NCBI RefSeq assembly: GCF_000607165.1
Contig: NZ_JFZG01000008.1
Coordinates: 1-64,000 of the forward strand
From: Ralstonia pickettii
GTDB lineage: Bacteria; Pseudomonadota; Gammaproteobacteria; Burkholderiales; Burkholderiaceae
Reading direction: 5' to 3'
Length of the DNA: 64,000 bases
Position numbers and translations under genes: made by a program. A model generated the notes under the pieces. That model was not told where the DNA came from. It did not search any database and was given only the letters and a program-made list of their open reading frames with translations. This document shows, in pieces, positions 1 to 64,000 of this stretch. Every line of letters starts with the position of its first letter. The first letter of the stretch is position 1.

Positions 1-47
1 GGACGCACCACAAGTGCAAAACCAATACCAGGAGACGTAACAACACC

Positions 48-2072
<2,025 letters not shown>

Positions 2073-2122
2073 TGGCTGAATGACGCGCAGGCGGGGCTGC
2101 AACGCGCGTTGCCGGCCCCTGC

Positions 2123-2146
2123 TACACTGCTTGACGTATACGTCAA
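2123..2146. promoter_or_regulatory. 16-bp perfect palindrome after a -10-like box, candidate operator
   Basis: TTGACGTATACGTCAA at 2131-2146 is a perfect palindrome. It lies 3 bases after TACACT (2123-2128), a good -10 hexamer, so it would cover the transcription start, which suits a repressor site. It stands between the carboxylase gene and the GhrA-like/HMG-CoA lyase pair. The TGACG-N4-CGTCA core recurs before icmF and before the 3-hydroxyacyl-CoA dehydrogenase gene. No convincing -35 hexamer is visible. Confidence 0.6.
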
Positions 2147-2170
2147 CTACCCGCATTGAAGTCGCCCCAC

Positions 2171-3112
2171 ATGCACATCCAGATCTACACGCCCGACGGC
2201 AAGCCCCAACCCTGGCTCGACGGTTTTGCGCAGGCACTGCCTGAGGCGCGGCTGTCGGTATGGGCGCAAGGTGCGGCGCAGGACGCTGATTACGCCGTGG
2301 TCTGGCAGCCGCCCGCCGAGATGCTGCGCGGCCGCACGGATCTGCGCGCCGTGTTCAACCTGGGCGCGGGCGTGGATGCCATCCTCGGCCTGCGCGCGCA
2401 ATCGCCCGATGCGATTCCCGAAGGCCTGCCGATCGTGCGTCTGGACGATGCCGGCATGGCCGCGCAGATGGGCGAGTACGTCACGCATGCCGTGTTGCGC
2501 TTCTTCCGCCGGCTTGATGAATACGAGCGCCAGCAGCAAGCCAAGATGTGGCGCTTCCTCAAGCCGTTCAACCGTGACGAGTTTGTCGTGGGCGTGCTGG
2601 GCCTGGGCGTGCTCGGTACGCACATCGCCAAGACGTTGGCGGGCTTCGGCTTTCCGGTGCGCGGCTGGAGCCGTTCTGCCAAGCACGTCGAGGGCGTCGA
2701 TTGCCGTACGGGCAGCGAAGCCCTGCCTGGCTTCCTGGCCGGCACGCGCGTGCTGGTGAACGTGCTGCCGCTGACCGCCGACACGGAAAACGTGATCGAC
2801 GCAAAGCTGCTCGGTCAGCTCGCACCCGGCGCGTTCGTTGTCAACGTGGCGCGCGGCAAGCATCTGGTGGAAGACGACCTGCTGGCCGCCGTGCGCAGCG
2901 GCCACATTGCCGGCGCCGCGCTCGACGTATTCCGCACCGAGCCGCTGCCCGCCGACCATCCTTTTTGGACCGAACCGCGCATCCACATCACGCCGCACAT
3001 TTCGGCGCTGACGCTGCGCGAGGTCAGCATTGCCCAGATCGCGCGCAAGATCCGCGCGCTGGAAGCCGGCGAACCGATTGCCGGCATCGTCGATCTGCAA
3101 CGAGGTTACTGA
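2171..3112 (+). CDS. ghrA: Glyoxylate/hydroxypyruvate reductase-like 2-hydroxyacid dehydrogenase
   Basis: A D-isomer-specific 2-hydroxyacid dehydrogenase of 313 residues, close to the length of E. coli GhrA. These enzymes reduce glyoxylate or hydroxypyruvate with NADPH. The nucleotide-binding loop GVLGLGVLG is near residue 140. The catalytic set follows: arginine in NVARGKH near 227, glutamate in FRTEPLP, and histidine in ITPHISAL near 275. I chose the ATG at 2171 because it gives the family length; an in-frame TTG at 2156 is possible. It ends one base before the HMG-CoA lyase ATG, so the two are probably one transcript. Its role in a leucine locus is not obvious, and substrate assignment is by family only. 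Confidence 0.8.
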   Translation: MHIQIYTPDGKPQPWLDGFAQALPEARLSVWAQGAAQDADYAVVWQPPAEMLRGRTDLRAVFNLGAGVDAILGLRAQSPDAIPEGLPIVRLDDAGMAAQMGEYVTHAVLRFFRRLDEYERQQQAKMWRFLKPFNRDEFVVGVLGLGVLGTHIAKTLAGFGFPVRGWSRSAKHVEGVDCRTGSEALPGFLAGTRVLVNVLPLTADTENVIDAKLLGQLAPGAFVVNVARGKHLVEDDLLAAVRSGHIAGAALDVFRTEPLPADHPFWTEPRIHITPHISALTLREVSIAQIARKIRALEAGEPIAGIVDLQRGY

Positions 3113-3113
3113 G

Positions 3114-4043
3114 ATGAGCACTCCGCTTTTCGTAAAAGTGGTCGAGGTCGGCCCGCGCGACGGTCTTCAGAACGAGAAGGCGCCGGTTTCCACCGACACC
3201 AAGGTCGAACTGGTGAACCGGCTGTCCGAGGCCGGCTTCGTGAACGTGGAAGCCGCGTCGTTCGTGTCGCCCAAGTGGGTGCCGGCCATGGCCGATGGCG
3301 CCGATGTGATGGCGCGCATCCAGCGCCGGCCGGGCACGCTGTATTCGGTGCTCACACCCAACATGAAGGGTTTCGAAGGCGCTGCGGCAGCAGGCGCGGA
3401 CGAGATCGTGATCTTCAGCGCCGCCAGCGAGGCCTTCGCGCAGAAGAACATCAACTGCACGATCGCCGAATCGATCGAACGCTTTGCGCCGGTGGCCAAG
3501 GCCGCCAAGGATGCAGGCATTCGCGTGCGCGGGTCGATCTCGTGTTCGCTGGGCTGCCCGTACCAGGGCGAGGTGCCGGTATCGTCGGTAGTGGACGTCA
3601 TCAAGCGCATGGCCGACCTGGGCTGCGACGAGATCGACATTGCCGACACCATCGGCGTGGGCACCGCCGGGCAGGTGAAAACCGTGATGGAAGCCGCCGC
3701 GGCGACGTTCCCGATCGACCGCCTCTCGGGCCATTTCCACGACACGTACGGCCAGGCGCTGGCCAACATCCTCGCCAGCCTGGAAGTCGGCATCGCCATC
3801 TTCCACGCATCGGTAGCGGGGCTGGGCGGCTGCCCGTATGCCAAGGGCGCCACCGGCAACGTGGCCACCGAAGACGTGCTGTACCTGCTGCACGGCCTGG
3901 GCATCCGCACCGGCATCGACCTGGACAAGGTCGTGCTGGCGGGCGACTTCATCTCGCAAGCCATCGGCCGCCCCACCGCGTCCCGTGCAGGCCGCGCGCT
4001 GTTGCTCAAGCTGCAGGACCAGATCGCCCAGGCCTGCATCTGA
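3114..4043 (+). CDS. mvaB: Hydroxymethylglutaryl-CoA lyase
   Basis: Cleaves 3-hydroxy-3-methylglutaryl-CoA to acetoacetate and acetyl-CoA, the last step of leucine catabolism (called LiuE in pseudomonads). The 309-residue TIM-barrel protein starts with VEVGPRDGLQNEK near residues 7-19. It has the metal-site HFHDTYGQAL and the lyase signature GLGGCPYAKGA near 237-247 with the active-site cysteine. In the known terpene pathway the same class of lyase splits 3-hydroxy-3-isohexenylglutaryl-CoA, so this enzyme could also serve the neighbouring atu-like operon. The ATG overlaps the stop region of the previous gene, which supports translational coupling. Confidence 0.93.
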   Translation: MSTPLFVKVVEVGPRDGLQNEKAPVSTDTKVELVNRLSEAGFVNVEAASFVSPKWVPAMADGADVMARIQRRPGTLYSVLTPNMKGFEGAAAAGADEIVIFSAASEAFAQKNINCTIAESIERFAPVAKAAKDAGIRVRGSISCSLGCPYQGEVPVSSVVDVIKRMADLGCDEIDIADTIGVGTAGQVKTVMEAAAATFPIDRLSGHFHDTYGQALANILASLEVGIAIFHASVAGLGGCPYAKGATGNVATEDVLYLLHGLGIRTGIDLDKVVLAGDFISQAIGRPTASRAGRALLLKLQDQIAQACI

Positions 4044-4065
4044 AACCCCATCAAGAAGAACGACG

Positions 4066-4566
4066 ATGACCGCTACCGATACGAACGCACCGCTGCCTGA
4101 ATCTGCCCAACGCGTGGCCGACCACCTGCGCACGCTCGGCTACGAGAAAGCCATCGTGATGCTGCCCGCCACGGGAAAAACGTCTGCTGAAGCGGCTGCC
4201 GGACTGGGCTGCTCGGTGGCGGAGATCGCCAAGTCGATCATCTTCCGTCGTGCGGATGACGATGTGCCTGTGCTGGTGATCGCCAGCGGCACCAATCGTG
4301 TCGACGAAGCAAAGGTTTCCGCGCACGTGGGCGCACTGGCCAAGGCCGATGCGAAGTTCGTCCGCGAGAAGACCGGTTACGCCATCGGTGGCGTGTGTCC
4401 GGTGGGCCATGCCGTAAAGCCCGTCATGCTGCTCGACAAGGATCTGTTCCAGTACGACAGCGTGTGGGCCGCTGCCGGCCACCCGCACGCCGTGTTCAAC
4501 CTCACGCCCGCCGAACTGGAAGCCATGACGGGCGCGCCTGTGGCCGACATCGCCCAGCGCGACTGA
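4066..4566 (+). CDS. YbaK/EbsC-type aminoacyl-tRNA deacylase family protein
   Basis: A 166-residue member of the YbaK/ProX editing-domain family, which hydrolyses mischarged aminoacyl-tRNAs such as Cys-tRNA(Pro). Typical family segments are visible: an AEIAKSIIF-like helix near 50, the VLVIASG strand with the following NRVDEAKV near 75-85, and GYAIGGVCPVGH near 110. It stands 22 bases after the HMG-CoA lyase gene. There is no anticodon-binding or synthetase domain, so it is a free-standing editing factor. The exact tRNA substrate cannot be read from sequence. Confidence 0.8.
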   Translation: MTATDTNAPLPESAQRVADHLRTLGYEKAIVMLPATGKTSAEAAAGLGCSVAEIAKSIIFRRADDDVPVLVIASGTNRVDEAKVSAHVGALAKADAKFVREKTGYAIGGVCPVGHAVKPVMLLDKDLFQYDSVWAAAGHPHAVFNLTPAELEAMTGAPVADIAQRD

Positions 4567-4576
4567 TCGAACACAC

Positions 4577-4843
4577 ATGGACGCCTGCACCCGCGCGCAA
4601 CTGAAGCTCTCGCTCGGCAAGCTGCGCAATAGCCGCGCGCAGGCCGAGCGCGCCCAGCCGGTGTCGTCGCCGTGCATCAGCGTGTGCAAGATGGACGAGG
4701 CGCGCGGCCTGTGCATCGGCTGCATGCGCACCATCGACGAAATTGCCGCCTGGTCGACCATGAACGACACCGCTCGCCAGGCCGTGTGGAAGACCTTGCC
4801 CGAGCGCGCCTGCGCCTGGCTCAACGAGACGCCCTGCGCCTGA
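4577..4843 (+). CDS. DUF1289 small cysteine-rich protein
   Basis: An 88-residue protein with the DUF1289 signature PCISVCKMD followed by LCIGCMRT, four cysteines that look like a small metal or Fe-S knuckle, then EIAAWSTMND. Function is unknown. The basic N-terminal 25 residues are unusual for the family core. It follows the YbaK gene by 10 bases and precedes the metallo-hydrolase by 12, so it is probably co-transcribed with both. Confidence 0.8.
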   Translation: MDACTRAQLKLSLGKLRNSRAQAERAQPVSSPCISVCKMDEARGLCIGCMRTIDEIAAWSTMNDTARQAVWKTLPERACAWLNETPCA

Positions 4844-4855
4844 GCGCCCATCACC

Positions 4856-5809
4856 ATGGCCGAACACGACATCGTCACCTTGCCTGATTCGATGCGCGTG
4901 TTCGAGCGCGGCTGGCTGTCGTCCAACAACATCCTTTTCTTCGATGACGATGCGCAAGGCGGCTGCGCACTGGTGGACACCGGCTACCTCACGCACGCCC
5001 CGCAAACTGTGGCGCTTGTGAAGCACGCCCTGCAAGGCAGGCCGCTGCGCCGTCTGCTGAACACGCACTTGCACTCCGACCATTGCGGCGGCAATGCCGC
5101 GCTGCGGGCACTCTACGGCAGTCACACGCGCGTGCCTGCGGCGCAGATCGACGACGTGCGCCGCTGGGATACCGACGCCCTGAGCTACGCCCCCACCGGC
5201 CAGGAATGCGCACGCTTCACGCTGCCTGACAGCGATGCCGACGCGGGCCTCGCCGACGGCATGACGGCACGGCTAGGCGGTTTCGACTGGCAGGTCATCA
5301 GCGCGCCCGGGCACGACCCGCACGCGGTCATCCTCTTCAACCCCGACACACGCGTGCTGATCTCTGCCGATGCGTTGTGGGAGCGCGGCTTTGGTGTGAT
5401 CTTTCCCGAGCTGGAAGGCGAGAGCGGCTTTGCCGAGCAGCAGGCCATTCTTGAGCGCATCGCGCAGCTCGATGCGCGCGTGGTGATTCCTGGACACGGC
5501 CGGCCGTTCACCAGCGTCAACGCCGCGATTGATGCATCGCTGGGGCGGCTTGCGTATCTGCGCGCAGACCCGGAGCGCAATGCGCTGCACGCCATCCGCG
5601 TGCTGGTGAAGTTCAAGCTGCTGGAGCAGCAGGCGCTGTCGCACGACGCGCTGTTCGCGTGGTTCACGCAGACCACGCTGATGCCGCGCTTGCAAGCGCG
5701 CTTCTTCGCAAGCCAATCGATGGAAACGTTGGTGGATGCCGCGATCGCGGCGCTGGTCAAGGCAGGCGCCGCCACCGTCGAACACGGCCGCATCCTGAAC
5801 CGCGATTGA
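4856..5809 (+). CDS. Metallo-beta-lactamase-fold hydrolase
   Basis: A 317-residue metallo-hydrolase. The zinc ligands are in order: HLHSDHCGG near residue 70, histidine in APGHDPH near 145, aspartate in SADALW near 167, and histidine in IPGHGRPF near 207. A helical C-terminal extension of about 100 residues follows, as in several thioesterase or lactonase-like members. The substrate is unknown. A role in hydrolysing acyl-CoA or a lactone is only suggested by the neighbouring catabolic genes. Confidence 0.85.
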   Translation: MAEHDIVTLPDSMRVFERGWLSSNNILFFDDDAQGGCALVDTGYLTHAPQTVALVKHALQGRPLRRLLNTHLHSDHCGGNAALRALYGSHTRVPAAQIDDVRRWDTDALSYAPTGQECARFTLPDSDADAGLADGMTARLGGFDWQVISAPGHDPHAVILFNPDTRVLISADALWERGFGVIFPELEGESGFAEQQAILERIAQLDARVVIPGHGRPFTSVNAAIDASLGRLAYLRADPERNALHAIRVLVKFKLLEQQALSHDALFAWFTQTTLMPRLQARFFASQSMETLVDAAIAALVKAGAATVEHGRILNRD

Positions 5810-5870
5810 CGTGCCGCGCGGCGGCGATGCCCCGCTACAATGCAGCGACGCCTCTTCTCTTCGCCTGGGC

Positions 5871-6548
5871 ATGCCGAAACCCGCCACATCCAATCCGCCC
5901 GAGTCCGCCACAGGAGCCGCCACTGAAGCCGAAGCGCCGCGCCGCAAGCGCGGCCGCCCCGCGCAGGATGCCAACGAGGGCTTGCGCCGCGCGTTGATCG
6001 AGCAATCGGCCAGGCTGTTCCGCGAGAAGGGCTACGGCAACACCACGGTGCGCGACATTGCCGCCGCCACGGGCGTCCATGCGGGCAGTTGGTTCTACCA
6101 CTTCAAAACCAAGCAGGACATCCTGCAGGCGGTGATCGAACACGGCCTGACCGTGGCGCTGGCCGACATCGAAGCCATCGATATCGACGACCTGCCGCCG
6201 CGCGAGGCGATGCGCCAACTCGTGCGCGCGCACCTCTACACGATCCTTGCGCCCCACCAGGATTTCATTCCGGTGATGCTGTATGAGTGGCGCTCGCTCG
6301 ATACGCAGGCGCAAGAACGCATCATCGCGCTCAAAGACCGTTACGAAGACATCTGGACGCGCGTGATCGACCGCCTGCGCGCCTCGGGCGAATGGGCACA
6401 CCCGACGCCCGTCGACCGCCTGCTGATGTTCGGCGCGCTCAACTGGACGGCGCAGTGGTATCAGGCTGGCGCGGGCATCAGCATTGACGCGCTGGCCGAT
6501 CAGGCCGTGCTGTTCATCCTGCGTACGCCGCCCCAGCCGACGGCTTAG
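5871..6548 (+). CDS. TetR family transcriptional regulator
   Basis: A 225-residue TetR repressor. After a low-complexity lead (residues 1-35, with basic RRKRGRP) comes the helix-turn-helix region, including LFREKGYGNTTVRDIA and GVHAGSWFYHFKTKQ near 45-85, then an all-helical ligand domain. I chose the ATG at 5871 over a GTG at 5811 because TACAAT at 5836-5841, a good -10 box, lies between them. It converges on the atu-like operon with a 5-base gap. AtuR, which controls atu genes in Pseudomonas, is also TetR-type, so this is a reasonable candidate regulator by position. Confidence 0.85.
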   Translation: MPKPATSNPPESATGAATEAEAPRRKRGRPAQDANEGLRRALIEQSARLFREKGYGNTTVRDIAAATGVHAGSWFYHFKTKQDILQAVIEHGLTVALADIEAIDIDDLPPREAMRQLVRAHLYTILAPHQDFIPVMLYEWRSLDTQAQERIIALKDRYEDIWTRVIDRLRASGEWAHPTPVDRLLMFGALNWTAQWYQAGAGISIDALADQAVLFILRTPPQPTA

Positions 6549-6553
6549 CACCC

Positions 6554-8140
6554 CTAGCGCGCATCGCCCTCGAACAACGTCTGGTTGGCAGTGCGCAGCA
6601 CGTGCTTCTGGATCTTGCCGGTCGCCGTCATGGGCAGCTTGTCGACCACGGCGATGTGCTTAGGCACCTCAAAGCTACCGAGATGCTCTCTGCAATGCGC
6701 CTGCAGCGCGGCGGCATCGGCGTGTGCATCGGGCTTGAGGCAGACGAACGCTGCCACCGCTTCCACCCAGTGCACATGCGGCAAGCCGACCACCGCGGCG
6801 TTCGCCACGGCCGGGTGCCGCAGCAACACTTCTTCCACCTTGACCGAAGGCACGTTCTCACCGCCGGTCTTGATCATGTCCTTGATGCGGTCCTTGAACT
6901 GAAGCTGGCCGTCGGTATCCCACATGCCGAGGTCGCCCGTGTGGTGCCAGCCGAAGCGGCGCGCGTTGGCGGTGGCCTGCGGGTCCTTGTAGTAGCCGAG
7001 CATGACGTTAGGGCCGCGATGCACGATCTCGCCCAATTGGTCCGGGCCGAGCAGATTGCCTTGATCGTCCATGATGGCCGCCTCGTTCACCATGCATGGC
7101 TGGCCCCAGTAGTTGCCGGTGCGCTGCAGTTGCTGGTTGGGCGCGAAGTACATCGTCATCGGGAAAATTTCGGTCTGGCCTGAGCCGAGCGCAAAGTTCG
7201 GACACACCTCGGCAATCAGGCGTTCGAGCAGCGGCTTGGCCATCGGCGCCATCGCATACAGGCATAGGCGCAGGCTTGAGAGATCGCGCTGCGCACGCAG
7301 CGGATGGTGCAGCAGCGCGGCGTACATGAGCGGCAGGCCGAACAGTTGCGTGATGCGCTCGCTCGCAATCGCATCGAGCAGCGCCGCCGGATCAAAACCG
7401 CGCTGTATGACGAGCGTGGCGCCCACCAGCATCGCGGACGCGGCGGTCGCAAACTGCGCGCAGTGGAACATCGGCAGCAGGCACGAGAACACATCGGTCT
7501 CGTTCAGATTCAGGCCTGCGATGTTGGACATTAGCGCGGCATGCACCGAGCGATGCGAGTGCATTGCGCCCTTGGGTCGGCCGGTCGTGCCGCTGGTGTA
7601 CATGATGAGCGCGAGATCGCGATCGTCGATCACCACGGCGGGCAGCGTATCGGCGTGGCCTTGCAACGCTTGCTCCACGGTTTGCGGGCCATCGGCAACC
7701 GGTGCGCCGAAGCACTGGTGCGCGGGCAAAGCAAGCGCCGACAGCGTGTCACGCAGCGCCGGGTACAGCGCCGCGTCAATCACCACATGGCGCGCCTCGG
7801 CATGTTCGAGGATGTAGCGCACATCGTCCGGCCCGAGCATCGCATTGATCGGCACCCACACCAGCCCCGCCTTCAAAATGCCGTACGCGGCCACCAAGAA
7901 CTGCGCCGAGTTGCCACACACCATCGCCACCTTGTCGCCGGGCGTGAGGCCGCTTGCAAGCAGCGCGTGCCCATAGCGATTACTGTCTGCGTTGAGTTCG
8001 CCATGCGTCATGCGACGCGGGCCATCGACCAGCGCGACCTTCGCGCCGAACTTGCGTGCACTGCGATGCAACGTATCGCCCAGCGCCACCCGGTTCAGCA
8101 GGTTGGCTTCGAGCGTGAGGTCTGGCGTGGCTTCGGACAT
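6554..8140 (-). CDS. Acyl-CoA synthetase (AMP-forming), AtuH-like
   Basis: A 528-residue adenylate-forming ligase that would activate a carboxylic acid to its CoA thioester. Motifs in order are YTSGTTGRPKG (phosphate loop) near residue 165, GSGQTE near 315, the hinge KDRIKDMIKTGGEN near 410, and TATGKIQKH with the catalytic lysine near 510. The start at 8140 has an AGGAGA ribosome site a few bases upstream. It is the last gene of the operon. In the known atu cluster AtuH is the equivalent ligase, which prompts the call; a medium-chain or branched-chain acid substrate fits equally well. Confidence 0.85.
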   Translation of the reverse strand: MSEATPDLTLEANLLNRVALGDTLHRSARKFGAKVALVDGPRRMTHGELNADSNRYGHALLASGLTPGDKVAMVCGNSAQFLVAAYGILKAGLVWVPINAMLGPDDVRYILEHAEARHVVIDAALYPALRDTLSALALPAHQCFGAPVADGPQTVEQALQGHADTLPAVVIDDRDLALIMYTSGTTGRPKGAMHSHRSVHAALMSNIAGLNLNETDVFSCLLPMFHCAQFATAASAMLVGATLVIQRGFDPAALLDAIASERITQLFGLPLMYAALLHHPLRAQRDLSSLRLCLYAMAPMAKPLLERLIAEVCPNFALGSGQTEIFPMTMYFAPNQQLQRTGNYWGQPCMVNEAAIMDDQGNLLGPDQLGEIVHRGPNVMLGYYKDPQATANARRFGWHHTGDLGMWDTDGQLQFKDRIKDMIKTGGENVPSVKVEEVLLRHPAVANAAVVGLPHVHWVEAVAAFVCLKPDAHADAAALQAHCREHLGSFEVPKHIAVVDKLPMTATGKIQKHVLRTANQTLFEGDAR

Positions 8141-8215
8141 GGGACGTCTCCTATGGACTGCATTGACCGCATGAGCTGCACGACGAAACGATGGATCAGG
8201 ACGGCAGTGCAACCG

Positions 8216-10210
8216 TCAGGCCGCGGCAATCTCCATCAGCAACCCGCCGGGCGCAACCTGTGCCCCGACCTGGGTGAACAGACCTTTCACCTCGCCTGCG
8301 AGTGGTGCGGCAATGCTGTGCTCCATCTTCATCGCCTCGACCACCAGCAGCACCTGACCGGCGCAGACCGCCTCGCCTTGAGCCACGTGTACGGCAACCA
8401 CGCGGCCATTCATCGGTGCGCTGATCCGGCCGCTGCCGGCTTGCACGCCGTCACGCTCCGCCCGGGCGTAAGTGGTGTCGACGGCGGTGTGCTCGACGCC
8501 ATTCAGCACGAAGTGGCAAGCGTCGCCGGTGAAGGCGTAGTCGACCGCGTGGAGCGTGTCGCCCAGCGCAAGCGTGACGCGGTCGTTGGCCGCTGACACA
8601 AGGGCCACCTGAGTGGAACCGCCGTCCCAAGTCAATTCCCATCGCCGTGCACCGAGCGCTCGCACGCGCATCTCGATGGCCTGATCGTCGAGCGTGAAGC
8701 GGCACAGCGTGGGGTATGTGCAACTGCTGGCCCAGCCATGCAGTTCTGCGGGATAGCGGCGCGCGGTTTCCTGGCGCAGGTGCGTGAGCAGCACGGCAGC
8801 CGCCTGGCAGACCGCTGCGTCGGGTACGGCCGCATGACGCATCGCGGCCGGGAAATGCCGGGCGATGAACGCGGTCGACACATCGCCGGCAAGGAACGTC
8901 GGGTGCGCGACGCAATCGCGCAGAAACGCACGGTTGGTCGGCAGGCCAAGCAGCAGGCAATCATCCAAGGCATGCGCCAGCCGTCGACACGCATCAGCGC
9001 GGTCGGTGCCGTGCGCGACGATCTTGGCGAGCATCGAATCGTAGTACGGCGAGACGACAAGCCCGTCGGCCAATGCATGGTCCGTGCGGACATCCTGCGG
9101 TGCACGCCAGCGGGCAACGGTGCCGCTTTGCGGCAGGAAATCCTGCTGCGGGTCTTCTGCGCACAGGCGCACTTCGACGGCGTGCCCGCCTTGTGCGCGA
9201 CGTGCATCGATGGCGTCTTGCGCGAGCGGCAACGGCTCGCCAAGCGCCACACGCAACTGCCACTCGACCAGATCGCCCCCGATCACCGCTTCGGTCACGG
9301 CATGCTCCACCTGCAGGCGCGTGTTCATCTCCATGAAGTAAAACGCGCCGTCCGGGGCGAGCAGAAACTCCAGCGTGCCCGCACCCACATAGCCGATCGC
9401 GCGCGCCGCCGCCACCGACACCGCGCCCATGCGCGCACGCAACTCGGGCGATACGGCAGGCGACGGCGATTCTTCGATCACCTTCTGATGCCGGCGCTGC
9501 ACCGAGCAATCACGCTCGCCGAGGTGAACCACGTTGCCATGCGTATCGGCAAACACCTGGATCTCGATATGGCGCGGCTCGACGATGGCCTTCTCCAGGA
9601 TCAGCTCGCCCGAGGCAAACGCGTTCTCCGCCTCGGAGCGCGCGGACTGCAGCGCGGCCGCAAAGTCCTCTGCGCGGTCTACCCGACGCATGCCGCGGCC
9701 ACCGCCACCGGCCGCCGCCTTGATCATCACCGGATAGCCAATGCGGGCGGCTTCGTGCGCCATGCGCGCAGCGGATTGATCCTCGCCCTGATAACCCGGC
9801 ACGCACGGCACGCCAGCGGCTTCCATCAGGCGCTTGGCGCCGGCCTTGTTGCCCATCGCGCGGATGGCATCCGCAGGCGGCCCGATAAAGACGAGGCCCG
9901 CGTCTGCGCACGCACGGGCAAAGGCGTCGCTCTCCGCAAGGAAACCGTAGCCGGGATGGATTGCCTGTGTGCCCGACTTGCGCGCGGCTTCCAGCAATGC
10001 CGCAATGTTCAGGTAAGACGCCTGCGGTTGCGATGGGCCAATCGGCAACGCAAGATCGGCCGCGCGGCAGTGCGGCGCATCGCGGTCAGCCTCGGAATAC
10101 ACGGCAATGGTGCGCATGCCAAGGCGGCGCGCCGTGCGCATGATGCGCAGCGCAATCTCGCCCCGGTTGGCGATCAGGATCGAGCGGAAAGCCGCATGCG
10201 GGGCGGTCAT
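8216..10210 (-). CDS. atuF: Acyl-CoA carboxylase alpha subunit, AtuF-like (geranyl-CoA carboxylase type)
   Basis: The second biotin carboxylase/biotin carrier alpha subunit in the window, 664 residues. It shows ILIANRGEIALR at the N-terminus, the ATP-grasp loop GGGGRGMRR near 165, MEMNTRLQVEHAVTE near 290, and AMKM with the biotinyl-lysine at 628. It begins 3 bases after the stop of the acyl-CoA dehydrogenase gene. With the beta subunit three genes upstream in the operon order it should form the carboxylase of this pathway. Position among AtuA, AtuD, AtuE and AtuH homologues argues for geranyl-CoA-type rather than methylcrotonyl-CoA carboxylase; specificity itself lies in the beta subunit. 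Confidence 0.82.
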   Translation of the reverse strand: MTAPHAAFRSILIANRGEIALRIMRTARRLGMRTIAVYSEADRDAPHCRAADLALPIGPSQPQASYLNIAALLEAARKSGTQAIHPGYGFLAESDAFARACADAGLVFIGPPADAIRAMGNKAGAKRLMEAAGVPCVPGYQGEDQSAARMAHEAARIGYPVMIKAAAGGGGRGMRRVDRAEDFAAALQSARSEAENAFASGELILEKAIVEPRHIEIQVFADTHGNVVHLGERDCSVQRRHQKVIEESPSPAVSPELRARMGAVSVAAARAIGYVGAGTLEFLLAPDGAFYFMEMNTRLQVEHAVTEAVIGGDLVEWQLRVALGEPLPLAQDAIDARRAQGGHAVEVRLCAEDPQQDFLPQSGTVARWRAPQDVRTDHALADGLVVSPYYDSMLAKIVAHGTDRADACRRLAHALDDCLLLGLPTNRAFLRDCVAHPTFLAGDVSTAFIARHFPAAMRHAAVPDAAVCQAAAVLLTHLRQETARRYPAELHGWASSCTYPTLCRFTLDDQAIEMRVRALGARRWELTWDGGSTQVALVSAANDRVTLALGDTLHAVDYAFTGDACHFVLNGVEHTAVDTTYARAERDGVQAGSGRISAPMNGRVVAVHVAQGEAVCAGQVLLVVEAMKMEHSIAAPLAGEVKGLFTQVGAQVAPGGLLMEIAAA

Positions 10211-10213
10211 CGC

Positions 10214-11371
10214 TCAGCCCTTCTTGCCCGGAAGCGTGTTCATGTACTTGCAGATGATGCCCAGCATCACCTCGTCGGCGCCGCCGCCAATGGAGCCCAG
10301 ACGCCCGTCGCGGTAATAGCGCGAGACCGGGTTGTCCCACGTGAAGCCCATGCCGCCCCAGAACTGCAAGCAGGCATCGGGCACGATGCGCGCCAGCCGC
10401 CCCGCCTTGAGCTTGGCCATCGATGCCAGCTCCGTCACGTCCTGCCCTTGGATGTACAGATCGCACGCGCGATACGTGAGCGCGCGCAACGCTTCCACCT
10501 CCGTCTTCAACTCGGCCAGCTTGAAGTGAACCCACTGGTTGTCGAGCAGGCTGGCGCCAAACAGCTTGCGCTCGCGCGCGTACTCGGCGGTGGCCTCGAT
10601 GCACATCGTCATCGTTGCCAGGCTGCTGGCCGCGGCCCACATGCGCTCTTCCTGGAACTGCAGCATCTGGTACGTGAAGCCCTTGCCTTCCTCGCCGACG
10701 CGGTAACGTTGGGGCACGCGCACGTCGTCAAAGTAGATGAGGCCGGTGTCCGACGAATTCATGCCGATCTTGCGGATCTTCTTGCCGACCGACACGCCCT
10801 TCGTGTTCATCGGCACGATGATGAGCGACTTGTTGCGGTGGGCGGGGTCGTCCGATGTGTTGGCCAGCAGGCACATCCAGTCTGCCTGCAGGCTGTTGGT
10901 GATCCACATCTTGCTGCCGTTGATGATGTAGTCGTCACCGTCCTTGCGTGCGGTGGTCTTGATGCTCGCCACATCGGAGCCCGCGCTGGGCTCCGACACG
11001 CCCACACACGCCACCGCATCGCCGCTGATGGCGGGAGCCAGGAACTGCGCGCGCAGGTCGTCCGAACCGAAGCGGGCAAGCGCAGGCGTCGCCATGTCGG
11101 TCTGCACGCCAATCGCCATCGGCACACCGCCGCAGTGGATGTGGCCAAGCGTCTCGGCCATCGCCATCGCATATGAATAGTCGAGGCCCAGCCCCCCAAA
11201 CTCGGTCGGCTTGGCGATGCCGAGAAAACCCAGCTCGCCCATCTTCTTGAAGAGCTGCTTGGCAGGGAACATCTCCGCTGCCTCCCATTCATCGACGTAC
11301 GGGTTGATGTCGCTGTCGATGAAGCGCTTGAGGTTGCGCTGCAGTTCCTGATGCTCGTGGGTGAAGTGCAT
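10214..11371 (-). CDS. Acyl-CoA dehydrogenase (branched-chain type)
   Basis: A 385-residue flavin dehydrogenase that would introduce an alpha,beta double bond into an acyl-CoA. The core family segments are CVGVSEPSAGSD, MWITNSLQADW and the C-terminal helix QFWGGMGFTWDNPVSRYYRD. The usual medium-chain catalytic glutamate position reads SIGGGADEV, with glycine in place of Glu. A glutamate is instead available in the helix QFQEERMW near residue 245, as in isovaleryl-CoA dehydrogenase. That suits a beta-methyl-branched substrate. It is one of two such genes in this operon, so one may act on a different intermediate. Confidence 0.85.
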   Translation of the reverse strand: MHFTHEHQELQRNLKRFIDSDINPYVDEWEAAEMFPAKQLFKKMGELGFLGIAKPTEFGGLGLDYSYAMAMAETLGHIHCGGVPMAIGVQTDMATPALARFGSDDLRAQFLAPAISGDAVACVGVSEPSAGSDVASIKTTARKDGDDYIINGSKMWITNSLQADWMCLLANTSDDPAHRNKSLIIVPMNTKGVSVGKKIRKIGMNSSDTGLIYFDDVRVPQRYRVGEEGKGFTYQMLQFQEERMWAAASSLATMTMCIEATAEYARERKLFGASLLDNQWVHFKLAELKTEVEALRALTYRACDLYIQGQDVTELASMAKLKAGRLARIVPDACLQFWGGMGFTWDNPVSRYYRDGRLGSIGGGADEVMLGIICKYMNTLPGKKG

Positions 11372-11421
11372 GGTGTCTCGCTCCGCTTGTCCTGGGCTGT
11401 TCGTGTATGGGTTCGGGGTGG

Positions 11422-13041
11422 CTACGGGCGCGCAACGCCAAACTGGATCGGGTGCAGGGTGCGGCGGCGCGCTTCGTCGGACACCCCAAGCACACAAGCC
11501 AGTACCTTGCGCGTGTCGCGCGGGTCGATCACGCCGTCGTCCAGCAATCGGCCCGAAACGGTGAACGCATCGGACTGCCGCTCGAACGTGTCGATCACCT
11601 TGGCGCGCATCGCTTCGATGGCTTCATGGTCGACGGTTTGCGTCTTGCGTTGCATGCTCGCGGCCATGACCGTCGCCATCGTGCCGGCGGCCTGCTCTGC
11701 GCCCATCACGGCCGTCTTGGCATTGGGCCAGCTGAAGCAGAAATCCGGAAAGAAGCCGCGCCCCGACATGCCGTAGTTGCCCGCCCCGAACGACGCACCG
11801 CAATGCACGGTGATGCGCGGCACGGTGGCGTTGGCCATGGCCTGGATCATCTTCGATCCGTGCTTGATCATGCCGGCCTGCTCCGACGCCTTGCCGACGA
11901 TGAAGCCGGTGGTGTTTTGCAGGTACAGCAGCGGCGTGTCGGCCTGGCAGCACGCCTGGATGAAATGCACCACCTTGGTGGCGCCGGCCGGGTCCAGCGG
12001 CCCGTTGTTCGTGATGACGCCGACGCGCATGCCGCAGATGGCCGCGTGCCCCGTGATCGTTGCGGGGCCGTAGTCGGGCTTGAACTCCAGAAACTCCGAT
12101 CCATCGGCAATGCGGGCAATCACCTCGCGCATGTCGAGCGGCTTGCGATGATCGGCCAGCGCAATGCCGAGCAATTCCTCCGCATCAAAGCGCGGCGGCG
12201 CATAAGGGCGATCCGCTGCCGGCACATCGCGGTTCCAGTCGAGCGCAGCCACAAGTTCGCGTGCGATGCGCAGTGCGTCGGCATCGTCTTCAGCCAGGTA
12301 TTCAGCCAAGCCCGACGTGCTGGCGTGCATCTGTGCGCCGCCCAGTTCCTCTTCGGTGGCGATCTCACCCGTGGCCGCTTTCAGCAGCGGTGGACCGGCG
12401 AGAAATGCACGCGCACGATCACGCACCATCACCACGTAGTCCGACAGGCCGGGCATGTATGCACCACCCGCCGTGCTCGACCCGTGCACCACGCTGATCA
12501 CCGGAATGCCCGCCGCCGACAGCCGCGCGAGCCAATAGAAACCGCTGCCACCATGGATGAAGGTCTCCACACGATAGGTCAACAGGTTGGCGCCGGCCGA
12601 TTCGACAAGGTGGATGAACGGCAGCTTCTGCTCCAGCGCAATAGCCTGAGCCCGCTGGAACTTCTCGATGCCCATCGGCTGCACGGCGCCTGCATCGATG
12701 CCCGCATCGTCAACGATGATCATTGCGCGCACGCCGCTCACCCAGCCGATGCCCGCGATGAAGCCGCCGCCAGGAATCGAGCGCGCCGGGTCTGTGTGGT
12801 CGAGGCAAAAACCCGCCAGCGTGGACAGCTCCAGAAACGGCGCACCGGCGTCGAGCAAGCGGCCGAGCCGGTCACGCGGCAGCAGTTGCCCGCGCTGCTC
12901 GAAGCGCGCGCGCGAAGCCTCGGACTTGTTGCGCGTGCGGTCTTCCAGCGTGCGCAACTGGCCGACGAGTTCCGTGAGCGCGGCGTGGTTCTGCAGGTAC
13001 ACGTCGCTATGCGGCACGATGCGCGATTCAAGCGCCGGCAT
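11422..13041 (-). CDS. atuC: Acyl-CoA carboxylase carboxyltransferase (beta) subunit, AtuC-like
   Basis: A 539-residue carboxyltransferase that moves carboxyl from biotin to the enoyl-CoA. Two crotonase-like halves are visible, with HGSSTAGGAYMPGLSDY near residue 195 and the second oxyanion region GAGNYGMSGRGF near 435. The segment ESAGANLLTYRVE differs from the SGGANLPRQDE stretch I recall for methylcrotonyl-CoA carboxylase, and the following loop GGSGFYWLARLS differs too. This and the operon context favour a geranyl-CoA-type enzyme. The start overlaps the end of the SDR gene by 14 bases, which indicates coupled translation. Substrate identity is inferred. Confidence 0.82.
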   Translation of the reverse strand: MPALESRIVPHSDVYLQNHAALTELVGQLRTLEDRTRNKSEASRARFEQRGQLLPRDRLGRLLDAGAPFLELSTLAGFCLDHTDPARSIPGGGFIAGIGWVSGVRAMIIVDDAGIDAGAVQPMGIEKFQRAQAIALEQKLPFIHLVESAGANLLTYRVETFIHGGSGFYWLARLSAAGIPVISVVHGSSTAGGAYMPGLSDYVVMVRDRARAFLAGPPLLKAATGEIATEEELGGAQMHASTSGLAEYLAEDDADALRIARELVAALDWNRDVPAADRPYAPPRFDAEELLGIALADHRKPLDMREVIARIADGSEFLEFKPDYGPATITGHAAICGMRVGVITNNGPLDPAGATKVVHFIQACCQADTPLLYLQNTTGFIVGKASEQAGMIKHGSKMIQAMANATVPRITVHCGASFGAGNYGMSGRGFFPDFCFSWPNAKTAVMGAEQAAGTMATVMAASMQRKTQTVDHEAIEAMRAKVIDTFERQSDAFTVSGRLLDDGVIDPRDTRKVLACVLGVSDEARRRTLHPIQFGVARP

Positions 13042-13915
13042 TGCGGCCCTCCTCGTCTTGCAGCACCTTGGGCGTCACGGCCAGGTGGAAGCCGTTGAAC
13101 GGCCCGGCGCCATGACGCGGTGCCGGCATGGGCGACCCGGGCCGCACGTTCGGGCGGCCGCCGTCCACGCGCAGCGTCGTGCCGGTGATAAACGCGGCGG
13201 CTTCCGAGAGCAGATACACGATTGCCGACGACACTTCCGCCTCGGTGGCAAAGCGACCGAGCGGCACCGTCGAAGGCATGCTGCGGATGGTCTCGGCCAT
13301 CCACGGCGGATACGCGTCCATGCCCGACGACGCCACATAACCGGGCGCCACCGCGTTCACGCGCACGCCGTACTGCGCCCACTCGAACGCCGCCGTCTCC
13401 GTAAAGTTGACCATGCCCGCGCGTGCTGCGCCGGAGTGGCCCATGTTCGGCATGCCGCCCCACATGTCGGCCACGATGTTGACGATGGCGCCGCCGCGCT
13501 GCTGCATCGCCTGGTTCAGGCACTCGCGCGCCATCAGGAAGCCGCCGGTGAGATTCGTCTGCACCACCGCTTCCCAGCCCTTGGCAGAGATGTCTTTGAG
13601 CGGCGCCGGAAACTGGCCGCCCGCGTTGTTGACCAGCGCGTCGATGCGGCCGTGCTCGCCGTAGATTTGCGCGACGGTGGCTTGCGCAGCGGCCTCGTCG
13701 CGGATGTTGCAAACGTAGGTGTGCGCGGTGCCGCCGGCTTCGACAATCTCCGTGCGCACGGCGGCAAGCTTCTCTGCATTGCGCCCCACCAACGCGACCG
13801 CCGCCCCCAGCGACGCCAACTCATGCGCGGTGCACCGGCCAATGCCGCTGCCGCCACCCGTCACCACGGCCACTTGCCCCTGAAACAGCCCCGGTCGAAA
13901 GACTGAGCGATACAT
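13028..13915 (-). CDS. Short-chain dehydrogenase/reductase, 2,4-dienoyl-CoA-reductase-like (AtuB/AtuG position)
   Basis: A 295-residue Rossmann-fold SDR with the cofactor loop TGGGSGIGR near residues 19-27 and LVNNAGGQ near 95. The usual catalytic YxxxK is absent: the aligned stretch reads GHSGAARAG. That resembles the SxxxK layout of 2,4-dienoyl-CoA reductases, but with arginine for lysine. A C-terminal tail of about 45 residues follows the core. It lies between the AtuD-like dehydrogenase (31-base gap) and the carboxyltransferase gene (14-base overlap). A reductase acting on an unsaturated CoA ester is plausible; whether it still has full activity is uncertain. Confidence 0.8.
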   Translation of the reverse strand: MYRSVFRPGLFQGQVAVVTGGGSGIGRCTAHELASLGAAVALVGRNAEKLAAVRTEIVEAGGTAHTYVCNIRDEAAAQATVAQIYGEHGRIDALVNNAGGQFPAPLKDISAKGWEAVVQTNLTGGFLMARECLNQAMQQRGGAIVNIVADMWGGMPNMGHSGAARAGMVNFTETAAFEWAQYGVRVNAVAPGYVASSGMDAYPPWMAETIRSMPSTVPLGRFATEAEVSSAIVYLLSEAAAFITGTTLRVDGGRPNVRPGSPMPAPRHGAGPFNGFHLAVTPKVLQDEEGRNAGA

Positions 13916-13946
13916 GGTTCTCTCCCTGATTGCGCGCGTTAGGCCC

Positions 13947-15101
13947 TTAGGCCCAGCCGAGCTGGCGCGCGGCAAGATCGCTGAGGATTTCCTCCGCGCC
14001 GCCGCCGATCATGTAGACCTTCACTTCACGATAGATGCGCTCCGACTTCGTGCCGCGCATGAAGCCCATGCCGCCGAGCAGTTGCACGGCCGTGTCGGCA
14101 CAGAACTGCAGACCCTGCGTGGCGAAATTCTTCAGCATGCATAGTTGCGCGACCGGTGAATCGCCGGCCTGCATGCGTCGCATCAGGTCTTCAAGCAATG
14201 CCCGGGTGGCTTCGATGCGCGTGGCCATGGCCACCAGCTTCTGCCGCACGACTTGATGCTGCACGAGGCGCTTGCCGAAGGTTTCGCGCTGGGTGGCCCA
14301 TTCCACGGCTTCAGCCAGGCACGTGCGCGCCAGGCCATAGGCTTGCATCGCGAGCGCGAGGCGTTCGTGGTTGAAGTTGCGCATCACCAGCTCGAAGCCG
14401 CGGTTTTCCACGCCGAGCAGGTTGCCGATGGGCACGCGGCAGTTGTCGAAGTGCAGTTGCGCCGTGTCGGAGCACCACCAGCCCATTTTTCTGAGCGGCG
14501 TGCGCGTCAGGCCCGGCGTATCGCCTTCCACCAGCAGCACAGAAATGCCGCCAGCCCCCGCGCCGCCCGTGCGCACGGCCACGGTGATGTAATCCGCGCG
14601 CATGCCGGAGGTGATGAAGATCTTGCTGCCGTTGACGACGTAGTGATCGCCCACCCGCACCGCGCGCGTGGCGAGGTTGGCAACGTCCGATCCGCCCGAA
14701 GGCTCGGTGATGGCGAGCGCGCTGATCTTCTCGCCCGACAGGATTTCCGGCAGCACACGCGCCTTCAGATCGGCCGATCCACCCGCCACGATGGGCGGCG
14801 CACCGATCGTGTGGCTGAACAGCGATGCGAGCAAGCCGCCGCTGGCCGCCCGCGTCAGCGCTTCGATCATCGCCAGTTCCAGAAACAAGTCGCCCGGCGT
14901 ACCGCCGTACTCCTCCGGAAAACCGATGCCGAGTAAGCCGAGATCCGCCGCCTCGCGATACAACTCACGCGGAAACGTCTCGGCCTCTTCCCATGCATCG
15001 ATGTTCGGCAGCACGGCCTTGTCGACAAAGCGGCGCACGGTCTCGCGAAACGTATCGTGATCGGCGTCGAAGCGGGCAGACGGCAGCAGGCCTGAGAGCA
15101 T
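13947..15101 (-). CDS. atuD: Acyl-CoA dehydrogenase, AtuD-like (citronellyl-CoA dehydrogenase type)
   Basis: A 384-residue acyl-CoA dehydrogenase. Family segments are ALAITEPSGGSDVANL near 130, KIFITSGMRADY, and the C-terminal QLLGGMGFMRGTKSERIYRE. The substrate-base position near the C-terminus reads IGGGAEEIL, lacking the medium-chain glutamate. A helix NHERLALAMQ near residue 245 supplies the glutamate used by isovaleryl-type enzymes. In the terpene pathway AtuD oxidises citronellyl-CoA to geranyl-CoA. It lies 14 bases after the AtuA gene. The second dehydrogenase of the operon is similar, so the division of labour is open. Confidence 0.82.
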   Translation of the reverse strand: MLSGLLPSARFDADHDTFRETVRRFVDKAVLPNIDAWEEAETFPRELYREAADLGLLGIGFPEEYGGTPGDLFLELAMIEALTRAASGGLLASLFSHTIGAPPIVAGGSADLKARVLPEILSGEKISALAITEPSGGSDVANLATRAVRVGDHYVVNGSKIFITSGMRADYITVAVRTGGAGAGGISVLLVEGDTPGLTRTPLRKMGWWCSDTAQLHFDNCRVPIGNLLGVENRGFELVMRNFNHERLALAMQAYGLARTCLAEAVEWATQRETFGKRLVQHQVVRQKLVAMATRIEATRALLEDLMRRMQAGDSPVAQLCMLKNFATQGLQFCADTAVQLLGGMGFMRGTKSERIYREVKVYMIGGGAEEILSDLAARQLGWA

Positions 15102-15115
15102 GATCGCCTCGTCAA

Positions 15116-16888
15116 TCAAGGGTGGTCGACCGGCACGCGCACCGGCATCGTCAGCAGCACCTGCGCCATGCCCTTGCCGAGCGGGTCGTTGCGCAGCGAG
15201 GCCATGCCGCCGCCGCCCAACGCCTGCTCGCACACGAAGTTCAGCGCGTGGATGCCGGGCAAGTCGTACCGCGTGACGCGACCCTTCACGACGTGCGCGA
15301 GGTATGCGGCGACGGCATCTTCGGTCAGTTGCGCGCGCAGCAACGGCAGGTCTTCTGGCCGACGCGCGATGACGCCGATGTTGGAGGTGTCGCCCTTGTC
15401 GCCGCTGCGGGCATAGGCGAGTTCAATGAGTGGGACTTCGCGCGTCGGGCCGGGCGGCAAGGCATCCGATGCTGGTGCGGCAGCGGAAGCCTCAAGCGCG
15501 GCACCGCCCGTCGGCACGGTAATGTCGAAGCCCTCCCCGCCCAGCAACGTCACGCGCGGCTGCACGCGCGCCTTGTCGATCAGGAAGGCGTATTGCTTGA
15601 TGGCAGGCACCACGCTTGGCCGGCCACCCGCGCCCGTCGTGCCCGGCGCCCACGACGTGCCGGCCGGGGCGATTTCGCGCGCGAACAACTCCAACGCTTG
15701 CTTGCTCGGATGCGTCACCGTCAGCCACATCACCGATTCGAATCGCGGCACGTTCGGCTGGTGCGGCCCGAACAGATACGCCGAACCGAGCGTCTCGATA
15801 TGCGTTGCGCTGTAATCCGGCAGACCGAGCTGGCGGAACAGGCCGCGCGTGCGCTCCAGAATCGCCTCGGCCGTGCGGCGCGCCTTGCGATCGGCGTCAA
15901 TGCCGACGACGGTGAGCTGACCGGTCGCGCGGTAGCCATCGGCATACGTTGCACTCACCTTGTAATCGGGCGTAGGCGCAAGGCCGCGTGCGCCGCGCAC
16001 TTCGACGTGATGCTCGCCTGCCTGCGCCATCGTCACCTGTGTGAAGTCGCACACCACATCGGGCAGCACGTAGCGCGCCGGGTCGCCGATTTCGTAGAGC
16101 AGTTGTTCGGCCACGGTAGCGGGCGTCACCAGCCCGCCCGTGCCGTCGGGCTTGGTGACGATGAAGCTGCCATCGGCCCGGCATTCGACGATGGGGTAGC
16201 CGCTGTGCGCCCAGTCGGGCACCGCTTCCCAATCGGTATGCAGGCCGCCCGCGCCCTGGCAGCCGCATTCAAGGATGTGCCCGGCGAGGCTGCCGGCGGC
16301 GAGTCGATCGTAGTCATCGATTGCCCAGCCGAAGTGATGCATCAGCGCGCCGAGCGTGACGGCGCTGTCGACGCATCGCCCCGTGATGACGACCTGCGCG
16401 CCCGCATCAAGCGCGGCCTTGATCGGCAATGCGCCCAGGTACGCATTGGCGCTCACCACCTTGTCGGGCAAGGGGCGACCGCTCTGCAATTCGCGCACGC
16501 CCGCCTCGCGCAGTGCGGGCAGCAGCGGCATGACGTCGTCGCCTTCCACCACCGCAACGCGCACGCTCACGCCCAGCTCATCGGCCAACGCTTGCAACGC
16601 AGCCGCGCATCCGCGCGGATTCACGCCACCCGCGTTGGCGATGATGCGGATGTTCTGCGCCAGCGCATCCTTGAGCACCGCGCGCATCGCCACGCTCACA
16701 AAGTCGGTGGCGTAACCCAACTCGTCGTTCTTCATGCGCGCGCTGGCCAGCAGCGACATGGTCAGCTCGGCCAGGTAATCGAAGACGAGGAAATCGAGAC
16801 GGCCCGAGGCGACCAGCTGCATCGGGCCCGTGATGCTGTCGCCCCAGAAACCGCTGGCCCCGCCAATGGAAACGGTGTCCTTGCGCAT
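15116..16888 (-). CDS. atuA: AtuA family protein (DUF1446 plus C-terminal AtuA-like domain)
   Basis: A 590-residue protein with the DUF1446 start SIGGASGFWGDS followed by the large AtuA domain to about residue 450. A separate C-terminal ferredoxin-fold-like domain starts at ELAYARSGDKGDTSNIG, near 480. AtuA is required for citronellol/geraniol growth in Pseudomonas but has no proven reaction. The presence of this gene is the strongest single marker that the operon is of the atu type. Its ATG is one base from the stop of the hydratase gene upstream. Homologues with the same two-domain form also occur in operons of unknown substrate. Confidence 0.85.
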   Translation of the reverse strand: MRKDTVSIGGASGFWGDSITGPMQLVASGRLDFLVFDYLAELTMSLLASARMKNDELGYATDFVSVAMRAVLKDALAQNIRIIANAGGVNPRGCAAALQALADELGVSVRVAVVEGDDVMPLLPALREAGVRELQSGRPLPDKVVSANAYLGALPIKAALDAGAQVVITGRCVDSAVTLGALMHHFGWAIDDYDRLAAGSLAGHILECGCQGAGGLHTDWEAVPDWAHSGYPIVECRADGSFIVTKPDGTGGLVTPATVAEQLLYEIGDPARYVLPDVVCDFTQVTMAQAGEHHVEVRGARGLAPTPDYKVSATYADGYRATGQLTVVGIDADRKARRTAEAILERTRGLFRQLGLPDYSATHIETLGSAYLFGPHQPNVPRFESVMWLTVTHPSKQALELFAREIAPAGTSWAPGTTGAGGRPSVVPAIKQYAFLIDKARVQPRVTLLGGEGFDITVPTGGAALEASAAAPASDALPPGPTREVPLIELAYARSGDKGDTSNIGVIARRPEDLPLLRAQLTEDAVAAYLAHVVKGRVTRYDLPGIHALNFVCEQALGGGGMASLRNDPLGKGMAQVLLTMPVRVPVDHP

Positions 16889-16889
16889 G

Positions 16890-17669
16890 TCAGCGGCCCG
16901 TCCAGTTAGGAGCGCGCTTTTCGCGAAAGGCGGCTTGCCCTTCCTGCGCATCTTCGGTCAGGGCGAACAGGCCGATCTGGCTTTCGGTGAACGCCATGGC
17001 CTGCTCGAAGCCGAGCGATTCAACCTGCTTGAGCGTGTACAACCCACGCCGGATGGCCGACGGCGATTTGTCGAGCAGTCGCGCAAGCAATGCATGGACG
17101 GCCCCATCAAGCGCTTCGGGCTCTGCGACTTCGTTGACGAGGCCTGCGGCGAGTGCGCGGTCTGCGCTCATCGGTTCGCCCGTCAGGCACAGCTCGTTCA
17201 ATACGCGGCGCGGCAACTGGTGCTGCAGCACGGCCAACACCTGCGCGGGGAACACGCCGACCTTCACCTCCGGCAATCCGAACGTGGCGCTGCGGCTTGC
17301 CACCGCCAGATCGCACATCGCCAGCAAGCCCATGCCGCCCGCCATGCATGCACCATTCACGCGGGCTATGAGCGGCACGGTGCAGCGGCGCGCCTGGCGA
17401 AACAGATCGGCCAGGGCCTGATGCGGCTGGGAATAGTCGAAGCGAAAGGATTGGCCGGTTTGCAGATCGGCGCCGGCACAGAAGGCACGCGTGCCGGTGC
17501 CAGTCAGCACCACGGCCCGCACGGAAGTGTCGCGGCTGGCGTCGGCCAACGCGGCTGTCAGCGCTTCGAGCACGGCGGCGTTGATCGCGTTGCGGCGGTC
17601 TTCGCGCTGAATGGTCAGCCACAGCGCCTGGCCGCGCCGCTCAATGAGGAGTTCCGGGTCCGTGCTCAC
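16890..17669 (-). CDS. atuE: Enoyl-CoA hydratase/isomerase family protein, AtuE-like
   Basis: The first gene of the operon, a 259-residue crotonase. It should hydrate the glutaconyl-type product of the carboxylase (isohexenylglutaconyl-CoA in the atu pathway). The oxyanion segment FCAGADLQTG is near residue 65. Of the two catalytic glutamates of classical hydratases, the second is kept in FGLPEVKVG. The first falls in ACMAGGMGLLAMCD, where glycine replaces glutamate. I chose the GTG at 17669 because it gives the family length and has AAGG upstream; an ATG at 17717 would add 16 residues. A role as isomerase instead of hydratase cannot be excluded. Confidence 0.78.
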   Translation of the reverse strand: MSTDPELLIERRGQALWLTIQREDRRNAINAAVLEALTAALADASRDTSVRAVVLTGTGTRAFCAGADLQTGQSFRFDYSQPHQALADLFRQARRCTVPLIARVNGACMAGGMGLLAMCDLAVASRSATFGLPEVKVGVFPAQVLAVLQHQLPRRVLNELCLTGEPMSADRALAAGLVNEVAEPEALDGAVHALLARLLDKSPSAIRRGLYTLKQVESLGFEQAMAFTESQIGLFALTEDAQEGQAAFREKRAPNWTGR

Positions 17670-17734
17670 GCGATGTTCGCCTTGAAAAGGGATTCGGTTG
17701 GACAACCTGCCCGGCAATACTAAATCATTTGCTT

Positions 17735-17769
17735 GAAAAAATGGAAGCGTTCGAGCGACATCGCTTCCA
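17735..17769 (-). terminator. Hairpin with T-run in the leader of the atu-like operon
   Basis: Read on the minus strand, TGGAAGCG (17769-17762) pairs perfectly with CGCTTCCA (17749-17742) across a 12-base loop. A run of T follows directly (complement of 17735-17741). This is the shape of an intrinsic terminator. It lies about 65 bases before the first gene of the operon, in the same direction. It could stop transcription arriving from the right, or act as an attenuator if the operon promoter lies further upstream. Confidence 0.55.
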
Positions 17770-17859
17770 ACAATTTTCTACAGCAGCGTCGCGGCGCTAT
17801 AACCCCCTGATTTATATGACGAACCCTGTGTGTTCGTAAGGAATTCGCCAGCCGGGGCG

Positions 17860-17899
17860 TTGACTCGTTCACATGTAAACGATAACAATTCTCATTTGC
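17860..17899 (+). promoter_or_regulatory. Promoter with Fur box for the iron-uptake operon
   Basis: GATAACAATTCTCATTTGC at 17881-17899 matches the 19-base Fur consensus at 14 positions by my count. TTGACT at 17860-17865 can serve as a -35 hexamer, with TAACAA at 17883-17888 a weak -10 after a 17-base spacer. The Fur site thus covers the -10 region, the classical arrangement for iron-dependent repression. A GGGGAGG ribosome site at 17924-17930 precedes the receptor ATG. Confidence 0.75.
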
Positions 17900-17941
17900 A
17901 AAAAGCATGTAATCAGAACTTTTGGGGAGGGGCAGCACGCC

Positions 17942-20221
17942 ATGTACGCAGCACAGACGGAACGCAAGCGCACCGAACATTCGGTCGTGGGATATCTAAC
18001 CGGCGCGATGAGCTTTGCCGTGGCTTCGGCGCCAGCGATGGCCGACACGAAGAAAGACGCCGTATCGGCCACCCTGCCCGAGCAGACCGTGACCGGCAGG
18101 AGCGGCTTCAAGACGGACGCGGCCTCGGGTGGCAAGTTCACCGCGCCGCTGCTCGATACGCCCAAGTCCGTCACGGTCATTCCGGCCGAGGTGCTGCAGG
18201 ACACCGCTTCCGCCACCCTGACCGAGGCGCTGCGCACGGTGCCGGGCATCGCGTTTGGCGCGGGCGAAGGTGGCAACCCCGTGGGCGATCGCCCGTTCAT
18301 CCGCGGCTACGACGCGCAGGCCAGCACCTTCCTCGATGGGCTGCGCGACATCGGTGCGCAATCGCGCGAGATGTTCAACGTGGAATCGGTGGAGGTCATC
18401 AAGGGGCCGTCGGGCGCGTATGAAGGGCGCGGCGCGGCTGGCGGGGCAATCAACATCGTCTCGAAGACGCCCAAGCTGGAGCACTTCACCGAGGGCACAC
18501 TATCGGTCGGCAACGCGGCGTACAAACGTGTCACGGCCGACGGCAACTACCAGATCGGCGAGCACGCCGCGTTCCGCCTGAACGCGATGGCGCACGAAGC
18601 CGCCGTTGCCGGCCGCGACGTGACGAGCTTCAGCCGCTGGGGCATTGCGCCATCCATCGCCTTTGGGCTGGGCACGCCCACGCGCGCCACGCTGTCGTAC
18701 TACCACCTGCAATCGAACGACACGCCCGACACCGGCATTCCGTACAACAACGGCACGTTCAACCGCCGCACCGATGGCCGCCCGCAACTGTTCGGCCCCG
18801 GCGACGGCGCGCCCGTGAATGTCGACCGCAGCGTCTATTACGGCCTGTCGCGCGACTTCCGCCGCGATCGCGCCGACATGGGCACGCTTTCTTTGGAACA
18901 CGATGTGTCAAGCGCGCTGAAGCTGCGCAACACCACACGCGTCGCCCGCACAAGCCAGGACACCATCTGGACGCAGCCCGACGACAGCCAGGGCAACATC
19001 TACTACGGCATGGTCTGGCGCCGCACCAATTCGCGATACTCGGTGGCCAACACCGTCGCCAACCAGACAGAAGCCACGGGCAAGTTCGACACCGGCGGGT
19101 TCAAGCACAGCTATGCAGCGGGCCTGGAGTTCTCGCGCGAGCGCAGCCGCAACGACACATACGCGGTGGCCACCGGCAGCAATCGCTGCCCGAACGGCAT
19201 CGGCGCAGCCGGCGGCTACAACTGCACCGATCTCTTCAACCCGAACCCGAGCGACCTTTGGGCGGGCGGCATCAAGCTCAACAACAATCCGGCCGAGACG
19301 ACCGTGCGCACGCAATCGGCCTACGTGTTCGACACCATCGAGCTGTCGCCGCGCTGGCAGGTCAACGGCGGCCTGCGCTTCGATCGCTACTCGGCATCGG
19401 CCACCACGTCGGCGAATGCGCAGGGCGTGCGTTCGAGTTTTTCGCGTGACGACAACCTGCTGAACTACCAGCTCGGCCTGGTTTTCAAACCTGCGCAGAA
19501 CGGCAGCATTTATGTGGCGTACGGCACGTCTTCCACGCCGTCGGGCTCGGTGGCGGGCCAGGGTGCCGATACCAGCGCGCTGACGCCAGACCGCTCCGGC
19601 AATCGCGGCGACGTGCTCGCCCCGGAAAAGAACCGCGCCTACGAACTCGGTACCAAGTGGAACGTGCTCGACAGCAAGCTTGCACTGACAGCCGCCGTCT
19701 TCCGCATTGAAACGACGAATGCGCGCATCGTGCTGCAGGACGGCACCGCCGCCATGGCCGGCAACAAGCGCGTTGATGGCTTCGAGCTGGGCTGGTCGGG
19801 CGCGCTCACCAACCGCTGGCAGGTATTCGGCGGATACACGTATCTGAAGAGCGAGCTGCGCAACAACGGCGGCGCAGGCGCGGCCTTTGGCGGCACCAAC
19901 GGAACGGCCTTCCCCAACACACCGAAGAACAGCTTCAGCCTGTGGACGACGTATCAGCCGATGCCGAAGCTCACGCTCGGCGGCGGTGCGTATTACGTCT
20001 CGAAGGTGTGGGGCAGCACCAACCCCGCCAACCCGAAGTGGGTGCCGGCGTACTGGCGCTTTGATGCCATGGCCGCGTACCGCATCGACAAGCACACCAC
20101 CCTGCAGTTGAACGTGCAGAACGTGTTCGACAAGGTGTACTTCAACCAGGCGTATGCATCGCACTACGCATCGCTGGCACCTGGCCGCACGGCCATCCTG
20201 ACGCTGGGCATCCGCTACTGA
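17942..20221 (+). CDS. TonB-dependent catecholate-type siderophore receptor
   Basis: A 759-residue outer-membrane receptor that should import a ferric siderophore using TonB energy. The N-terminus carries a signal sequence ending near ASAPAMA, residues 28-34. The plug domain spans about 60-190, with DTPKSVTVIP, RGYDAQASTFLDG and VEVIKGPSGAYEGRGAAGG. A beta-barrel follows and ends in an aromatic residue, GIRY. There is no N-terminal signalling extension, so it does not use a FecI-type surface relay; control is through the Fur box upstream. The Sel1 and PiuC genes directly downstream match the FiuA/PiuA-type catecholate systems. The specific siderophore is not readable. Confidence 0.9.
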   Translation: MYAAQTERKRTEHSVVGYLTGAMSFAVASAPAMADTKKDAVSATLPEQTVTGRSGFKTDAASGGKFTAPLLDTPKSVTVIPAEVLQDTASATLTEALRTVPGIAFGAGEGGNPVGDRPFIRGYDAQASTFLDGLRDIGAQSREMFNVESVEVIKGPSGAYEGRGAAGGAINIVSKTPKLEHFTEGTLSVGNAAYKRVTADGNYQIGEHAAFRLNAMAHEAAVAGRDVTSFSRWGIAPSIAFGLGTPTRATLSYYHLQSNDTPDTGIPYNNGTFNRRTDGRPQLFGPGDGAPVNVDRSVYYGLSRDFRRDRADMGTLSLEHDVSSALKLRNTTRVARTSQDTIWTQPDDSQGNIYYGMVWRRTNSRYSVANTVANQTEATGKFDTGGFKHSYAAGLEFSRERSRNDTYAVATGSNRCPNGIGAAGGYNCTDLFNPNPSDLWAGGIKLNNNPAETTVRTQSAYVFDTIELSPRWQVNGGLRFDRYSASATTSANAQGVRSSFSRDDNLLNYQLGLVFKPAQNGSIYVAYGTSSTPSGSVAGQGADTSALTPDRSGNRGDVLAPEKNRAYELGTKWNVLDSKLALTAAVFRIETTNARIVLQDGTAAMAGNKRVDGFELGWSGALTNRWQVFGGYTYLKSELRNNGGAGAAFGGTNGTAFPNTPKNSFSLWTTYQPMPKLTLGGGAYYVSKVWGSTNPANPKWVPAYWRFDAMAAYRIDKHTTLQLNVQNVFDKVYFNQAYASHYASLAPGRTAILTLGIRY

Positions 20222-20973
20222 TGCCTGAACACGCTGCAACCGCCGCTGCCGATGCGGCGGTGGTCGATGCCATCCACGCCGTTCTGACCGGCCCTGCTGA
20301 GCGCGCCGCACGCTGGCTGGCGGTTGCCGCCCGGCGCGGGCACACGGAAGCGCAGGCCATCTTCGGCCAATGGCTGCTCGATGGCCGCGGTGTCGAACGG
20401 AATCCGGCCGAAGCGTTGCTCTGGTTCAAGACGGCCGCGCTGTCGGGCCATGCCATGGCCGCCAACATGCTCGGCCGCTGCTACGAGCACGGCTGGGGCG
20501 CGCCCGCCTGCGACAAGACCGCCACGCACTGGTACGCGCGCGCCGCCGCTGCCGGCCTCGATTGGGGCCAGTACAACTACGCCACGAGCCTGCAGCTCGG
20601 CCGCGGCATTCCGGCTGATCGCGCCCGCGCCTTCACCCTCTTCCGGGCCGCGGCCGCACAAGGCCACGCCAAGTCGATCACCGTGCTCGGCGGCTTCTAT
20701 GAAGACGGCTGGGAAGTCGAGGCTGACACAGCGATGGCCCTGCGCTGCTACCTGCGCGCCGCGGAGGGCGGCGACTTCCGCGGCCAGTTCAACGCTGCGC
20801 GCCTGCTTGCACTCGCCAACCGCGCAGACGACGCCCTCACCTGGATGCACGCCGTGCCGCACACCGCCACACCAGCCTTCCTCGCGAAGGCCCATGACTT
20901 TCTGGCCGGCCATCCCGATGCGCGCCTACGCGTGCTGGCCGCTGCGCTGGAAACCGCACCATCATGCTGCTGA
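20221..20973 (+). CDS. Sel1-like (SLR/TPR) repeat protein
   Basis: A 250-residue protein made of about five Sel1-type repeats, each with an A..L..W, G...A and LG..YE..W pattern (for example [19 protein letters not shown] and [11 protein letters not shown]). There is no signal peptide, so it is probably cytoplasmic. Such repeats mediate protein-protein contacts. Its ATG shares one base with the receptor stop and its end overlaps the PiuC start by 10 bases. The three genes therefore form a tightly coupled operon, and SLR proteins are often seen between such receptors and PiuC. Confidence 0.82.
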
Positions 20974-21647
20974 AGATTCCCAACATCCTGACCAAGGAAC
21001 AGGTTGCGCAGTGCCGCGCCATCATCGATGCCGCCGAATGGGTGGACGGCAAGGTCACGGCCGGCGTGCAGTCGGGCCAGGTGAAGCACAACATGCAGTT
21101 GCCCGAAGGCTCGCAGGCTGCGCGCGAGGTTGGCGCCTTCATCCAGGATGCGCTTTCGGCCAATACGCTGTTCTTCTCCGCCGCGTTGCCGCTCAAGGTG
21201 TTCCCGCCGCTGTTCAATCGCTACGCGGGCGGGCAGACCTTCGGCAACCACGTCGACAACGCCGTGCGCCACCTGCGCGGCACGGATTTCCGCATCCGCA
21301 GCGACCTCTCCTGCACGCTGTTCCTGACCGAGCCAGAAGACTACGACGGCGGTGAACTCGTCATCAACGACACCTTCGGTGAGCACCGCGTCAGGCTTGC
21401 GGCGGGCGACATGGTGCTCTACCCCAGCAGCAGCCTGCACCGCGTGACGCCTGTCACACGCGGCGCACGCGTCTGCGCATTCTTCTGGCTGCAGAGCATG
21501 GTGCGCAGCGAAGCGCATCGCACGCTGCTGTTCCAGGTGGATACCGAACTGCAGCGGCTGATGGGGCTGCTAGGTCAGGACGACCCGTCAGTCATCGCCT
21601 TGACGGGGACGTATCACAACCTGCTGCGCGAGTGGGCCGACGCCTAG
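20964..21647 (+). CDS. piuC: PKHD-type Fe(II)/2-oxoglutarate dioxygenase PiuC
   Basis: A 227-residue cytoplasmic oxygenase of the PiuC/YbiX family, found with catecholate siderophore receptors and iron-regulated. The iron ligands are in place: H96 and D98 in [10 protein letters not shown] and H159 in SSSLHRVTP. The 2-oxoglutarate-binding arginine is R169. Full length for the family. It probably hydroxylates a protein or ligand connected with iron uptake, but the substrate is not established for the family as far as I know. Confidence 0.9.
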
Positions 21648-21656
21648 GCGGCTGCC

Positions 21657-22583
21657 TCAAGCAAAGTACGCCCGCATCTCCTTGAGCAACGCCTCCGGCG
21701 CCTCTTCCGGCACGTAATGCCCGCACGGCACGGTGCCACCGCTCACATCGTCCGCCACGGCACGCCACAGTTCCAGCGGCTTGAAGCAGCGTTGGATCAC
21801 GCCATGCTCGCCCCACAGCACGCGAAGTGGCACGCTCACGCGCTTGCCGGCGTCGCGGTCGGCGCGATCATGTTCGAGGTCGATGGTGGCAGCGGCGCGG
21901 TAGTCCTCGCACATGGCGTGCACGCTGGCGGGCTCGCGCATGGCGGCGGCGTAGGTCGCCATTGCTTCCGGGGCGAACGGTTCGAGCCCCGCGTGGCGCA
22001 GGCCCATCAGCTTGCCGATGTAGAAATCGGGCGTGGCGTTGATGAGCGTCTCAGGAAACGGCGACGGCTGGATCAGGAAGAACCAATGCCAGTAGGCGGA
22101 TGCAAACGCCATGTCGGTGTGCTCGTACATCGCCAGCGTGGGGGCGATGTCGAGCAGCATGGCCCGCTCGACGTGCAAGGGGTGATCGACACACAGGCGA
22201 TGCGCCACACGCGCCCCGCGATCATGCGCGCACAGCCGGAAGCGGCCGAAGCCGAGTGCGCGCATGACCTCCACCTGGTCCTGCGCCATGGTTCGCTTGC
22301 TGTATTCGGCGTGCCGGGCACTGCCGGCTGGTTTGGACGAGGCGCCATAGCCGCGCAGATCGGTCGCGACGACGGTGTAATCGTGTGCCAGCTCGTGCGC
22401 GACTTTGTGCCAGATCACATGGCTTTGCGGATGGCCATGCAGCAACAGCAGCGGTGGGCCGCTACCGCCGATCACCCCCGCGATTTCCACACCGTTGACC
22501 ACCTGGCGGAACGGACGGAAGCCAGGAAACAGCGCGGCGTCTGCAGCAGCGGTGGCGGCATCGATGGAAAGCGGCGTGGTCAT
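21657..22583 (-). CDS. Haloacetate dehalogenase-like alpha/beta hydrolase
   Basis: A 308-residue alpha/beta hydrolase with HGHPQSHVIW near residue 50. The nucleophile is an aspartate, D121 in AHDRGARV, followed by R122 and R125. D145 lies in LLDIAP, H166-W167 in YWHWFF, and the base histidine near 291 in CGHYVPEE. The D-R-x-x-R plus H-W set matches the fluoroacetate dehalogenase active site (nucleophilic Asp, carboxylate-binding Arg pair, fluoride-binding His/Trp). An epoxide hydrolase would normally show paired tyrosines in the cap instead. It is convergent with piuC, 9 bases apart. Real fluoride versus chloride activity needs assay. Confidence 0.78.
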   Translation of the reverse strand: MTTPLSIDAATAAADAALFPGFRPFRQVVNGVEIAGVIGGSGPPLLLLHGHPQSHVIWHKVAHELAHDYTVVATDLRGYGASSKPAGSARHAEYSKRTMAQDQVEVMRALGFGRFRLCAHDRGARVAHRLCVDHPLHVERAMLLDIAPTLAMYEHTDMAFASAYWHWFFLIQPSPFPETLINATPDFYIGKLMGLRHAGLEPFAPEAMATYAAAMREPASVHAMCEDYRAAATIDLEHDRADRDAGKRVSVPLRVLWGEHGVIQRCFKPLELWRAVADDVSGGTVPCGHYVPEEAPEALLKEMRAYFA

Positions 22584-22720
22584 GCAAGTCTCCGGTGATC
22601 AGTCTTGGGTGAAGTGATGCGTGGCGAATGCTCCGCATGCTAGCGCAGAGCGGGCACGCGCGTTGCGGAACCATCCCCTGCCGTTCCCTTCTTTGGATTT
22701 CCCCTGACAAGGAGTTCGCC

Positions 22721-23269
22721 ATGACCCCATTGCATGACTTGCGTATCGCCATCCTCGTCGATGACTTGTTCGAGCAGGCCGAGTTGGCCAGCCCCAAGCA
22801 GGCGCTGGAGGGCGCCGGTGCCAACGTCAGCATCGTCGCCCCCAAGGGCTCCAACGTAACGGGCCTGCACCACGCCACCAAAGGCGACGCCTTCAAGGTG
22901 GACCTGACGCTGGATCAAGCCAAGGCTGACGACTTCGATGGGCTGGTGCTGCCCGGCGGGGTATTCAACGCCGATGCACTGCGCATCGTGCCGGCCGCGC
23001 AGGCCTTTGTGAAAGCGTTCGAGCGGGCGCAAAAGCCGATCGCCGTGATCTGCCACGGGCCATGGCTGATGGTGTCTGCCGGCCTGGTACGCGGGCGCAC
23101 GCTGACAAGCTGGCCGACGCTGCAGGACGACATCCGCAATGCCGGCGGCATGTGGGTGGACCGCGAAGTGGTGACCGACCGCAACTGGGTCAGCAGCCGC
23201 AAACCCGATGACCTGCCCGCCTTCAACCGCGCCTTCATCGAACTGCTGACGCAGCACGCCCATGTCTGA
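22721..23269 (+). CDS. DJ-1/PfpI family protein (type 1 glutamine-amidotransferase-like)
   Basis: A 182-residue single-domain protein of the PfpI branch. The nucleophile elbow is AVICHGPWLM with C111; VLPGG near 77-81 and the acidic residue near the N-terminus (DDLFEQ) complete the usual site. A GGAG ribosome site precedes the ATG at 22721. Family members act as deglycases, glyoxalases or stress chaperones. The region between it and the divergent dehalogenase gene is about 140 bases and must hold both promoters. Confidence 0.85.
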   Translation: MTPLHDLRIAILVDDLFEQAELASPKQALEGAGANVSIVAPKGSNVTGLHHATKGDAFKVDLTLDQAKADDFDGLVLPGGVFNADALRIVPAAQAFVKAFERAQKPIAVICHGPWLMVSAGLVRGRTLTSWPTLQDDIRNAGGMWVDREVVTDRNWVSSRKPDDLPAFNRAFIELLTQHAHV

Positions 23270-23370
23270 GCCCGGCGGGTAGACCGCGCACGGCGGGGTG
23301 CGGGATCGTTCCTATAATCAAACGACATGCTCTGCCCCTGTCGTGCCGGTTTGCCCAACCAGGAGACGCC

Positions 23371-24354
23371 ATGCCCGCCGCCAAGCACCTGCCGCCCATG
23401 CTGCAGCACCTGACGCTGCCCGTGATCGGTTCGCCGATGTTCATCGTCAGCTATCCGGAACTGGTGCTGGCGCAATGCAAGGCCGGCATCGTCGGGGCAT
23501 TTCCGGCCCTCAACGCGCGCCCGGCCGAGATGCTGGACGACTGGCTCACGCAGATGAACGAGGAACTGGCGGCGTACCGCACCGCGCATCCGCACGAAGT
23601 GGTCGGGCCGATCGCCGTCAATCAAATCGTGCACCACTCGAACGCGCGGCTGGAGCAGGACGTGGCCACCTGCGTCAAACACAAGGTGCCGATCTTCATC
23701 ACCTCGCTGCGCGCGCCCGTCAAGGAGATCCTGGATGCCGTGCATAGCTACGGCGGCATCGTTCTGCACGACGTGATCAATCTGCGCCATGCCGAAAAGG
23801 CGCTGGAAGCCGGCGTCGACGGGCTGATCCTGGTGGCTGCGGGTGCGGGTGGGCATGCCGGCACGCTGTCGCCATTTGCGCTGGTGGGCGAGGTGCGGCG
23901 CATCTTCGACGGGCCGATCGCGCTGTCGGGCGCCATTGCCACGGGCGACGCCATCCTTGCCGCGCAGGCCATGGGCGCGGACCTCGCCTACATCGGCACG
24001 CGTTTCATCGCCAGCCAGGAGGCCCACGCCGCCGAAAGCTACAAGCAAGCCATCCTGCGCGCGGCCGCGTCCGACATCGTCTACACCAACCTCTTTACGG
24101 GCGTGCACGGCAACTACATCCGCGAAAGCATTGAACTCGCGGGGCTGGACCCGGCGGCCCTGCCCGAGGCCGACAAATCGAAGATGAACTTTGGCGATGG
24201 CAGCTCGCGCGCCAAGGCCTGGAAAGACATCTGGGGTGCGGGGCAGGGGGTGGGGCAGATTGCCGATCTGCCGCCCGCGGCCGAAATCGTGGCGCGCATG
24301 AAGGCCGAATACGACGCGGCCAAGTTGCGTCTTGCGCTGCACCTGCGCCTCTAG
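23371..24354 (+). CDS. Nitronate monooxygenase family flavoprotein
   Basis: A 327-residue TIM-barrel flavin enzyme of the NMO/2-nitropropane dioxygenase family. Key segments are the N-terminal VIGSPMFIVS, the flavin phosphate loop AAGAGGHAGTLS near residue 153, SGAIATGDAILAA near 190 and GADLAYIGTRFIA near 205. An AGGAGA ribosome site lies just upstream, and TATAAT at 23314-23319 could be its -10 box. It would oxidise alkyl nitronates such as propionate-3-nitronate. Some relatives instead act as enoyl reductases. Confidence 0.85.
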   Translation: MPAAKHLPPMLQHLTLPVIGSPMFIVSYPELVLAQCKAGIVGAFPALNARPAEMLDDWLTQMNEELAAYRTAHPHEVVGPIAVNQIVHHSNARLEQDVATCVKHKVPIFITSLRAPVKEILDAVHSYGGIVLHDVINLRHAEKALEAGVDGLILVAAGAGGHAGTLSPFALVGEVRRIFDGPIALSGAIATGDAILAAQAMGADLAYIGTRFIASQEAHAAESYKQAILRAAASDIVYTNLFTGVHGNYIRESIELAGLDPAALPEADKSKMNFGDGSSRAKAWKDIWGAGQGVGQIADLPPAAEIVARMKAEYDAAKLRLALHLRL

Positions 24355-24403
24355 ACACCTGCCTGCATCGCCCCTCCTGCATGCATGCCCCACTGCACTT
24401 AAA

Positions 24404-24432
24404 TTGACTTGCGCTGGCGGCGCTTCTACATT
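24404..24432 (+). promoter_or_regulatory. Strong sigma-70-like promoter for the DUF1254 gene
   Basis: TTGACT (24404-24409) and TACATT (24427-24432) are separated by exactly 17 bases. The start would fall near 24439, about 130 bases before the DUF1254 ATG. The leader holds an AGGAGA-like ribosome site at about 24560. This is one of the clearest promoters in the window. Confidence 0.65.
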
Positions 24433-24571
24433 CCAAAGATTCAAGCCACGATATGCGCGGAGCCACCGGATCGGCCACCGCGCAACCGTATGCGCAAGCA
24501 TCCTTGGGGGGATGTCCGACAGGCGTCTGCTTTCCTGTTGCGCGCACCGACGACGACAAAAGGAGAACAAG

Positions 24572-26047
24572 ATGACGCACTGCCCTGCGCCCGCGCGCCC
24601 GCTTACCAAGCTGGCGGCCGTGGCGCTGAGCGTGGCGGCCTCGGCGCTTACCCTGAGCCTGACCGGCTGCTCCACCCAGAACGCCGCGACCACGGCCCCC
24701 ATCGAACAACGTCTGCCGCAGCCGAACGAAGCGCTCGTGCGCTCGGCCTATGTCTACGCGTTTCCGTTGATGATGACCGACGCGCTGCTGCAGACCACGT
24801 CTGCACTGGCGCCTGCCGGCACGTTCATGCACCAGCGCACGCTGGAAGACGAAGCCCTGCCCACCGGCGTGCGCGCCCGCGTGGACGTGCTCGCCAGCAG
24901 CGCCTTCGTCGATTTGCGTAACGGCCCGGTCGTCCTGAGCCTGCCCGATGCCGGGCGCCGACACCTCTGGGTGGCGCTGCACGACGGGTGGAACGACGTG
25001 TTCGAATCGCTCGGCAACCGCACCACCGGGGCGCGTGCCGCGCACTACGCCATCACGCCGCCGGGTTGGGAGGGCACGCTGCCCACGGGCGTCAAGCAGA
25101 TTGCCGCGCCGACCAGCCTCGTCTGGGTGGTGGCACGTACGCAGGTGGCCGGCCCGCGCGACCTGACCGCCGCACGCCGCGTACAGGACCGCTACCGCAT
25201 CACCCCGCTGGAGGCCTTCAGCAAGAGCACCCTGCGTGAGGCCGAAGCCGAAACCAAGGTCAACACGGACAAGGCCACCGACCTCGACGTCAGCCTGGAT
25301 GCCGCGCGCCGCCGTGTCACCGCGCTGGACGCCAACAGCTACTTCACGCGCTTTGCCGAACTGCTCAAGGACAATCCGCCGCACGCAGCCGACTCCACGA
25401 TGCTGCAATCGCTGCGTGATCTGGGCATCGTGCCCGGTGCGCCATTCGACGCCAAAGCCGTGAGCGCAGCCAACCTGAAGGTGATGGAGGGTGGGGTGGC
25501 GGCCGCGCGCGAAACGCTGGCGCTGGCCGTCAAGCAACCGTCCGTCACGCAGAATGGCTGGTTCATCCCGCGCATGATCGGCGCCTACGGGCTGGATTAC
25601 GCACAGCGCGCCATCGTGGCGTGGAACGGCGGCGGCACCGACCTGCCGCAGGACATGCTCATCGCCACCGCCCGGACCGACGTCAACGGCATGGCGCTGG
25701 ACAGCACGCACCGCTACGTCCTGCATTTCGAGCGCAACCAACTGCCGCCCGAGAATGCCGGCTGGGCCATCGCTGCCCTGTCCGCTGCCGGGCAGCCGCG
25801 CCGCGCGATCGAACGCCCGGGCCTGCGCAACGTGCTGAGCGAAGCTGATCGCCCGCGCCTGAACCGCGATGGCTCGCTCGACATCCTGATCCAGCGCGCA
25901 CCGCCCAAGGGCATGCGCAACAATTGGCTGCCGCCGCCCAGCGGCCCGTTCCTGCTGCGCATGCAACTGACCTGGCCCAAGGAAGCGGCACTCGACGCAT
26001 CGTGGCTGCCGCCTGCCGTACAGCGGCGGGACGCTGCAACCCAATAG
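24572..26047 (+). CDS. DUF1254/DUF1214 lipoprotein
   Basis: A 491-residue envelope protein. The N-terminus has a signal sequence with lipobox SLTGC, so the mature protein should be lipid-anchored at C31. The DUF1254 domain (LVRSAYVYAFPLMMTDAL near 52, then NRTTGARAAHYAI) is followed by the DUF1214 domain (LKVMEGGVAAAR, RTDVNGMALDS, RYVLHFERNQLPPENAGW, ending with RMQLTWP). Function of the family is unknown. It has its own promoter at 24404-24432. Confidence 0.85.
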   Translation: MTHCPAPARPLTKLAAVALSVAASALTLSLTGCSTQNAATTAPIEQRLPQPNEALVRSAYVYAFPLMMTDALLQTTSALAPAGTFMHQRTLEDEALPTGVRARVDVLASSAFVDLRNGPVVLSLPDAGRRHLWVALHDGWNDVFESLGNRTTGARAAHYAITPPGWEGTLPTGVKQIAAPTSLVWVVARTQVAGPRDLTAARRVQDRYRITPLEAFSKSTLREAEAETKVNTDKATDLDVSLDAARRRVTALDANSYFTRFAELLKDNPPHAADSTMLQSLRDLGIVPGAPFDAKAVSAANLKVMEGGVAAARETLALAVKQPSVTQNGWFIPRMIGAYGLDYAQRAIVAWNGGGTDLPQDMLIATARTDVNGMALDSTHRYVLHFERNQLPPENAGWAIAALSAAGQPRRAIERPGLRNVLSEADRPRLNRDGSLDILIQRAPPKGMRNNWLPPPSGPFLLRMQLTWPKEAALDASWLPPAVQRRDAATQ

Positions 26048-26069
26048 CCAAGAGCGGCCGAGCGCGCGG

Positions 26070-26162
26070 TCAGGCCTCGGCCACCCGCACCACGAGCTTG
26101 CCGAAGTTGCGACCTTCGAGCAGGCCGATGAACGCGGCCGGGGCGTTCTCCCCGCTCTCGCC
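26070..26162 (-). pseudogene. C-terminal remnant of an NADP-dependent oxidoreductase (CurA/YncB-like)
   Basis: Thirty codons read on the minus strand give ENAPAAFIGLLEGRNFGKLV plus a short tail and a stop. This is the recognisable C-terminal end of medium-chain NADP-dependent oxidoreductases such as CurA. The other roughly 300 residues are missing; the similarity stops abruptly near 26162, where the promoter region of the regulator gene begins. A deletion apparently removed most of a gene that was divergent from the XRE regulator. Confidence 0.75.
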
Positions 26163-26230
26163 AACGCGATGGCCCCGCCATCTGGGCAAGGCACGACCCA
26201 GAGCGGGCCCAATTTGGCCGTGCCGCAAAT

Positions 26231-26266
26231 TCCAGTTTACTAGAGATAAATTTCCATTAAACTGGA
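26231..26266. promoter_or_regulatory. Inverted repeat before the XRE-cupin gene, candidate operator
   Basis: TCCAGTTTA (26231-26239) and TAAACTGGA (26258-26266) are perfect 9-base inverted arms 18 bases apart. The second arm ends 4 bases before the ATG of the regulator. The A/T-rich interior is unusual for this genome and may hold the promoter. Position suggests auto-repression, and possibly former control of the deleted divergent oxidoreductase. Confidence 0.6.
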
Positions 26267-26270
26267 TGGC

Positions 26271-26855
26271 ATGGACATCCACCAACGTATCGCCCATCGC
26301 TTGCGCGAACTGCGCGACGCCCAGGGCCTCTCGCTCGACGCGCTGGCAGAGCGCAGCCAGGTCAGCCGTTCGGCCATCTCGCTCATTGAACGCGGCCAGA
26401 GCAGCCCGACCGCTGCGGTGCTGGATCGGCTCAGCTCCGCGCTGGGCGTGACGCTTGCCTCGCTGTTCGAAGACAGTCCCGCGCCGGCCGTGGAACCGTC
26501 GCCCGTATCACGCGCGGCAGATCAGCCCGAGTGGACCGACCCCGCCTCCGGCTACGTGCGCCGCAACCTGTCGCCGGCGGCGCGTTCGCCCTTGCAGCTC
26601 GTTGAGGTGCACTTTCCGGCCGGCGAGCGCGTGGCCTACGACACCGGCGCGCGCGATGCCGAAATCCACCAGCAGGTGTGGGTGATCGAAGGTTCGATGG
26701 AAATGACCGTGGGCGACACACACTGGCGCCTCAATGCGGGCGACTGCCTGACCATGCGGCTGGATTGCCCGATCGTCTATCACAACCCCACACGGCGGCC
26801 GGCCCGCTACCTAGTCGCGCTGACAACCGTGTCCGCTGCCCACTGGAGGCCCTGA
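26271..26855 (+). CDS. XRE-family regulator with C-terminal cupin domain
   Basis: A 194-residue regulator. An N-terminal helix-turn-helix (RLRELRDAQGLSLDALAE, SQVSRSAISLIERGQ) covers residues 8-60. A linker and a small cupin sensor domain near 110-185 follow, with HQQVWVIEGSMEM and LNAGDCLTMRLDCP. Regulators of this layout sense small molecules and often control nearby catabolic or export genes. Its stop shares a base with the start of the acetyltransferase gene, so the pair is co-translated. Confidence 0.87.
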   Translation: MDIHQRIAHRLRELRDAQGLSLDALAERSQVSRSAISLIERGQSSPTAAVLDRLSSALGVTLASLFEDSPAPAVEPSPVSRAADQPEWTDPASGYVRRNLSPAARSPLQLVEVHFPAGERVAYDTGARDAEIHQQVWVIEGSMEMTVGDTHWRLNAGDCLTMRLDCPIVYHNPTRRPARYLVALTTVSAAHWRP

Positions 26856-27403
26856 TGCTCGACACCCTGACCATCCGGCGCGTGGGCACCGACGAGGCAA
26901 GCGCGTGTGTTGATGCGTTGGCCGATGTGCTGATCGATTGCGTGGAAGGCGGCGCGTCGGTGAGCTTCATGTGGCCGTTGTCTCGCGACAAGGCGCAGGC
27001 GTTCTGGCGCAACGTTGCCGAAGGCGTGGCGCGCGGCGAGCGCGCCCTGCTGATTGCCGAAGATGAAGCGGGCGCCATCCAGGGCACCGTGCAATTGGTG
27101 CTCGCACAGCCGGAAAACCAGCCGCACCGCGCTGACATCGCCAAGATGCTCGTGCACCGCCGTGCGCGCCGTCATGGCGTGGCGCAGCGGTTGATGGCGG
27201 CCATCGAGGACGAAGCGCGCGCCGAGGGCAAGACGGTGCTCGTGCTCGACACGGTGACGGGCGGCGATGCCGAGCGGCTGTACACACGTGCCGGCTGGCA
27301 GCGCGTGGGCGTGGTGCCCAACTACGCGCTGATGCCCGACGGTGCATTCTGCGGGACGACGTTCTTCTGCAAGCAGCTCACACCGTCGGCCCGCGCGGCC
27401 TAG
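26855..27403 (+). CDS. GNAT family N-acetyltransferase
   Basis: A 182-residue GNAT enzyme that should move acetyl from acetyl-CoA to an amine. The acetyl-CoA loop is at RRARRHGVAQRLM near residue 105, followed by the family strands TVLVLDTVTGGDAERLY and GWQRVGVVPNYAL. The ATG overlaps the XRE-cupin stop (TGATG). It is likely the enzyme whose expression the regulator tunes. The acceptor substrate is unknown. Confidence 0.85.
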   Translation: MLDTLTIRRVGTDEASACVDALADVLIDCVEGGASVSFMWPLSRDKAQAFWRNVAEGVARGERALLIAEDEAGAIQGTVQLVLAQPENQPHRADIAKMLVHRRARRHGVAQRLMAAIEDEARAEGKTVLVLDTVTGGDAERLYTRAGWQRVGVVPNYALMPDGAFCGTTFFCKQLTPSARAA

Positions 27404-27411
27404 TCGACCGA

Positions 27412-28269
27412 TCAAATCGTCAACGCGCCGCGTCCGATTTCGATCACGCGGCCACCCACGTGGATCGTGCCGTCGGCATCCACACGCAGCGTCAGGTGGC
27501 AGGGTCGACCCACTGCGGCGCCCTGCTCGATGCGGTAGCTTGCCGGCAGAGCATGGCCCGTCGCGCGCAGCCAGCCGCCCAGGTTGGCGCACGCCGAACC
27601 GGTGCCGGGGTCTTCCCACAGGCCGGTGCCGTATTCGAAGAAGAAGCGCGAAGCCACCGGATCGTTACTGCCAGGCGCGGGCATGGTGAAGACGTAGGCG
27701 TTGCGCCCGTCGTTGCGGCTGCGCGGCCAGACATCGAAGGCTGACGGGTCGGGCCGGGCGCGCTCCACATCGGCGCGCGTCTTGACCGGCACCATCAGTT
27801 GTTCGATGCCTGCGTCAACCCACAGCGGCGGGCCCGCCAGCGCATCGGCGTCCAACCCGAGCATCTTGGCAATGGCCGGATCGGCTTCGCGCGTATTCAG
27901 CGCCCCCGAGCGCGGCGGCACGAGCGACCACCCCTCGTCCTGCGCCGTCAGCGATACGATGCCCGACTGGCAACGCAGCGTCAGCTCATTGCCGGGGCCG
28001 TACAGCTCGCGCACCACCTGCGCGGTCCCCAGCGACGGATGCCCGGCAAACGGCATCTCGTAATCGGGTGTGAAGATGCGGAAACGCGCCGTGGCGCCAT
28101 CCGTGTCATCGGGAAAAATGAACGTGATCTCGGACAGGTTGAACTGGCGTCCGATGGCCTGCATGGTGGCGTCGTCCAGGCCCCGCCCGTCTTCAAAGAC
28201 GGCGAGCTGGTTGCCGCCGAACGTGGATTCGGCAAAGACGTTGAGCAGACGGAAGGCGTAGCGCGGCAT
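27412..28269 (-). CDS. PhzF family isomerase-like protein
   Basis: A 285-residue protein with the two-lobed PhzF fold. FRLLNVFAESTFGGNQLAVF is at the N-terminus, with the catalytic glutamate in NLSEITFIF near 45. PFAGHPSLGTA is near 75 and the second-lobe mirror GSACANLGGWL near 230. PhzF proper isomerises dihydro-hydroxyanthranilate in phenazine synthesis, but no phenazine genes are here, so this is one of the many paralogues of unknown substrate. I start it at the ATG at 28269. It is separated from the upstream dehydrogenase by a terminator. Confidence 0.85.
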   Translation of the reverse strand: MPRYAFRLLNVFAESTFGGNQLAVFEDGRGLDDATMQAIGRQFNLSEITFIFPDDTDGATARFRIFTPDYEMPFAGHPSLGTAQVVRELYGPGNELTLRCQSGIVSLTAQDEGWSLVPPRSGALNTREADPAIAKMLGLDADALAGPPLWVDAGIEQLMVPVKTRADVERARPDPSAFDVWPRSRNDGRNAYVFTMPAPGSNDPVASRFFFEYGTGLWEDPGTGSACANLGGWLRATGHALPASYRIEQGAAVGRPCHLTLRVDADGTIHVGGRVIEIGRGALTI

Positions 28270-28293
28270 GGTGGCGTCCGGAGTGTGGGGAAG

Positions 28294-28342
28294 AAAAAAA
28301 GCGGTGTGGCGATACGTCATCATCAACGCATCCCCACACCGC
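28294..28342 (-). terminator. Intrinsic terminator of the 3-hydroxyacyl-CoA dehydrogenase gene
   Basis: On the minus strand a 9-base perfect stem (GCGGTGTGG at 28342-28334 pairing with CCACACCGC at 28309-28301) encloses a 24-base loop. A run of seven T follows. It sits about 85 bases after the dehydrogenase stop and 25 bases before the PhzF start, so the two genes probably have separate transcripts. Confidence 0.7.
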
Positions 28343-28427
28343 CTCCATGCACACTTGCAGACAGTTCGCGCGAATCCGGCCTGACAGTTGGCGGACAGCG
28401 CGAATGCCGTGAAAGATTGCCGCTGAC

Positions 28428-29282
28428 TTACTTGCGATAGTCGTACACGCCGCGGCCGGTCTTGCGGCCCAGGTAGCCGGCGGCCACCATTTCGCGCATC
28501 AGCATGGCCGGGCGGTACTTCGGGTCAGCAAACTCGGTGTACAGCACTTCCATCACGGCGAGCATGGTGTCCAGGCCGATCATGTCGGCCAGCGCCAGCG
28601 GCCCGATCGGGTGGTTGCAGCCGAGCTTCATGCCCTCGTCGATCTCCTCCGGCGAAGCCAAACCTTCGCCCAGCACGCAGAACGCCTCGTTGATCATCGG
28701 GCACAGGATGCGGTTGACGACAAAGCCCGGGCTGTTCTTGACCGTGATCGGCGTCTTGCCGAGCTGCTTGGCCAGCGCTTCCACAGACGCATGCGTGGCA
28801 TCGCTCGTCTGCAGGCCGCGAATGACTTCGACCAGCGCCATCATCGGCACCGGGTTGAAGAAGTGCATGCCGATGAAGCGGCTCGCGTCCTGCAGCACGG
28901 CGGCCAGCTTGGTGATCGAGATGGACGACGTATTTGACGCCACGATTGCGTGCGGTGCGGCCGCAGCTTCGAGCTGCTTGAGAATCTTCACCTTCAGGTC
29001 GAAGTTCTCGGTGGCGGCTTCGATCACGAGGTCGGCGCGCTTGAGGTCGTCATAGCTGGTCGAACCGTGGATGCGTGCGAGCGCCGCAGCCTTGTCGGCT
29101 TCGGTCAGCTTTTCCTTCTTGATGAGCCGGTCCAGGCTGCCTGCCACCGTGGCAATGCCCTTCTGCACGGCGGCATCGCTGATGTCCACCATCACCACAT
29201 CCAGCCCAACCACGGCGCACGCTTGCGCAATGCCGTTGCCCATTGTTCCGGCACCGACGATGCCGACGACTTGAATTGCCAT
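28428..29282 (-). CDS. 3-hydroxybutyryl-CoA (3-hydroxyacyl-CoA) dehydrogenase
   Basis: A 284-residue single-domain NAD-dependent dehydrogenase that oxidises 3-hydroxyacyl-CoA. It has VGIVGAGTMGNGIAQA at residues 4-19 and NTSSISITKLA near 118. The catalytic histidine-containing segment is RFIGMHFFNPVPMM near 137, and GFVVNRILCPMINEA lies near 187. The length matches Hbd/PaaH-type enzymes without a fused hydratase. A TGACG-N4-CGTCA dyad lies about 90 bases upstream, shared with the liu and icmF loci, which hints at joint control of acyl-CoA metabolism. Confidence 0.9.
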   Translation of the reverse strand: MAIQVVGIVGAGTMGNGIAQACAVVGLDVVMVDISDAAVQKGIATVAGSLDRLIKKEKLTEADKAAALARIHGSTSYDDLKRADLVIEAATENFDLKVKILKQLEAAAAPHAIVASNTSSISITKLAAVLQDASRFIGMHFFNPVPMMALVEVIRGLQTSDATHASVEALAKQLGKTPITVKNSPGFVVNRILCPMINEAFCVLGEGLASPEEIDEGMKLGCNHPIGPLALADMIGLDTMLAVMEVLYTEFADPKYRPAMLMREMVAAGYLGRKTGRGVYDYRK

Positions 29283-29373
29283 GAACTGCTCCTCGTTTGG
29301 TATTGGAATGCGAGATGGAAATGAAACAGATTGCAGAGGATAAACGACGCGGCGATGCACAGAAAAGCCTTGC

Positions 29374-29387
29374 TGACGGTAACGTCA
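29374..29387. promoter_or_regulatory. Dyad TGACG-N4-CGTCA between the hydroxyacyl-CoA dehydrogenase and LysR genes
   Basis: TGACGGTAACGTCA at 29374-29387 is a 5-base dyad with a 4-base centre. It shares the core of the palindromes at 2131 and 39601. It lies in the 176-base divergent intergenic region, so it could act on either gene. The link with acyl-CoA genes at all three places favours the dehydrogenase. Confidence 0.5.
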
Positions 29388-29458
29388 CATTCCACCGGAT
29401 CGCCGTATGATGGCCGGCGTCGCGCCGCTCTCTCATCTCAGGCGCAAGGACGCTGGAA

Positions 29459-30391
29459 ATGGACCGTTTTCTCAGTATTGAAGCCTTCGTGCGCGTGGCA
29501 GAAACGCGCAGCTTTGCCGAGGCCGCACGTCAGCTGGGCGTGACCAACTCGGTGGTCACCAACCGCGTGCAGCAACTGGAGCGCTTTATCGAAGCGCCGC
29601 TGTTTCACCGCAGCACGCGGCACGTGCGTCTTTCCGAAGTGGGCGAAACCTACTACAAGCAATGCGCCGAAGCCGTCTGCATGCTGACGGACCTGACCGA
29701 CCAGATGCGCGGCCTGCGCGCCACCCCCGCCGGCAAGCTGCGCATCCGCATGCTGCCCGGGTACGCGCTCAGCCACTTTGCCGAGCCGCTGGCCAGGTTC
29801 GGGGCGCAGTACCCCGATATCCAGCTCGACGTGGTGGTCGACGACAGCGTGGTCGACCCGATTGCCGAGGGGTTCGACGTGGCGTTTCAGATCTTCCCGC
29901 CGATCAACGATTCGCTGATCGAGCGGCGCCTGTTCACACTGCGGCGCATGTTCTGCGCCACCCCCGCGTACGTCGAGGAGTACGGCATGCCGCAGCAGCC
30001 GGCCGATCTGCTGCAGCATTCGCTGGCGCTGTACTCCGGCTACCCGACCCGCAAGCGCTGGGTGTTCTCGCGCAACGGCGAGGCCAGCGCTGCGATGGAC
30101 CTGCCCGAGCAGGTGCGCTCGAATTCAGTGCATCTGCTGCGCGACTACGCTCTCACCAGCGCCGGCATTGCCTGCCTGCCCACCCTCGTCATCAGCGACG
30201 ATCTGGTCGCCGGCCGCCTCGTACCCGTGCTTGCGGACTACGACCTGACACCGCTGCACTTCTCCGCCGTGTATCCGGCGACGCAGCGCCAGGCCGTCAA
30301 GGTGTGCGCATTGATCGATTGCCTCGCCAGCTACCACGCTGGCGAGCCGGCATGGGACACGCCTTTGCTCGAGCGCGGCTGGGTCCGCTAA
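29459..30391 (+). CDS. LysR family transcriptional regulator
   Basis: A 310-residue LysR regulator. The winged helix at residues 1-60 shows FVRVAETRSFAEAARQLGV and TNSVVTNRVQQLERFI. The effector domain follows, with the usual PxxLLxHxxLxYSGYPTRK-like segment near 185. It is divergent from the dehydrogenase gene and is followed in the same direction by the isochorismatase-like gene cluster after a 229-base gap. It may control either side. The ligand is unknown. Confidence 0.88.
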   Translation: MDRFLSIEAFVRVAETRSFAEAARQLGVTNSVVTNRVQQLERFIEAPLFHRSTRHVRLSEVGETYYKQCAEAVCMLTDLTDQMRGLRATPAGKLRIRMLPGYALSHFAEPLARFGAQYPDIQLDVVVDDSVVDPIAEGFDVAFQIFPPINDSLIERRLFTLRRMFCATPAYVEEYGMPQQPADLLQHSLALYSGYPTRKRWVFSRNGEASAAMDLPEQVRSNSVHLLRDYALTSAGIACLPTLVISDDLVAGRLVPVLADYDLTPLHFSAVYPATQRQAVKVCALIDCLASYHAGEPAWDTPLLERGWVR

Positions 30392-30506
30392 CTGCCGCGT
30401 GCGCCGAATCCCACGACCGGCGCGCGTATCCAGGGTACCGATGGAATGTTTCGGGAAGTCGCGACGATTGTTCGGCAATCGCAAAAACTGCACTCGCCGA
30501 TTGAGC

Positions 30507-30525
30507 GTTGCGCCCGGTACGCAAC
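30507..30525. promoter_or_regulatory. Dyad before the isochorismatase-like gene
   Basis: GTTGCG (30507-30512) and CGCAAC (30520-30525) form a perfect dyad with a 7-base centre. It is about 95 bases upstream of the isochorismatase-like ATG, in the 229-base gap after the LysR gene. The spacing resembles LysR-type boxes. No clear sigma-70 promoter was found beside it, so this is tentative. Confidence 0.35.
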
Positions 30526-30620
30526 TTCCTATCATGGTTGGGCCGTTGATCGCGCCGCGCCGATGCGGCGTCAGATCTGCAGCGCCCCCCTCGCATCTCC
30601 TATCGGAACCGGATACGGCC

Positions 30621-31304
30621 ATGAATCCCAAGCTGGAAGTCCTTACCCCGCAGAACTGTCAACTGATCTTCATCGACCACCAGCCGCAAATGGCCTTCGG
30701 CGTGCAGTCGATCGATCGCCAGGTCCTGAAGAACAACACCGTCGGCCTTGCCAAGGCCGCGAAGATCTTCAACATCCCCACCACCATTACGACCGTCGAG
30801 TCGCAGAGCTTCTCGGGCTATACCTACCCGGAATTGCTCGATGTGTTTCCGGATCAGGAACTGCTAGAACGCACCTCGATGAACTCCTGGGACGACCAGA
30901 AGGTGCGCGATGCCTTGGCAAAGAACGGCCGCAAGAAGGTGGTCGTCTCGGGCCTGTGGACGGAAGTGTGCAACTGCACCTTCGCGCTATCGGCCATGCA
31001 CGATGCCGACTACGAGATCTACATGGTCGCCGACGCCTCGGGCGGCACGTCGAAGGAGGCGCACGACTACGCCATGCAGCGCATGATCCAGGCCGGCGTG
31101 GTGCCCGTGACGTGGCAACAGGTGCTGCTGGAATGGCAGCGTGACTGGGCCCACCGCGACACGTATGACGCCGTCATGAAGCTGGTCAAGGAACACTCCG
31201 GTGCCTATGGCATGGGCGTGGACTATGCCTACACGATGGTGCACAAGGCTTCGCAACGCACGGCCACGCCGCACGAGGCGCTGGCGCCCGTGGCGGCCAA
31301 CTGA
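30621..31304 (+). CDS. Isochorismatase-like (YcaC-type) cysteine hydrolase
   Basis: A 227-residue hydrolase. The catalytic set of the family is D19 in [12 protein letters not shown], a basic residue at R84 in [10 protein letters not shown], and the nucleophile C117 in [10 protein letters not shown]. YcaC relatives carry Lys or Arg at the middle position. The start is the ATG at 30621, which gives the family length. It opens a co-directional set with an alpha/beta hydrolase, XapX, DoxX and an amidohydrolase, a grouping that suggests detoxification or scavenging of amides or esters. The substrate is not known. Confidence 0.85.
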
Positions 31305-31342
31305 TCGCGCTGCCGCCCCTAAAAGAAGACGCTGCTCCGGCC

Positions 31343-31374
31343 GGGCGACGCATGTGCAACCGCATGCGTCGCCC
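31343..31374 (+). other. Very stable 12-bp hairpin between two hydrolase genes
   Basis: GGGCGACGCATG (31343-31354) pairs with CATGCGTCGCCC (31363-31374) without mismatch across an 8-base loop. It lies in the 109-base gap after the isochorismatase-like gene. No T-run follows, so it is either a weak terminator or an mRNA-stabilising or processing structure. Confidence 0.55.
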
Positions 31375-31413
31375 TGTCGTCCATTCAATCAGCCACCACC
31401 CTCTCTCATTCCC

Positions 31414-32235
31414 ATGCAAACGATTACCACCCAAGACGGTACGCGTATTTTTTACAAGGACTGGGGCAGCGGCAAGCCCGTCGTCTTCTCGCACGGCTGG
31501 CCGCTCAATGCCGACGCCTGGGACGCGCAGATGCTGTTCCTGGTGCAGAAGGGTTTTCGTGTCATCGCGCATGACCGGCGCGGCCATGGCCGTTCCGACC
31601 AGCCGTCGCAGGGCAACGACATGGACACCTATGCCGACGACCTGGCAGCGCTGCTCGATGCGCTCGACATCCAGGGCGCCACGCTGGTCGGCCACTCCAC
31701 AGGCGGTGGCGAAGTCGCGCACTACATCGGCCGCCATGGCACCAGGCGCGTCGCCCGCGCGGTGCTGATCGGCGCAGTGCCGCCCATCATGCTCAAGACG
31801 GCATCCAACCCGAAGGGCTTGCCGATGGACGTGTTCGACGGCATCCGCAAGGGTGTGGCCGACAACCGCTCGCAGTTCTACCGCGATCTCGCCACGCCGT
31901 TCTTCGGCTTCAACCGGCCCGGCGCAAAGGTCTCGCAGGGCACCATCGATGCCTTCTGGGCGCAGGGCATGACCGGCGGCATTCATGGCCAGTACCTGTG
32001 CATCAAGAAATTCTCGGAGGTCGACTACACCGAAGACCTCAAGAAGATCGACGTGCCGGTGCTGTTCCTGCATGGTGACGACGACCAGATCGTGCCGATC
32101 GACGATTCGGCCAGGCTGGGCGTGGAGCTGGTGAAAAACGGCACGCTCAAGGTCTATCCGGGCGGCTCGCACGGCATGTGCGTGACCGAAGCGGACAAGG
32201 TCAACGCGGACCTGCTGGCGTTTATCACCGGCTGA
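31414..32235 (+). CDS. Alpha/beta hydrolase, non-heme chloroperoxidase-like
   Basis: A 273-residue alpha/beta hydrolase of the chloroperoxidase/arylesterase group. [15 protein letters not shown] lies near 26-40 (oxyanion region), [12 protein letters not shown] near 53, and the nucleophile S95 in [13 protein letters not shown]. The acid is near 225 (HGDDDQIVP) and the histidine near 253 (GGSHGM). The cofactor-free haloperoxidase reaction is usually a side activity of perhydrolysis, so esterase or perhydrolase is the safer reading. It starts at the ATG at 31414. Confidence 0.88.
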
Positions 32236-32242
32236 CCTGGGC

Positions 32243-32269
32243 GGGCGGCGCACGTCGAGCGCGCCGCCC
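32243..32269 (+). other. 9-bp hairpin after the alpha/beta hydrolase gene
   Basis: GGGCGGCGC (32243-32251) pairs with GCGCCGCCC (32261-32269) across a 9-base loop. It begins 8 bases after the hydrolase stop and ends 28 bases before the XapX start. Only TT-C-G follows, so it is at best a weak intrinsic terminator and may instead mark a processing point. Confidence 0.4.
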
Positions 32270-32297
32270 TTCGCATTCTGGATCTGGAGCCCTCGCT

Positions 32298-32606
32298 TTG
32301 AAGCCCTACCTCATCTCCATTGGCGTCGGCATGCTGGTCGGCGTCATCTATGCGCTGCTGCACGTCCGCTCACCGGCGCCACCGGCAATTGCGCTGGTCG
32401 GGCTGCTCGGCATGCTGATCGGCGAACAGGTCGTACCGGCCGCGCAGCGCCTGCTGGCCGGCGAGCCGATCACCACGGCGTGGTTCCGCCACGAGTGCGT
32501 GCCGAAGATCACGGGCGCACCGCCCCAAGTGCCACCCGCGGCGCAACCAACGGACCTGGCCGCCACCGGCGGCTCTGGCGGCACCACGCCGCGCAACCCG
32601 AGCTGA
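32298..32606 (+). CDS. XapX domain protein, small membrane protein
   Basis: A 102-residue protein starting at TTG (32298). The XapX core begins at once with LISIGVGMLVGVIYALLHV and continues IALVGLLGMLIGEQ, two membrane segments joined by a short PAPPA-containing loop. A soluble tail of about 45 residues follows, rich in Pro and Gly. The TTG is chosen because the XapX motif starts there and no closer ATG exists. Function of XapX is unknown. The DoxX gene follows after 4 bases. Confidence 0.75.
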   Translation: MKPYLISIGVGMLVGVIYALLHVRSPAPPAIALVGLLGMLIGEQVVPAAQRLLAGEPITTAWFRHECVPKITGAPPQVPPAAQPTDLAATGGSGGTTPRNPS

Positions 32607-32610
32607 CGCC

Positions 32611-33030
32611 ATGACACGCCTTTCGCTCGACCCCTTGCACGCTGCGGCCCCTGCCGATACCGCCCTGCACGTTGGCCTGCTGTTCCTGCGCCTGACCGGC
32701 AGCGCCCTGCTGATTGCCGTACACGGGCTGCCCAAGGTGCTGCACTACAGCCAGGAACTCACGCGCATTGAAGACCCGTTCCACATGGGCGCCGCCCCCA
32801 CACTGCTGCTGGCGATCCTGTCGGAAACGCTGTGTCCGCTGCTGGTTGCGCTCGGCCTGCTCACACGCTTGGCGTGTCTGCCCATCGTCGCCACGTTGCT
32901 GGTGGCCATGCTGGTGGTGCATCCTGACTGGTCGCTTGCCGATGGGCAGTTCGGATGGATGCTGCTGATCATCTTCACCACGGTCCTGATTGCCGGACCC
33001 GGACGTTTTTCGATCTACCCCAAATACTGA
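32611..33030 (+). CDS. DoxX family membrane protein
   Basis: A 139-residue inner-membrane protein with four hydrophobic segments. The DoxX signature LFLRLTGSALLIAVHGLPKV is near residue 25, with LLAILSETLCPLLVALGLL near 68. DoxX proteins are linked with thiosulfate or sulfhydryl oxidation and oxidative stress, without a settled reaction. It sits between XapX (4 bases) and the amidohydrolase (4 bases), so all three must be co-transcribed. Confidence 0.85.
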   Translation: MTRLSLDPLHAAAPADTALHVGLLFLRLTGSALLIAVHGLPKVLHYSQELTRIEDPFHMGAAPTLLLAILSETLCPLLVALGLLTRLACLPIVATLLVAMLVVHPDWSLADGQFGWMLLIIFTTVLIAGPGRFSIYPKY

Positions 33031-33034
33031 CGCA

Positions 33035-34687
33035 ATGACCGCCGACCTCATCCTGCACAACGGCCGCATCCACACGGTCGACCGCGAACGCCCCACCGCC
33101 AGCGCCGTTGCCGTGCGTGACGGCCGCTTTGTTGCCGTGGGCGACGATGCGACCGTGATGGCCCAGCGCGGCGCCTCCACCCAGATCATCGACCTGCGCG
33201 GGCGCACCGTCATCCCCGGCCTGAACGATTCGCACCTGCACCTGATCCGGGGCGGGCTGAACTACAACCTGGAGCTGCGCTGGGAAGGCGTGCCCTCCCT
33301 GGCAGACGCGATGCGCATGCTCAAAGAGCAAGCTGCGCGCACGCCGTCGCCGCAATGGGTACGCGTGGTGGGCGGCTGGACGGAATTCCAGTTTGCCGAG
33401 CGCCGCATGCCCACGCTGGAAGAGCTGAACCAGGCCGCACCCGATACGCCCGTGTTCGTGCTGCACCTGTACGACCGGGCGCTGCTCAACCGCGCGGCGC
33501 TGCGCCAGGTCGGCTACACCAAGGACACGCCGAACCCGCCGGGCGGCGAGATCCAGCGCGACGCGTCCGGCGAGCCCACCGGCATGCTGATCGCCAAGCC
33601 CAACGCGATGATCCTGTACGCGACGCTGGCCAAGGGGCCGAAGCTGCCGCCGGAATACCAGGTCAACTCCACGCGCCAGTTCATGCGCGAACTGAACCGC
33701 CTGGGCGTGACAAGCGCCATCGACGCAGGCGGCGGCTTCCAGAACTACCCGGAAGACTACGAAATCATCCGCGAGCTGTCGGCGCAGAACCAGCTCACCA
33801 TCCGCATCGCTTACAACCTCTTCACGCAAAAACCGAAAGAGGAACTGGCCGACTTCAAGAACTGGACCGGCAGCGTGCAATACCGCCAGGGAGATGACTT
33901 CTTCCGCCACAACGGCGCGGGCGAAATGCTCGTCTTCTCCGCAGCCGACTTTGAAGACTTCCTGCAGCCGCGCCCCGACCTGCCCGAGACGATGGAACAG
34001 GAACTGGAAACCGTGGTGCGCCACCTTGTTGCGCAACGCTGGCCGTTCCGGCTGCACGCCACCTACGACGAATCGATCTCGCGCATGCTCGACGTGTTCG
34101 AGCGCGTGAACCGCGACATTCCGTTCAACGGCCTGCCGTGGTTCTTTGACCATGCGGAGACGATTTCGCCGAAGAACATCGAACGCGTGCGCGCACTGGG
34201 CGGCGGCATCGCCATTCAGGATCGCATGGCCTTCCAGGGCGAATATTTTGTCGACCGCTACGGCGCTGCCGCCGCAGAACAGACGCCACCCATCAAGCGC
34301 ATGCTGGCCGAAGGCGTGCCGGTGGGCGCCGGCACCGACGCCACGCGCGTGTCGAGCTATAACCCGTGGACGTCGCTGTACTGGCTGGCGAGCGGGCGCA
34401 CCGTGGGCGGCATGGCGCTGTATCCGGAGGGGCTGCCGCGCGAGGTGGCGCTGGAGCTGTACACGCACGGCAGCGCATGGTTCTCGGCAGACCAGGGCAA
34501 CAAGGGGCAGATCAAGGTCGGGCAACTCGCCGACCTGGCAGCGTTGTCGGCGGATTTCTTCAGCGTGCCCGAGGCCGACATCAAGACCATCGAATCGGTA
34601 CTGACGGTGGTGGGCGGCCGTATCGTCTACGGGGCAGCGGAGTTCTCCGAGTTCGGCCCGCCGCCCATTCCGGTGCTGCCGGAGTAG
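33035..34687 (+). CDS. Amidohydrolase family 3 (YtcJ-like), probably truncated by an amber codon
   Basis: A 550-residue metal-dependent hydrolase. The first metal site is in NDSHLHLIRG near residue 66, with DHAETISPKNIERV near 370 and a late aspartate in AGTDATRVSSYNP near 434. The C-terminal beta-sandwich carries LADLAALSADFFSV. The ATG at 33035 overlaps the DoxX stop region. The reading frame ends with TAG at 34685-34687, and the same frame continues open for 61 more codons; the 59 from the GTG at 34694 look coding. The domain itself is complete, so the enzyme may still work. Confidence 0.87.
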   Translation: MTADLILHNGRIHTVDRERPTASAVAVRDGRFVAVGDDATVMAQRGASTQIIDLRGRTVIPGLNDSHLHLIRGGLNYNLELRWEGVPSLADAMRMLKEQAARTPSPQWVRVVGGWTEFQFAERRMPTLEELNQAAPDTPVFVLHLYDRALLNRAALRQVGYTKDTPNPPGGEIQRDASGEPTGMLIAKPNAMILYATLAKGPKLPPEYQVNSTRQFMRELNRLGVTSAIDAGGGFQNYPEDYEIIRELSAQNQLTIRIAYNLFTQKPKEELADFKNWTGSVQYRQGDDFFRHNGAGEMLVFSAADFEDFLQPRPDLPETMEQELETVVRHLVAQRWPFRLHATYDESISRMLDVFERVNRDIPFNGLPWFFDHAETISPKNIERVRALGGGIAIQDRMAFQGEYFVDRYGAAAAEQTPPIKRMLAEGVPVGAGTDATRVSSYNPWTSLYWLASGRTVGGMALYPEGLPREVALELYTHGSAWFSADQGNKGQIKVGQLADLAALSADFFSVPEADIKTIESVLTVVGGRIVYGAAEFSEFGPPPIPVLPE

Positions 34688-34873
34688 TCGCCCGTGGCAC
34701 GCGTGCCGGGGCACTGGCGGCCGGCTGCGCCGTTGCAGCAGCAGGTGCACCAGTGCGTTGGCTCATGCTCCGTGCACGGCCATGCGCACCAGAAGGCCCG
34801 CACGGCCAACGTGCCCACGACCGACTTCCGCGGCTTCTGGGGCGCCTTCGGGTGTTCGTGCTTTGCCTTCTGA
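34688..34873 (+). other. In-frame C-terminal tail after the amber stop (Cys/His-rich)
   Basis: Directly after the amidohydrolase TAG the same frame stays open to TGA at 34871-34873. It encodes a tail with CVGSCSVHGHAHQ and ending FWGAFGCSCFAF. About 88 percent of codons from the GTG at 34694 end in G or C, as in real genes here, while the overlapping frame does not show this. The simplest reading is that TAG replaced a TGG (Trp) codon and the tail belonged to the amidohydrolase. Alternatives are read-through, a sequencing error, or a separate 59-residue protein from the GTG at 34694, which has GGAG nine bases upstream. Confidence 0.6.
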
Positions 34874-35570
34874 AACGGCGACGACTGCGACGGCAGCGCC
34901 AGCGTCGGCGCGTTTCCTGATCGCCCAGGGAACGCTGCTGGCGTTTGTCGCCGGCTATGTGGATGTGGTCGGCTTTGCGGCGTTGTTTGGGCTGTTCACC
35001 GCGCACGTTACGGGCAACTTCGTGATGATCGGCCTGGAGCTGGCGGGCTCCGGGCAAGGCGTGCTGGCCAAGCTGCTAGCGCTGCCGATGTTCGTGCTGG
35101 CCGTGGCGGCGACCAAGCTGGCCGTGACAGCGCTCACACAGCGCGGTGTGGCGCCGCTGCGGCCGCTGCTGTTCGCGCAGGCCGTGCTCCTGCTGGCGTT
35201 CATGGTGGCGGGGTTGCTGGCGCTGCCAATTCAATCGGCGGATGCACCGGCCACGATTGTTGTCGGGCTCATCGGCGTTGCAGCGATGGGCGTGCAGAAC
35301 GCCAAGGCGCGCATCGTGCTGTCGGAGCATGCACCCACGACCATCATGACCGGCAACACCACGCAGATCGTGATCGACGTGGTGGAGTTGCTGTCGCCGG
35401 GTGGTACGCAGAAGGATGTTGCGCGCACGCGATTGCGGAAGATGGTGCCGCCGCTGGCCGGGTTCGCCACGGGCGCGGTGCTGGGGGCGTTGGCGTTTGC
35501 AACGTTTTCGTTCTGGTGCGTGTTGCCGCCGGTGGGGATCTTGGTGGCCCTGGCTGTGATGCAGCGGTAG
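34863..35570 (+). CDS. DUF1275 (YoaK-like) membrane protein
   Basis: A roughly 235-residue inner-membrane protein with six hydrophobic segments. DUF1275 marks include LLAFVAGYVDVVGFAALFGL and FTAHVTGNFVMIG near the N-terminus and GVQNAKARIVLSE plus TIMTGNTTQIVID in the second half. The start is uncertain: the TTG at 34863 puts the first membrane segment at a normal distance and overlaps the amidohydrolase tail by 11 bases. In-frame upstream starts (TTG 34758, ATG 34782) would add implausible Pro/Arg-rich sequence that lies over that tail. Function of the family is unknown. Confidence 0.8.
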   Translation: MPSETATTATAAPASARFLIAQGTLLAFVAGYVDVVGFAALFGLFTAHVTGNFVMIGLELAGSGQGVLAKLLALPMFVLAVAATKLAVTALTQRGVAPLRPLLFAQAVLLLAFMVAGLLALPIQSADAPATIVVGLIGVAAMGVQNAKARIVLSEHAPTTIMTGNTTQIVIDVVELLSPGGTQKDVARTRLRKMVPPLAGFATGAVLGALAFATFSFWCVLPPVGILVALAVMQR

Positions 35571-35640
35571 GTTTTGTTTTTGTGTCGTGGATGTTTTTTG
35601 CCTACGCCGGCGGCGGGCGGGTGTGGTTCAGCCCCCCTTT

Positions 35641-35832
35641 CGTTCCCTGCCGGGACCGACTCACTTTTCTTTGTCTTGCCAAAGAAAAGTAAGCAAAAGA
35701 AAGGCGCGCCCGAGATGGCGACTTCCCCTTGAATTTATGTCGCAGAGAGGGGAAGGGAAAAACTCGCTTCGCTCAGACAGTTTCCCTTCCTTTTTCCTCT
35801 CTGCAACAGAAATTCAAGGCGCCATCTAGGGC
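35641..35832 (+). repeat. Long-hairpin intergenic repeat, copy A (subtype 1)
   Basis: The first of four related copies in the window. It begins with CCCTGCCGGG, then a hairpin at 35663-35690 (11-base stem, ACTTTTCTTTG with CAAAGAAAAGT). A second, roughly 124-base imperfect hairpin spans 35709-35832. Its nested stems are CGAGATGGCG with CGCCATCTAG, CCTTGAATTT with AAATTCAAGG, GCAGAGAGG with CCTCTCTGC, and GGAAGGGAAA with TTTCCCTTCC. The apical loop is CTCGCTTCGCTCAGACAG. Copy B, inverted, follows 132 bases later, and together they form composite element 1. Confidence 0.85.
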
Positions 35833-35964
35833 CCCAACGGCCACACCATCGAAGCACAACTGCAGTCGCAGATAGCAGCACAACGCGAAGCAAAGCGAGC
35901 AGCAACAGCAACAAGCAAGAGCCACTCGGGCACGCAGACCAACGGTTTGGTAGTTGACGTTCCT

Positions 35965-36155
35965 GCCCTAGATGGCGCCTTGAATTTTCGTAAGCGGGCG
36001 GAAAAAAGGCGGGGAACTGTCTGAGCGAAGCGAGTTTTCCCCGCCTCCGCCCGGTTACGCAAATTCAAGGAAGGGGTCGCCGTCTCGGGCGCGCATTTCT
36101 TTGCTTACTTTCTTTGGGCAAGACCAAAGAAAGTGAGTCAGCCCCGGCAGGGGAT
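35965..36155 (-). repeat. Long-hairpin intergenic repeat, copy B (subtype 2, inverted)
   Basis: Reads on the minus strand in the same order as copy A: CCCCTGCCGGGG, a hairpin of ACTTTCTTTGG with CCAAAGAAAGT, then the long hairpin. The inner stem here is GGCGGGGAA with TTCCCCGCC, and CGGGCGG with CCGCCCG, around the same CTCGCTTCGCTCAGACAG loop. It is far closer to copy C at 44788 than to its own partner A. Short reading frames inside it are products of the repeat and not credible genes. Confidence 0.85.
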
Positions 36156-36186
36156 GAAACAAGGGATGCACCACAAACAAAAAACC

Positions 36187-36212
36187 AAAACCCAAACCCA
36201 AACCCAAACCCC
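36187..36212. repeat. AAACCC hexamer tract abutting the icmF stop codon
   Basis: Four AAACCC units in a row run directly up to the icmF stop codon (CTA at 36213-36215 on this strand). Seen from icmF, the stop TAG is followed at once by a G/T-rich GGGTTT tract. It forms the outer tail of composite element 1. The tract could form a G-quadruplex on the minus strand RNA or DNA. Confidence 0.7.
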
Positions 36213-39200
36213 CTACATATTCCGCCGATACTCCCCCCCCACCTCAAACAACGCATGCGTAATCTGCCCCAGCGAGCAAACCCGCACCGCGTCCATCAAC
36301 ACCGCAAATACGTTCTGATCCTCGATCACCGCCCGCTGCAGGCGCTGCAGCATGGCCGGCGCTTCCCCAGCATGCCGTGCGTGAAAATCCTGCAGCCGCG
36401 CGAGTTGGCTCTGCTTTTCCTCCTCGCTTGAGCGCGCCAGTTCAATGTGCGGCGGCACCACGCTCTCAGCGTCCGGATTGCGGAACGTATTCACACCGAT
36501 GATCGGCAGCGAGCCGTCGTGCTTGCGCTGCTCATACAGCATCGACTCTTCCTGGATCTTGCCCCGCTGGTAGCCGGTTTCCATCGCGCCAAGCACGCCG
36601 CCGCGCTCAGCAATGCGCTCGAACTCCTGCAGCACGGCTTCTTCCACCAGGTCCGTCAGTTCATCGATGATGAAGCTGCCCTGGTTCGGGTTCTCGCACT
36701 TGGCCAGGCCCCATTCGCGGTTGATGATGAGCTGGATGGCCAGCGCACGCCGTACAGACTCGGCCGTCGGCGTGGTGATGGCCTCGTCGTACGCATTCGT
36801 GTGCAGGCTGTTGCAGTTGTCGTAGATGGCGATCAGCGCCTGCAGCGTCGTGCGGATGTCGTTGAAGGCGATCTCCTGCGCGTGCAGGGATCGGCCTGAC
36901 GTTTGCACGTGGTACTTCAGCTTCTGGCTGCGCTCGGTCGCGCCGTACTTGTCACGCAGGGTCACCGCCCAGATGCGGCGCGCGACGCGGCCGAGCACGT
37001 TGTACTCCGGGTCCATGCCGTTGGAGAAGAAGAACGACAGGTTCGGCGCGAAATCGTCGATGTGCATGCCGCGCGCGAGGTACGCCTCCACATACGTGAA
37101 GCCGTTGGCCAGCGTGAAGGCGAGTTGCGAGATCGGGTTCGCGCCCGCCTCGGCAATGTGGTACCCCGAGATCGATACCGAATAGAAATTGCGCACCTGG
37201 TGGTGCACGAAATATTCCTGGATATCGCCCATCACCTTGAGCGAAAACTCGGTCGAGAAGATGCAGGTGTTCTGCCCCTGGTCTTCCTTGAGGATGTCGG
37301 CCTGCACCGTGCCGCGCACGTTCTGCAGCACCCATGCGCGGATCTTCGCCTCCTCGTCCTGCGTTGGCTCGCGGTGGTTGTCCGCGCGGAACCGGGCCAG
37401 GTTCTGATCGATGGCGGTGTTCATGAACATTGCCAGGATCGTCGGTGCCGGCCCGTTGATCGTCATGGATACCGACGTGGCAGGGCTGGTCAGATCAAAG
37501 CCGTCGTACAGCACTTCCATATCGTCGAGCGTGGCGATGGACACGCCCGAATTGCCGACCTTGCCGTAGATGTCCGGGCGCAGCGCCGGGTCTTCGCCGT
37601 AGAGCGTGACGGAGTCGAACGCGGTGGAGAGCCGCTTGGCGTCCATGCCTTCGGAGACGAGCTTGAAGCGCCGGTTGGTGCGGAAGGCATCGCCCTCGCC
37701 CGCGAACATGCGCGTCGGGTCTTCGTTCTCACGCTTGAAGGCAAACACGCCGGCGGTGTACGGAAAACTGCCCGGTACGTTCTCGCGCATCAGCCAGCGC
37801 AGTACTTCGCCATCGTCTTCATAGGGCGGCAGCACGACCTTGCGGATGGTGGTGCCGGAGAGCGTGGTGTGCGTAAGCTGCGTGCGGATTTCCTTGTCGC
37901 GGATCTTCACGACGTATTCGTCGCCGGAATAAGCACGGCGCAGGTCAGGCCACATGGCGAGCAGCTTGCGTTCGGTGGCGCCGAGTTGTGCGTCGCGCTC
38001 GGCCGCTTGCTTGTCCAGTGCGGACAGCGTCTGCACGGTGGCGCCCGCCTGCTCCAGCATGCGGTGGCTGGCCCGCAACTGCTGGCGCTCCCGCGCGAGG
38101 CGGCTTTGCGCATCGACGCGGCGGTGGTAGCTGCGCACCGTATCGGCCAGCTCCGCCAGGTAGCGCACGCGCGCGGGCGGCACGATGGCGTCGTGGCTGG
38201 TGGAACATTTGCCGGCCGGACGCGGCAACGTGCGCTCGGCCAGCGCCATGCCGCGCTCGGTCAGCCGATCGGCCAGCGTGTGATACAGCGCCGTCACGCC
38301 GTCGTCATTGAAGTGCGAGGCCTGCGTGCCGAACACCGGCATGTCTTCAGGCCGGGCATGCCATTGCTCACGGTTGCGCTGCACCTGCTTGGCGACGTCG
38401 CGCCACGCGTCTTGCGCGCCCTTGCGGTCGAACTTGTTGATGGCCACCAGATCGGCAAAGTCGAGCATGTCGATCTTCTCCAACTGGCTGGCGGCGCCAA
38501 ACTCGGGCGTCATCACATACAGCGACAAATCGACATGCGGCACGATGGCCGCGTCGCCCTGTCCGATGCCGGAGGTCTCGACAATGATGAAATCGAACCC
38601 GGCGGCACGGCATGCGGCAATCACGTCGGGCAGCGCGTCGGAGATCTCACGACTGGCCTCCCGCGTGGCCAGCGAGCGCACGAAGATATTCGGATGATTG
38701 ATCGCGTTCATGCGAATGCGATCGCCCAGCAGGGCGCCGCCCGACTTGCGCCGCGACGGATCGATCGAGATGACGGCGATGCGCAGCGCGTCCTGCTGGT
38801 CGAGCCGGAAGCGGCGGATCAACTCATCGGTGAGCGACGACTTGCCCGCACCGCCCGTGCCCGTGATGCCGAGCACCGGCGTCGGCGTGGCCATCGCAGC
38901 CGCGTGCACGGCCTCGCGCAGTGCCGGATCGATACGGCCCGATTCCAATGCGGTGATCAATTGCGCCAGGGCGCGGCGGTCGCCGTTGGCGACGGGCTCC
39001 AGCGTGGCCGGCGCATAGATGGAGAGATCGATATCGCAGCGCTGCACCATGTCGGCAATCATGCCGGCCAGGCCCATGCGCTGGCCGTCTTCGGGGCTGT
39101 AGATGCGCGCGACGCCGTAGTCCTGCAACTCGCGGATCTCCGTCGGCACGATCACACCGCCCCCGCCGCCGAACACCTGGATGTGCTCGCCGCCGCGTGC

Positions 39201-39500
39201 GCGCAGCGCGTCGATCATGTACTTGAAGTATTCGACGTGGCCGCCCTGGTAGCTGGACACCGCAATGCCCTGCACGTCTTCCTGCAACGCGGCGTTGACC
39301 ACCTCGTCTACCGAACGGTTGTGCCCGAGGTGGATCACCTCGCAGCCCATCGACTGCAGGATGCGCCGCATGATGTTGATCGACGCGTCATGCCCGTCGA
39401 ACAACGATGCGGCCGTCACGAAGCGCACCTTGTTGCGCGCTGGCGCAGGCTCGCTGGCGGGCGTGGGATCGGCCGCGCGGGCAGCGGAAAGATCGGTCAT
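36213..39500 (-). CDS. icmF: Fused isobutyryl-CoA mutase (IcmF)
   Basis: A 1095-residue adenosylcobalamin enzyme that interconverts isobutyryl-CoA and n-butyryl-CoA; relatives also act on isovaleryl/pivalyl-CoA. Domains in order: a B12-binding domain ([15 protein letters not shown] near 35, with the cobalt-ligand histidine), a MeaI-type G-protein chaperone (Walker [10 protein letters not shown] near 225, ETSGIGQGD near 310, NKFD near 350), a linker, and the substrate-binding mutase barrel to the end. The fusion brings its own repair GTPase. The ATG at 39500 has GGTGGAG upstream. A dyad shared with the liu locus lies about 100 bases before the start. Full length for the family. Confidence 0.93.
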
Positions 39501-39599
39501 GTCTCCACCTTCGAAAAGTGGGCGCCGGCGTTGGATGTGTTGTACGACGCACAAGGCGAGGCGTGCCGGTCGGCGGGTCGAACAGACAGTATTTTCGGG

Positions 39600-39617
39600 G
39601 TTGACGCACTCGTCAAC
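39600..39617. promoter_or_regulatory. Dyad TTGACG-N4-CGTCAA before icmF, overlapping a -35 box
   Basis: GTTGACGCACTCGTCAAC at 39600-39617 is a 7-base dyad with a 4-base centre. Its 16-base core has the same TTGACG-N4-CGTCAA form as the palindrome at 2131. On the minus strand TTGACG also works as a -35 hexamer, with AATACT as -10 after 17 bases, so a bound regulator would block icmF transcription. It lies within the 343-base divergent gap 39501-39843. Confidence 0.6.
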
Positions 39618-39769
39618 CGGCCGCACGGTCGCCAGCACTTCCAGTGCGTCGTTACCTGCAGCTTCATGGTGCTCGGAGCGCGATTCCGTCCAACAGGCAC
39701 GCCGCCGCCCCGCCGTGGTTTGCGCAAATGGGGGGGCGGGAACGGTCCGATCTCGGTGCAACACCCAGC

Positions 39770-39799
39770 TTGCACACAATCGATACAAATCGTTAGAGT
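39770..39799 (+). promoter_or_regulatory. Possible promoter of the exported protein gene
   Basis: TTGCAC (39770-39775) and TAGAGT (39794-39799) are separated by 18 bases, about 45 bases before the ATG at 39844. Both hexamers are imperfect. Apart from this and the dyad at 39600, the 343-base gap 39501-39843 shows nothing else that I can name. Confidence 0.4.
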
Positions 39800-39843
39800 C
39801 AGATTTTGGTCGGAGAGGGGTCCGGCCATAGGGGGATATTCCA

Positions 39844-40869
39844 ATGCCAAGCCGCGCAACGATGCGCTGGTGTCTGACCGCCTTGCTGGCGTGGTCCGGC
39901 CACGCCCTGGCGTGGGACTACACGCCTGGCGCCATCCCGGGGCTGATCAGCGTGCTTGGTTTCCTGACCGTGCAATCGCAGGCGCTCGACCGCGCCATCC
40001 AGCGCTTTCCCGGCCAGCGTGAAGAGCTGATCCGCGCCCGTACCCAGTTCGACAACACCTTCCCGCAGGCGCTGGCCCGCACGCGCCGCCTGATCGCCGG
40101 CATTCCGCTATCCGACGACGAGCGGCAACTGCTGATCGAGCGCGCACTCGATATTCACCAGCCCAGCGTGATGACAGCCACCCAGACTGCCCAGACGGCC
40201 CACGCGCTGGCCGAGCGCGTGGTTGCACGTGCGCAAGGCAATCAGGATCGCGCCACGCTGCAGACGCTGCTGGCGGTGGTCTACGACGACCGCCCCGCCG
40301 ATGAGCTGGGCAGCCGCTTCACACAGGCCGTGACGTTGTCTGACTGGCCGAATGCGCGCGGTGCGAGCCTCGGCCTGCGGCTGCCGTTCTCCTGGGAGCG
40401 CGTGCCGCCCACGCCGCCGCGCAAGCCCGACCCGGCGCGGGTGGCGATCGGCGCGTGGGCCAACCAGGGCGGCTCGGGGCTGTCGCGCATTGAACTGATC
40501 GTGCACCCCACCGAAGGCGACCCCGAAACCGTCCCTGACAGCCGCGAGCCTCGCTGGATGCGCGATGCCGTCAAGCAAGCTGTGGCCGCCCCTTGCCGGC
40601 TAATTGGCTGGGGTACGCAATCGTTCGGCGGGCGCCCCGGCGTGTGGGCCAGCTACATCGGTGAATCGCCCGGCCCGCACATCCCCCGCGCGCCGGGCAA
40701 CACGCTGGTCGGCCGCGTCTTCATGGTGCCGACCGACGGCGCGCTGCTGATGCTGCACGTGCAGTCTCCCGCCACATCGCCCGAGCAGGCCAGCACCGTG
40801 CGCTTGCGGTACGAGCCGCTGTGGAACGCCGTGGCGGCATCGTTTAGCGTCGCGGGCGCCAAGCCGTAA
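39844..40869 (+). CDS. Exported protein of unknown function
   Basis: A 341-residue protein I do not recognise. The N-terminus is a classical signal peptide (basic MPSRATMRW, hydrophobic LTALLAWSG, cleavage likely after HALA near residue 23), so it is periplasmic or outer-membrane. The mature part starts with a predicted helical region, residues 30-150, rich in Arg and Gln with heptad-like spacing. It is followed by a more mixed C-terminal domain containing one cysteine. It is divergent from icmF. No catalytic motif is visible. Confidence 0.7.
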
Positions 40870-41125
40870 CCTTCCCAAGGCGTAACGCACCACGACGGCG
40901 CATTTGGCGCGGCGCTCGCACCAATTCAAGGCACTCACGCACCGATTTCGGGCTCGCCTCAACGCGCCGCCCGACCACGACCTCGCGCGCACGGCCCTGG
41001 TGCGCCATGTCACCTTTTTGCACACCGTTGGAACAAGAATTGCATCTGTCGGCGCTTTTTGCGTCATTTGTGGGCACGCACTGCACCCGGATGGCGCTGA
41101 TCCCTCAACCCGCACGACAACCGCA

Positions 41126-42328
41126 ATGAACTCCATCAAAACCGGGGGCGACGCGCTCTTCATCCTGCTGGGCGCGATCATGGTGCTGGCCATGCATGCC
41201 GGCTTCGCGTTCCTTGAGCTGGGCACCGTCCGCAAGAAGAACCAGGTCAATGCGCTGGTCAAGATCCTGGTCGACTTTGCCGTGTCGACCATCGCGTACT
41301 TCTTCATCGGCTATTCGATTGCGTACGGCGTCAATTTCTTTACCGGCGCCGATGTGCTCGCCCAGCAGAACGGCTATGAGCTGGTGAAGTTCTTCTTCCT
41401 GCTGACCTTCGCGGCGGCCATCCCGGCCATCATCTCGGGCGGCATTGCCGAGCGCTCGCGCTTCGAGCCCCAACTGGCGGCGACCTTCGTGCTGGTGGGC
41501 TTCGTCTACCCGTTCTTTGAAGGCATCGCCTGGAACGAGCGCTTCGGCATCCAGCACTGGCTGCAGAGCGTGACGGGCGCGGAGTTCCATGACTTTGCCG
41601 GCTCGGTGGTTGTCCATGCCGTGGGTGGCTGGATCGCGCTGCCGGCAGTGCTGCTGCTTGGCGCCCGCCACGGCCGCTACAGAGACGACGGCCGCATCGC
41701 CGCGCATCCGCCGTCGAACATCCCGTTCCTGGCAGCCGGCGCCTGGGTGCTGGCAGTGGGCTGGTTCGGCTTCAACGTGATGAGCGCGCAGACGCTCGAC
41801 AAGATGAGCGGCCTGGTTGCCATCAACTCGCTGATGGCCATGGTGGGCGGCACGCTCACCGCGTGGTGGATGGGCAAGAACGACCCGGGCTTCTCGTACA
41901 ACGGGCCGCTGGCGGGCCTGGTGGCCGTGTGCGCAGGCTCCGACGTGATGCACCCGCTGGGGGCGCTTGCCGTCGGCGGCATTGCGGGCGTGCTGTTCGT
42001 CTGGATGTTCACGCGCGTGCAGAACGTCTGGCGCATCGACGACGTGCTCGGCGTGTGGCCGCTGCATGGTCTGTGCGGCGCGTGGGGCGGCATCGCGGCC
42101 GGCATCTTCGGCCTCAAGGCGCTGGGCGGTCTGGGCGGTGTGTCGTTCTGGGCGCAGGTGGCGGGCACGGCAGGCGGCATTGTCATTGCGCTGATTGGCG
42201 GCACGGTGGTGTATGGCACCCTGCGCAAGCTCGTGGGGCTGCGGCTGGACCGCGAGGCCGAGTTCATGGGCGCCGACCTGGCGATCCACCGCGTCTCATC
42301 CACGCCGGAATCGGAAACGCACTGGTAA
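41126..42328 (+). CDS. amt: Ammonium transporter (Amt family)
   Basis: A 400-residue inner-membrane channel for ammonium with eleven hydrophobic segments. The twin pore histidines are in SVVVHAVGGW near residue 168 and PLHGLCGAWG near 318. The signature DFAG lies just before the first, and the N-terminal AGFAFLELGTVRKKN is typical. The ATG at 41126 places the first membrane segment at residue 10; there is no signal peptide. No glnK gene lies next to it, unlike the usual glnK-amtB pair. I looked for a sigma-54 promoter in the 256-base gap 40870-41125 and found none with correct GG/GC spacing. Confidence 0.9.
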   Translation: MNSIKTGGDALFILLGAIMVLAMHAGFAFLELGTVRKKNQVNALVKILVDFAVSTIAYFFIGYSIAYGVNFFTGADVLAQQNGYELVKFFFLLTFAAAIPAIISGGIAERSRFEPQLAATFVLVGFVYPFFEGIAWNERFGIQHWLQSVTGAEFHDFAGSVVVHAVGGWIALPAVLLLGARHGRYRDDGRIAAHPPSNIPFLAAGAWVLAVGWFGFNVMSAQTLDKMSGLVAINSLMAMVGGTLTAWWMGKNDPGFSYNGPLAGLVAVCAGSDVMHPLGALAVGGIAGVLFVWMFTRVQNVWRIDDVLGVWPLHGLCGAWGGIAAGIFGLKALGGLGGVSFWAQVAGTAGGIVIALIGGTVVYGTLRKLVGLRLDREAEFMGADLAIHRVSSTPESETHW

Positions 42329-42407
42329 GCAGGGGCGTCGAAAGAAGACGCGCGCGGCGCTTGCTACAGTGAAAGCGTCTTCCCTCGCCCAACTGCAGGA
42401 GTGCCGC

Positions 42408-42764
42408 ATGCCCGATATCGATCCGAATCACCCCATTACCGTGGAGTCGAACCCGCGCCGCGTGACGGTGAGCCTCAACGGCTTCACCATCGCCAGCACG
42501 CATCTGGCGCGCACGCTGCGCGAGGCGTCGTACCCGCCGGTGCAGTACATCCCGCGTGACGATGTGCAGATGAACCTGCTGGAGCGCACGCAGCATCACA
42601 CGCATTGCCCCTACAAGGGCGACGCGTCGTACTACACCATCGTGGCCGGCGATGTGCGCGCCGACAACGCCGTCTGGACGTACGAACAGCCCAAACCCGT
42701 CGCGCGGGAAGTGGCGGGCTATCTCGCGTTCTATCCGGACAAGGTGACCATCAAGGAGGAATGA
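42408..42764 (+). CDS. DUF427 domain protein
   Basis: A 118-residue single-domain protein of the DUF427 family, with the hallmark YIPRDDVQMNLLERT near residue 48 followed by HTHCPYKGDASYYTI and a late EVAGYLAFYPDKV. The fold is a small beta-tent. Family function is unknown, although members fuse to diverse enzymes in other organisms. An AGGAG ribosome site precedes the ATG at 42408. Confidence 0.85.
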   Translation: MPDIDPNHPITVESNPRRVTVSLNGFTIASTHLARTLREASYPPVQYIPRDDVQMNLLERTQHHTHCPYKGDASYYTIVAGDVRADNAVWTYEQPKPVAREVAGYLAFYPDKVTIKEE

Positions 42765-42859
42765 GTGCGCAGGCGCGGCTGACATGCCGCTGTCATGCAG
42801 GCGGCGCACGATATGCGTGTTCCTCTTCTCACGGATCCTCTTTCCGTGAAAGTTCCGAG

Positions 42860-42896
42860 ACCCGGCGCAGCATGATCTGTGGCCGGGTATTTTTTT
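42860..42896 (+). terminator. Intrinsic terminator after the DUF427 gene
   Basis: ACCCGGC (42860-42866) pairs with GCCGGGT (42882-42888) across 15 bases and is followed by A and seven T. A second small hairpin, TCACGG with CCGTGA, stands just upstream near 42830-42850. The terminator lies 95 bases after the DUF427 stop and 33 bases before the AraC gene. Confidence 0.75.
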
Positions 42897-42928
42897 GGGC
42901 GGATGCCGGTGCTATTCTCGGCGGCACC

Positions 42929-43651
42929 ATGCTGGACTTCCGCACTTACGGCCTCGCTGCACCTCCGCACTCGCACGACTTCATGCAGGTCGTGATGCCC
43001 GCACGCGGCATCCTGGAGATGGACGTAGACGGCCGCGGCGGCCGTGTCGACACGCATCACGCGGCGCTCATTCCGGCCGGCGCCACGCATGCGTTTGAAG
43101 CCACGGGCGCCAACCGCTTCATCGTGTTGGACATTCCCGGGCAGGCCGCTGACGCCCCCGGCCTGGGCGGCCTGGCCGATCGCGTGTTCTTTCCGCTCAC
43201 GCCGGGCCTGCGCGCGCTGACGACGTGGCTGCAAGACGCGCCCATCGTCGACACGGTGCTGGCCAATGCGTGGTCGTCACTCGCGCTGGCGACGCTGGCC
43301 GCGCATCCGGCCAACCAATCCACGCAGATACGCGCACGCGCCGATGCGCGTGCCGAGCGCGTATGGCACGCGATCGAGCACCGCTACGCCGAGCCGCTCA
43401 CCGTCGATGCGCTCGCCGCAGAAGTCGGTGTGAGCGCGCGTCGCCTCGCCACGCTGTTCCGTGCGGCATACGGCACCACGCTGCACGCGCATCTGGCCGA
43501 GGTACGGCTGCGGCATGCGTTGACGCTGCTGGAAACCACCGCCCTGCCCATCGCCGAGATTGCCGCGCGCACCGGCTACTACGACCAAAGCGCCCTAACG
43601 CGCCACCTCAAAGCCGCACACGGCATCACCCCCGCCGCGGTGCGGCGCTAG
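42929..43651 (+). CDS. AraC family transcriptional regulator with cupin sensor
   Basis: A 240-residue regulator. The N-terminal cupin-like arm shows PPHSHDFMQVVMPARGILEM near 10-30 and ALIPAGATHAFEATG. The C-terminal AraC double helix-turn-helix covers about residues 140-238, with LTVDALAAEVGVSARRLATL and IAARTGYYDQSALTRHLKA. I start it at the ATG at 42929, just after a terminator, because the family arm begins there. The regulated gene may be the EamA exporter downstream. Confidence 0.85.
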   Translation: MLDFRTYGLAAPPHSHDFMQVVMPARGILEMDVDGRGGRVDTHHAALIPAGATHAFEATGANRFIVLDIPGQAADAPGLGGLADRVFFPLTPGLRALTTWLQDAPIVDTVLANAWSSLALATLAAHPANQSTQIRARADARAERVWHAIEHRYAEPLTVDALAAEVGVSARRLATLFRAAYGTTLHAHLAEVRLRHALTLLETTALPIAEIAARTGYYDQSALTRHLKAAHGITPAAVRR

Positions 43652-43757
43652 CCCCACCCATTTCCGTTTTTGCCAAAGCGCAGCCGTCTTCGCCAAGACG
43701 CACGGTGCGCGCACGCGCAGAGTGCCGGTTCGATTGACCTTTCCGGGCAGACGCTCC

Positions 43758-44738
43758 ATGGCTGTTGGCGACACCTCCACTGCAACGCATCTTCATTACG
43801 GTCAGCACGACATACGGCGTGACCACCTGACGGGCATCGGCTACGGCGTCGCGGCCGGGGCGCTGTGGGGCGTCATCTTCGTCGCGCCGAAGATGCTGCC
43901 GCAGTTCTCGCCGCTGGCGCTTTCAGCAGCGCGGTATGTGTTGTATGGCGTGTTGTCCCTGGCGCTCGCACTGCCGGTGTGGCGCACGCTGTGGCGCAAA
44001 CCGACTCGGCGTGATTGGGTGGCGCTGCTGCTGTTATCGCTGCCGGGCAACATTCTTTACTACCTATGCGTGGCGGGTGGAGTGCAGCGCGCGGGCGTGG
44101 CACCGGTGTCGCTCATCGTCGGGTTGCTGCCGGTCACGGTCACGCTCGCGGGCGCAGCCGAACGGGGCAGCCTGCCCATGCGCCGCCTGGCCCTGCCGCT
44201 GCTGATGGCCGTGGCCGGTGTGGTGTGCATCTACCTGGATGCGCCCGACGTGCGTTCGGATGCGGGCGGCAGAACCTATTTCATCGGCCTGCTGATGGCC
44301 GCGGGCGCGCTGGGGTGCTGGACGGTGTATGCGGTGTGCAATGCGCGGTACCTGCGCGCGCGGCCGCAGTTCACCAGTCGGGAGTGGTCGCTGTTGACTG
44401 GCGTTGCGACTGGGGTGTTGTCACTGGCACTGGCCGTGCCGGCGTTTTTCATGCCCGGCATGGCGACGGCTTCTTCGCAGCCCGCATCGGCGTGGGGGAT
44501 GTTCTGGCTGGTGAATATGGGGGTGGCGCTGGGGGCGTCGGTGCTGGGGAATAGCCTGTGGAATGCGGCCAGCCGCAAGTTGCCGCTGACGCTGTCGGGG
44601 CAGTTGATTGTGTTTGAGACGGTGTTTGCGTTGGTATATGGGTTTATCTATGAGGCTCGATGGCCTCATGGGCTTGAGGTGGCGGCTGCGGTTTTGTTGG
44701 TGAGTGGGGTGGGGTTGGCGGCTCGGCGGCATGGGTAG
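43758..44738 (+). CDS. EamA/DMT family transporter
   Basis: A 326-residue inner-membrane protein with ten hydrophobic segments in two EamA halves: GYGVAAGALWGVIFVAPKML near residue 30, and the second half starting near 170 with YFIGLLMAAGALGCWTVYAV. DMT exporters move metabolites, amino acids or drugs outward. The N-terminal 25 residues are hydrophilic. The stop TAG is followed directly by a T/G-rich tract leading into composite repeat element 2. Confidence 0.85.
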   Translation: MAVGDTSTATHLHYGQHDIRRDHLTGIGYGVAAGALWGVIFVAPKMLPQFSPLALSAARYVLYGVLSLALALPVWRTLWRKPTRRDWVALLLLSLPGNILYYLCVAGGVQRAGVAPVSLIVGLLPVTVTLAGAAERGSLPMRRLALPLLMAVAGVVCIYLDAPDVRSDAGGRTYFIGLLMAAGALGCWTVYAVCNARYLRARPQFTSREWSLLTGVATGVLSLALAVPAFFMPGMATASSQPASAWGMFWLVNMGVALGASVLGNSLWNAASRKLPLTLSGQLIVFETVFALVYGFIYEARWPHGLEVAAAVLLVSGVGLAARRHG

Positions 44739-44787
44739 GTTTTTTGTTTGGGCTGTTTTGGACGTGGTGGTCCATCCCCTGTTTCAT

Positions 44788-44976
44788 CCCCTGCCGGGGC
44801 TGACTCACTTTCTTTGGTCTTGCCCAAAGAAAGTAAGCAAAGAAATGCGCACCCGAGATGGCGAAAGATTCCTTCAATTTCCGTAACCGGGCGGAGGCGG
44901 GGAAAACTCGCTGCGCTCAAACAGTTCCCCGCCTTTTTTCCGCCCGCTTACGAAAATTGAAGGCGCCATCAAGGGC
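44788..44976 (+). repeat. Long-hairpin intergenic repeat, copy C (subtype 2)
   Basis: Nearly identical to the reverse complement of copy B: CCCCTGCCGGGG, the 11-base ACTTTCTTTGG hairpin, then the long hairpin with inner stem GGCGGGGAA/TTCCCCGCC. The middle stem reads CCTTCAATTT with AAATTGAAGG (44871-44880 and 44954-44963), whereas the other three copies have CCTTGAATTT with AAATTCAAGG. Both sides changed together and pairing is kept. It begins 49 bases after the EamA stop. Confidence 0.85.
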
Positions 44977-45023
44977 AGGAAAGTCAAAGGCCAAACCATC
45001 TCAGCGCCAGCCCAAACGACAAA

Positions 45024-45056
45024 GCCAACCTCGCGACGGGTTGGCCTTTTTCTTTT
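45024..45056 (+). terminator. Terminator-like hairpin in the centre of composite element 2
   Basis: GCCAACC (45024-45030) pairs with GGTTGGC (45039-45045) across an 8-base loop and is followed by CTTTTTCTTTT. It lies between repeat copies C and D and could end transcripts coming from the EamA gene. Element 1 has no equivalent in its centre. Confidence 0.65.
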
Positions 45057-45064
45057 GACGTTGA

Positions 45065-45253
45065 GCCCTTGATGGCGCCTTGAATTTGTGTGAGCGGGCG
45101 GATCAAGGAAGGAGGCTTGTCTGAGCGCAGCAAGTTTGCCTCCTTCCCCGCACGGTCACACAAATTCAAGGGGATGTCGCCATCTCGGGCGCGCCTTTCT
45201 TTTGCTTACTTTTCTTTGGCAAGACAAAGAAAAGTAAGTCGTGCCCGGCAGGG
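45065..45253 (-). repeat. Long-hairpin intergenic repeat, copy D (subtype 1, inverted)
   Basis: Reads on the minus strand and matches copy A in the first hairpin (ACTTTTCTTTG with CAAAGAAAAGT) and in the linker AAGCAAAAGAAAGGCGCGCC. Its long-hairpin core has a different sequence, inner stem GGAAGGAGGC with GCCTCCTTCC, around the loop CTTGCTGCGCTCAGACAA. The outer stem CCTTGAATTT/AAATTCAAGG is kept. With copy C it forms composite element 2, the mirror image of element 1. Confidence 0.85.
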
Positions 45254-45310
45254 TACGAAAAGCGGATGGACCACCAACCCCAAAACCAAAAACAAAAAAC
45301 CCCACCCCAT

Positions 45311-45338
45311 TTGACGCCCCAAATTTTTCATGGATAAC
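45311..45338 (+). promoter_or_regulatory. Possible promoter of the LysE-family gene
   Basis: TTGACG (45311-45316) and GATAAC (45333-45338) are 16 bases apart in an A/C-rich stretch just outside repeat copy D. The ATG of the exporter gene is 37 bases further on. The A/C-rich outer tail of the composite element thus runs up to this promoter. Confidence 0.45.
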
Positions 45339-45375
45339 TGTGTCCCCTCCCCCCAACAACACAGCGAGCCACTCC

Positions 45376-46023
45376 ATGACCGTCCAAACCTGGCTGGCCT
45401 TCATCGGCGCCAGCATCATCATCCTGCTCATCCCGGGCCCGACCATCCTCTTGGTGATCGGTGATTCGCTGGCCAACCGTGGCCGCTCGGCGTGGAGCAC
45501 GGTGGCGGGCGTGGCCGCCGGCGACACGACCGCCATGACCATTTCCCTTGCCGGTGCGGGCGCGCTGCTCGCCGCTTCGGCCACGGCCTTCACGGCGCTC
45601 AAGCTCATCGGCGGCTCGTACCTCGTCTATCTCGGCATCAAGTCCATCCTCAGCGCCCGCCGCCTGCGGGATGACGTACAGGCGGACGCGCCCGAGGCCA
45701 CCATCCCCGTGCAGCAGAAGTCCGCTGGCCGCCGCTTCCTGTCGGCCTGGACGGTCACCGCGCTGAACCCCAAGAGCATTGTCTTCTTCGTCGCGTTTGT
45801 GCCGCAGTTCATGTCGGCCGAGCAGACCTTCCTCTCGCAGAGCGTGATCCTGCTGCCGACCTTCGTCGTCCTGGCCGCCGCCAATGCGTCGATGTACGCG
45901 CTGGCCGCCAAGCTGCTCGCCAAGCGCCTGACCAGCGTGGCTGCACAGCGCCGCTTCGGCTACACGGGTGGCGCGGTGATGGTGGGCGCAGGCACGCTCA
46001 CGCTGGGCATGCAGTCGGCCTGA
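45376..46023 (+). CDS. LysE/RhtB family amino-acid exporter
   Basis: A 215-residue inner-membrane exporter with five to six hydrophobic segments. LysE marks are IIILLIPGPTILLVIGDSL near residues 14-33, GVAAGDTTAMTIS near 50, and ALNPKSIVFFVAFVPQFMS near 130. The ATG at 45376 starts just before the first membrane segment. It would export amino acids such as homoserine, threonine or leucine. It follows composite element 2 and is the first of four co-directional genes. Confidence 0.87.
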   Translation: MTVQTWLAFIGASIIILLIPGPTILLVIGDSLANRGRSAWSTVAGVAAGDTTAMTISLAGAGALLAASATAFTALKLIGGSYLVYLGIKSILSARRLRDDVQADAPEATIPVQQKSAGRRFLSAWTVTALNPKSIVFFVAFVPQFMSAEQTFLSQSVILLPTFVVLAAANASMYALAAKLLAKRLTSVAAQRRFGYTGGAVMVGAGTLTLGMQSA

Positions 46024-46053
46024 TCGCGCTACAAGCCGCACCGAGGACACCCA

Positions 46054-47256
46054 ATGCCCCGCAGTTACCTCCGCCCCGCGCCGATCACATCCGGTGGCGC
46101 CCACAGCCACCACCGCGTCACCAACATCGAGCTGTTCTTCGATCTGGTGTTCGTGTTTGCGGTGACACAGCTCTCGCACCTGCTGATCGGCAATTTCACG
46201 CTGCAGGGCGGCGCGCAGGCGCTGCTGCTGATGCTGGCGGTGTGGTGGGTGTGGATCTTCACGTCGTGGGTGACGAACTGGCTCGACCCCGAAAAACTCG
46301 CCATCCGCATGCTGATGCTCGTGCTGATGACGGGTGGGCTGCTGCTCTCGGCATCGCTGCCGCAGGCGTTCGGCTCGCGTGGGCTGGCGTTTGCGCTGGC
46401 CTATGTGTTCATGCAGTTCGGGCGCACGCTGTTCTTTCTGTGGGCCGTGCGTGGCGAGTCGCTGCCCTTGCGGCGCAACTTTCAACGCATCGGCACGTGG
46501 CTCGGGGTCTCGGCCGTGCTGTGGCTGGCCGGTGGCCTGTCGGAGGATTCCGTGCGCTGGGCATGCTGGATCATCGCGCTGGCCATCGAATGGCTTGGGC
46601 CGTCGATGGGCTTCTACACGCCGGGTCTGGGCCGCTCCACCACCAACGACTGGAACGTGGAAGGCGGCCACATGGCCGAGCGCTGCTCCCTGTTCATCAT
46701 CATCGCGCTGGGCGAATCGGTGCTGGTGACGGGCTCCACGTTTGCCGCGCTCGACTGGAACGCAGAAAACATCGCGGCGATGGCGATGTCGTTCATCGGC
46801 AGCCTGGCGATGTGGTGGCTGTACTTCGACACGATTGCCGAGCGCGGCGCGCGCACCATCTCGCATTCGGCTGATCCAGGGCGGCTTGCACGCCTGGCCT
46901 ACACCTACATTCACGTGGTGCTGGTGGCCGGCATCATCGTCGGGGCGGTGGCCGATGAATTCGTGCTGGCGCATCCGGTCGGCCACGCCCATGCGGGGAC
47001 GGCGCTGGCGGTGCTGGGCAGCGCAGCGCTATACCTGCTGGGCAACCTGCTGTTCAAGTGGGCGATCTTCGGGCGGTTGCGCCCGGCGCATGTGGTCGGC
47101 CTGGTGGTGCTGGGCGGCGCATGGCTGCCAGCGGCCGAGCTTCCGGCACTGGCCGTGTCGGCGCTGGCGACGGGCGTGCTGTGCGGCACCGCGGCCTGGG
47201 AATGGTACGCACGCTCTTGCGAAACAGTGGAGCCCGCACAGGCGCACGGCCAGTGA
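46054..47256 (+). CDS. Low-temperature requirement A (LtrA) family membrane protein
   Basis: A 400-residue inner-membrane protein with about eleven hydrophobic segments. The LtrA signature VTNIELFFDLVFVFAVTQLS is near residues 23-42, TSWVTNWLDPE near 69 and FIIIALGESVLVTGSTFA near 211. It was named from a Listeria cold-growth mutant; the transported or bound compound is unknown. It starts 30 bases after the LysE gene. Confidence 0.85.
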   Translation: MPRSYLRPAPITSGGAHSHHRVTNIELFFDLVFVFAVTQLSHLLIGNFTLQGGAQALLLMLAVWWVWIFTSWVTNWLDPEKLAIRMLMLVLMTGGLLLSASLPQAFGSRGLAFALAYVFMQFGRTLFFLWAVRGESLPLRRNFQRIGTWLGVSAVLWLAGGLSEDSVRWACWIIALAIEWLGPSMGFYTPGLGRSTTNDWNVEGGHMAERCSLFIIIALGESVLVTGSTFAALDWNAENIAAMAMSFIGSLAMWWLYFDTIAERGARTISHSADPGRLARLAYTYIHVVLVAGIIVGAVADEFVLAHPVGHAHAGTALAVLGSAALYLLGNLLFKWAIFGRLRPAHVVGLVVLGGAWLPAAELPALAVSALATGVLCGTAAWEWYARSCETVEPAQAHGQ

Positions 47257-47314
47257 GTGGTCACCTGAAAATTCCAGTTTTTGGACATTACAAAAGGCCA
47301 CTCGCCCACATAAT

Positions 47315-47333
47315 CTGTCAACCAACATGACAG
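47315..47333. promoter_or_regulatory. Small dyad just upstream of the GST gene
   Basis: CTGTCA (47315-47320) and TGACAG (47328-47333) form a 6-base dyad with a 7-base centre. It overlaps an alternative ATG at 47327 and ends 17 bases before the preferred ATG at 47351. The A/T-rich stretch before it (47268-47315) is the likely promoter region. Evidence is weak. Confidence 0.35.
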
Positions 47334-47350
47334 AACACGAGGGCCCCGCC

Positions 47351-48058
47351 ATGATCGACCTCTACTACTGCGCCACGCCCAACGGCCTGAAGATGGCGCT
47401 GTTCTTTGCCGAAACCGGCTTGCAGCACCGCGTCATCCCCGTCGATATCAGCCGGGGTGACCAGTTCAAGCCTGAGTTCCTGGCCATCTCGCCCAACAAC
47501 AAAATTCCGGCCATGGTCGATCACGACCCGGCCGAAGGCAGCGAACCCGTGGTGCTGTTCGAATCGGGCGCCATGCTGCTTTACCTGGCCGAGAAGACCG
47601 GGCAACTGATGCCCTCCGACCTGCACGGCCGCATGGAAGTGCTCAAGTGGCTGTTCTGGCAGGTGGGCGGCCTCGGGCCGATGGCCGGGCAGATCGGCCA
47701 CTTCAACGTGTATGCACCGGAGCGCGTGCCCTACGCCATCGAGCGCTACACCAAGGAAACGAACCGCCTGTACGGCGTGCTGGACCGCCGCCTGGCCGAT
47801 CGCCCCTACATTGCGGGCACCGACTACACGATCGCCGACATCGCGGCCTATCCGTGGATCGTGCCCCACGCCGGGCACGGCCAGGACCTGAACGACTTTC
47901 CGAATCTGCAGCGCTGGTTCGAAGCCGTCGGCGCACGCCCGGCCACGCAGCGCGCCTATGCCGGGGTCGAGCGCGCCTACTCGCGCCGCCGCGAAGACAT
48001 CTCCGACGACGAGCGCGACGTGCTGCTGGGCCAGACGGCCAGCTCCACCGCGCGCTGA
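47351..48058 (+). CDS. Glutathione S-transferase, YfcG/YghU-like
   Basis: A 235-residue glutathione S-transferase. The thioredoxin-like N-domain reads LYYCATPNGLKMALFFAE, with the cis-proline in NNKIPAMVD near 57 and glutathione-binding ESGAMLLYLAEKTGQ near 76. The helical C-domain has DYTIADIAAYPWIVPH, including the N-capping box, near 160. The TPNG opening resembles nu-class enzymes (YfcG/YghU), which show disulfide-bond reductase activity. I prefer the ATG at 47351; one at 47327 would add eight residues. Confidence 0.87.
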   Translation: MIDLYYCATPNGLKMALFFAETGLQHRVIPVDISRGDQFKPEFLAISPNNKIPAMVDHDPAEGSEPVVLFESGAMLLYLAEKTGQLMPSDLHGRMEVLKWLFWQVGGLGPMAGQIGHFNVYAPERVPYAIERYTKETNRLYGVLDRRLADRPYIAGTDYTIADIAAYPWIVPHAGHGQDLNDFPNLQRWFEAVGARPATQRAYAGVERAYSRRREDISDDERDVLLGQTASSTAR

Positions 48059-48119
48059 TCCTCGCGGAGCCTCCGCGCTCCGCCTCCGTTCCGCTTTCTT
48101 CTTCTGACAGGAGCCGACC

Positions 48120-49316
48120 ATGCCGGCATCGCTGTGGTGGTTGTGCCTGGGCGCGTTCGCCATCGGCACTGAAGGTTTCATGATCGCCGGCCTGCTACCG
48201 GTGCTGGCCGCAGACCTGGGCGTGAGCGTGCCGGCGGCCGGGCAGCTCGTCACCGTGTTTGCGGTCACGTACGCCGTGGGCTCGCCCGTGATGGCGACGC
48301 TGCTCGGCAATGTGGACCGGCGCCGCGTGCTGATCGGCGCGCTGGCCATCTTTGCGGCCGGCAACCTGCTGGCTGCCAGCGCGCACGGCTTTGGGCAGTT
48401 GATGGCGGCGCGCGTGCTGCTGGCGTTGGCGGCCGGCGTCTTCCTGCCGACGGCCAATGCGGTGGCGACCTCGCTGGTGCCAGCTGGGCGCAGCGGCTCG
48501 GCGCTCGCCATCATCACGGGCGGCGGCACGGTGGCAGTGGCGCTCGGCGTGCCGCTGGGTGCGTGGATTGCCGCCCAGGGCGACTGGCGCTCGACGTTCA
48601 TCGCCTGCGCTGTGTTGTCGGCGCTGGCCACGGCAGGCCTCGCCTTCGGCCTGCCACGCGCCCTGCCGCACAGCGTGACCACGCTGGCGCAGCGCCTGAG
48701 CGTGGCACGCCGGCCCGGCATGCTGGGCGCGCTGGCGGTGTCCGCGTTGTGGGCGGCAGGCGGCTTTACGTTCTACACCTACGTCGCACCGTTCTTTGTG
48801 CAAGGGCTGGGGTTCGCGCCCCAGCACGTGGGCATCGTCCTGTTCCTCGTAGGCAGCTTTGCGGCGCTAGGCACAGGCCTGGGCGGCCACATGACCGACC
48901 GCGCAGGCGTGGCGCGCGTGCTGGCGGTGAGCAGCGCGGGCATCGTGCTGGCGTTCTCGGTGCTCTCGCTGTCGGCGCAGGTGCTGCATGGCACGGTGGC
49001 TGGCGCCATCGCCATCGGTGCGGTCGTGCTGTGGGGCATGGCGGGCTGGGGCTTCGGCCCGGCGCAGGCGACGCGGCTGATCCGCCTCGCGCCCGATGTG
49101 TCGCCGATCACGCTGTCGCTGCATGCATCGGCGGTGTATGTGGGGATCGCGCTGGGGTCCACGGTGGGGGCGCTGGCGCTGGCCCATGGCGGGCCGGGCA
49201 TGCTGGGGTGGGCCGCGGCCGCATGCCATGTGGTGGCGGTGGTGCTGTGGCGAATGGGCGGGCGGCATGAGGCAGCGCCGGCTGATGAACCTGCAGCCAC
49301 GTCGGTCGCCCACTGA
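48120..49316 (+). CDS. MFS transporter, drug/sugar-efflux (DHA1) type
   Basis: A 398-residue inner-membrane transporter with twelve hydrophobic segments. AFAIGTEGFMIAGLLPVLAA is near residue 12. The A-like loop GNVDRRRVLIGAL is near 62 and the antiporter motif C-like ITGGGTVAVALGVPLGAWI near 132, which marks exporters. Related proteins are YdhP and AraJ. An AGGAG ribosome site precedes the ATG at 48120. Its stop is followed by a perfect hairpin and then a repeat region. Confidence 0.88.
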   Translation: MPASLWWLCLGAFAIGTEGFMIAGLLPVLAADLGVSVPAAGQLVTVFAVTYAVGSPVMATLLGNVDRRRVLIGALAIFAAGNLLAASAHGFGQLMAARVLLALAAGVFLPTANAVATSLVPAGRSGSALAIITGGGTVAVALGVPLGAWIAAQGDWRSTFIACAVLSALATAGLAFGLPRALPHSVTTLAQRLSVARRPGMLGALAVSALWAAGGFTFYTYVAPFFVQGLGFAPQHVGIVLFLVGSFAALGTGLGGHMTDRAGVARVLAVSSAGIVLAFSVLSLSAQVLHGTVAGAIAIGAVVLWGMAGWGFGPAQATRLIRLAPDVSPITLSLHASAVYVGIALGSTVGALALAHGGPGMLGWAAAACHVVAVVLWRMGGRHEAAPADEPAATSVAH

Positions 49317-49338
49317 GAGTCGCAGCGCAGAACGCGAC

Positions 49339-49361
49339 GCGCCGGGTTCTGAACCCGGCGC
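49339..49361 (+). other. Perfect 10-bp hairpin after the MFS gene
   Basis: GCGCCGGGTT pairs with AACCCGGCGC around a 3-base loop, 22 bases after the MFS stop. No T-run follows on either strand, so it is not a standard intrinsic terminator. It may still stop or stabilise the transcript's 3-prime end. Confidence 0.55.
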
Positions 49362-49365
49362 TCAG

Positions 49366-49668
49366 ACGTCAAACCCTCGCATTCCGAGCCTGGATGTTGG
49401 CGGCCGAGCGTCAAACCCTCGTGCACCACACTTTGGGCTCGACATTTTCGACCTCAAACACTCGCGCTGCAGGCTTCGAGGTCGACGCTCAGGCCACAAA
49501 GGCTCGGCGTCCGGCCTTCGGCACCTCGCGCTCGGCCCTTTGAGCCCGACATTTTCGACCTCGAACTGTCATGTTCGGCGCGTTGTGCTCGGCGCCCGAA
49601 CCTCCAAGAGTCACGCTCGACAGTCCGAGCCTGGCAATTATTGCGCCTCAAAGCTTCACGCGCCGCGC
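49366..49668. repeat. Degenerate ~42-bp tandem repeat region
   Basis: This gene-free stretch holds units that begin with CAAACCCTCG-like sequence (49370, 49412, 49455, 49497) spaced 42-43 bases apart. Later, weaker units follow, such as CTCAAAGCTTCACGC near 49650. A longer shared piece, CGACATTTTCGACCTC, occurs near 49440 and again near 49548. On the minus strand the units read GAGGTCGAAAATGTCG. No convincing reading frame runs through it. It may be a decayed minisatellite or the remains of a repeat-encoding gene. Confidence 0.6.
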
Positions 49669-49923
49669 TCAGGCCGCCGCAGTAGGCGCATTCCGGTCGT
49701 CGGTCGAACGCCGCCCGCCACGCCGATCCAGGTACGGCAGCGCAAACATGTAAAGCCCCGTGAACAGCAACAGCGCCAGCGGCAGCAGCGGCGCATAGGT
49801 GATCCACGCCGGCGGCTGGGCGCCCTTGCCCACACCCATGGCGACAAAGTTGGCGACGACCGTGAGCGTGAAGGCCATCGACACCCAGCGATGGAACTGG
49901 CGGATTGCGTTGCGGGCGCTCAC
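49669..49923 (-). CDS. Small inner-membrane protein
   Basis: An 84-residue protein with two hydrophobic segments, FTLTVVANFVAMGV near residues 18-31 and LLPLALLLFTGLYMFALPYL near 46-65, and a hydrophilic Arg/Asp-rich tail. It starts with GTG at 49923, which overlaps the VOC gene stop by 4 bases (GTGA), so it is translationally coupled. I recognise the general layout of small DoxX-free two-helix proteins found beside glyoxalase-type genes but no named family. Function is unknown. Confidence 0.7.
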   Translation of the reverse strand: MSARNAIRQFHRWVSMAFTLTVVANFVAMGVGKGAQPPAWITYAPLLPLALLLFTGLYMFALPYLDRRGGRRSTDDRNAPTAAA

Positions 49924-50336
49924 TTTGCACCTCCGGCGGCCTGGATCATCTTCCAGCCGTTGCCAGCGGGGTCACGAAAGCCGGCATCGACACTGCCGAA
50001 GCGCTCCATGGGCTCCTGCGTGAACTCGACGCCGCGCTCGCGCAGTTGCGCATAGGTGGCCCGGCAATCGGCAACGGTCAGCACCAGCGGCGGCATCGCG
50101 CCCTTGGCGACCATGGCGCGCAGCGTCTGCGCGGTGGCCTCGTCGTGAATGGGCGGCCCGGGCTGGAACAGACCCAGCTGGAACGATGGCTGCTCCGGAT
50201 GCTGCACCGTCAGCCAACGGTACGGGCCGTTGCGCACATCGGTATGCACGCGAAACCCCAGCTTGTCGACATAGAACGCCAGCGCCGCGTCCTGGTCATC
50301 CACATACAGCCCGACGACATTGATCCCTTGGCTCAT
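49920..50336 (-). CDS. VOC (glyoxalase/bleomycin-resistance) superfamily protein
   Basis: A 138-residue protein with two beta-alpha-beta-beta-beta units. INVVGLYVDDQDAALAFYVD is at residues 5-24, and the second half ends with MERFGSVDAGFRDPAGNGWKM. Acidic and histidine positions for a metal are partly present (E and H in the middle strands). Its ATG shares one base with the stop of the AraC gene (TGATG), so expression is coupled. Function could be dioxygenase, lyase or binding protein. Confidence 0.85.
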   Translation of the reverse strand: MSQGINVVGLYVDDQDAALAFYVDKLGFRVHTDVRNGPYRWLTVQHPEQPSFQLGLFQPGPPIHDEATAQTLRAMVAKGAMPPLVLTVADCRATYAQLRERGVEFTQEPMERFGSVDAGFRDPAGNGWKMIQAAGGAK

Positions 50337-50836
50337 CACCGCTCCTTGTTGTTGGTGGGTGACGGATTTGTACCGTCCGCCAGCTGGCGGCGCTTCTCCG
50401 AAACTGCTGTGACAAGGTCGGGCCGCTGCGCAGCCTTCAGCACACAGGCGGGCACGCGATCCAGTTGCTGCTGCGGCGCGGTGGCCTGGGCGTGGCGGCG
50501 CAGGGCGCTCGGGCTCTGCCCTGTGATGTCGCGGAAGATGCGGCCGAAGGTGCCGAGGCTTTCCCAGCCGGTGGCGTAGGCGATCTCGATGATGGGCAGG
50601 TCGGTGTCGCGCAGCAGGGTGGTGGCCTGCTCGATGCGGCGCGTGAGCAGGTAGCGGTGCGGCGGAATGCCGAAGGCCTGCTTGAACGAGCGCGCAAAAT
50701 GCGCCTCCGACACGCCGCTCACTTCGGCCAGCCGCTTGACGGGCCATGCCTCGTGCGAGGCGGCGTCCATGCGGTCTTTGGCGCGAAGCAGGCGGCGCAG
50801 CAGCGCGGGGTCTTGCTGCGCGTCGGTGTGTGCCAT
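50336..50836 (-). CDS. Short AraC-type regulator
   Basis: A 166-residue regulator made mostly of the AraC double helix-turn-helix: WPVKRLAEVSGVSEAHFARS near 38 and IEIAYATGWESLGTFGRIF near 88, then PSALRRHAQ. There is no sensor domain in front, and a 45-residue basic tail follows. Starting at the ATG at 50836 gives a compact protein. It sits in an operon after the aminotransferase gene (25-base gap) and is coupled to the VOC gene. Pairing of such AraC and VOC genes is common and suggests local regulation. Confidence 0.82.
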   Translation of the reverse strand: MAHTDAQQDPALLRRLLRAKDRMDAASHEAWPVKRLAEVSGVSEAHFARSFKQAFGIPPHRYLLTRRIEQATTLLRDTDLPIIEIAYATGWESLGTFGRIFRDITGQSPSALRRHAQATAPQQQLDRVPACVLKAAQRPDLVTAVSEKRRQLADGTNPSPTNNKER

Positions 50837-50861
50837 TGCCACCGCGGCCTGCGCGAGTGGG

Positions 50862-52070
50862 TTAGCCCAGCTTGAACTCGCCGATAGCGTGTGCGAGCTT
50901 GCGCACACCCTCTTCCACCTGCGCCAGCGACGAGGTGGCGTACGACAAGCGCAGCGTCGAGCGATCCGGGTCAACGGGGTAAAACGCCGCGCCCGGCACG
51001 AAGGCCACACCACGCTCGATGGCCACCTTGGCCACATCGCCGGCATTGCGGCCCGGCAAGGCGCACCACAGGAACATGCCGCCGCGCGGGCGGTTGAAGG
51101 TCAGTTCGGATTCAGGCAGCAGCGCACGCAGGCCGTTGGCCATGGCGTGGGCACGTTCGGCATAGGCGGCGCGCGTGCGCGGCAGCACGGTTTCCAGGCG
51201 GTTGCTGCGCAGGTAGGCTGCGGCCGTGGCCTGTGCAAACGTGGAGGTGTGCGCATCGGCAAACTGCTTGACCATCACCGCGTTGCCCAGCACCGGCTGC
51301 GCGGCGATCATCCAGCCCACGCGCAGGCCCGGCGCCATCACCTTCGACAGGCTGCCCAGGTAGATCACACGCCCTTGCGCGCCGTCGGTCTGCTGCGAAA
51401 GCGCGTACAGCGACGGCGGCGGAGGTGCGTCGAAATACAGATCGCCGTAAGGGTCGTCTTCCACGATCAGCAGGTTGTGGCGCACCGCTACGTCCAGCAG
51501 GCGCTTGCGGCGCTCCAGGCTCATCAGCGCGCCGCTCGGGTTGCCGAAGTTGGGAATCACGTAGAGGAATTTGGGGCGCGCCGTGGCAAGCACCTTTTCC
51601 AGTGCGTCGACATCCAGCCCGTCGCCGTCGGTCGGCACGCCGGCCACCTTGGCGCCGTACAGCTTGAACGCCTGAATGGCGGCGAGGAAGGTGGGAGCTT
51701 CGGTCAGCACCGTGTCGCCTTCGCCGATCAGCACCTTGCCCAGCAGATCCAGCCCTTGCTGCGAACCGGTGGTGACGAGGATGTCGGTGTTGGCGACGTT
51801 GGCGCCACGTGCCTTCATCAGCGTGACGATGGCCTCGCGCAGCGGCTCGAAGCCTTCGGTGGCGCCATATTGCAGCGCGCGGGCCGCGTCGGTGGTGAGC
51901 GCGCTGTCGGCCGCGGCTTTCAGGCCTTCCACGTCAAACAGGGCCGAATCGGGAAAGCCGCCGGCAAACGAGATCAGGCCCGGCTTGCCGAGCACCTTGA
52001 ACAGCTCGCGGATGGCGGAGGTTTCAACGTTTTGCAGGCGGGGTGCCAGCAGCGATTGCAGGAATTCCAT
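50862..52070 (-). CDS. PLP-dependent aminotransferase, class I/II (2-aminoadipate/LysN-like)
   Basis: A 402-residue aminotransferase of the MocR/LysN-related group but without a GntR DNA-binding domain. ISFAGGFPDSALFD is near the N-terminus and LQYGATEGFEPLREAI near 67. The cofactor site includes YVIPNFGNPSG near 170 and VEDDPYGDLYFD near 203. The Schiff-base lysine is in YLGSLSKVMAPGLRVGW near 239. Probable substrates are aromatic, branched or 2-aminoadipate type amino acids with 2-oxoglutarate. It is the first gene of a four-gene operon reading left. Confidence 0.87.
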   Translation of the reverse strand: MEFLQSLLAPRLQNVETSAIRELFKVLGKPGLISFAGGFPDSALFDVEGLKAAADSALTTDAARALQYGATEGFEPLREAIVTLMKARGANVANTDILVTTGSQQGLDLLGKVLIGEGDTVLTEAPTFLAAIQAFKLYGAKVAGVPTDGDGLDVDALEKVLATARPKFLYVIPNFGNPSGALMSLERRKRLLDVAVRHNLLIVEDDPYGDLYFDAPPPPSLYALSQQTDGAQGRVIYLGSLSKVMAPGLRVGWMIAAQPVLGNAVMVKQFADAHTSTFAQATAAAYLRSNRLETVLPRTRAAYAERAHAMANGLRALLPESELTFNRPRGGMFLWCALPGRNAGDVAKVAIERGVAFVPGAAFYPVDPDRSTLRLSYATSSLAQVEEGVRKLAHAIGEFKLG

Positions 52071-52196
52071 GGCGTGCGTGTCTCTGTAGTTCGAGTGCCC
52101 GCCACTTTACGTGATGTGCGCCCCGTGCGCATGCCTACACGGCGTCACAGCCATGACTAAAATCCATCACCGAATCGGTAAAAAAGGAGCCACGGT

Positions 52197-52550
52197 ATGG
52201 CCGTCCGACGCATCGTCCCCAACCTGCATGCCGCCGATCCAGCAAGCGCCCGCGCCTTTTATGCCGAACTGCTCGATCTGGAAGTGGTGATGGACCACGG
52301 CTGGATCCTCACCTTTGCCGATACGGCCAGCACGATGACACCGCAGGTCAGCATCGCCAGCGAAGGCGGAAACGGTACGCCGGTGCCGGCGCTGTCGGTG
52401 GAAGTGGACGATGTGGATGCGGTGCATGCGCGCGCCGTATCGCTGGGCCTGGAAATCGTCTACCCGCTTGTTGACGAGCCCTGGGGCGTGCGCCGCTTTT
52501 ACGTGCGCGATCCGTTCGGCGACGTCGTCAACATCCTGGCGCACCGCTAA
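52197..52550 (+). CDS. VOC superfamily protein
   Basis: A 117-residue VOC protein: RRIVPNLHAADPASARAFYA at residues 3-22, SVEVDDVDAVHARAVSLGLE near 65, and the C-terminal WGVRRFYVRDPFGDVVNIL. This ending (RRFYVRDPFG.V.N) is typical of small glyoxalase-like proteins. An AGGAG ribosome site precedes the ATG. It is divergent from the aminotransferase gene and ends 15 bases before a terminator of the opposite strand. Confidence 0.85.
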   Translation: MAVRRIVPNLHAADPASARAFYAELLDLEVVMDHGWILTFADTASTMTPQVSIASEGGNGTPVPALSVEVDDVDAVHARAVSLGLEIVYPLVDEPWGVRRFYVRDPFGDVVNILAHR

Positions 52551-52565
52551 CACGGCGGTATCGAA

Positions 52566-52601
52566 GAAAAACGCCCGCATGCCGAAGGGGCGATGCGGGC
52601 G
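52566..52601 (-). terminator. Intrinsic terminator of the small-protein/PRC-barrel transcript
   Basis: On the minus strand CGCCCGCAT (52601-52593) pairs with ATGCGGGCG (52580-52572) around a 12-base loop, followed by five T. It lies 20 bases after the stop of the 62-residue gene. In the plus direction the hairpin also follows the VOC gene, so it may serve both. Confidence 0.78.
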
Positions 52602-52620
52602 CGGCATTGCCGGCAGAGGT

Positions 52621-52878
<258 letters not shown>

Positions 52879-53349
52879 TTAGTACTCTTCCCAGTACGGA
52901 CGCGAGCCGTAGTACTCATGCACGGACTCGGCCCAGGTCGGGTCGGCCATGGTGGGCCAGCTGTCCTTGTCGAAACCGGGGGCGGCCTCAAGGCGGTCCT
53001 TGTTGGCGTCGAGCACGAAGCACTTGCGGTCAACGTCCAGCGACATGGCGCTCCACGGCACTGCAAAGAGCTTGTCGCCGATGCCCAGGAAGCCGCCCAC
53101 TGACATCACCGCGTAGGCGATCCGGCCGCGCTGCACGTCGAGCATGATGTCGGTGATCTTGCCGAGGTCTTCTCCGTTCAGGTTGACCACGCGATTGCCC
53201 TCCAGCGTATCCGCGGCCATCAGCTCCGGGCCGGGGCCGGCCGAATCGGTGTCGGCGCGCCCGATGATGCGCATGCGTATGCCGGCGGTGGTTCCTACAC
53301 CGGTTCCAGTGCCGGTGCCCAGCGTGGTGCCGGTTGTGGTGGTTTGCAT
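52879..53349 (-). CDS. PRC-barrel domain protein
   Basis: A 156-residue protein. A Thr/Gly-rich low-complexity N-terminus (residues 1-25) leads to a PRC-barrel, residues about 40-115, with VNLNGEDLGKITDIMLDVQ, IAYAVMSVGGFLGIGDKLF and VPWSAM. A tail ending YYGSRPYWEEY follows. PRC-barrels bind proteins or RNA and occur in stress and photosynthesis proteins. It is divergent from the hemerythrin gene. Confidence 0.85.
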   Translation of the reverse strand: MQTTTTGTTLGTGTGTGVGTTAGIRMRIIGRADTDSAGPGPELMAADTLEGNRVVNLNGEDLGKITDIMLDVQRGRIAYAVMSVGGFLGIGDKLFAVPWSAMSLDVDRKCFVLDANKDRLEAAPGFDKDSWPTMADPTWAESVHEYYGSRPYWEEY

Positions 53350-53547
53350 AGCAGTTACCTCCCATCAATCAGTTGACGTTCAGGATGGTGTGCGGCGGCC
53401 ACGCATGAGCGCGGCGTCTGTCGCACGCAATCAACCGTGTCAGCACGAAGCTTGCCTGCGGCGCATCGCCGTGAAAGACACGCGCACGGCATGGCGCTTG
53501 CTCGACGGTACGGCGTATCAAAACAGAAACCCCTACCGGAGAGCCCC

Positions 53548-54024
53548 ATGAACAAAGCTGAAATCCCTGTGGCGCAACGCGCCGTGCTGTCGATGCTGCT
53601 GGACGATCACCGCGAGGTGAAAAAACTCTTCAAGACGTTCCAGCAAGAAAAGGACAAGGCTGCCGGCGAGCAAATCGTGCGCGAAGCGTGTGAAAAGTTG
53701 ACCGTGCACACGCAGCTCGAGGAAGAAGTGTTCTACCCGTTCGTACGGGACAACGGAGGCGAAGCGTTCAAGGACCTCGTCGACGAAGCCGTGGTCGAGC
53801 ATGCCACCGCCAAGGATCTGATCCAGCAGTTGAACGGCATGCACGCGGGCGACGATCTGTTCGCGGCCAAGTTCACGGTGTTGGCCGAGTACGTCTCGCA
53901 CCACGTGGAGGAAGAAGAGACCGAACTCTTTCCCAAGCTGGTCCGTCAGCACGTCGACCTGACGCCGCTGCAGGAGCCCATGACCGCGCGCAAGGAAGCG
54001 TTGCTGGCCGAAACAGCAAGCTGA
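53548..54024 (+). CDS. Hemerythrin HHE-domain protein
   Basis: A 158-residue four-helix-bundle protein. Iron-binding histidines are in LDDHREVKKLF near 23, TVHTQLEEEVFYP near 56, VVEHATAKDLI near 82 and SHHVEEEETELFP near 120, each with a carboxylate nearby, as in a di-iron site. Such proteins sense or carry oxygen or repair damaged iron centres. The gene precedes the TPP-enzyme gene by 32 bases in the same direction and probably shares its transcript. Confidence 0.88.
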   Translation: MNKAEIPVAQRAVLSMLLDDHREVKKLFKTFQQEKDKAAGEQIVREACEKLTVHTQLEEEVFYPFVRDNGGEAFKDLVDEAVVEHATAKDLIQQLNGMHAGDDLFAAKFTVLAEYVSHHVEEEETELFPKLVRQHVDLTPLQEPMTARKEALLAETAS

Positions 54025-54056
54025 CCGATACGACCACCCGATACTGGACAGAGACC

Positions 54057-55853
54057 ATGCAAGCCACCGTCTGCGACTTCCTCGTCGCCCGCCTGTACGA
54101 CTGGGGCGTGCGGCGCATCTTTGGCTACCCTGGGGACGGCATCAACGGCATGTTCGGTGCCCTGCAGCGCGCGGGCGGCAAGATCGAGTTCGTGCAGGTG
54201 CGGCATGAAGAGATGGCCGCCTTCATGGCCTCTGCACACGCCAAGTTCACGGGTGAGCTGGGCGTGTGCATGGCGACCTCCGGGCCTGGCGCCGCGCACC
54301 TCATCACGGGGCTGTATGACGCACGGCTCGACCACATGCCGGTGCTGGCGATTACCGGGCAGCAGGCGCGCACGGCCGTCGGCGGGCACTACCAGCAAGA
54401 GGTGGATCTGGTGGCGATGTTCCGCGACGTGGCTGGCGCGTTTGTGCACCAGGCCAGCATGCCGGCGCAGGTGCGGCATCTGTTGGACCGCGCGGTGCGC
54501 ATCGCCATCGGGCAGCGCCGCGTGACGGCACTCGTACTGCCGAACGACCTGCAGGAAATGCCCTACACCGAGCCGGCGCGCGCGCACGGCACGGTGCACT
54601 CGGGCGTCGGCTACAGCGCGCCCAGCGTAGTGCCGCAAACCGCTGATCTGGAGCGCGCGGCGGACATCCTCAACAGCGGCCGCAGGGTAGCAATGCTCGT
54701 GGGCGCCGGCGCACTCGGGGCCAGCGCGGAAGTGGCAGCGGTGGCAGAAACGCTGGGCGCAGGCGTGGCCAAGGCGCTGCTCGGCAAGGCCGTGTTGCCC
54801 GACGAGCTGCCCTATGTGACCGGCGCCATCGGCCTGCTGGGCACCGAGCCGAGCTGGGAGCTGATGAACCACTGCGACACGCTGCTGATGGTCGGCTCCG
54901 GTTTTCCTTATGCGGAGTTCCTGCCCAAGGAAGGCCAGGCGCGTGGCGTCCAGATCGACCTGGACCCCGGCATGCTCGGGCTGCGGTATCCGATGGAGGT
55001 CAATCTGGTTGGCGACAGCGCACAAACGTTGCGAGCACTGCTGCCGCTACTCCAGCGCAAGACCGATCGCTACTGGCCCGACCGCATTGCGCGCTGGAAT
55101 GAAGGCTGGTGGAAAACGTTGGAAAGCCGCGCGCTGCAACCGGCCTACCCCGTCAACCCGCAGCGCGTGTTCTGGGAACTGTCACCCAAGCTGCCGGACA
55201 ACGTGATCGTCACCAGCGACTCCGGCACGTGCGCCAACTGGTATGCGCGCGATCTGAAGTTCAAGCCCGGCATGATGGGCTCGCTGTCGGGCGGGCTGGC
55301 ATCGATGGGAGCAGCGGTTCCGTATGCAATTGCCGCCAAGTTTGCGCACCCGGAGAGACCCGTCATTGCATTCGTGGGCGACGGCGCCATGCAGATGAAC
55401 AACATGGCCGAACTCATCACCGTGTCGAAATACTGGAAGCGCTGGAAGTCTGCCAAGTGGATCTGCATGGTGCTCAACAACCAGGACTTGAACGAAGTCA
55501 CCTGGGAGCAGCGCGTGATGGAAGGGGACCCGAAATTTCCCGCCTCACAGGACATCCCAGACGTGCCGTATCACCGCTTTGCAGAGTTGATCGGCCTGAA
55601 GGGCATCTACGTCGACAACCCCGACCAACTGGCCGGCGCGTGGCACGAAGCACTCAACGCAGACCGGCCCGTGGTGCTGGAAGTGAAGACCGACCCCGAT
55701 GTGCCGCCGCTGCCGCCGCACGTCACGCTGCAGCAGGCACGCAACTTTGCGACGGCACTGGCGTATGGCGACCCGGATGCGAGCGGCGTGCTGCGCGGAA
55801 CGGCGCGACAGGTGTTGTCGGCGTTGTTTCCGGTGCATAGGGAGAAAGAGTGA
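54057..55853 (+). CDS. Thiamine-pyrophosphate enzyme, pyruvate oxidase/PoxB-like
   Basis: A 598-residue ThDP enzyme with all three domains. The N-terminal pyrimidine domain has FGYPGDGINGMFGAL and the catalytic glutamate near 51 in VRHEEMAAF. The central domain has VGAGALGASAEV near 220. The pyrophosphate domain carries the metal motif starting GDGAMQMNN near 441, with the matching N in VLNNQDLNE. Relatives include pyruvate dehydrogenase (quinone) and acetolactate synthase. A C-terminal membrane-binding helix like that of PoxB is not clear, so oxidase versus decarboxylase remains open. The 258 bases after it hold nothing I can identify. Confidence 0.85.
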   Translation: MQATVCDFLVARLYDWGVRRIFGYPGDGINGMFGALQRAGGKIEFVQVRHEEMAAFMASAHAKFTGELGVCMATSGPGAAHLITGLYDARLDHMPVLAITGQQARTAVGGHYQQEVDLVAMFRDVAGAFVHQASMPAQVRHLLDRAVRIAIGQRRVTALVLPNDLQEMPYTEPARAHGTVHSGVGYSAPSVVPQTADLERAADILNSGRRVAMLVGAGALGASAEVAAVAETLGAGVAKALLGKAVLPDELPYVTGAIGLLGTEPSWELMNHCDTLLMVGSGFPYAEFLPKEGQARGVQIDLDPGMLGLRYPMEVNLVGDSAQTLRALLPLLQRKTDRYWPDRIARWNEGWWKTLESRALQPAYPVNPQRVFWELSPKLPDNVIVTSDSGTCANWYARDLKFKPGMMGSLSGGLASMGAAVPYAIAAKFAHPERPVIAFVGDGAMQMNNMAELITVSKYWKRWKSAKWICMVLNNQDLNEVTWEQRVMEGDPKFPASQDIPDVPYHRFAELIGLKGIYVDNPDQLAGAWHEALNADRPVVLEVKTDPDVPPLPPHVTLQQARNFATALAYGDPDASGVLRGTARQVLSALFPVHREKE

Positions 55854-56111
55854 GCCGGGAGGTCCCGGGCTCATGCCACCTTGATGTGGACGATGCCTAT
55901 GTGGCTATCAGAAGAGGCGAAGAAGAAGCGTCACGACGATTCGCTGATCTTCTTGGGTTGCATGTCTCAATCGATGGTGCTTGCTGCGAGCACACACAGC
56001 GCGCGGCATCGCGGGTTGTAAGCGGTCAGGCACCCAAGGTCCAGCCCCACGCTGAAATTGCCCTGCCCGACTTTGCCTTGCCGTGTCGCCCCGTTGCCTT
56101 TTGCCGTGGCA

Positions 56112-57014
56112 TCAAACCTTGGCACTGCAACTGGCCTGGGTCGCGTCGTGATGGTGCTCACGCAGCGCGCCCGGTATGCCGGTGCCCGCCAGACCATCGG
56201 CCGCCAGCCATGCCGCAGTGGCGGCAGCGGCGCGGTCGATGAGTTCTCCGCAGCGGGCGTAGTCGTAGGGCGACACGTCGAGGGGGCACAGCGGCGGCAC
56301 CACGGCAATGGGCACCTGCCCGGCCCAGCGCTCCAGGTCTTGCACAAGCTGACGCGCCACCAGAAGTGACAAGGCGTTCAGAGCGTGCTCGATGGCGCTG
56401 CGCGGGGCGCGGCGGTCGGCACACGCAAACCCTGCTGGCAATACGACGACACGTGTGGCGCCCAGCCGGATGGCGGCGGAGATTGGCGTGTTGTTGGCGA
56501 CGCCCCCGTCGATCAACAGGCGATCACCAATGCGCACCGGCGGAAACACACCCGGAATGGCGGCGCTGGCAAGCACCGCTGGCACGATGGCGCCGGAAGA
56601 CAGCACCACCTCGGCGCCAGTTTGCATGTCGGTGGCCACAACATGCAGGGGGAGCGTGGCCGCCTCCAGCAGGGTCTGCCCGAAATGCCGCGTCAGCAGG
56701 CGCTGCAGGCCAGATGCATCGACTAGGTGCTCCCGTTGCCCACCCAGGCCCCCCAGCATGCTGAACATCGCACGCCAGGACCACGGCATCACATCGGCGC
56801 GCCGCACACCGCGCCATAGCGCCTCAAGCTGGGCCGTGCCCGCCGCGTGCGGGTTGCACGCAAAAAAGGCTGCGTTGATGGCGCCCGCCGAGGCGCCCAC
56901 CACCATGTCCGGGACCACGCCCGAGGCCACCAGCTCGCGCAGCATGCCGGCCTCGATGGCGCCGAGGCTGCCGCCGCCGGCAAAGACAAACGCCGTTCGT
57001 TCCACTCTGTCCAT
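56112..57014 (-). CDS. Patatin-like phospholipase
   Basis: A 300-residue serine hydrolase of the patatin family. AFVFAGGGSLGAIEAGML at residues 8-25 is the oxyanion loop. The nucleophile is S42 in VVGASAGAINAAF, and the catalytic aspartate D169 is in LLIDGGVANNTPI. No signal peptide or membrane segment is seen, so it is cytoplasmic or secreted by another route. I use the ATG at 57014. Its substrate is probably a phospholipid or acyl ester. Without other domains it resembles RssA-type proteins. Confidence 0.87.
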   Translation of the reverse strand: MDRVERTAFVFAGGGSLGAIEAGMLRELVASGVVPDMVVGASAGAINAAFFACNPHAAGTAQLEALWRGVRRADVMPWSWRAMFSMLGGLGGQREHLVDASGLQRLLTRHFGQTLLEAATLPLHVVATDMQTGAEVVLSSGAIVPAVLASAAIPGVFPPVRIGDRLLIDGGVANNTPISAAIRLGATRVVVLPAGFACADRRAPRSAIEHALNALSLLVARQLVQDLERWAGQVPIAVVPPLCPLDVSPYDYARCGELIDRAAAATAAWLAADGLAGTGIPGALREHHHDATQASCSAKV

Positions 57015-57124
57015 GATCAATGCTGCGTTGCAGCAAAGAAGTCCAATCGAGTCAATCAGGGGACGACTGGAACTAGAGTAGGTCTGCGCTGCCGTTGCGG
57101 CTAGTCAGGCTTTATCGGCGGCGA

Positions 57125-57397
57125 TCAGCGAGCTTGCCGTGCAACGTCTGCCATCGGCTTCCAGTGCAGAAAACCGAACAGCAACGTCAGCAACACGCTG
57201 TCGAGCAACGGGCCCTTGTGCAGCGACACCTTCCGGAAGCAGAACACCACCTCCAGCGCATGCGCCGCCAGCAACGCCAAGGCCGCGACGCGCAACCAGC
57301 CGATGGTATCGGCGGACAGCGGCAACGGCGTGGCATAGCTGGCCAACGCAACGCCATACACGGCGAGCAGGACGAGCTTGCAGAGGACGTTGAACAT
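57125..57397 (-). CDS. DUF1145-type small inner-membrane protein
   Basis: A 90-residue protein with three hydrophobic segments, VLCKLVLLAVYGVALASY near 3-20, WLRVAALALLAAHALEVVFC near 33-52 and LLDSVLLTLLFGFLHW near 64-79. The H..E pair in AAHALEV and the FGFLHW end resemble DUF1145. Function is unknown. The ATG at 57397 gives the compact family length. Confidence 0.75.
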   Translation of the reverse strand: MFNVLCKLVLLAVYGVALASYATPLPLSADTIGWLRVAALALLAAHALEVVFCFRKVSLHKGPLLDSVLLTLLFGFLHWKPMADVARQAR

Positions 57398-57524
57398 GCG
57401 GGTCTCCAAAGAGTCGGTGATTGAGTTGCCGTGCAGCATACCGGCCACCCCAATCACGCCAGCCGCTTCAAACACCTGGATAGACGCCGCCCTCCACCTG
57501 GCCGTGCCGCCAGCGGGGCAGTTG

Positions 57525-57948
<424 letters not shown>

Positions 57949-58067
57949 GACAGCAGGGCACTCCTATCGATTGAGATGGTGAATCGCGAAGGAAGGCTTT
58001 CCAAGCTGTCGTAAGAGCCGTAGCTGCACGCGTCTAACACGCCAATGCAAGAGCATGGTGCTTGATG

Positions 58068-58811
58068 CTAGCTGCGCTCGTAGATTGGTACTTCCGTCGC
58101 GTAGAGGAAGAAGGACTGGGCCGGACGGTAGAACGTGGTGGTGGCGTTAGCGTTGATCGCGAGCAGCGCGCGTTCATAGGCGCGGAATGCGCCAACGGAC
58201 GACACATCATCGAACCAGAGACTGGCAACACCTTCGTAGACGGGCACATCCGTGGCACTGAAGTAGGCCAGCATGGCATTGAATTCCGGAACCTGCCTGT
58301 TATGTACGCAGCGTCGCAATGCGGCTGCGGCAAGCGGCTCGGCGGCCAAGGCCAGCTCGTGCGCCCGGGACCATCGATCAAAGAACTCGGGTAGTGACAA
58401 TCCTTCTGCAGCCCGCAGGTAGTGCAGAACCTTGGCCCCACATGCGCGTTTCGGAGTCACAACCGGCTGCTCCGCTTCCACCGCCACCAAACTGAGCGAA
58501 ACGCTGGCGTCTGCGAAGTTGGCGGCATCAGGCCCAACCTTTGTACGCACGTGTTCATGTGCAAAGGTGGCGGACATGTCCTGCGCATTGTCCCAGTACA
58601 GTTCCGTCACCGAATCCCGTGCAACCGTCATCGAATGTTCGGGTTCGGCGGTCGATCCGAACGCCGCATCGAAGACGTGGTTCTGCACGTAGCGCCGCAG
58701 GGTGACGGGGTTCTCGTTCGAGATCGCGCCATGCACGTGCTGTACATAGGCCACGTATTCGGCATGCGTCATACCAGGGCGGCGGCAGACCGCAGCGATC
58801 ATCTTGATCAT
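58068..58811 (-). CDS. EthD-domain protein
   Basis: A 247-residue protein with two ferredoxin-like EthD modules. The first (MIKMIAAVCRRPGMTHAEYV and YVQHVHGAI) covers 1-110; the second (KVLHYLRAAEGLSLPEFFDR and HELALA) covers about 128-235. EthD proteins are small dimeric factors of degradation pathways with no fixed reaction; the double form may replace a dimer. It is the last gene of the operon that starts with the cyclodeaminase-like gene, 40 bases after the aldehyde dehydrogenase gene. Confidence 0.78.
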   Translation of the reverse strand: MIKMIAAVCRRPGMTHAEYVAYVQHVHGAISNENPVTLRRYVQNHVFDAAFGSTAEPEHSMTVARDSVTELYWDNAQDMSATFAHEHVRTKVGPDAANFADASVSLSLVAVEAEQPVVTPKRACGAKVLHYLRAAEGLSLPEFFDRWSRAHELALAAEPLAAAALRRCVHNRQVPEFNAMLAYFSATDVPVYEGVASLWFDDVSSVGAFRAYERALLAINANATTTFYRPAQSFFLYATEVPIYERS

Positions 58812-58851
58812 CGTTGTCCTTTGTGAGTTGAGGTTGGGCTATCCATCGGAC

Positions 58852-60321
58852 TCAAGCGGCGTCGAGGCCGTCCCAGCAGAGATATTTGACCTCCAGGAAC
58901 TCGTCGATACCGAGGTGCGAACCTTCGCGCCCCAGGCCGCTTTGCTTCACACCACCGAATGGCGCGACTTCGTTGGAGATCAGGCCGGTGTTGATGCCGA
59001 CCATGCCCGACTCGATGCGGGCAGCATTGCGCCAGATGCGGGCGGCATCGCGGCTGTACAAATACGCGGCAAGTCCGTATTCGGTGTCGTTGGCCATGGC
59101 GATGGCGTCATCGTCGGTATCGAAACGGAATAGAGGCGCCACGGGGCCGAAGGTCTCCTCGCGGGCAATCAGCATATCGTGCGTAACGTCGGCTAGTACG
59201 GTCGGCTCGAAAAAGTTGCCACCGAGCGCATGCCGGTTGCCACCGTGTAGAAGCCGCGCGCCTTTGTCCAGGGCATCGACCACGTGCTCTTCAACTTTTC
59301 GCACAGCCGCCGCGTCGATCAGCGGGCCAAGCTGCACGTCTGGTTCCAGACCGTTACCCGTACGCAGGCGGGCTACGCGTTCGGCCACACGTTCGGCAAG
59401 CGCATCGTAAATGCTGGACTGCACCAGCACGCGATTTGCGCTGATACACGCCTGCCCCGTGTTGCGGAACTTGGCTGCCACTACGCCATCGGCTGCGGCA
59501 TCAAGATCGGCGTCGTCAAAGATAATGAATGGTGCGTTGCCGCCGAGTTCCATCGAGCATTTCTTCACTGTCTGTGCGGCTTGGGCCAGCAAGACACGAC
59601 CGACTTCGGTCGAGCCCGTGAAGGTGAGCTTGCGGACCAGCGGGTTGGCCGTCAACTCACCGCCGATCGCTCGCGTGTCATTGCCCGTCACTACGCTGAA
59701 GGCACCGGCCGGAACACCCGCACGCTGTGCCAGTTCGGCAAGTGCCAACGCGGTCATCGGTGTCTGGCTGGCGGGCTTGAGCACCATCGTGCAGCCGGCG
59801 GCGAGCGCCGGCCCCGCTTTGCGCGTGATCATTGCGGCGGGAAAATTCCACGGCGTGATGGCTGCGCATACCCCGATCGGTTCGCGCAGCGCGACAATGC
59901 GCTGCGCTTCCTTGGCGCCTGGAATCACATCACCGCGCACGCGCGTTGCCTCTTCGGCAAACCAGCGCAGGAACGATGCGGCGTAGTCGATTTCGCCACG
60001 GGCTTCGGCCAGCGGCTTGCCCTCTTCCAGCGTGATGAGCGTTGCGAGATCTTCACGATGCGCCAACGTCAATTCGTACCACCGGCGCAGAACTTCACCA
60101 CGATGCCTGGCGGTGGTGCGGCGCCAGGTGGTAAAGGCGCTATGCGCCGCATCGATGGCGCGGCGTACGTCCTCTTCGCGGCAGCGCGGCAGCTCTACGA
60201 GCAACGATTGATCGGCCGGGTTGTGCAGCGCGTAACGACCGTGCGGTGTGCTTTCCACCCATTCGCCGGCAATGAAAGCGGCTTCGCGCCACAGCGTGGG
60301 ATCTTTCAGAAGGTGCTTCAC
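58852..60321 (-). CDS. NAD(P)-dependent aldehyde dehydrogenase (succinate-semialdehyde type)
   Basis: A 489-residue aldehyde dehydrogenase with ITPWNFPAAMITRK near 155, the cofactor loop FTGSTEVG near 234, catalytic E258 in SMELGGNAPF and nucleophile C292 in NTGQACIS. Overall sequence style is GabD-like, that is, succinic or glutaric semialdehyde dehydrogenase. It lies 12 bases after the DapA-family gene, so its substrate is probably an aldehyde product of that lyase or a downstream semialdehyde. The C-terminus KYLCWDGLDAA is slightly extended. Confidence 0.88.
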   Translation of the reverse strand: MKHLLKDPTLWREAAFIAGEWVESTPHGRYALHNPADQSLLVELPRCREEDVRRAIDAAHSAFTTWRRTTARHRGEVLRRWYELTLAHREDLATLITLEEGKPLAEARGEIDYAASFLRWFAEEATRVRGDVIPGAKEAQRIVALREPIGVCAAITPWNFPAAMITRKAGPALAAGCTMVLKPASQTPMTALALAELAQRAGVPAGAFSVVTGNDTRAIGGELTANPLVRKLTFTGSTEVGRVLLAQAAQTVKKCSMELGGNAPFIIFDDADLDAAADGVVAAKFRNTGQACISANRVLVQSSIYDALAERVAERVARLRTGNGLEPDVQLGPLIDAAAVRKVEEHVVDALDKGARLLHGGNRHALGGNFFEPTVLADVTHDMLIAREETFGPVAPLFRFDTDDDAIAMANDTEYGLAAYLYSRDAARIWRNAARIESGMVGINTGLISNEVAPFGGVKQSGLGREGSHLGIDEFLEVKYLCWDGLDAA

Positions 60322-60333
60322 GGTTGTGCTCCT

Positions 60334-61353
60334 TCAGCAGGGGAAGCGGCCGGCCATGAAGGCTTCATCCGGGTCCGACGTGACGGGCAAGCCCGACGCC
60401 ACCAGACCTTGGCGCAGCATCTTCATCAGGCGATCCGGCACGCGCATGGCTGGCGCGCGCAGGGGGCCACCGTTAAAGCCGGCGAGCCAGTCCTGGTACT
60501 TCCACATGGTGCGATTGAGCACGCCGGTGCCGCCCGCGTAGGTTTGCGCGGCCGCGCCGTTGGCGCTGCGTGCTGGATTGACCTTCCAGTACATCGCCAT
60601 GGCCTCTTCCCACCGGCCGGTGCGTGCCAGTTCAAACGCCTTCGGGTAGTAGTCGCCCATCCATGCAGTGTTGCTGGTGCCGGAGAACTGCAACTCCATC
60701 AGGCTCATCAGCGGAATCGCGTCGCCTTCGATCGGGCAACTGATGACGACCTCGTTGCGGAAGTGGTGGTACATCTCGCAGATACCAGCCGGCAGCGGAA
60801 ATCCTTGCTCGGATTTGATCGCGACGATGTTGGGGCAATCGTCGAGCAGCCGGCGCACCAGGCTGACCGGCATGCCCGCCGGATGTACACGCTCGAAGCC
60901 CCACAGCGGGATCGGGAACAGCATCACCGCAAGGTCGGTCGCGTCACAGAAGGTCTTCGTGTAGTTGTAGATTTCTTCCTCGCTCGTCGGCCAGAACTGG
61001 GGCGGGTACGACAGCAGGACGATGTCGGCGCCAGCTTTCTCGGCCAGCTTTACGGCTTCAATGTTTTCGGCCAGCGTGCCGAACGCCGCATGGAAGAAAA
61101 GGCCAAGCCGGTTGCCTGCAGTCTCGCGTGCCCAGGCCGTGAACTGGGCGTTTTCTTCGGGCGTGATGGCAACTTCGCTGCACAGCAACGTGTAGCTGTA
61201 TCCAAGCTTGGTTGCCAATTCAATGTCGTGGCGGATGCCGTGTTCGTTCAGGCGCTTCAAGTCGGCGCTGTAGCTGGGTATCGTGACGGCCGAGCAGCCG
61301 ATCAGGTGTTCGCGCGCCCAGGCGCGGGCGTCGGATTTCTTGTAGGTGGCCAT
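60334..61353 (-). CDS. DapA-family (NAL superfamily) lyase-like protein, atypical active site
   Basis: A 339-residue TIM-barrel protein related to dihydrodipicolinate synthase and hydratase-aldolases. The Schiff-base lysine is K180 in NIVAIKSEQG. The superfamily tyrosine (YNxP motif) falls in MLFPIPLWG, where Phe replaces Tyr. The GTTGE substrate loop reads SYTLLCSE. Such changes imply a reaction other than DHDPS. A C-terminal extension of about 40 residues is present. It is encoded between the cyclodeaminase-like and aldehyde-dehydrogenase genes, which suggests retro-aldol cleavage or dehydration that yields an aldehyde. The actual substrate is unknown. Confidence 0.8.
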   Translation of the reverse strand: MATYKKSDARAWAREHLIGCSAVTIPSYSADLKRLNEHGIRHDIELATKLGYSYTLLCSEVAITPEENAQFTAWARETAGNRLGLFFHAAFGTLAENIEAVKLAEKAGADIVLLSYPPQFWPTSEEEIYNYTKTFCDATDLAVMLFPIPLWGFERVHPAGMPVSLVRRLLDDCPNIVAIKSEQGFPLPAGICEMYHHFRNEVVISCPIEGDAIPLMSLMELQFSGTSNTAWMGDYYPKAFELARTGRWEEAMAMYWKVNPARSANGAAAQTYAGGTGVLNRTMWKYQDWLAGFNGGPLRAPAMRVPDRLMKMLRQGLVASGLPVTSDPDEAFMAGRFPC

Positions 61354-61385
61354 AGTTGGCGTCTCCTTGGGAATGTGGGGGTGAT

Positions 61386-62396
61386 TTATTTGGCGATCGG
61401 AACAATGCTGGCCGGCAGGGGCACGCCGCGCCCTTGCTCCTTGGCGTGTGCAAAGAGCATCTCGGCAATGACGACGTCCTGAAGCGCGGACCCGACAGAC
61501 TTGTAGAGCACGATGTCGCTGTCAGCCTGGCGGGGCTTGATCTCTCCCGCAGCGAGCGCCGACAGCGGCACCAGCTTGCTGGCGATGGGCACGCCTGCAC
61601 GCGAGGCGGCGATGGCATCGCCAGTATCGTGGGCGACTTCCTGTGGCATGTCGGCCACGATGCAGGCGGCGCGCGCCATCGTTTCCTCGTCGACTTCGCG
61701 CTGTTCCGGCAGCGTGGAACCCAGCGAGACCACCGTGGCGCCCGGCGACAGCCATGCGCCGTGCAGGACGGGTGACTCGTCCCGGCTGCGCGCGGCACAG
61801 ATGACGATATCCGCGCCATCCACAGCCGCTTCAGGCGACTCCGATGCGGCGATGTCCAGTGCGGTGCGAAACGATTCGGCAAAGCGCTCGCGGCTCGCAG
61901 GCGTGGGGCTGTATACGCGCACGGATTGCAGTGTGCGCACCGCACGCAGGCAATCGAGCGCATTGCGTGCTTCAAAGCCAGCGCCGATGATCGCCACGTG
62001 CAACGGCCGATTGGGTGCCAGCAGGTCCACCGCCAACGCCGCGGTCGCTGCCGTACGCAAGCCGGTGACCCTGTTGCCATCGACCAAAGCACTCAGGGCC
62101 ATGGTCTGCTGATCAAACAACGAGATCAGGTAACTTGCCCGGCGCGCACGCGGGGATGCCGCGATCAGCTTGCAGCCCATGTGGCCGCCGGCCGGCGACA
62201 CGGCGGTCAGGCTGCGCAGCCAGATGCCGTCACCGCGTGCCATCGAGCGCGGCGGCACCATGGCGTCGGACGTGGGTTTGGCGTAGGCCCGGGCGAGGGC
62301 AGCGACGGCCGAAGGCCAGTCGGCAAGCGATGCGACATCGGCATCGCTCAGGAACAACGTGGGGGCGAGCAGTTCGCTCGGTTGCAGGTCGGACAT
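61386..62396 (-). CDS. Ornithine cyclodeaminase/mu-crystallin family protein
   Basis: A 336-residue NAD(P)-binding protein. The ligand arginine region is PPRSMARGDGIWLRS near 64-78. The segment YLISLFDQQTMALSALVDGN leads to RVTGLRTAATAALAV near 120, and the Rossmann loop IIGAGFEARNALDCL lies near 153. Family members include ornithine cyclodeaminase, alanine dehydrogenase and ketimine reductases. With a DapA-type lyase next to it, a ketimine or imino-acid reductase role is as likely as cyclodeamination. I start it at the ATG at 62396. Confidence 0.85.
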   Translation of the reverse strand: MSDLQPSELLAPTLFLSDADVASLADWPSAVAALARAYAKPTSDAMVPPRSMARGDGIWLRSLTAVSPAGGHMGCKLIAASPRARRASYLISLFDQQTMALSALVDGNRVTGLRTAATAALAVDLLAPNRPLHVAIIGAGFEARNALDCLRAVRTLQSVRVYSPTPASRERFAESFRTALDIAASESPEAAVDGADIVICAARSRDESPVLHGAWLSPGATVVSLGSTLPEQREVDEETMARAACIVADMPQEVAHDTGDAIAASRAGVPIASKLVPLSALAAGEIKPRQADSDIVLYKSVGSALQDVVIAEMLFAHAKEQGRGVPLPASIVPIAK

Positions 62397-62511
62397 GGCG
62401 CTGGGCGTGGAAGTCAACGGCCAGCCGACTATAGGAGGCCGCACCTGCGCGAGGTACTGCCTGGCAGCGAAAGCAGCTATGCACCAGATCGATAGCTGCG
62501 AAAGATGCCGC

Positions 62512-63465
62512 TCAGGTGATGTGAGACTCCGCCACGCGATGGATCAGGCGGCGCACTTCCAGCGTGGCCCGCGTGTGGGGTCGGAGCGGGGATTCCGCCA
62601 AGACCACGAAGCGCTCAAGCAGAGGCTGGACGATCTGCGACGACGCCAGCCGCGCGTCCAGCATGCCGGGCTGCACCGATGCAATAGCGTAGCCGCCGCC
62701 GGCTGCGGCAATCTCGTATTGCAGGCGGACGGAATCGGCCTCTACCGCCACTTGCAGTGGCAAGGAGTGGTCTGCGGCCAGACGATCCAGCCGTGCACGC
62801 AACAGATGAGGGCGACTGGGTACGACAAGAGGAACACCGGCCAGCGCGGTCAGCGCGACATCGCTCTTGCTGACCAGGGCGTCCCCACGTCGACCAACCA
62901 GATGCAGAGGTACGCGCGCAAGCACGTGTGCGTCACCAATGCTCGCCTCGTCTTCCCGCAGAACAATGCCCATGTCGAGCCGGCCGTCCCGCAATTGCTC
63001 CTCAAGCTGCGCGCTGGCACCTTCCACCAGGTGTAGCCGCACGCCGGGCAGTTGCTCGCGCACGGCGGCGAACAGCGGCGCTGCAAATTGCCCGACCGCT
63101 GAAGGCAGCAAGCCGACCAGCACCTCCCCAACGGGTTGGCCACGCGCATTGCGAATGTCATCGGCAAGAGCGTCGGCCTCATCCACAAGACGGGCGACAC
63201 GCGGCAGTGTCTGTTCACCAAACTCTGTGAGCACCACACCGCGACCGGTTCTGCGAAACAGGCGCTGCCCACACTGCTGCTCAAGCTGGGCAATGTTGCG
63301 GCTGACCATGGACTGCGGCATGTCGAGCATCGCGGCGGCTTTGCTCAGGCTCCCTGATGCGGCAACGCGCACAAACAGCAGCCAGCGTGGGTCGATGATC
63401 GGTAGCGTGCTGAGCATGTCCGGCATGGCCACCTTGCCGGGCTTTGGCGAAGGTGTGGGCTTCAT
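62512..63465 (-). CDS. LysR family regulator, probably of the catabolic operon
   Basis: A 317-residue LysR regulator whose winged helix begins near residue 25: WLLFVRVAASGSLSKAAAML and DMPQSMVSRNIAQLEQQCG. The effector domain shows LPSAVGQFAAPLF and LDMGIVLREDEAS. The ATG at 63465 overlaps the stop of the preceding LysR gene (ATGA). An in-frame ATG at 63426 would remove the Pro/Lys-rich lead and the overlap. It stands 115 bases before the cyclodeaminase-like gene in the same direction. Confidence 0.85.
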   Translation of the reverse strand: MKPTPSPKPGKVAMPDMLSTLPIIDPRWLLFVRVAASGSLSKAAAMLDMPQSMVSRNIAQLEQQCGQRLFRRTGRGVVLTEFGEQTLPRVARLVDEADALADDIRNARGQPVGEVLVGLLPSAVGQFAAPLFAAVREQLPGVRLHLVEGASAQLEEQLRDGRLDMGIVLREDEASIGDAHVLARVPLHLVGRRGDALVSKSDVALTALAGVPLVVPSRPHLLRARLDRLAADHSLPLQVAVEADSVRLQYEIAAAGGGYAIASVQPGMLDARLASSQIVQPLLERFVVLAESPLRPHTRATLEVRRLIHRVAESHIT

Positions 63466-64000
63466 TTCTGCGGTGTGGATTGTGATGCCGACAGCGATGC
63501 ACCAGGCGCGGCAGCGTCCATGGCCGCTGCCGCTTCCTTGATGAGCGCACGCAGCCAGCGCAGGCCAAGATCGGCGCTGCGGTGCTTGTGCCACTGCATG
63601 GATTGCTCCATGAGAGGAATGGGCACCGGCACCGGGCGAATCGTGATGGGTAGGCTGCGGACGGCCTGCGCGGCGAGCCGCTTGTGCATGGTGGCAATCC
63701 GGTCGGTGCCGATCAACAGGTGCGCCGGTGCCACAAAGCTGAATGTGGTGGTCTCTATCCGCCGGACGATGCCCAGCTTGTGCATGAACCATTGCTCCAG
63801 CGCGGAGTGTTCGTCCCCCGGCTGCACGACGATGTGGCCGGCGCCCATGTAGCGCTCGGCGGTCAGTTCACCCCTAGCCAGCGGGCTTTGGTCCCACAGC
63901 ACGCAACAAAAGGTTTCCTCAAACACGACCTCGGCTGGATGCTCGGCCGGGCAGTAGTCCTTGGGGATGATAAGCAGATCGACTTCACCGCGCTCCAGTG
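63462..64000 (-). CDS. LysR family regulator, C-terminal part (cut by the window edge)
   Basis: An open frame entering from the right edge. It encodes the effector domain of a LysR regulator of the NodD/NahR-like group: LERGEVDLLIIPKDYC at the edge, then ETFCCVLWDQSPLARGELTA, IVVQPGDEHSALEQW and LPITIRPVPVPIPLMEQSMQ. The tail MQWHKHRSADLGLRWLRALI is typical of that group. The DNA-binding half lies outside. Its stop overlaps the next LysR start by 4 bases, an uncommon pairing of two different LysR genes. Confidence 0.85.
   Translation of the reverse strand, partial: LERGEVDLLIIPKDYCPAEHPAEVVFEETFCCVLWDQSPLARGELTAERYMGAGHIVVQPGDEHSALEQWFMHKLGIVRRIETTTFSFVAPAHLLIGTDRIATMHKRLAAQAVRSLPITIRPVPVPIPLMEQSMQWHKHRSADLGLRWLRALIKEAAAAMDAAAPGASLSASQSTPQK

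Follow-up and report, generated by a model that had tools for sequence, protein, structure and literature searches.

Inverted pairs of a potential triplex-type repeat in Ralstonia pickettii are composed of dissimilar halves at inherited sites

Among described systems, the BoxC/PIT/TM-ECO sequences reported by Holder et al. (2015, PMC4666352) resemble the repeat studied here: they are intergenic, multicopy, found as inverted pairs, and of the class II purine-motif design in which tracts follow in the order Y-loop-R-loop-R. In that account, the five E. coli BoxC inverted pairs always join a type A with a type B. A second likeness is to REP/REPIN sequences with their RAYT (GTAG and CGTC REPs, PMC3733652), which are palindromes that frequently form head-to-head dimers; preferential heterodimers are described there in several families, a preference stated in that source to have no obvious explanation. 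MITEs are alike in being short, non-coding and present in many copies with inverted arms.

The window, that is, the whole stretch of 64,000 nt of R. pickettii contig NZ_JFZG01000008.1 that was analysed, contained four units (A to D) of about 200 nt, arranged as two head-out inverted pairs, here called composites, in the order H1/H2 then H2/H1 (Table 1). Unit boundaries were taken from nhmmer and composite boundaries from nhmmer with a 50-unit profile. Head type H1 (ACTTTTCTTTG..CAAAGAAAAGTAAGCAAAAGAAAGG) was carried by A and D, and H2 (ACTTTCTTTGG..CCAAAGAAAGTAAGCAAAGAAATG) by B and C; an earlier note, made from the sequence alone, had distinguished the same four copies and two subtypes, and both nhmmer and head typing bore this out. 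The note had also described locus 2 (composite 2) as the exact reverse complement of locus 1, which is true of the subtype order but not of the sequence, since identity was 92% between B and C and 83% between A and D, and the spacers belonged to different classes, the spacer hairpin of composite 2 being typical of the short class.

Table 1. Features of the two composites in the window
Feature	Coordinates	Strand	Evidence and remarks
Composite 1 (H1 unit, spacer, inverted H2 unit)	35621..36179	.	nhmmer, gene context; convergent genes either side
Unit A, head type H1	35637..35839	+	nhmmer
Head of A, Y-loop-R-loop-R (CTTTTCTTTG / CAAAGAAAAG / CAAAAGAAAGG), potential class II intrastrand triplex	35658..35710	+	
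Tail hairpin hp2 of A (GATGGCG..CCTTGAATT / AATTCAAGG..CGCCATC)	35709..35832	+	fold z -8.4 (35700-35840); covariation
Unit B, head type H2	35958..36160	-	nhmmer
Head of B	36088..36139	-	
Tail hairpin hp2 of B	35965..36089	-	fold z -5.9 (35955-36100)
Composite 2 (H2 unit, spacer, inverted H1 unit)	44764..45278	.	flanked by two tandem (+) genes
Unit C, head type H2	44781..44983	+	nhmmer
Head of C	44802..44853	+	
Tail hairpin hp2 of C	44852..44976	+	fold z -7.0 (44848-44985)
Terminator-like hairpin, composite 2 spacer (GCCAACC..GGTTGGC then CTTTTTCTTT)	45024..45045	+	
Unit D, head type H1	45061..45261	-	nhmmer
Head of D	45188..45240	-	
Tail hairpin hp2 of D	45065..45189	-	fold z -8.4 (45060-45200)

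Hairpin hp2 of all four units folded 5.9-8.4 sd below shuffled sequences, compensatory changes were observed at 20 of the 54 predicted base pairs across 50 units, and matches were present in all 16 genus genomes searched, the own genome included. These three lines exclude a chance origin, and the four units are confirmed as real repeat copies. In the stretches examined of the own genome (G000), 50 full units were found at 33 dispersed sites, as 17 pairs and 16 solo units. Neither Rfam at gathering score nor the TM-ECO/BoxC pattern (CCCTCNCCC..GGGNGAGGG NNN GGGNGAGGG) gave a match in the window, and a promoter scan of the window showed no excess; phage records contained no match to the head, and a literature search by element sequence strings returned none. 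Sub-threshold RNA-family matches were rejected, being mostly long-hairpin resemblance to unrelated microRNA families.

The A/T-rich head is, judged by its sequence, a potential class II intrastrand triplex of the kind represented by BoxC/PIT. It has the class II tract order on one strand (a pyrimidine tract followed by two purine tracts), and the window heads, with purine tracts of 7-8 nt, stems of 9-11 pairs and loops of about 4-6 nt, lie within the PIT size range (stem 6-15 nt, loops 1-6 nt) of the ITxF settings given in PMC4666352. Outside the genus, the third tract mirrored the base-paired purine tract in 39 of 43 parsed heads, versus 13.4 (maximum 24) with linkers shuffled, and 14 of the 18 distinct combinations that are not self-mirror were fully mirrored while 0 were direct. 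This count started from 77 de-duplicated rows, of which 51 were parsed (26 unparsed rows excluded) and 43 remained after per-genome de-duplication; the search model had been built from a seed that contained the L089-L093 heads. The mirror covariation across distant genera is sequence evidence of constraint on the three-tract design, and the head may form a triplex in the cell; for BoxC, a stable triplex in the cell was not seen in the experiments reported by Holder et al. (PMC4666352). Unlike BoxC/TM-ECO, the present head is A/T-rich and leads a unit of about 200 nt with a long covarying hairpin. The BoxC pattern was observed in or beside composites with our head at 8 of 201 loci (some overlapping), all in other genera (Variovorax, G034, G222 and G379).

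The 54 composites compared came from three species (17 from the own genome, 18 from G015 and 19 from G008). For G015, all pairs (at least 18) and solo heads (at least 13) recognised among the matches listed were taken. For G008, 20 pairs were retrieved of at least 22 recognised among the matches listed and 19 were analysed, L157, with one unit found, being left out; 7 solo heads were retrieved of at least 15 among the matches listed. The count of paired versus single copies, set beforehand as a refuting test, gave 34 of the 50 full own-genome units as paired. No H1/H1 or H2/H2 composite occurred among the 54, and the lone H1/H1 composite seen, L079 in a fourth genome (G005), had halves merely 0.82 identical. 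H2 was partnered by H1 in 19 of the 22 composites containing it, and H3/H3 composites (9/54) never had equal tail types where both halves were typed. Pairs of H1 with non-H1 numbered 13/17 in the own genome (8.3 expected, p 0.02), 16/18 in G015 (9.2 expected, p 0.001) and 11/19 in G008 (8.0 expected, p 0.13, not significant). The same tail type was present in both halves of 5 of the 50 typed composites versus 19.1 expected, the tail types differing in the other 45; head and tail types were both equal in 0/50, and inner arms were equal in 0/52 versus 5.6 expected. H1/H1 and H2/H2 pairs were not as common as mixed ones, and the mixed pairing described in the earlier note is real. That note's reading is partly supported: there is no single fixed pair of subtypes, since heads and tails each come in three common types that combine freely, and its pairing belongs to a broader rule that the halves of a composite differ.

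The difference extended along the arms. Within-composite identity was 0.762 in the own genome versus 0.801 for random pairing (n = 17, p 5e-5), and 0.766 versus 0.813 in G015 and G008 together (n = 37, p <5e-5). The highest values were 0.85 in the own genome (L034) and 0.827 in G015 and G008, a value surpassed by 38% of unit pairs. The dissimilarity persisted under a head-type-preserving shuffle (G015, p 2e-4; G008, 0/5,000; own genome, p 6e-4). In other genera, the 9-nt stem cores differed in 20 of 25 head-out pairs, a conservative count with L180, L175, L176 and L181 scored as sharing a core (the scripted count was 24/25); the count excludes partners below 35 bits (L108, L109, L116, L118), the second of the pairs in L181, and L094, which is an own-genome locus. 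In named genomes, the stem core was the same in 6 of 23 head-out pairs, 4 of the 6 belonging to Burkholderia/Paraburkholderia, in a scan that is biased to alpha/alpha because at least one alpha head was required; heads were compared, with whole arms outside the comparison, partners at a distance above 1.5 kb (L212, L232, L245, L277) were excluded, and L267, one arm of which did not parse, was scored as different. Identical 53-nt heads were seen in two pairs, from an Acidovorax MAG and Burkholderia sp. MS389. A role of the mismatch as a switch to local folding was rejected, the local fraction of pairs being 0.06 in real composites and 0.04 with shuffled halves.

Orthologous sites in G008 and/or G015 were found for 16 of the 17 own composites (L034 via one flank only). 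Composites are therefore supported as units inherited vertically at fixed sites, and no sign of recent movement was observed. In 9 of 42 orthologous comparisons, the crossed arrangement fitted better than the straight one by more than 0.05 summed, and of 8 crossed cases checked window by window, 4 were clear along the whole element, spacer included. By head order, the orthologues of both window loci were inverted, that of locus 1 in G009 (L061) and that of locus 2 in G007 (L070); in-place inversion can explain the mirror-image relation of the two loci. Deletion derivatives were also observed. Three of four mini forms (L018, L023, L042) had a full composite at the matching site in G008 and/or G015, the fourth (L032) being unmatched among the sites compared. 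About 400 bp were missing in L023, whose junction showed an overlap of 9 nt; in L042 the junction overlap was 11 nt, from a weaker alignment (75-82%), and the junction of L018 had no overlap. Palindromic BoxC sites are likewise described in PMC4666352 with partial deletions leaving a hairpin. In the present set of 54 composites, the difference between halves was measured along whole arms of about 200 nt, and deletion products and in-place inversions were observed at orthologous sites.

The mismatch of the halves is probably explained by purging of near-identical long inverted repeats, mismatched pairs being what is left. Each unit is a self-folding module consisting of a short hairpin (hp0), the A/T-rich Y-R-R head and the long covarying tail hairpin hp2. 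Two units placed tail to tail give an imperfect inverted repeat of about 515-640 bp, which is inherited vertically and in nearly all cases has one or both of its neighbouring genes ending towards it. Near-identical halves would be lost through replication slippage, with deletion from one short direct repeat to another, or, alternatively, be cut as cruciforms or hairpins, and the surviving pairs would be those built from diverged units. The survivors can still recombine between arms and invert in place, which can give mirror-image copies like loci 1 and 2. On this proposal, palindrome instability would keep the halves apart, and not some functional requirement that the two ends be unlike; this cause, and which enzymes act on composites, are inferred.

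Two different ends would be needed if the composite were a non-autonomous, MITE- or REPIN-like unit that a transposase, either Y1 (RAYT-type) or of another kind, mobilises in trans, as the earlier note had in part proposed. The dispersed sites of full units, the TIR-like outer arms (near TTGTTGGTGGTGCATCCC), the one Y1_Tnp gene in the own genome and the preferential heterodimers of several REP families (PMC3733652) speak for this reading, which is nonetheless unlikely. No head was found within 19 kb around the Y1_Tnp gene (best match E 0.57), and nothing supported this sole Y1 transposase-like gene as the mover; the fixed-site inheritance also argues against mobility. Since both subtype orders occur and orthologous sites flip, the composite has no fixed left or right end. 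At locus 1, the sole locus examined in this respect, five genomes lacking the element after the same gene also lacked the window's right flank, so that these absences were rejected as clean empty sites, and neither a clean empty site nor a target duplication was seen there. The repeat further differs from REP/REPIN in that its unit is about five times larger and inherited at fixed sites, is not beside the own genome's Y1_Tnp gene, and does not show an unpaired GTAG/CGTC tag like that at one end of REP palindromes (20-40 bp), its stem-foot GTA being predicted to pair; it differs from MITEs in that a related transposase was not found. Mobility by a trans-acting transposase is therefore not supported. 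Regarding the earlier suggestion that the composite is the unit that spreads or is maintained, maintenance is upheld; spread is not, given the orthology and the Y1 gene without a head nearby, and 16 of the 50 units are solo. Still less probable is that mixed pairing is the legacy of one founder composite with halves from two subfamilies, all others being copies, for which neither selection nor instability would be needed. Low within-pair identity would follow likewise, and the joining of H2 with H1 agrees with it, but head and tail types combine freely and both differ within composites, H3/H3 composites are never equal in tail type where both halves were typed, dissimilarity stays after the head-type-preserving shuffle, and heterotypy is also frequent outside the genus, where the head types are different.

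More credible than either, yet tentative, is that the unit acts at mRNA 3' ends as a module that ends or protects transcripts, with the composite as its two-way version. With gene calls by a simple GC3 score, the tail-side gene pointed at the solo unit in 33 of 36 cases (14/16 in G000; 19/20 in G008/G015), its called end lay 40-55 nt from the unit in 22 of 36, and in tandem contexts the upstream gene was on the tail side in 14 and on the head side in 2; this set of 36 includes L197, cut off after the head. Solo orientation was kept in 22/22 orthologous comparisons. Solo units thus form a class of their own with conserved orientation and may have a 3'-end RNA role; in contrast to this strong orientation to gene ends, TM-ECO is described in PMC4666352 as lacking strand bias and lying oftener upstream of ORFs. 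Read from tail to head, the tail hairpin is followed by CCUUUCUUUGCUUACUUUCUUUG..CAAAGAAAG, which would be a pyrimidine-type (class IV) triplex, a kind that can form in RNA; according to PMC4666352, RNA permits pyrimidine-type intrastrand triplexes and not purine-type ones. None of the 17 G000 composites lay between divergent genes with 720-nt flanks, although 4 of the 54 score as divergent with 400-nt flanks. Against a 3'-end module stand also the inversion of composites and their lack of a preferred direction, the lack of excess of terminator-like sites in the window scan (1 found versus 2.0 expected in shuffles), and the lack of terminator activity of PIT/BoxC in work cited by PMC4666352.

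The purging of near-identical pairs thus remains the preferred reading. A wider rule for Beta- and Gammaproteobacteria is conceivable but doubtful: an inverted triplex-type pair would persist only with halves of different, internally mirror-consistent types, each keeping its own triplex-capable fold while no perfect palindrome is formed, and solo units would have been recruited to gene 3' ends, their transcripts folding into a U-rich triple helix. The unexplained two-subtype dimers of REPs, as presented in PMC3733652, together with the same pattern in the BoxC pairs of PMC4666352, pose a question that can now be tested directly as one of stability.

Profile matches recovered all four copies of the repeat, units A to D, where the earlier note had placed them (see table), and the two head subtypes that it distinguished, H1 in A and D and H2 in B and C, were visible in the alignment of the four units. 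The observation was confirmed and its interpretation was partly supported. Locus 2 (C and D) had been taken for the exact reverse complement of locus 1 (A and B); the order of subtypes was indeed mirrored, but B and C were 92% and A and D 83% identical, and the spacers belonged to different classes. Locus 1 was located between convergent genes and locus 2 between tandem genes. The former (window 35571-36212) resembled a synteny breakpoint. In five genomes of the genus (fetched loci L053, L055, L057, L058, and L059), the gene upstream of locus 1 was kept, and the right flank in the window and the element were not found behind it. An ORF at window 45156-45608 on the minus strand crossed a head and encoded the peptide CQRKVSKRKARPRWR; small database proteins similar to this peptide may be translated repeat.

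Units of the repeat in the window
Unit	Position	Strand	Evidence
A	35637-35839	+	profile match
B	35958-36160	-	profile match
C	44781-44983	+	profile match
D	45061-45261	-	profile match

The outermost part of the element was an arm near TTGTTGGTGGTGCATCCC. Inside it came hp0 (CCCC-TGCC-GGGG, with variants), then the head hairpin (hp1) with its purine linker, and then the long hairpin of the tail, hp2. Innermost was a stem near GGGCAGGAACGTCAAAGGCCAAACC enclosing the spacer, of which at least three kinds occurred in composites, i.e., head-out inverted pairs of units. One spacer class bore the short tandem repeats GTGCGA and CACCCG (for example in L034 and L082), and a short class started with CTCAACGTCAAAAGA on the H1 side. 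RNAalifold predicted 54 pairs across 50 units, 20 of them with compensatory changes. Folding of hp2 in the four window units was 5.9 to 8.4 sd below shuffles, and the one head tested, folded alone, showed no excess over shuffles (z -1.1).

The head was laid out as pyrimidine tract, loop, purine tract, loop, and purine tract, and in heads found beyond the genus by the R1 model the last tract mirrored the paired purine tract: AAAGAAAA with AAAAGAAA, AAAAGAAA with AAAGAAAA, GAAAGAAA with AAAGAAAG, AAGAAAA with AAAAGAA, AAGAGAAA with AAAGAGAA, and AAAAGAA with AAGAAAA. Of the 43 heads that could be parsed, counting each distinct head once per genome, 39 had a full mirror; 20,000 linker shuffles gave 13.4 on average and 24 at most. 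The count leaves out 26 rows, of 77 remaining after de-duplication, that did not parse, and the heads of L089-L093 were part of the seed of the R1 model. Fourteen of the 18 distinct combinations that were not self-mirrors were mirrored, and none was a direct repeat. In its sequence, the head has the class II purine-motif design of the intrastrand triplex repeats BoxC/PIT (Holder et al. 2015, PMC4666352), the opposite strand having the class IV, pyrimidine-type design, a class described there as occurring in RNA form. The same paper describes five inverted BoxC pairs in E. coli, always of types A + B, as well as partial deletions at palindromic BoxC/PIT sites. A pattern scan gave no BoxC match inside the window; the pattern was observed in or beside composites of the present head at 8 of the 201 fetched loci (some overlapping, all from other genera). 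Such G/C-rich BoxC motifs, mostly inverted relative to each other, were nested in or flanked A/T-rich head pairs at L089 (1807-1915), L177 (716-826), L167, L168, and L169, so that two kinds of triplex repeat form one composite.

Searching the own assembly, with 40 of 54 first-look candidates scored, yielded 100 matches, many of which were the same place read in two ways. Profile search of 34 fetched own-genome stretches plus the window resolved 50 full units, of which 34 formed 17 head-out inverted pairs and 16 were solo, besides a few partial or mini (shortened) forms. With 150 candidates scored per genome, the R1 model (E <= 0.001) detected 55 heads in the own genome and 69 and 58 in G008 and G015, respectively, two genomes of the same genus; every one of the 16 genomes searched within the genus, counting the own genome, had matches to the repeat. 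In the phylum, where no more than 14 candidates were scored in each genome, at least 58 of 398 sampled genomes possessed the head (E <= 1e-4). Among the matches listed in an exact pattern scan, named genomes with the head belonged to Comamonadaceae, Burkholderia, Paraburkholderia, Silvimonas, Aeromonas, Lysobacter, Luteimonas, Methylomonas, Aggregatibacter, and Actinobacillus, and a few records came from beyond the Beta- and Gammaproteobacteria.

A fixed pairing of two subtypes, as claimed earlier, was borne out insofar as neither H1/H1 nor H2/H2 occurred in 54 composites of the own genome, G015, and G008, but not in its fixed form, given the existence of H1/H3, H2/H3, and H3/H3 composites. 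The combinations were H1/H3 7, H1/H2 6, H3/H3 3, and degenerate 1 in the own genome; H1/H3 9, H1/H2 7, H2/H3 1, and H3/H3 1 in G015; and H1/H2 6, H1/H3 5, H3/H3 5, H2/H3 2, and untyped/H3 1 in G008, the excess of H1/non-H1 having p values of 0.02, 0.001, and 0.13, respectively. A counterexample was L079 from G005, a genome of the same genus, where an H1/H1 composite with halves 0.82 identical occupied the site of window locus 2. Solo heads were H3 in 13 of 16 own-genome units and in 20 of 20 others (13 fetched from G015, 7 from G008).

Dissimilarity extended to whole halves. Their identity in the own genome was 0.762 versus 0.801 when units were paired at random (p 5e-5), and it was 0.766 versus 0.813 in G008 and G015 together (p < 5e-5); the dissimilarity persisted in all three genomes under shuffles preserving head type. 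Five of the 50 typed composites had the same tail type in both halves, where 19.1 would be expected, and equal inner arms occurred in none of 52, against an expectation of 5.6. Head and tail types were both equal in 0 of 50. Beyond the genus, the 9-nt stem cores differed in 20 of 25 head-out pairs by a conservative recount. In named genomes they differed in 17 of 23 pairs, all selected for at least one alpha head, and matched in six (L248, L251, L254, L266, L269, and L228; four from Burkholderia or Paraburkholderia), with identical heads in L254 and L266; the rule of differing halves is therefore strong but not universal.

Site histories were followed in 42 composite comparisons across three species, which are not independent sites, with flanks shared on both sides in 36 and on one side in 6. 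Sixteen of the 17 own composites had an orthologue in one or both of the other species (L034 via one flank only). The remaining one, L040 (G000:C6:639212-639774), had no orthologous composite at any fetched site and was a decayed composite with mutated heads and a within-pair identity of 0.62. An inverted fit was better by a set margin in 9 of the 42, one of them (L144/L128) marginal, and when 8 comparisons were inspected window by window, 4 showed a clear inversion along the element including the spacer, with flanks unchanged. Solo units kept their orientation in 22 of 22 orthologous comparisons, none of which linked a solo unit to a composite. Three of four mini forms occupied sites holding a full composite in other species; junction overlaps were 9 nt in L023 and 11 nt in L042 (weaker alignment), as expected after deletion between short repeats within a palindrome, and none was found in L018.

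Long near-perfect inverted repeats would be unstable, such that mismatched pairs alone would remain, and the dissimilar halves, deletion derivatives, and inversions jointly fit such instability. A requirement for two unlike ends, of the transposon kind, is disfavoured by the flipping of elements, by the tail differences within H3/H3 pairs, and by head and tail types combining freely.

A possible use of the unit at the transcript level is supported by the orientation of solo units. With GC3-based gene calls and 720-nt flanks, 8 of the 16 own solo units lay between convergent genes, 6 between tandem genes with the upstream one tail-side, 1 between tandem genes in the opposite arrangement, and 1 between divergent genes; the corresponding counts for 20 further ones were 11, 8, 1, and 0. 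Thus, 33 of 36 solo units have a tail-side gene directed towards them. With the same flanks, the 17 own composites were 6 convergent, 11 tandem, and 0 divergent; shortening the flanks to 400 nt gave a divergent score to 4 of 54 composites. Against a transcript-level role, scans of the window found no terminator signal, and PIT elements are stated, citing earlier work, to be without terminator activity (PMC4666352). Repeat instability and transcript-level use do not exclude each other, as the former would explain pairing and the latter a possible use of the unit.

A survey of REP elements reported preferential heterodimers and gave no obvious explanation (PMC3733652); in a term search, Ralstonia, Burkholderia, and Cupriavidus were all absent from its main text. 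Searches of the open-licence literature turned up no paper dealing with the element described here, and earlier notice of the A/T-rich motif, e.g., in Haemophilus, is possible. We regard the element as a larger, A/T-rich new form of paired intrastrand-triplex repeats, the halves of which follow a measurable rule.
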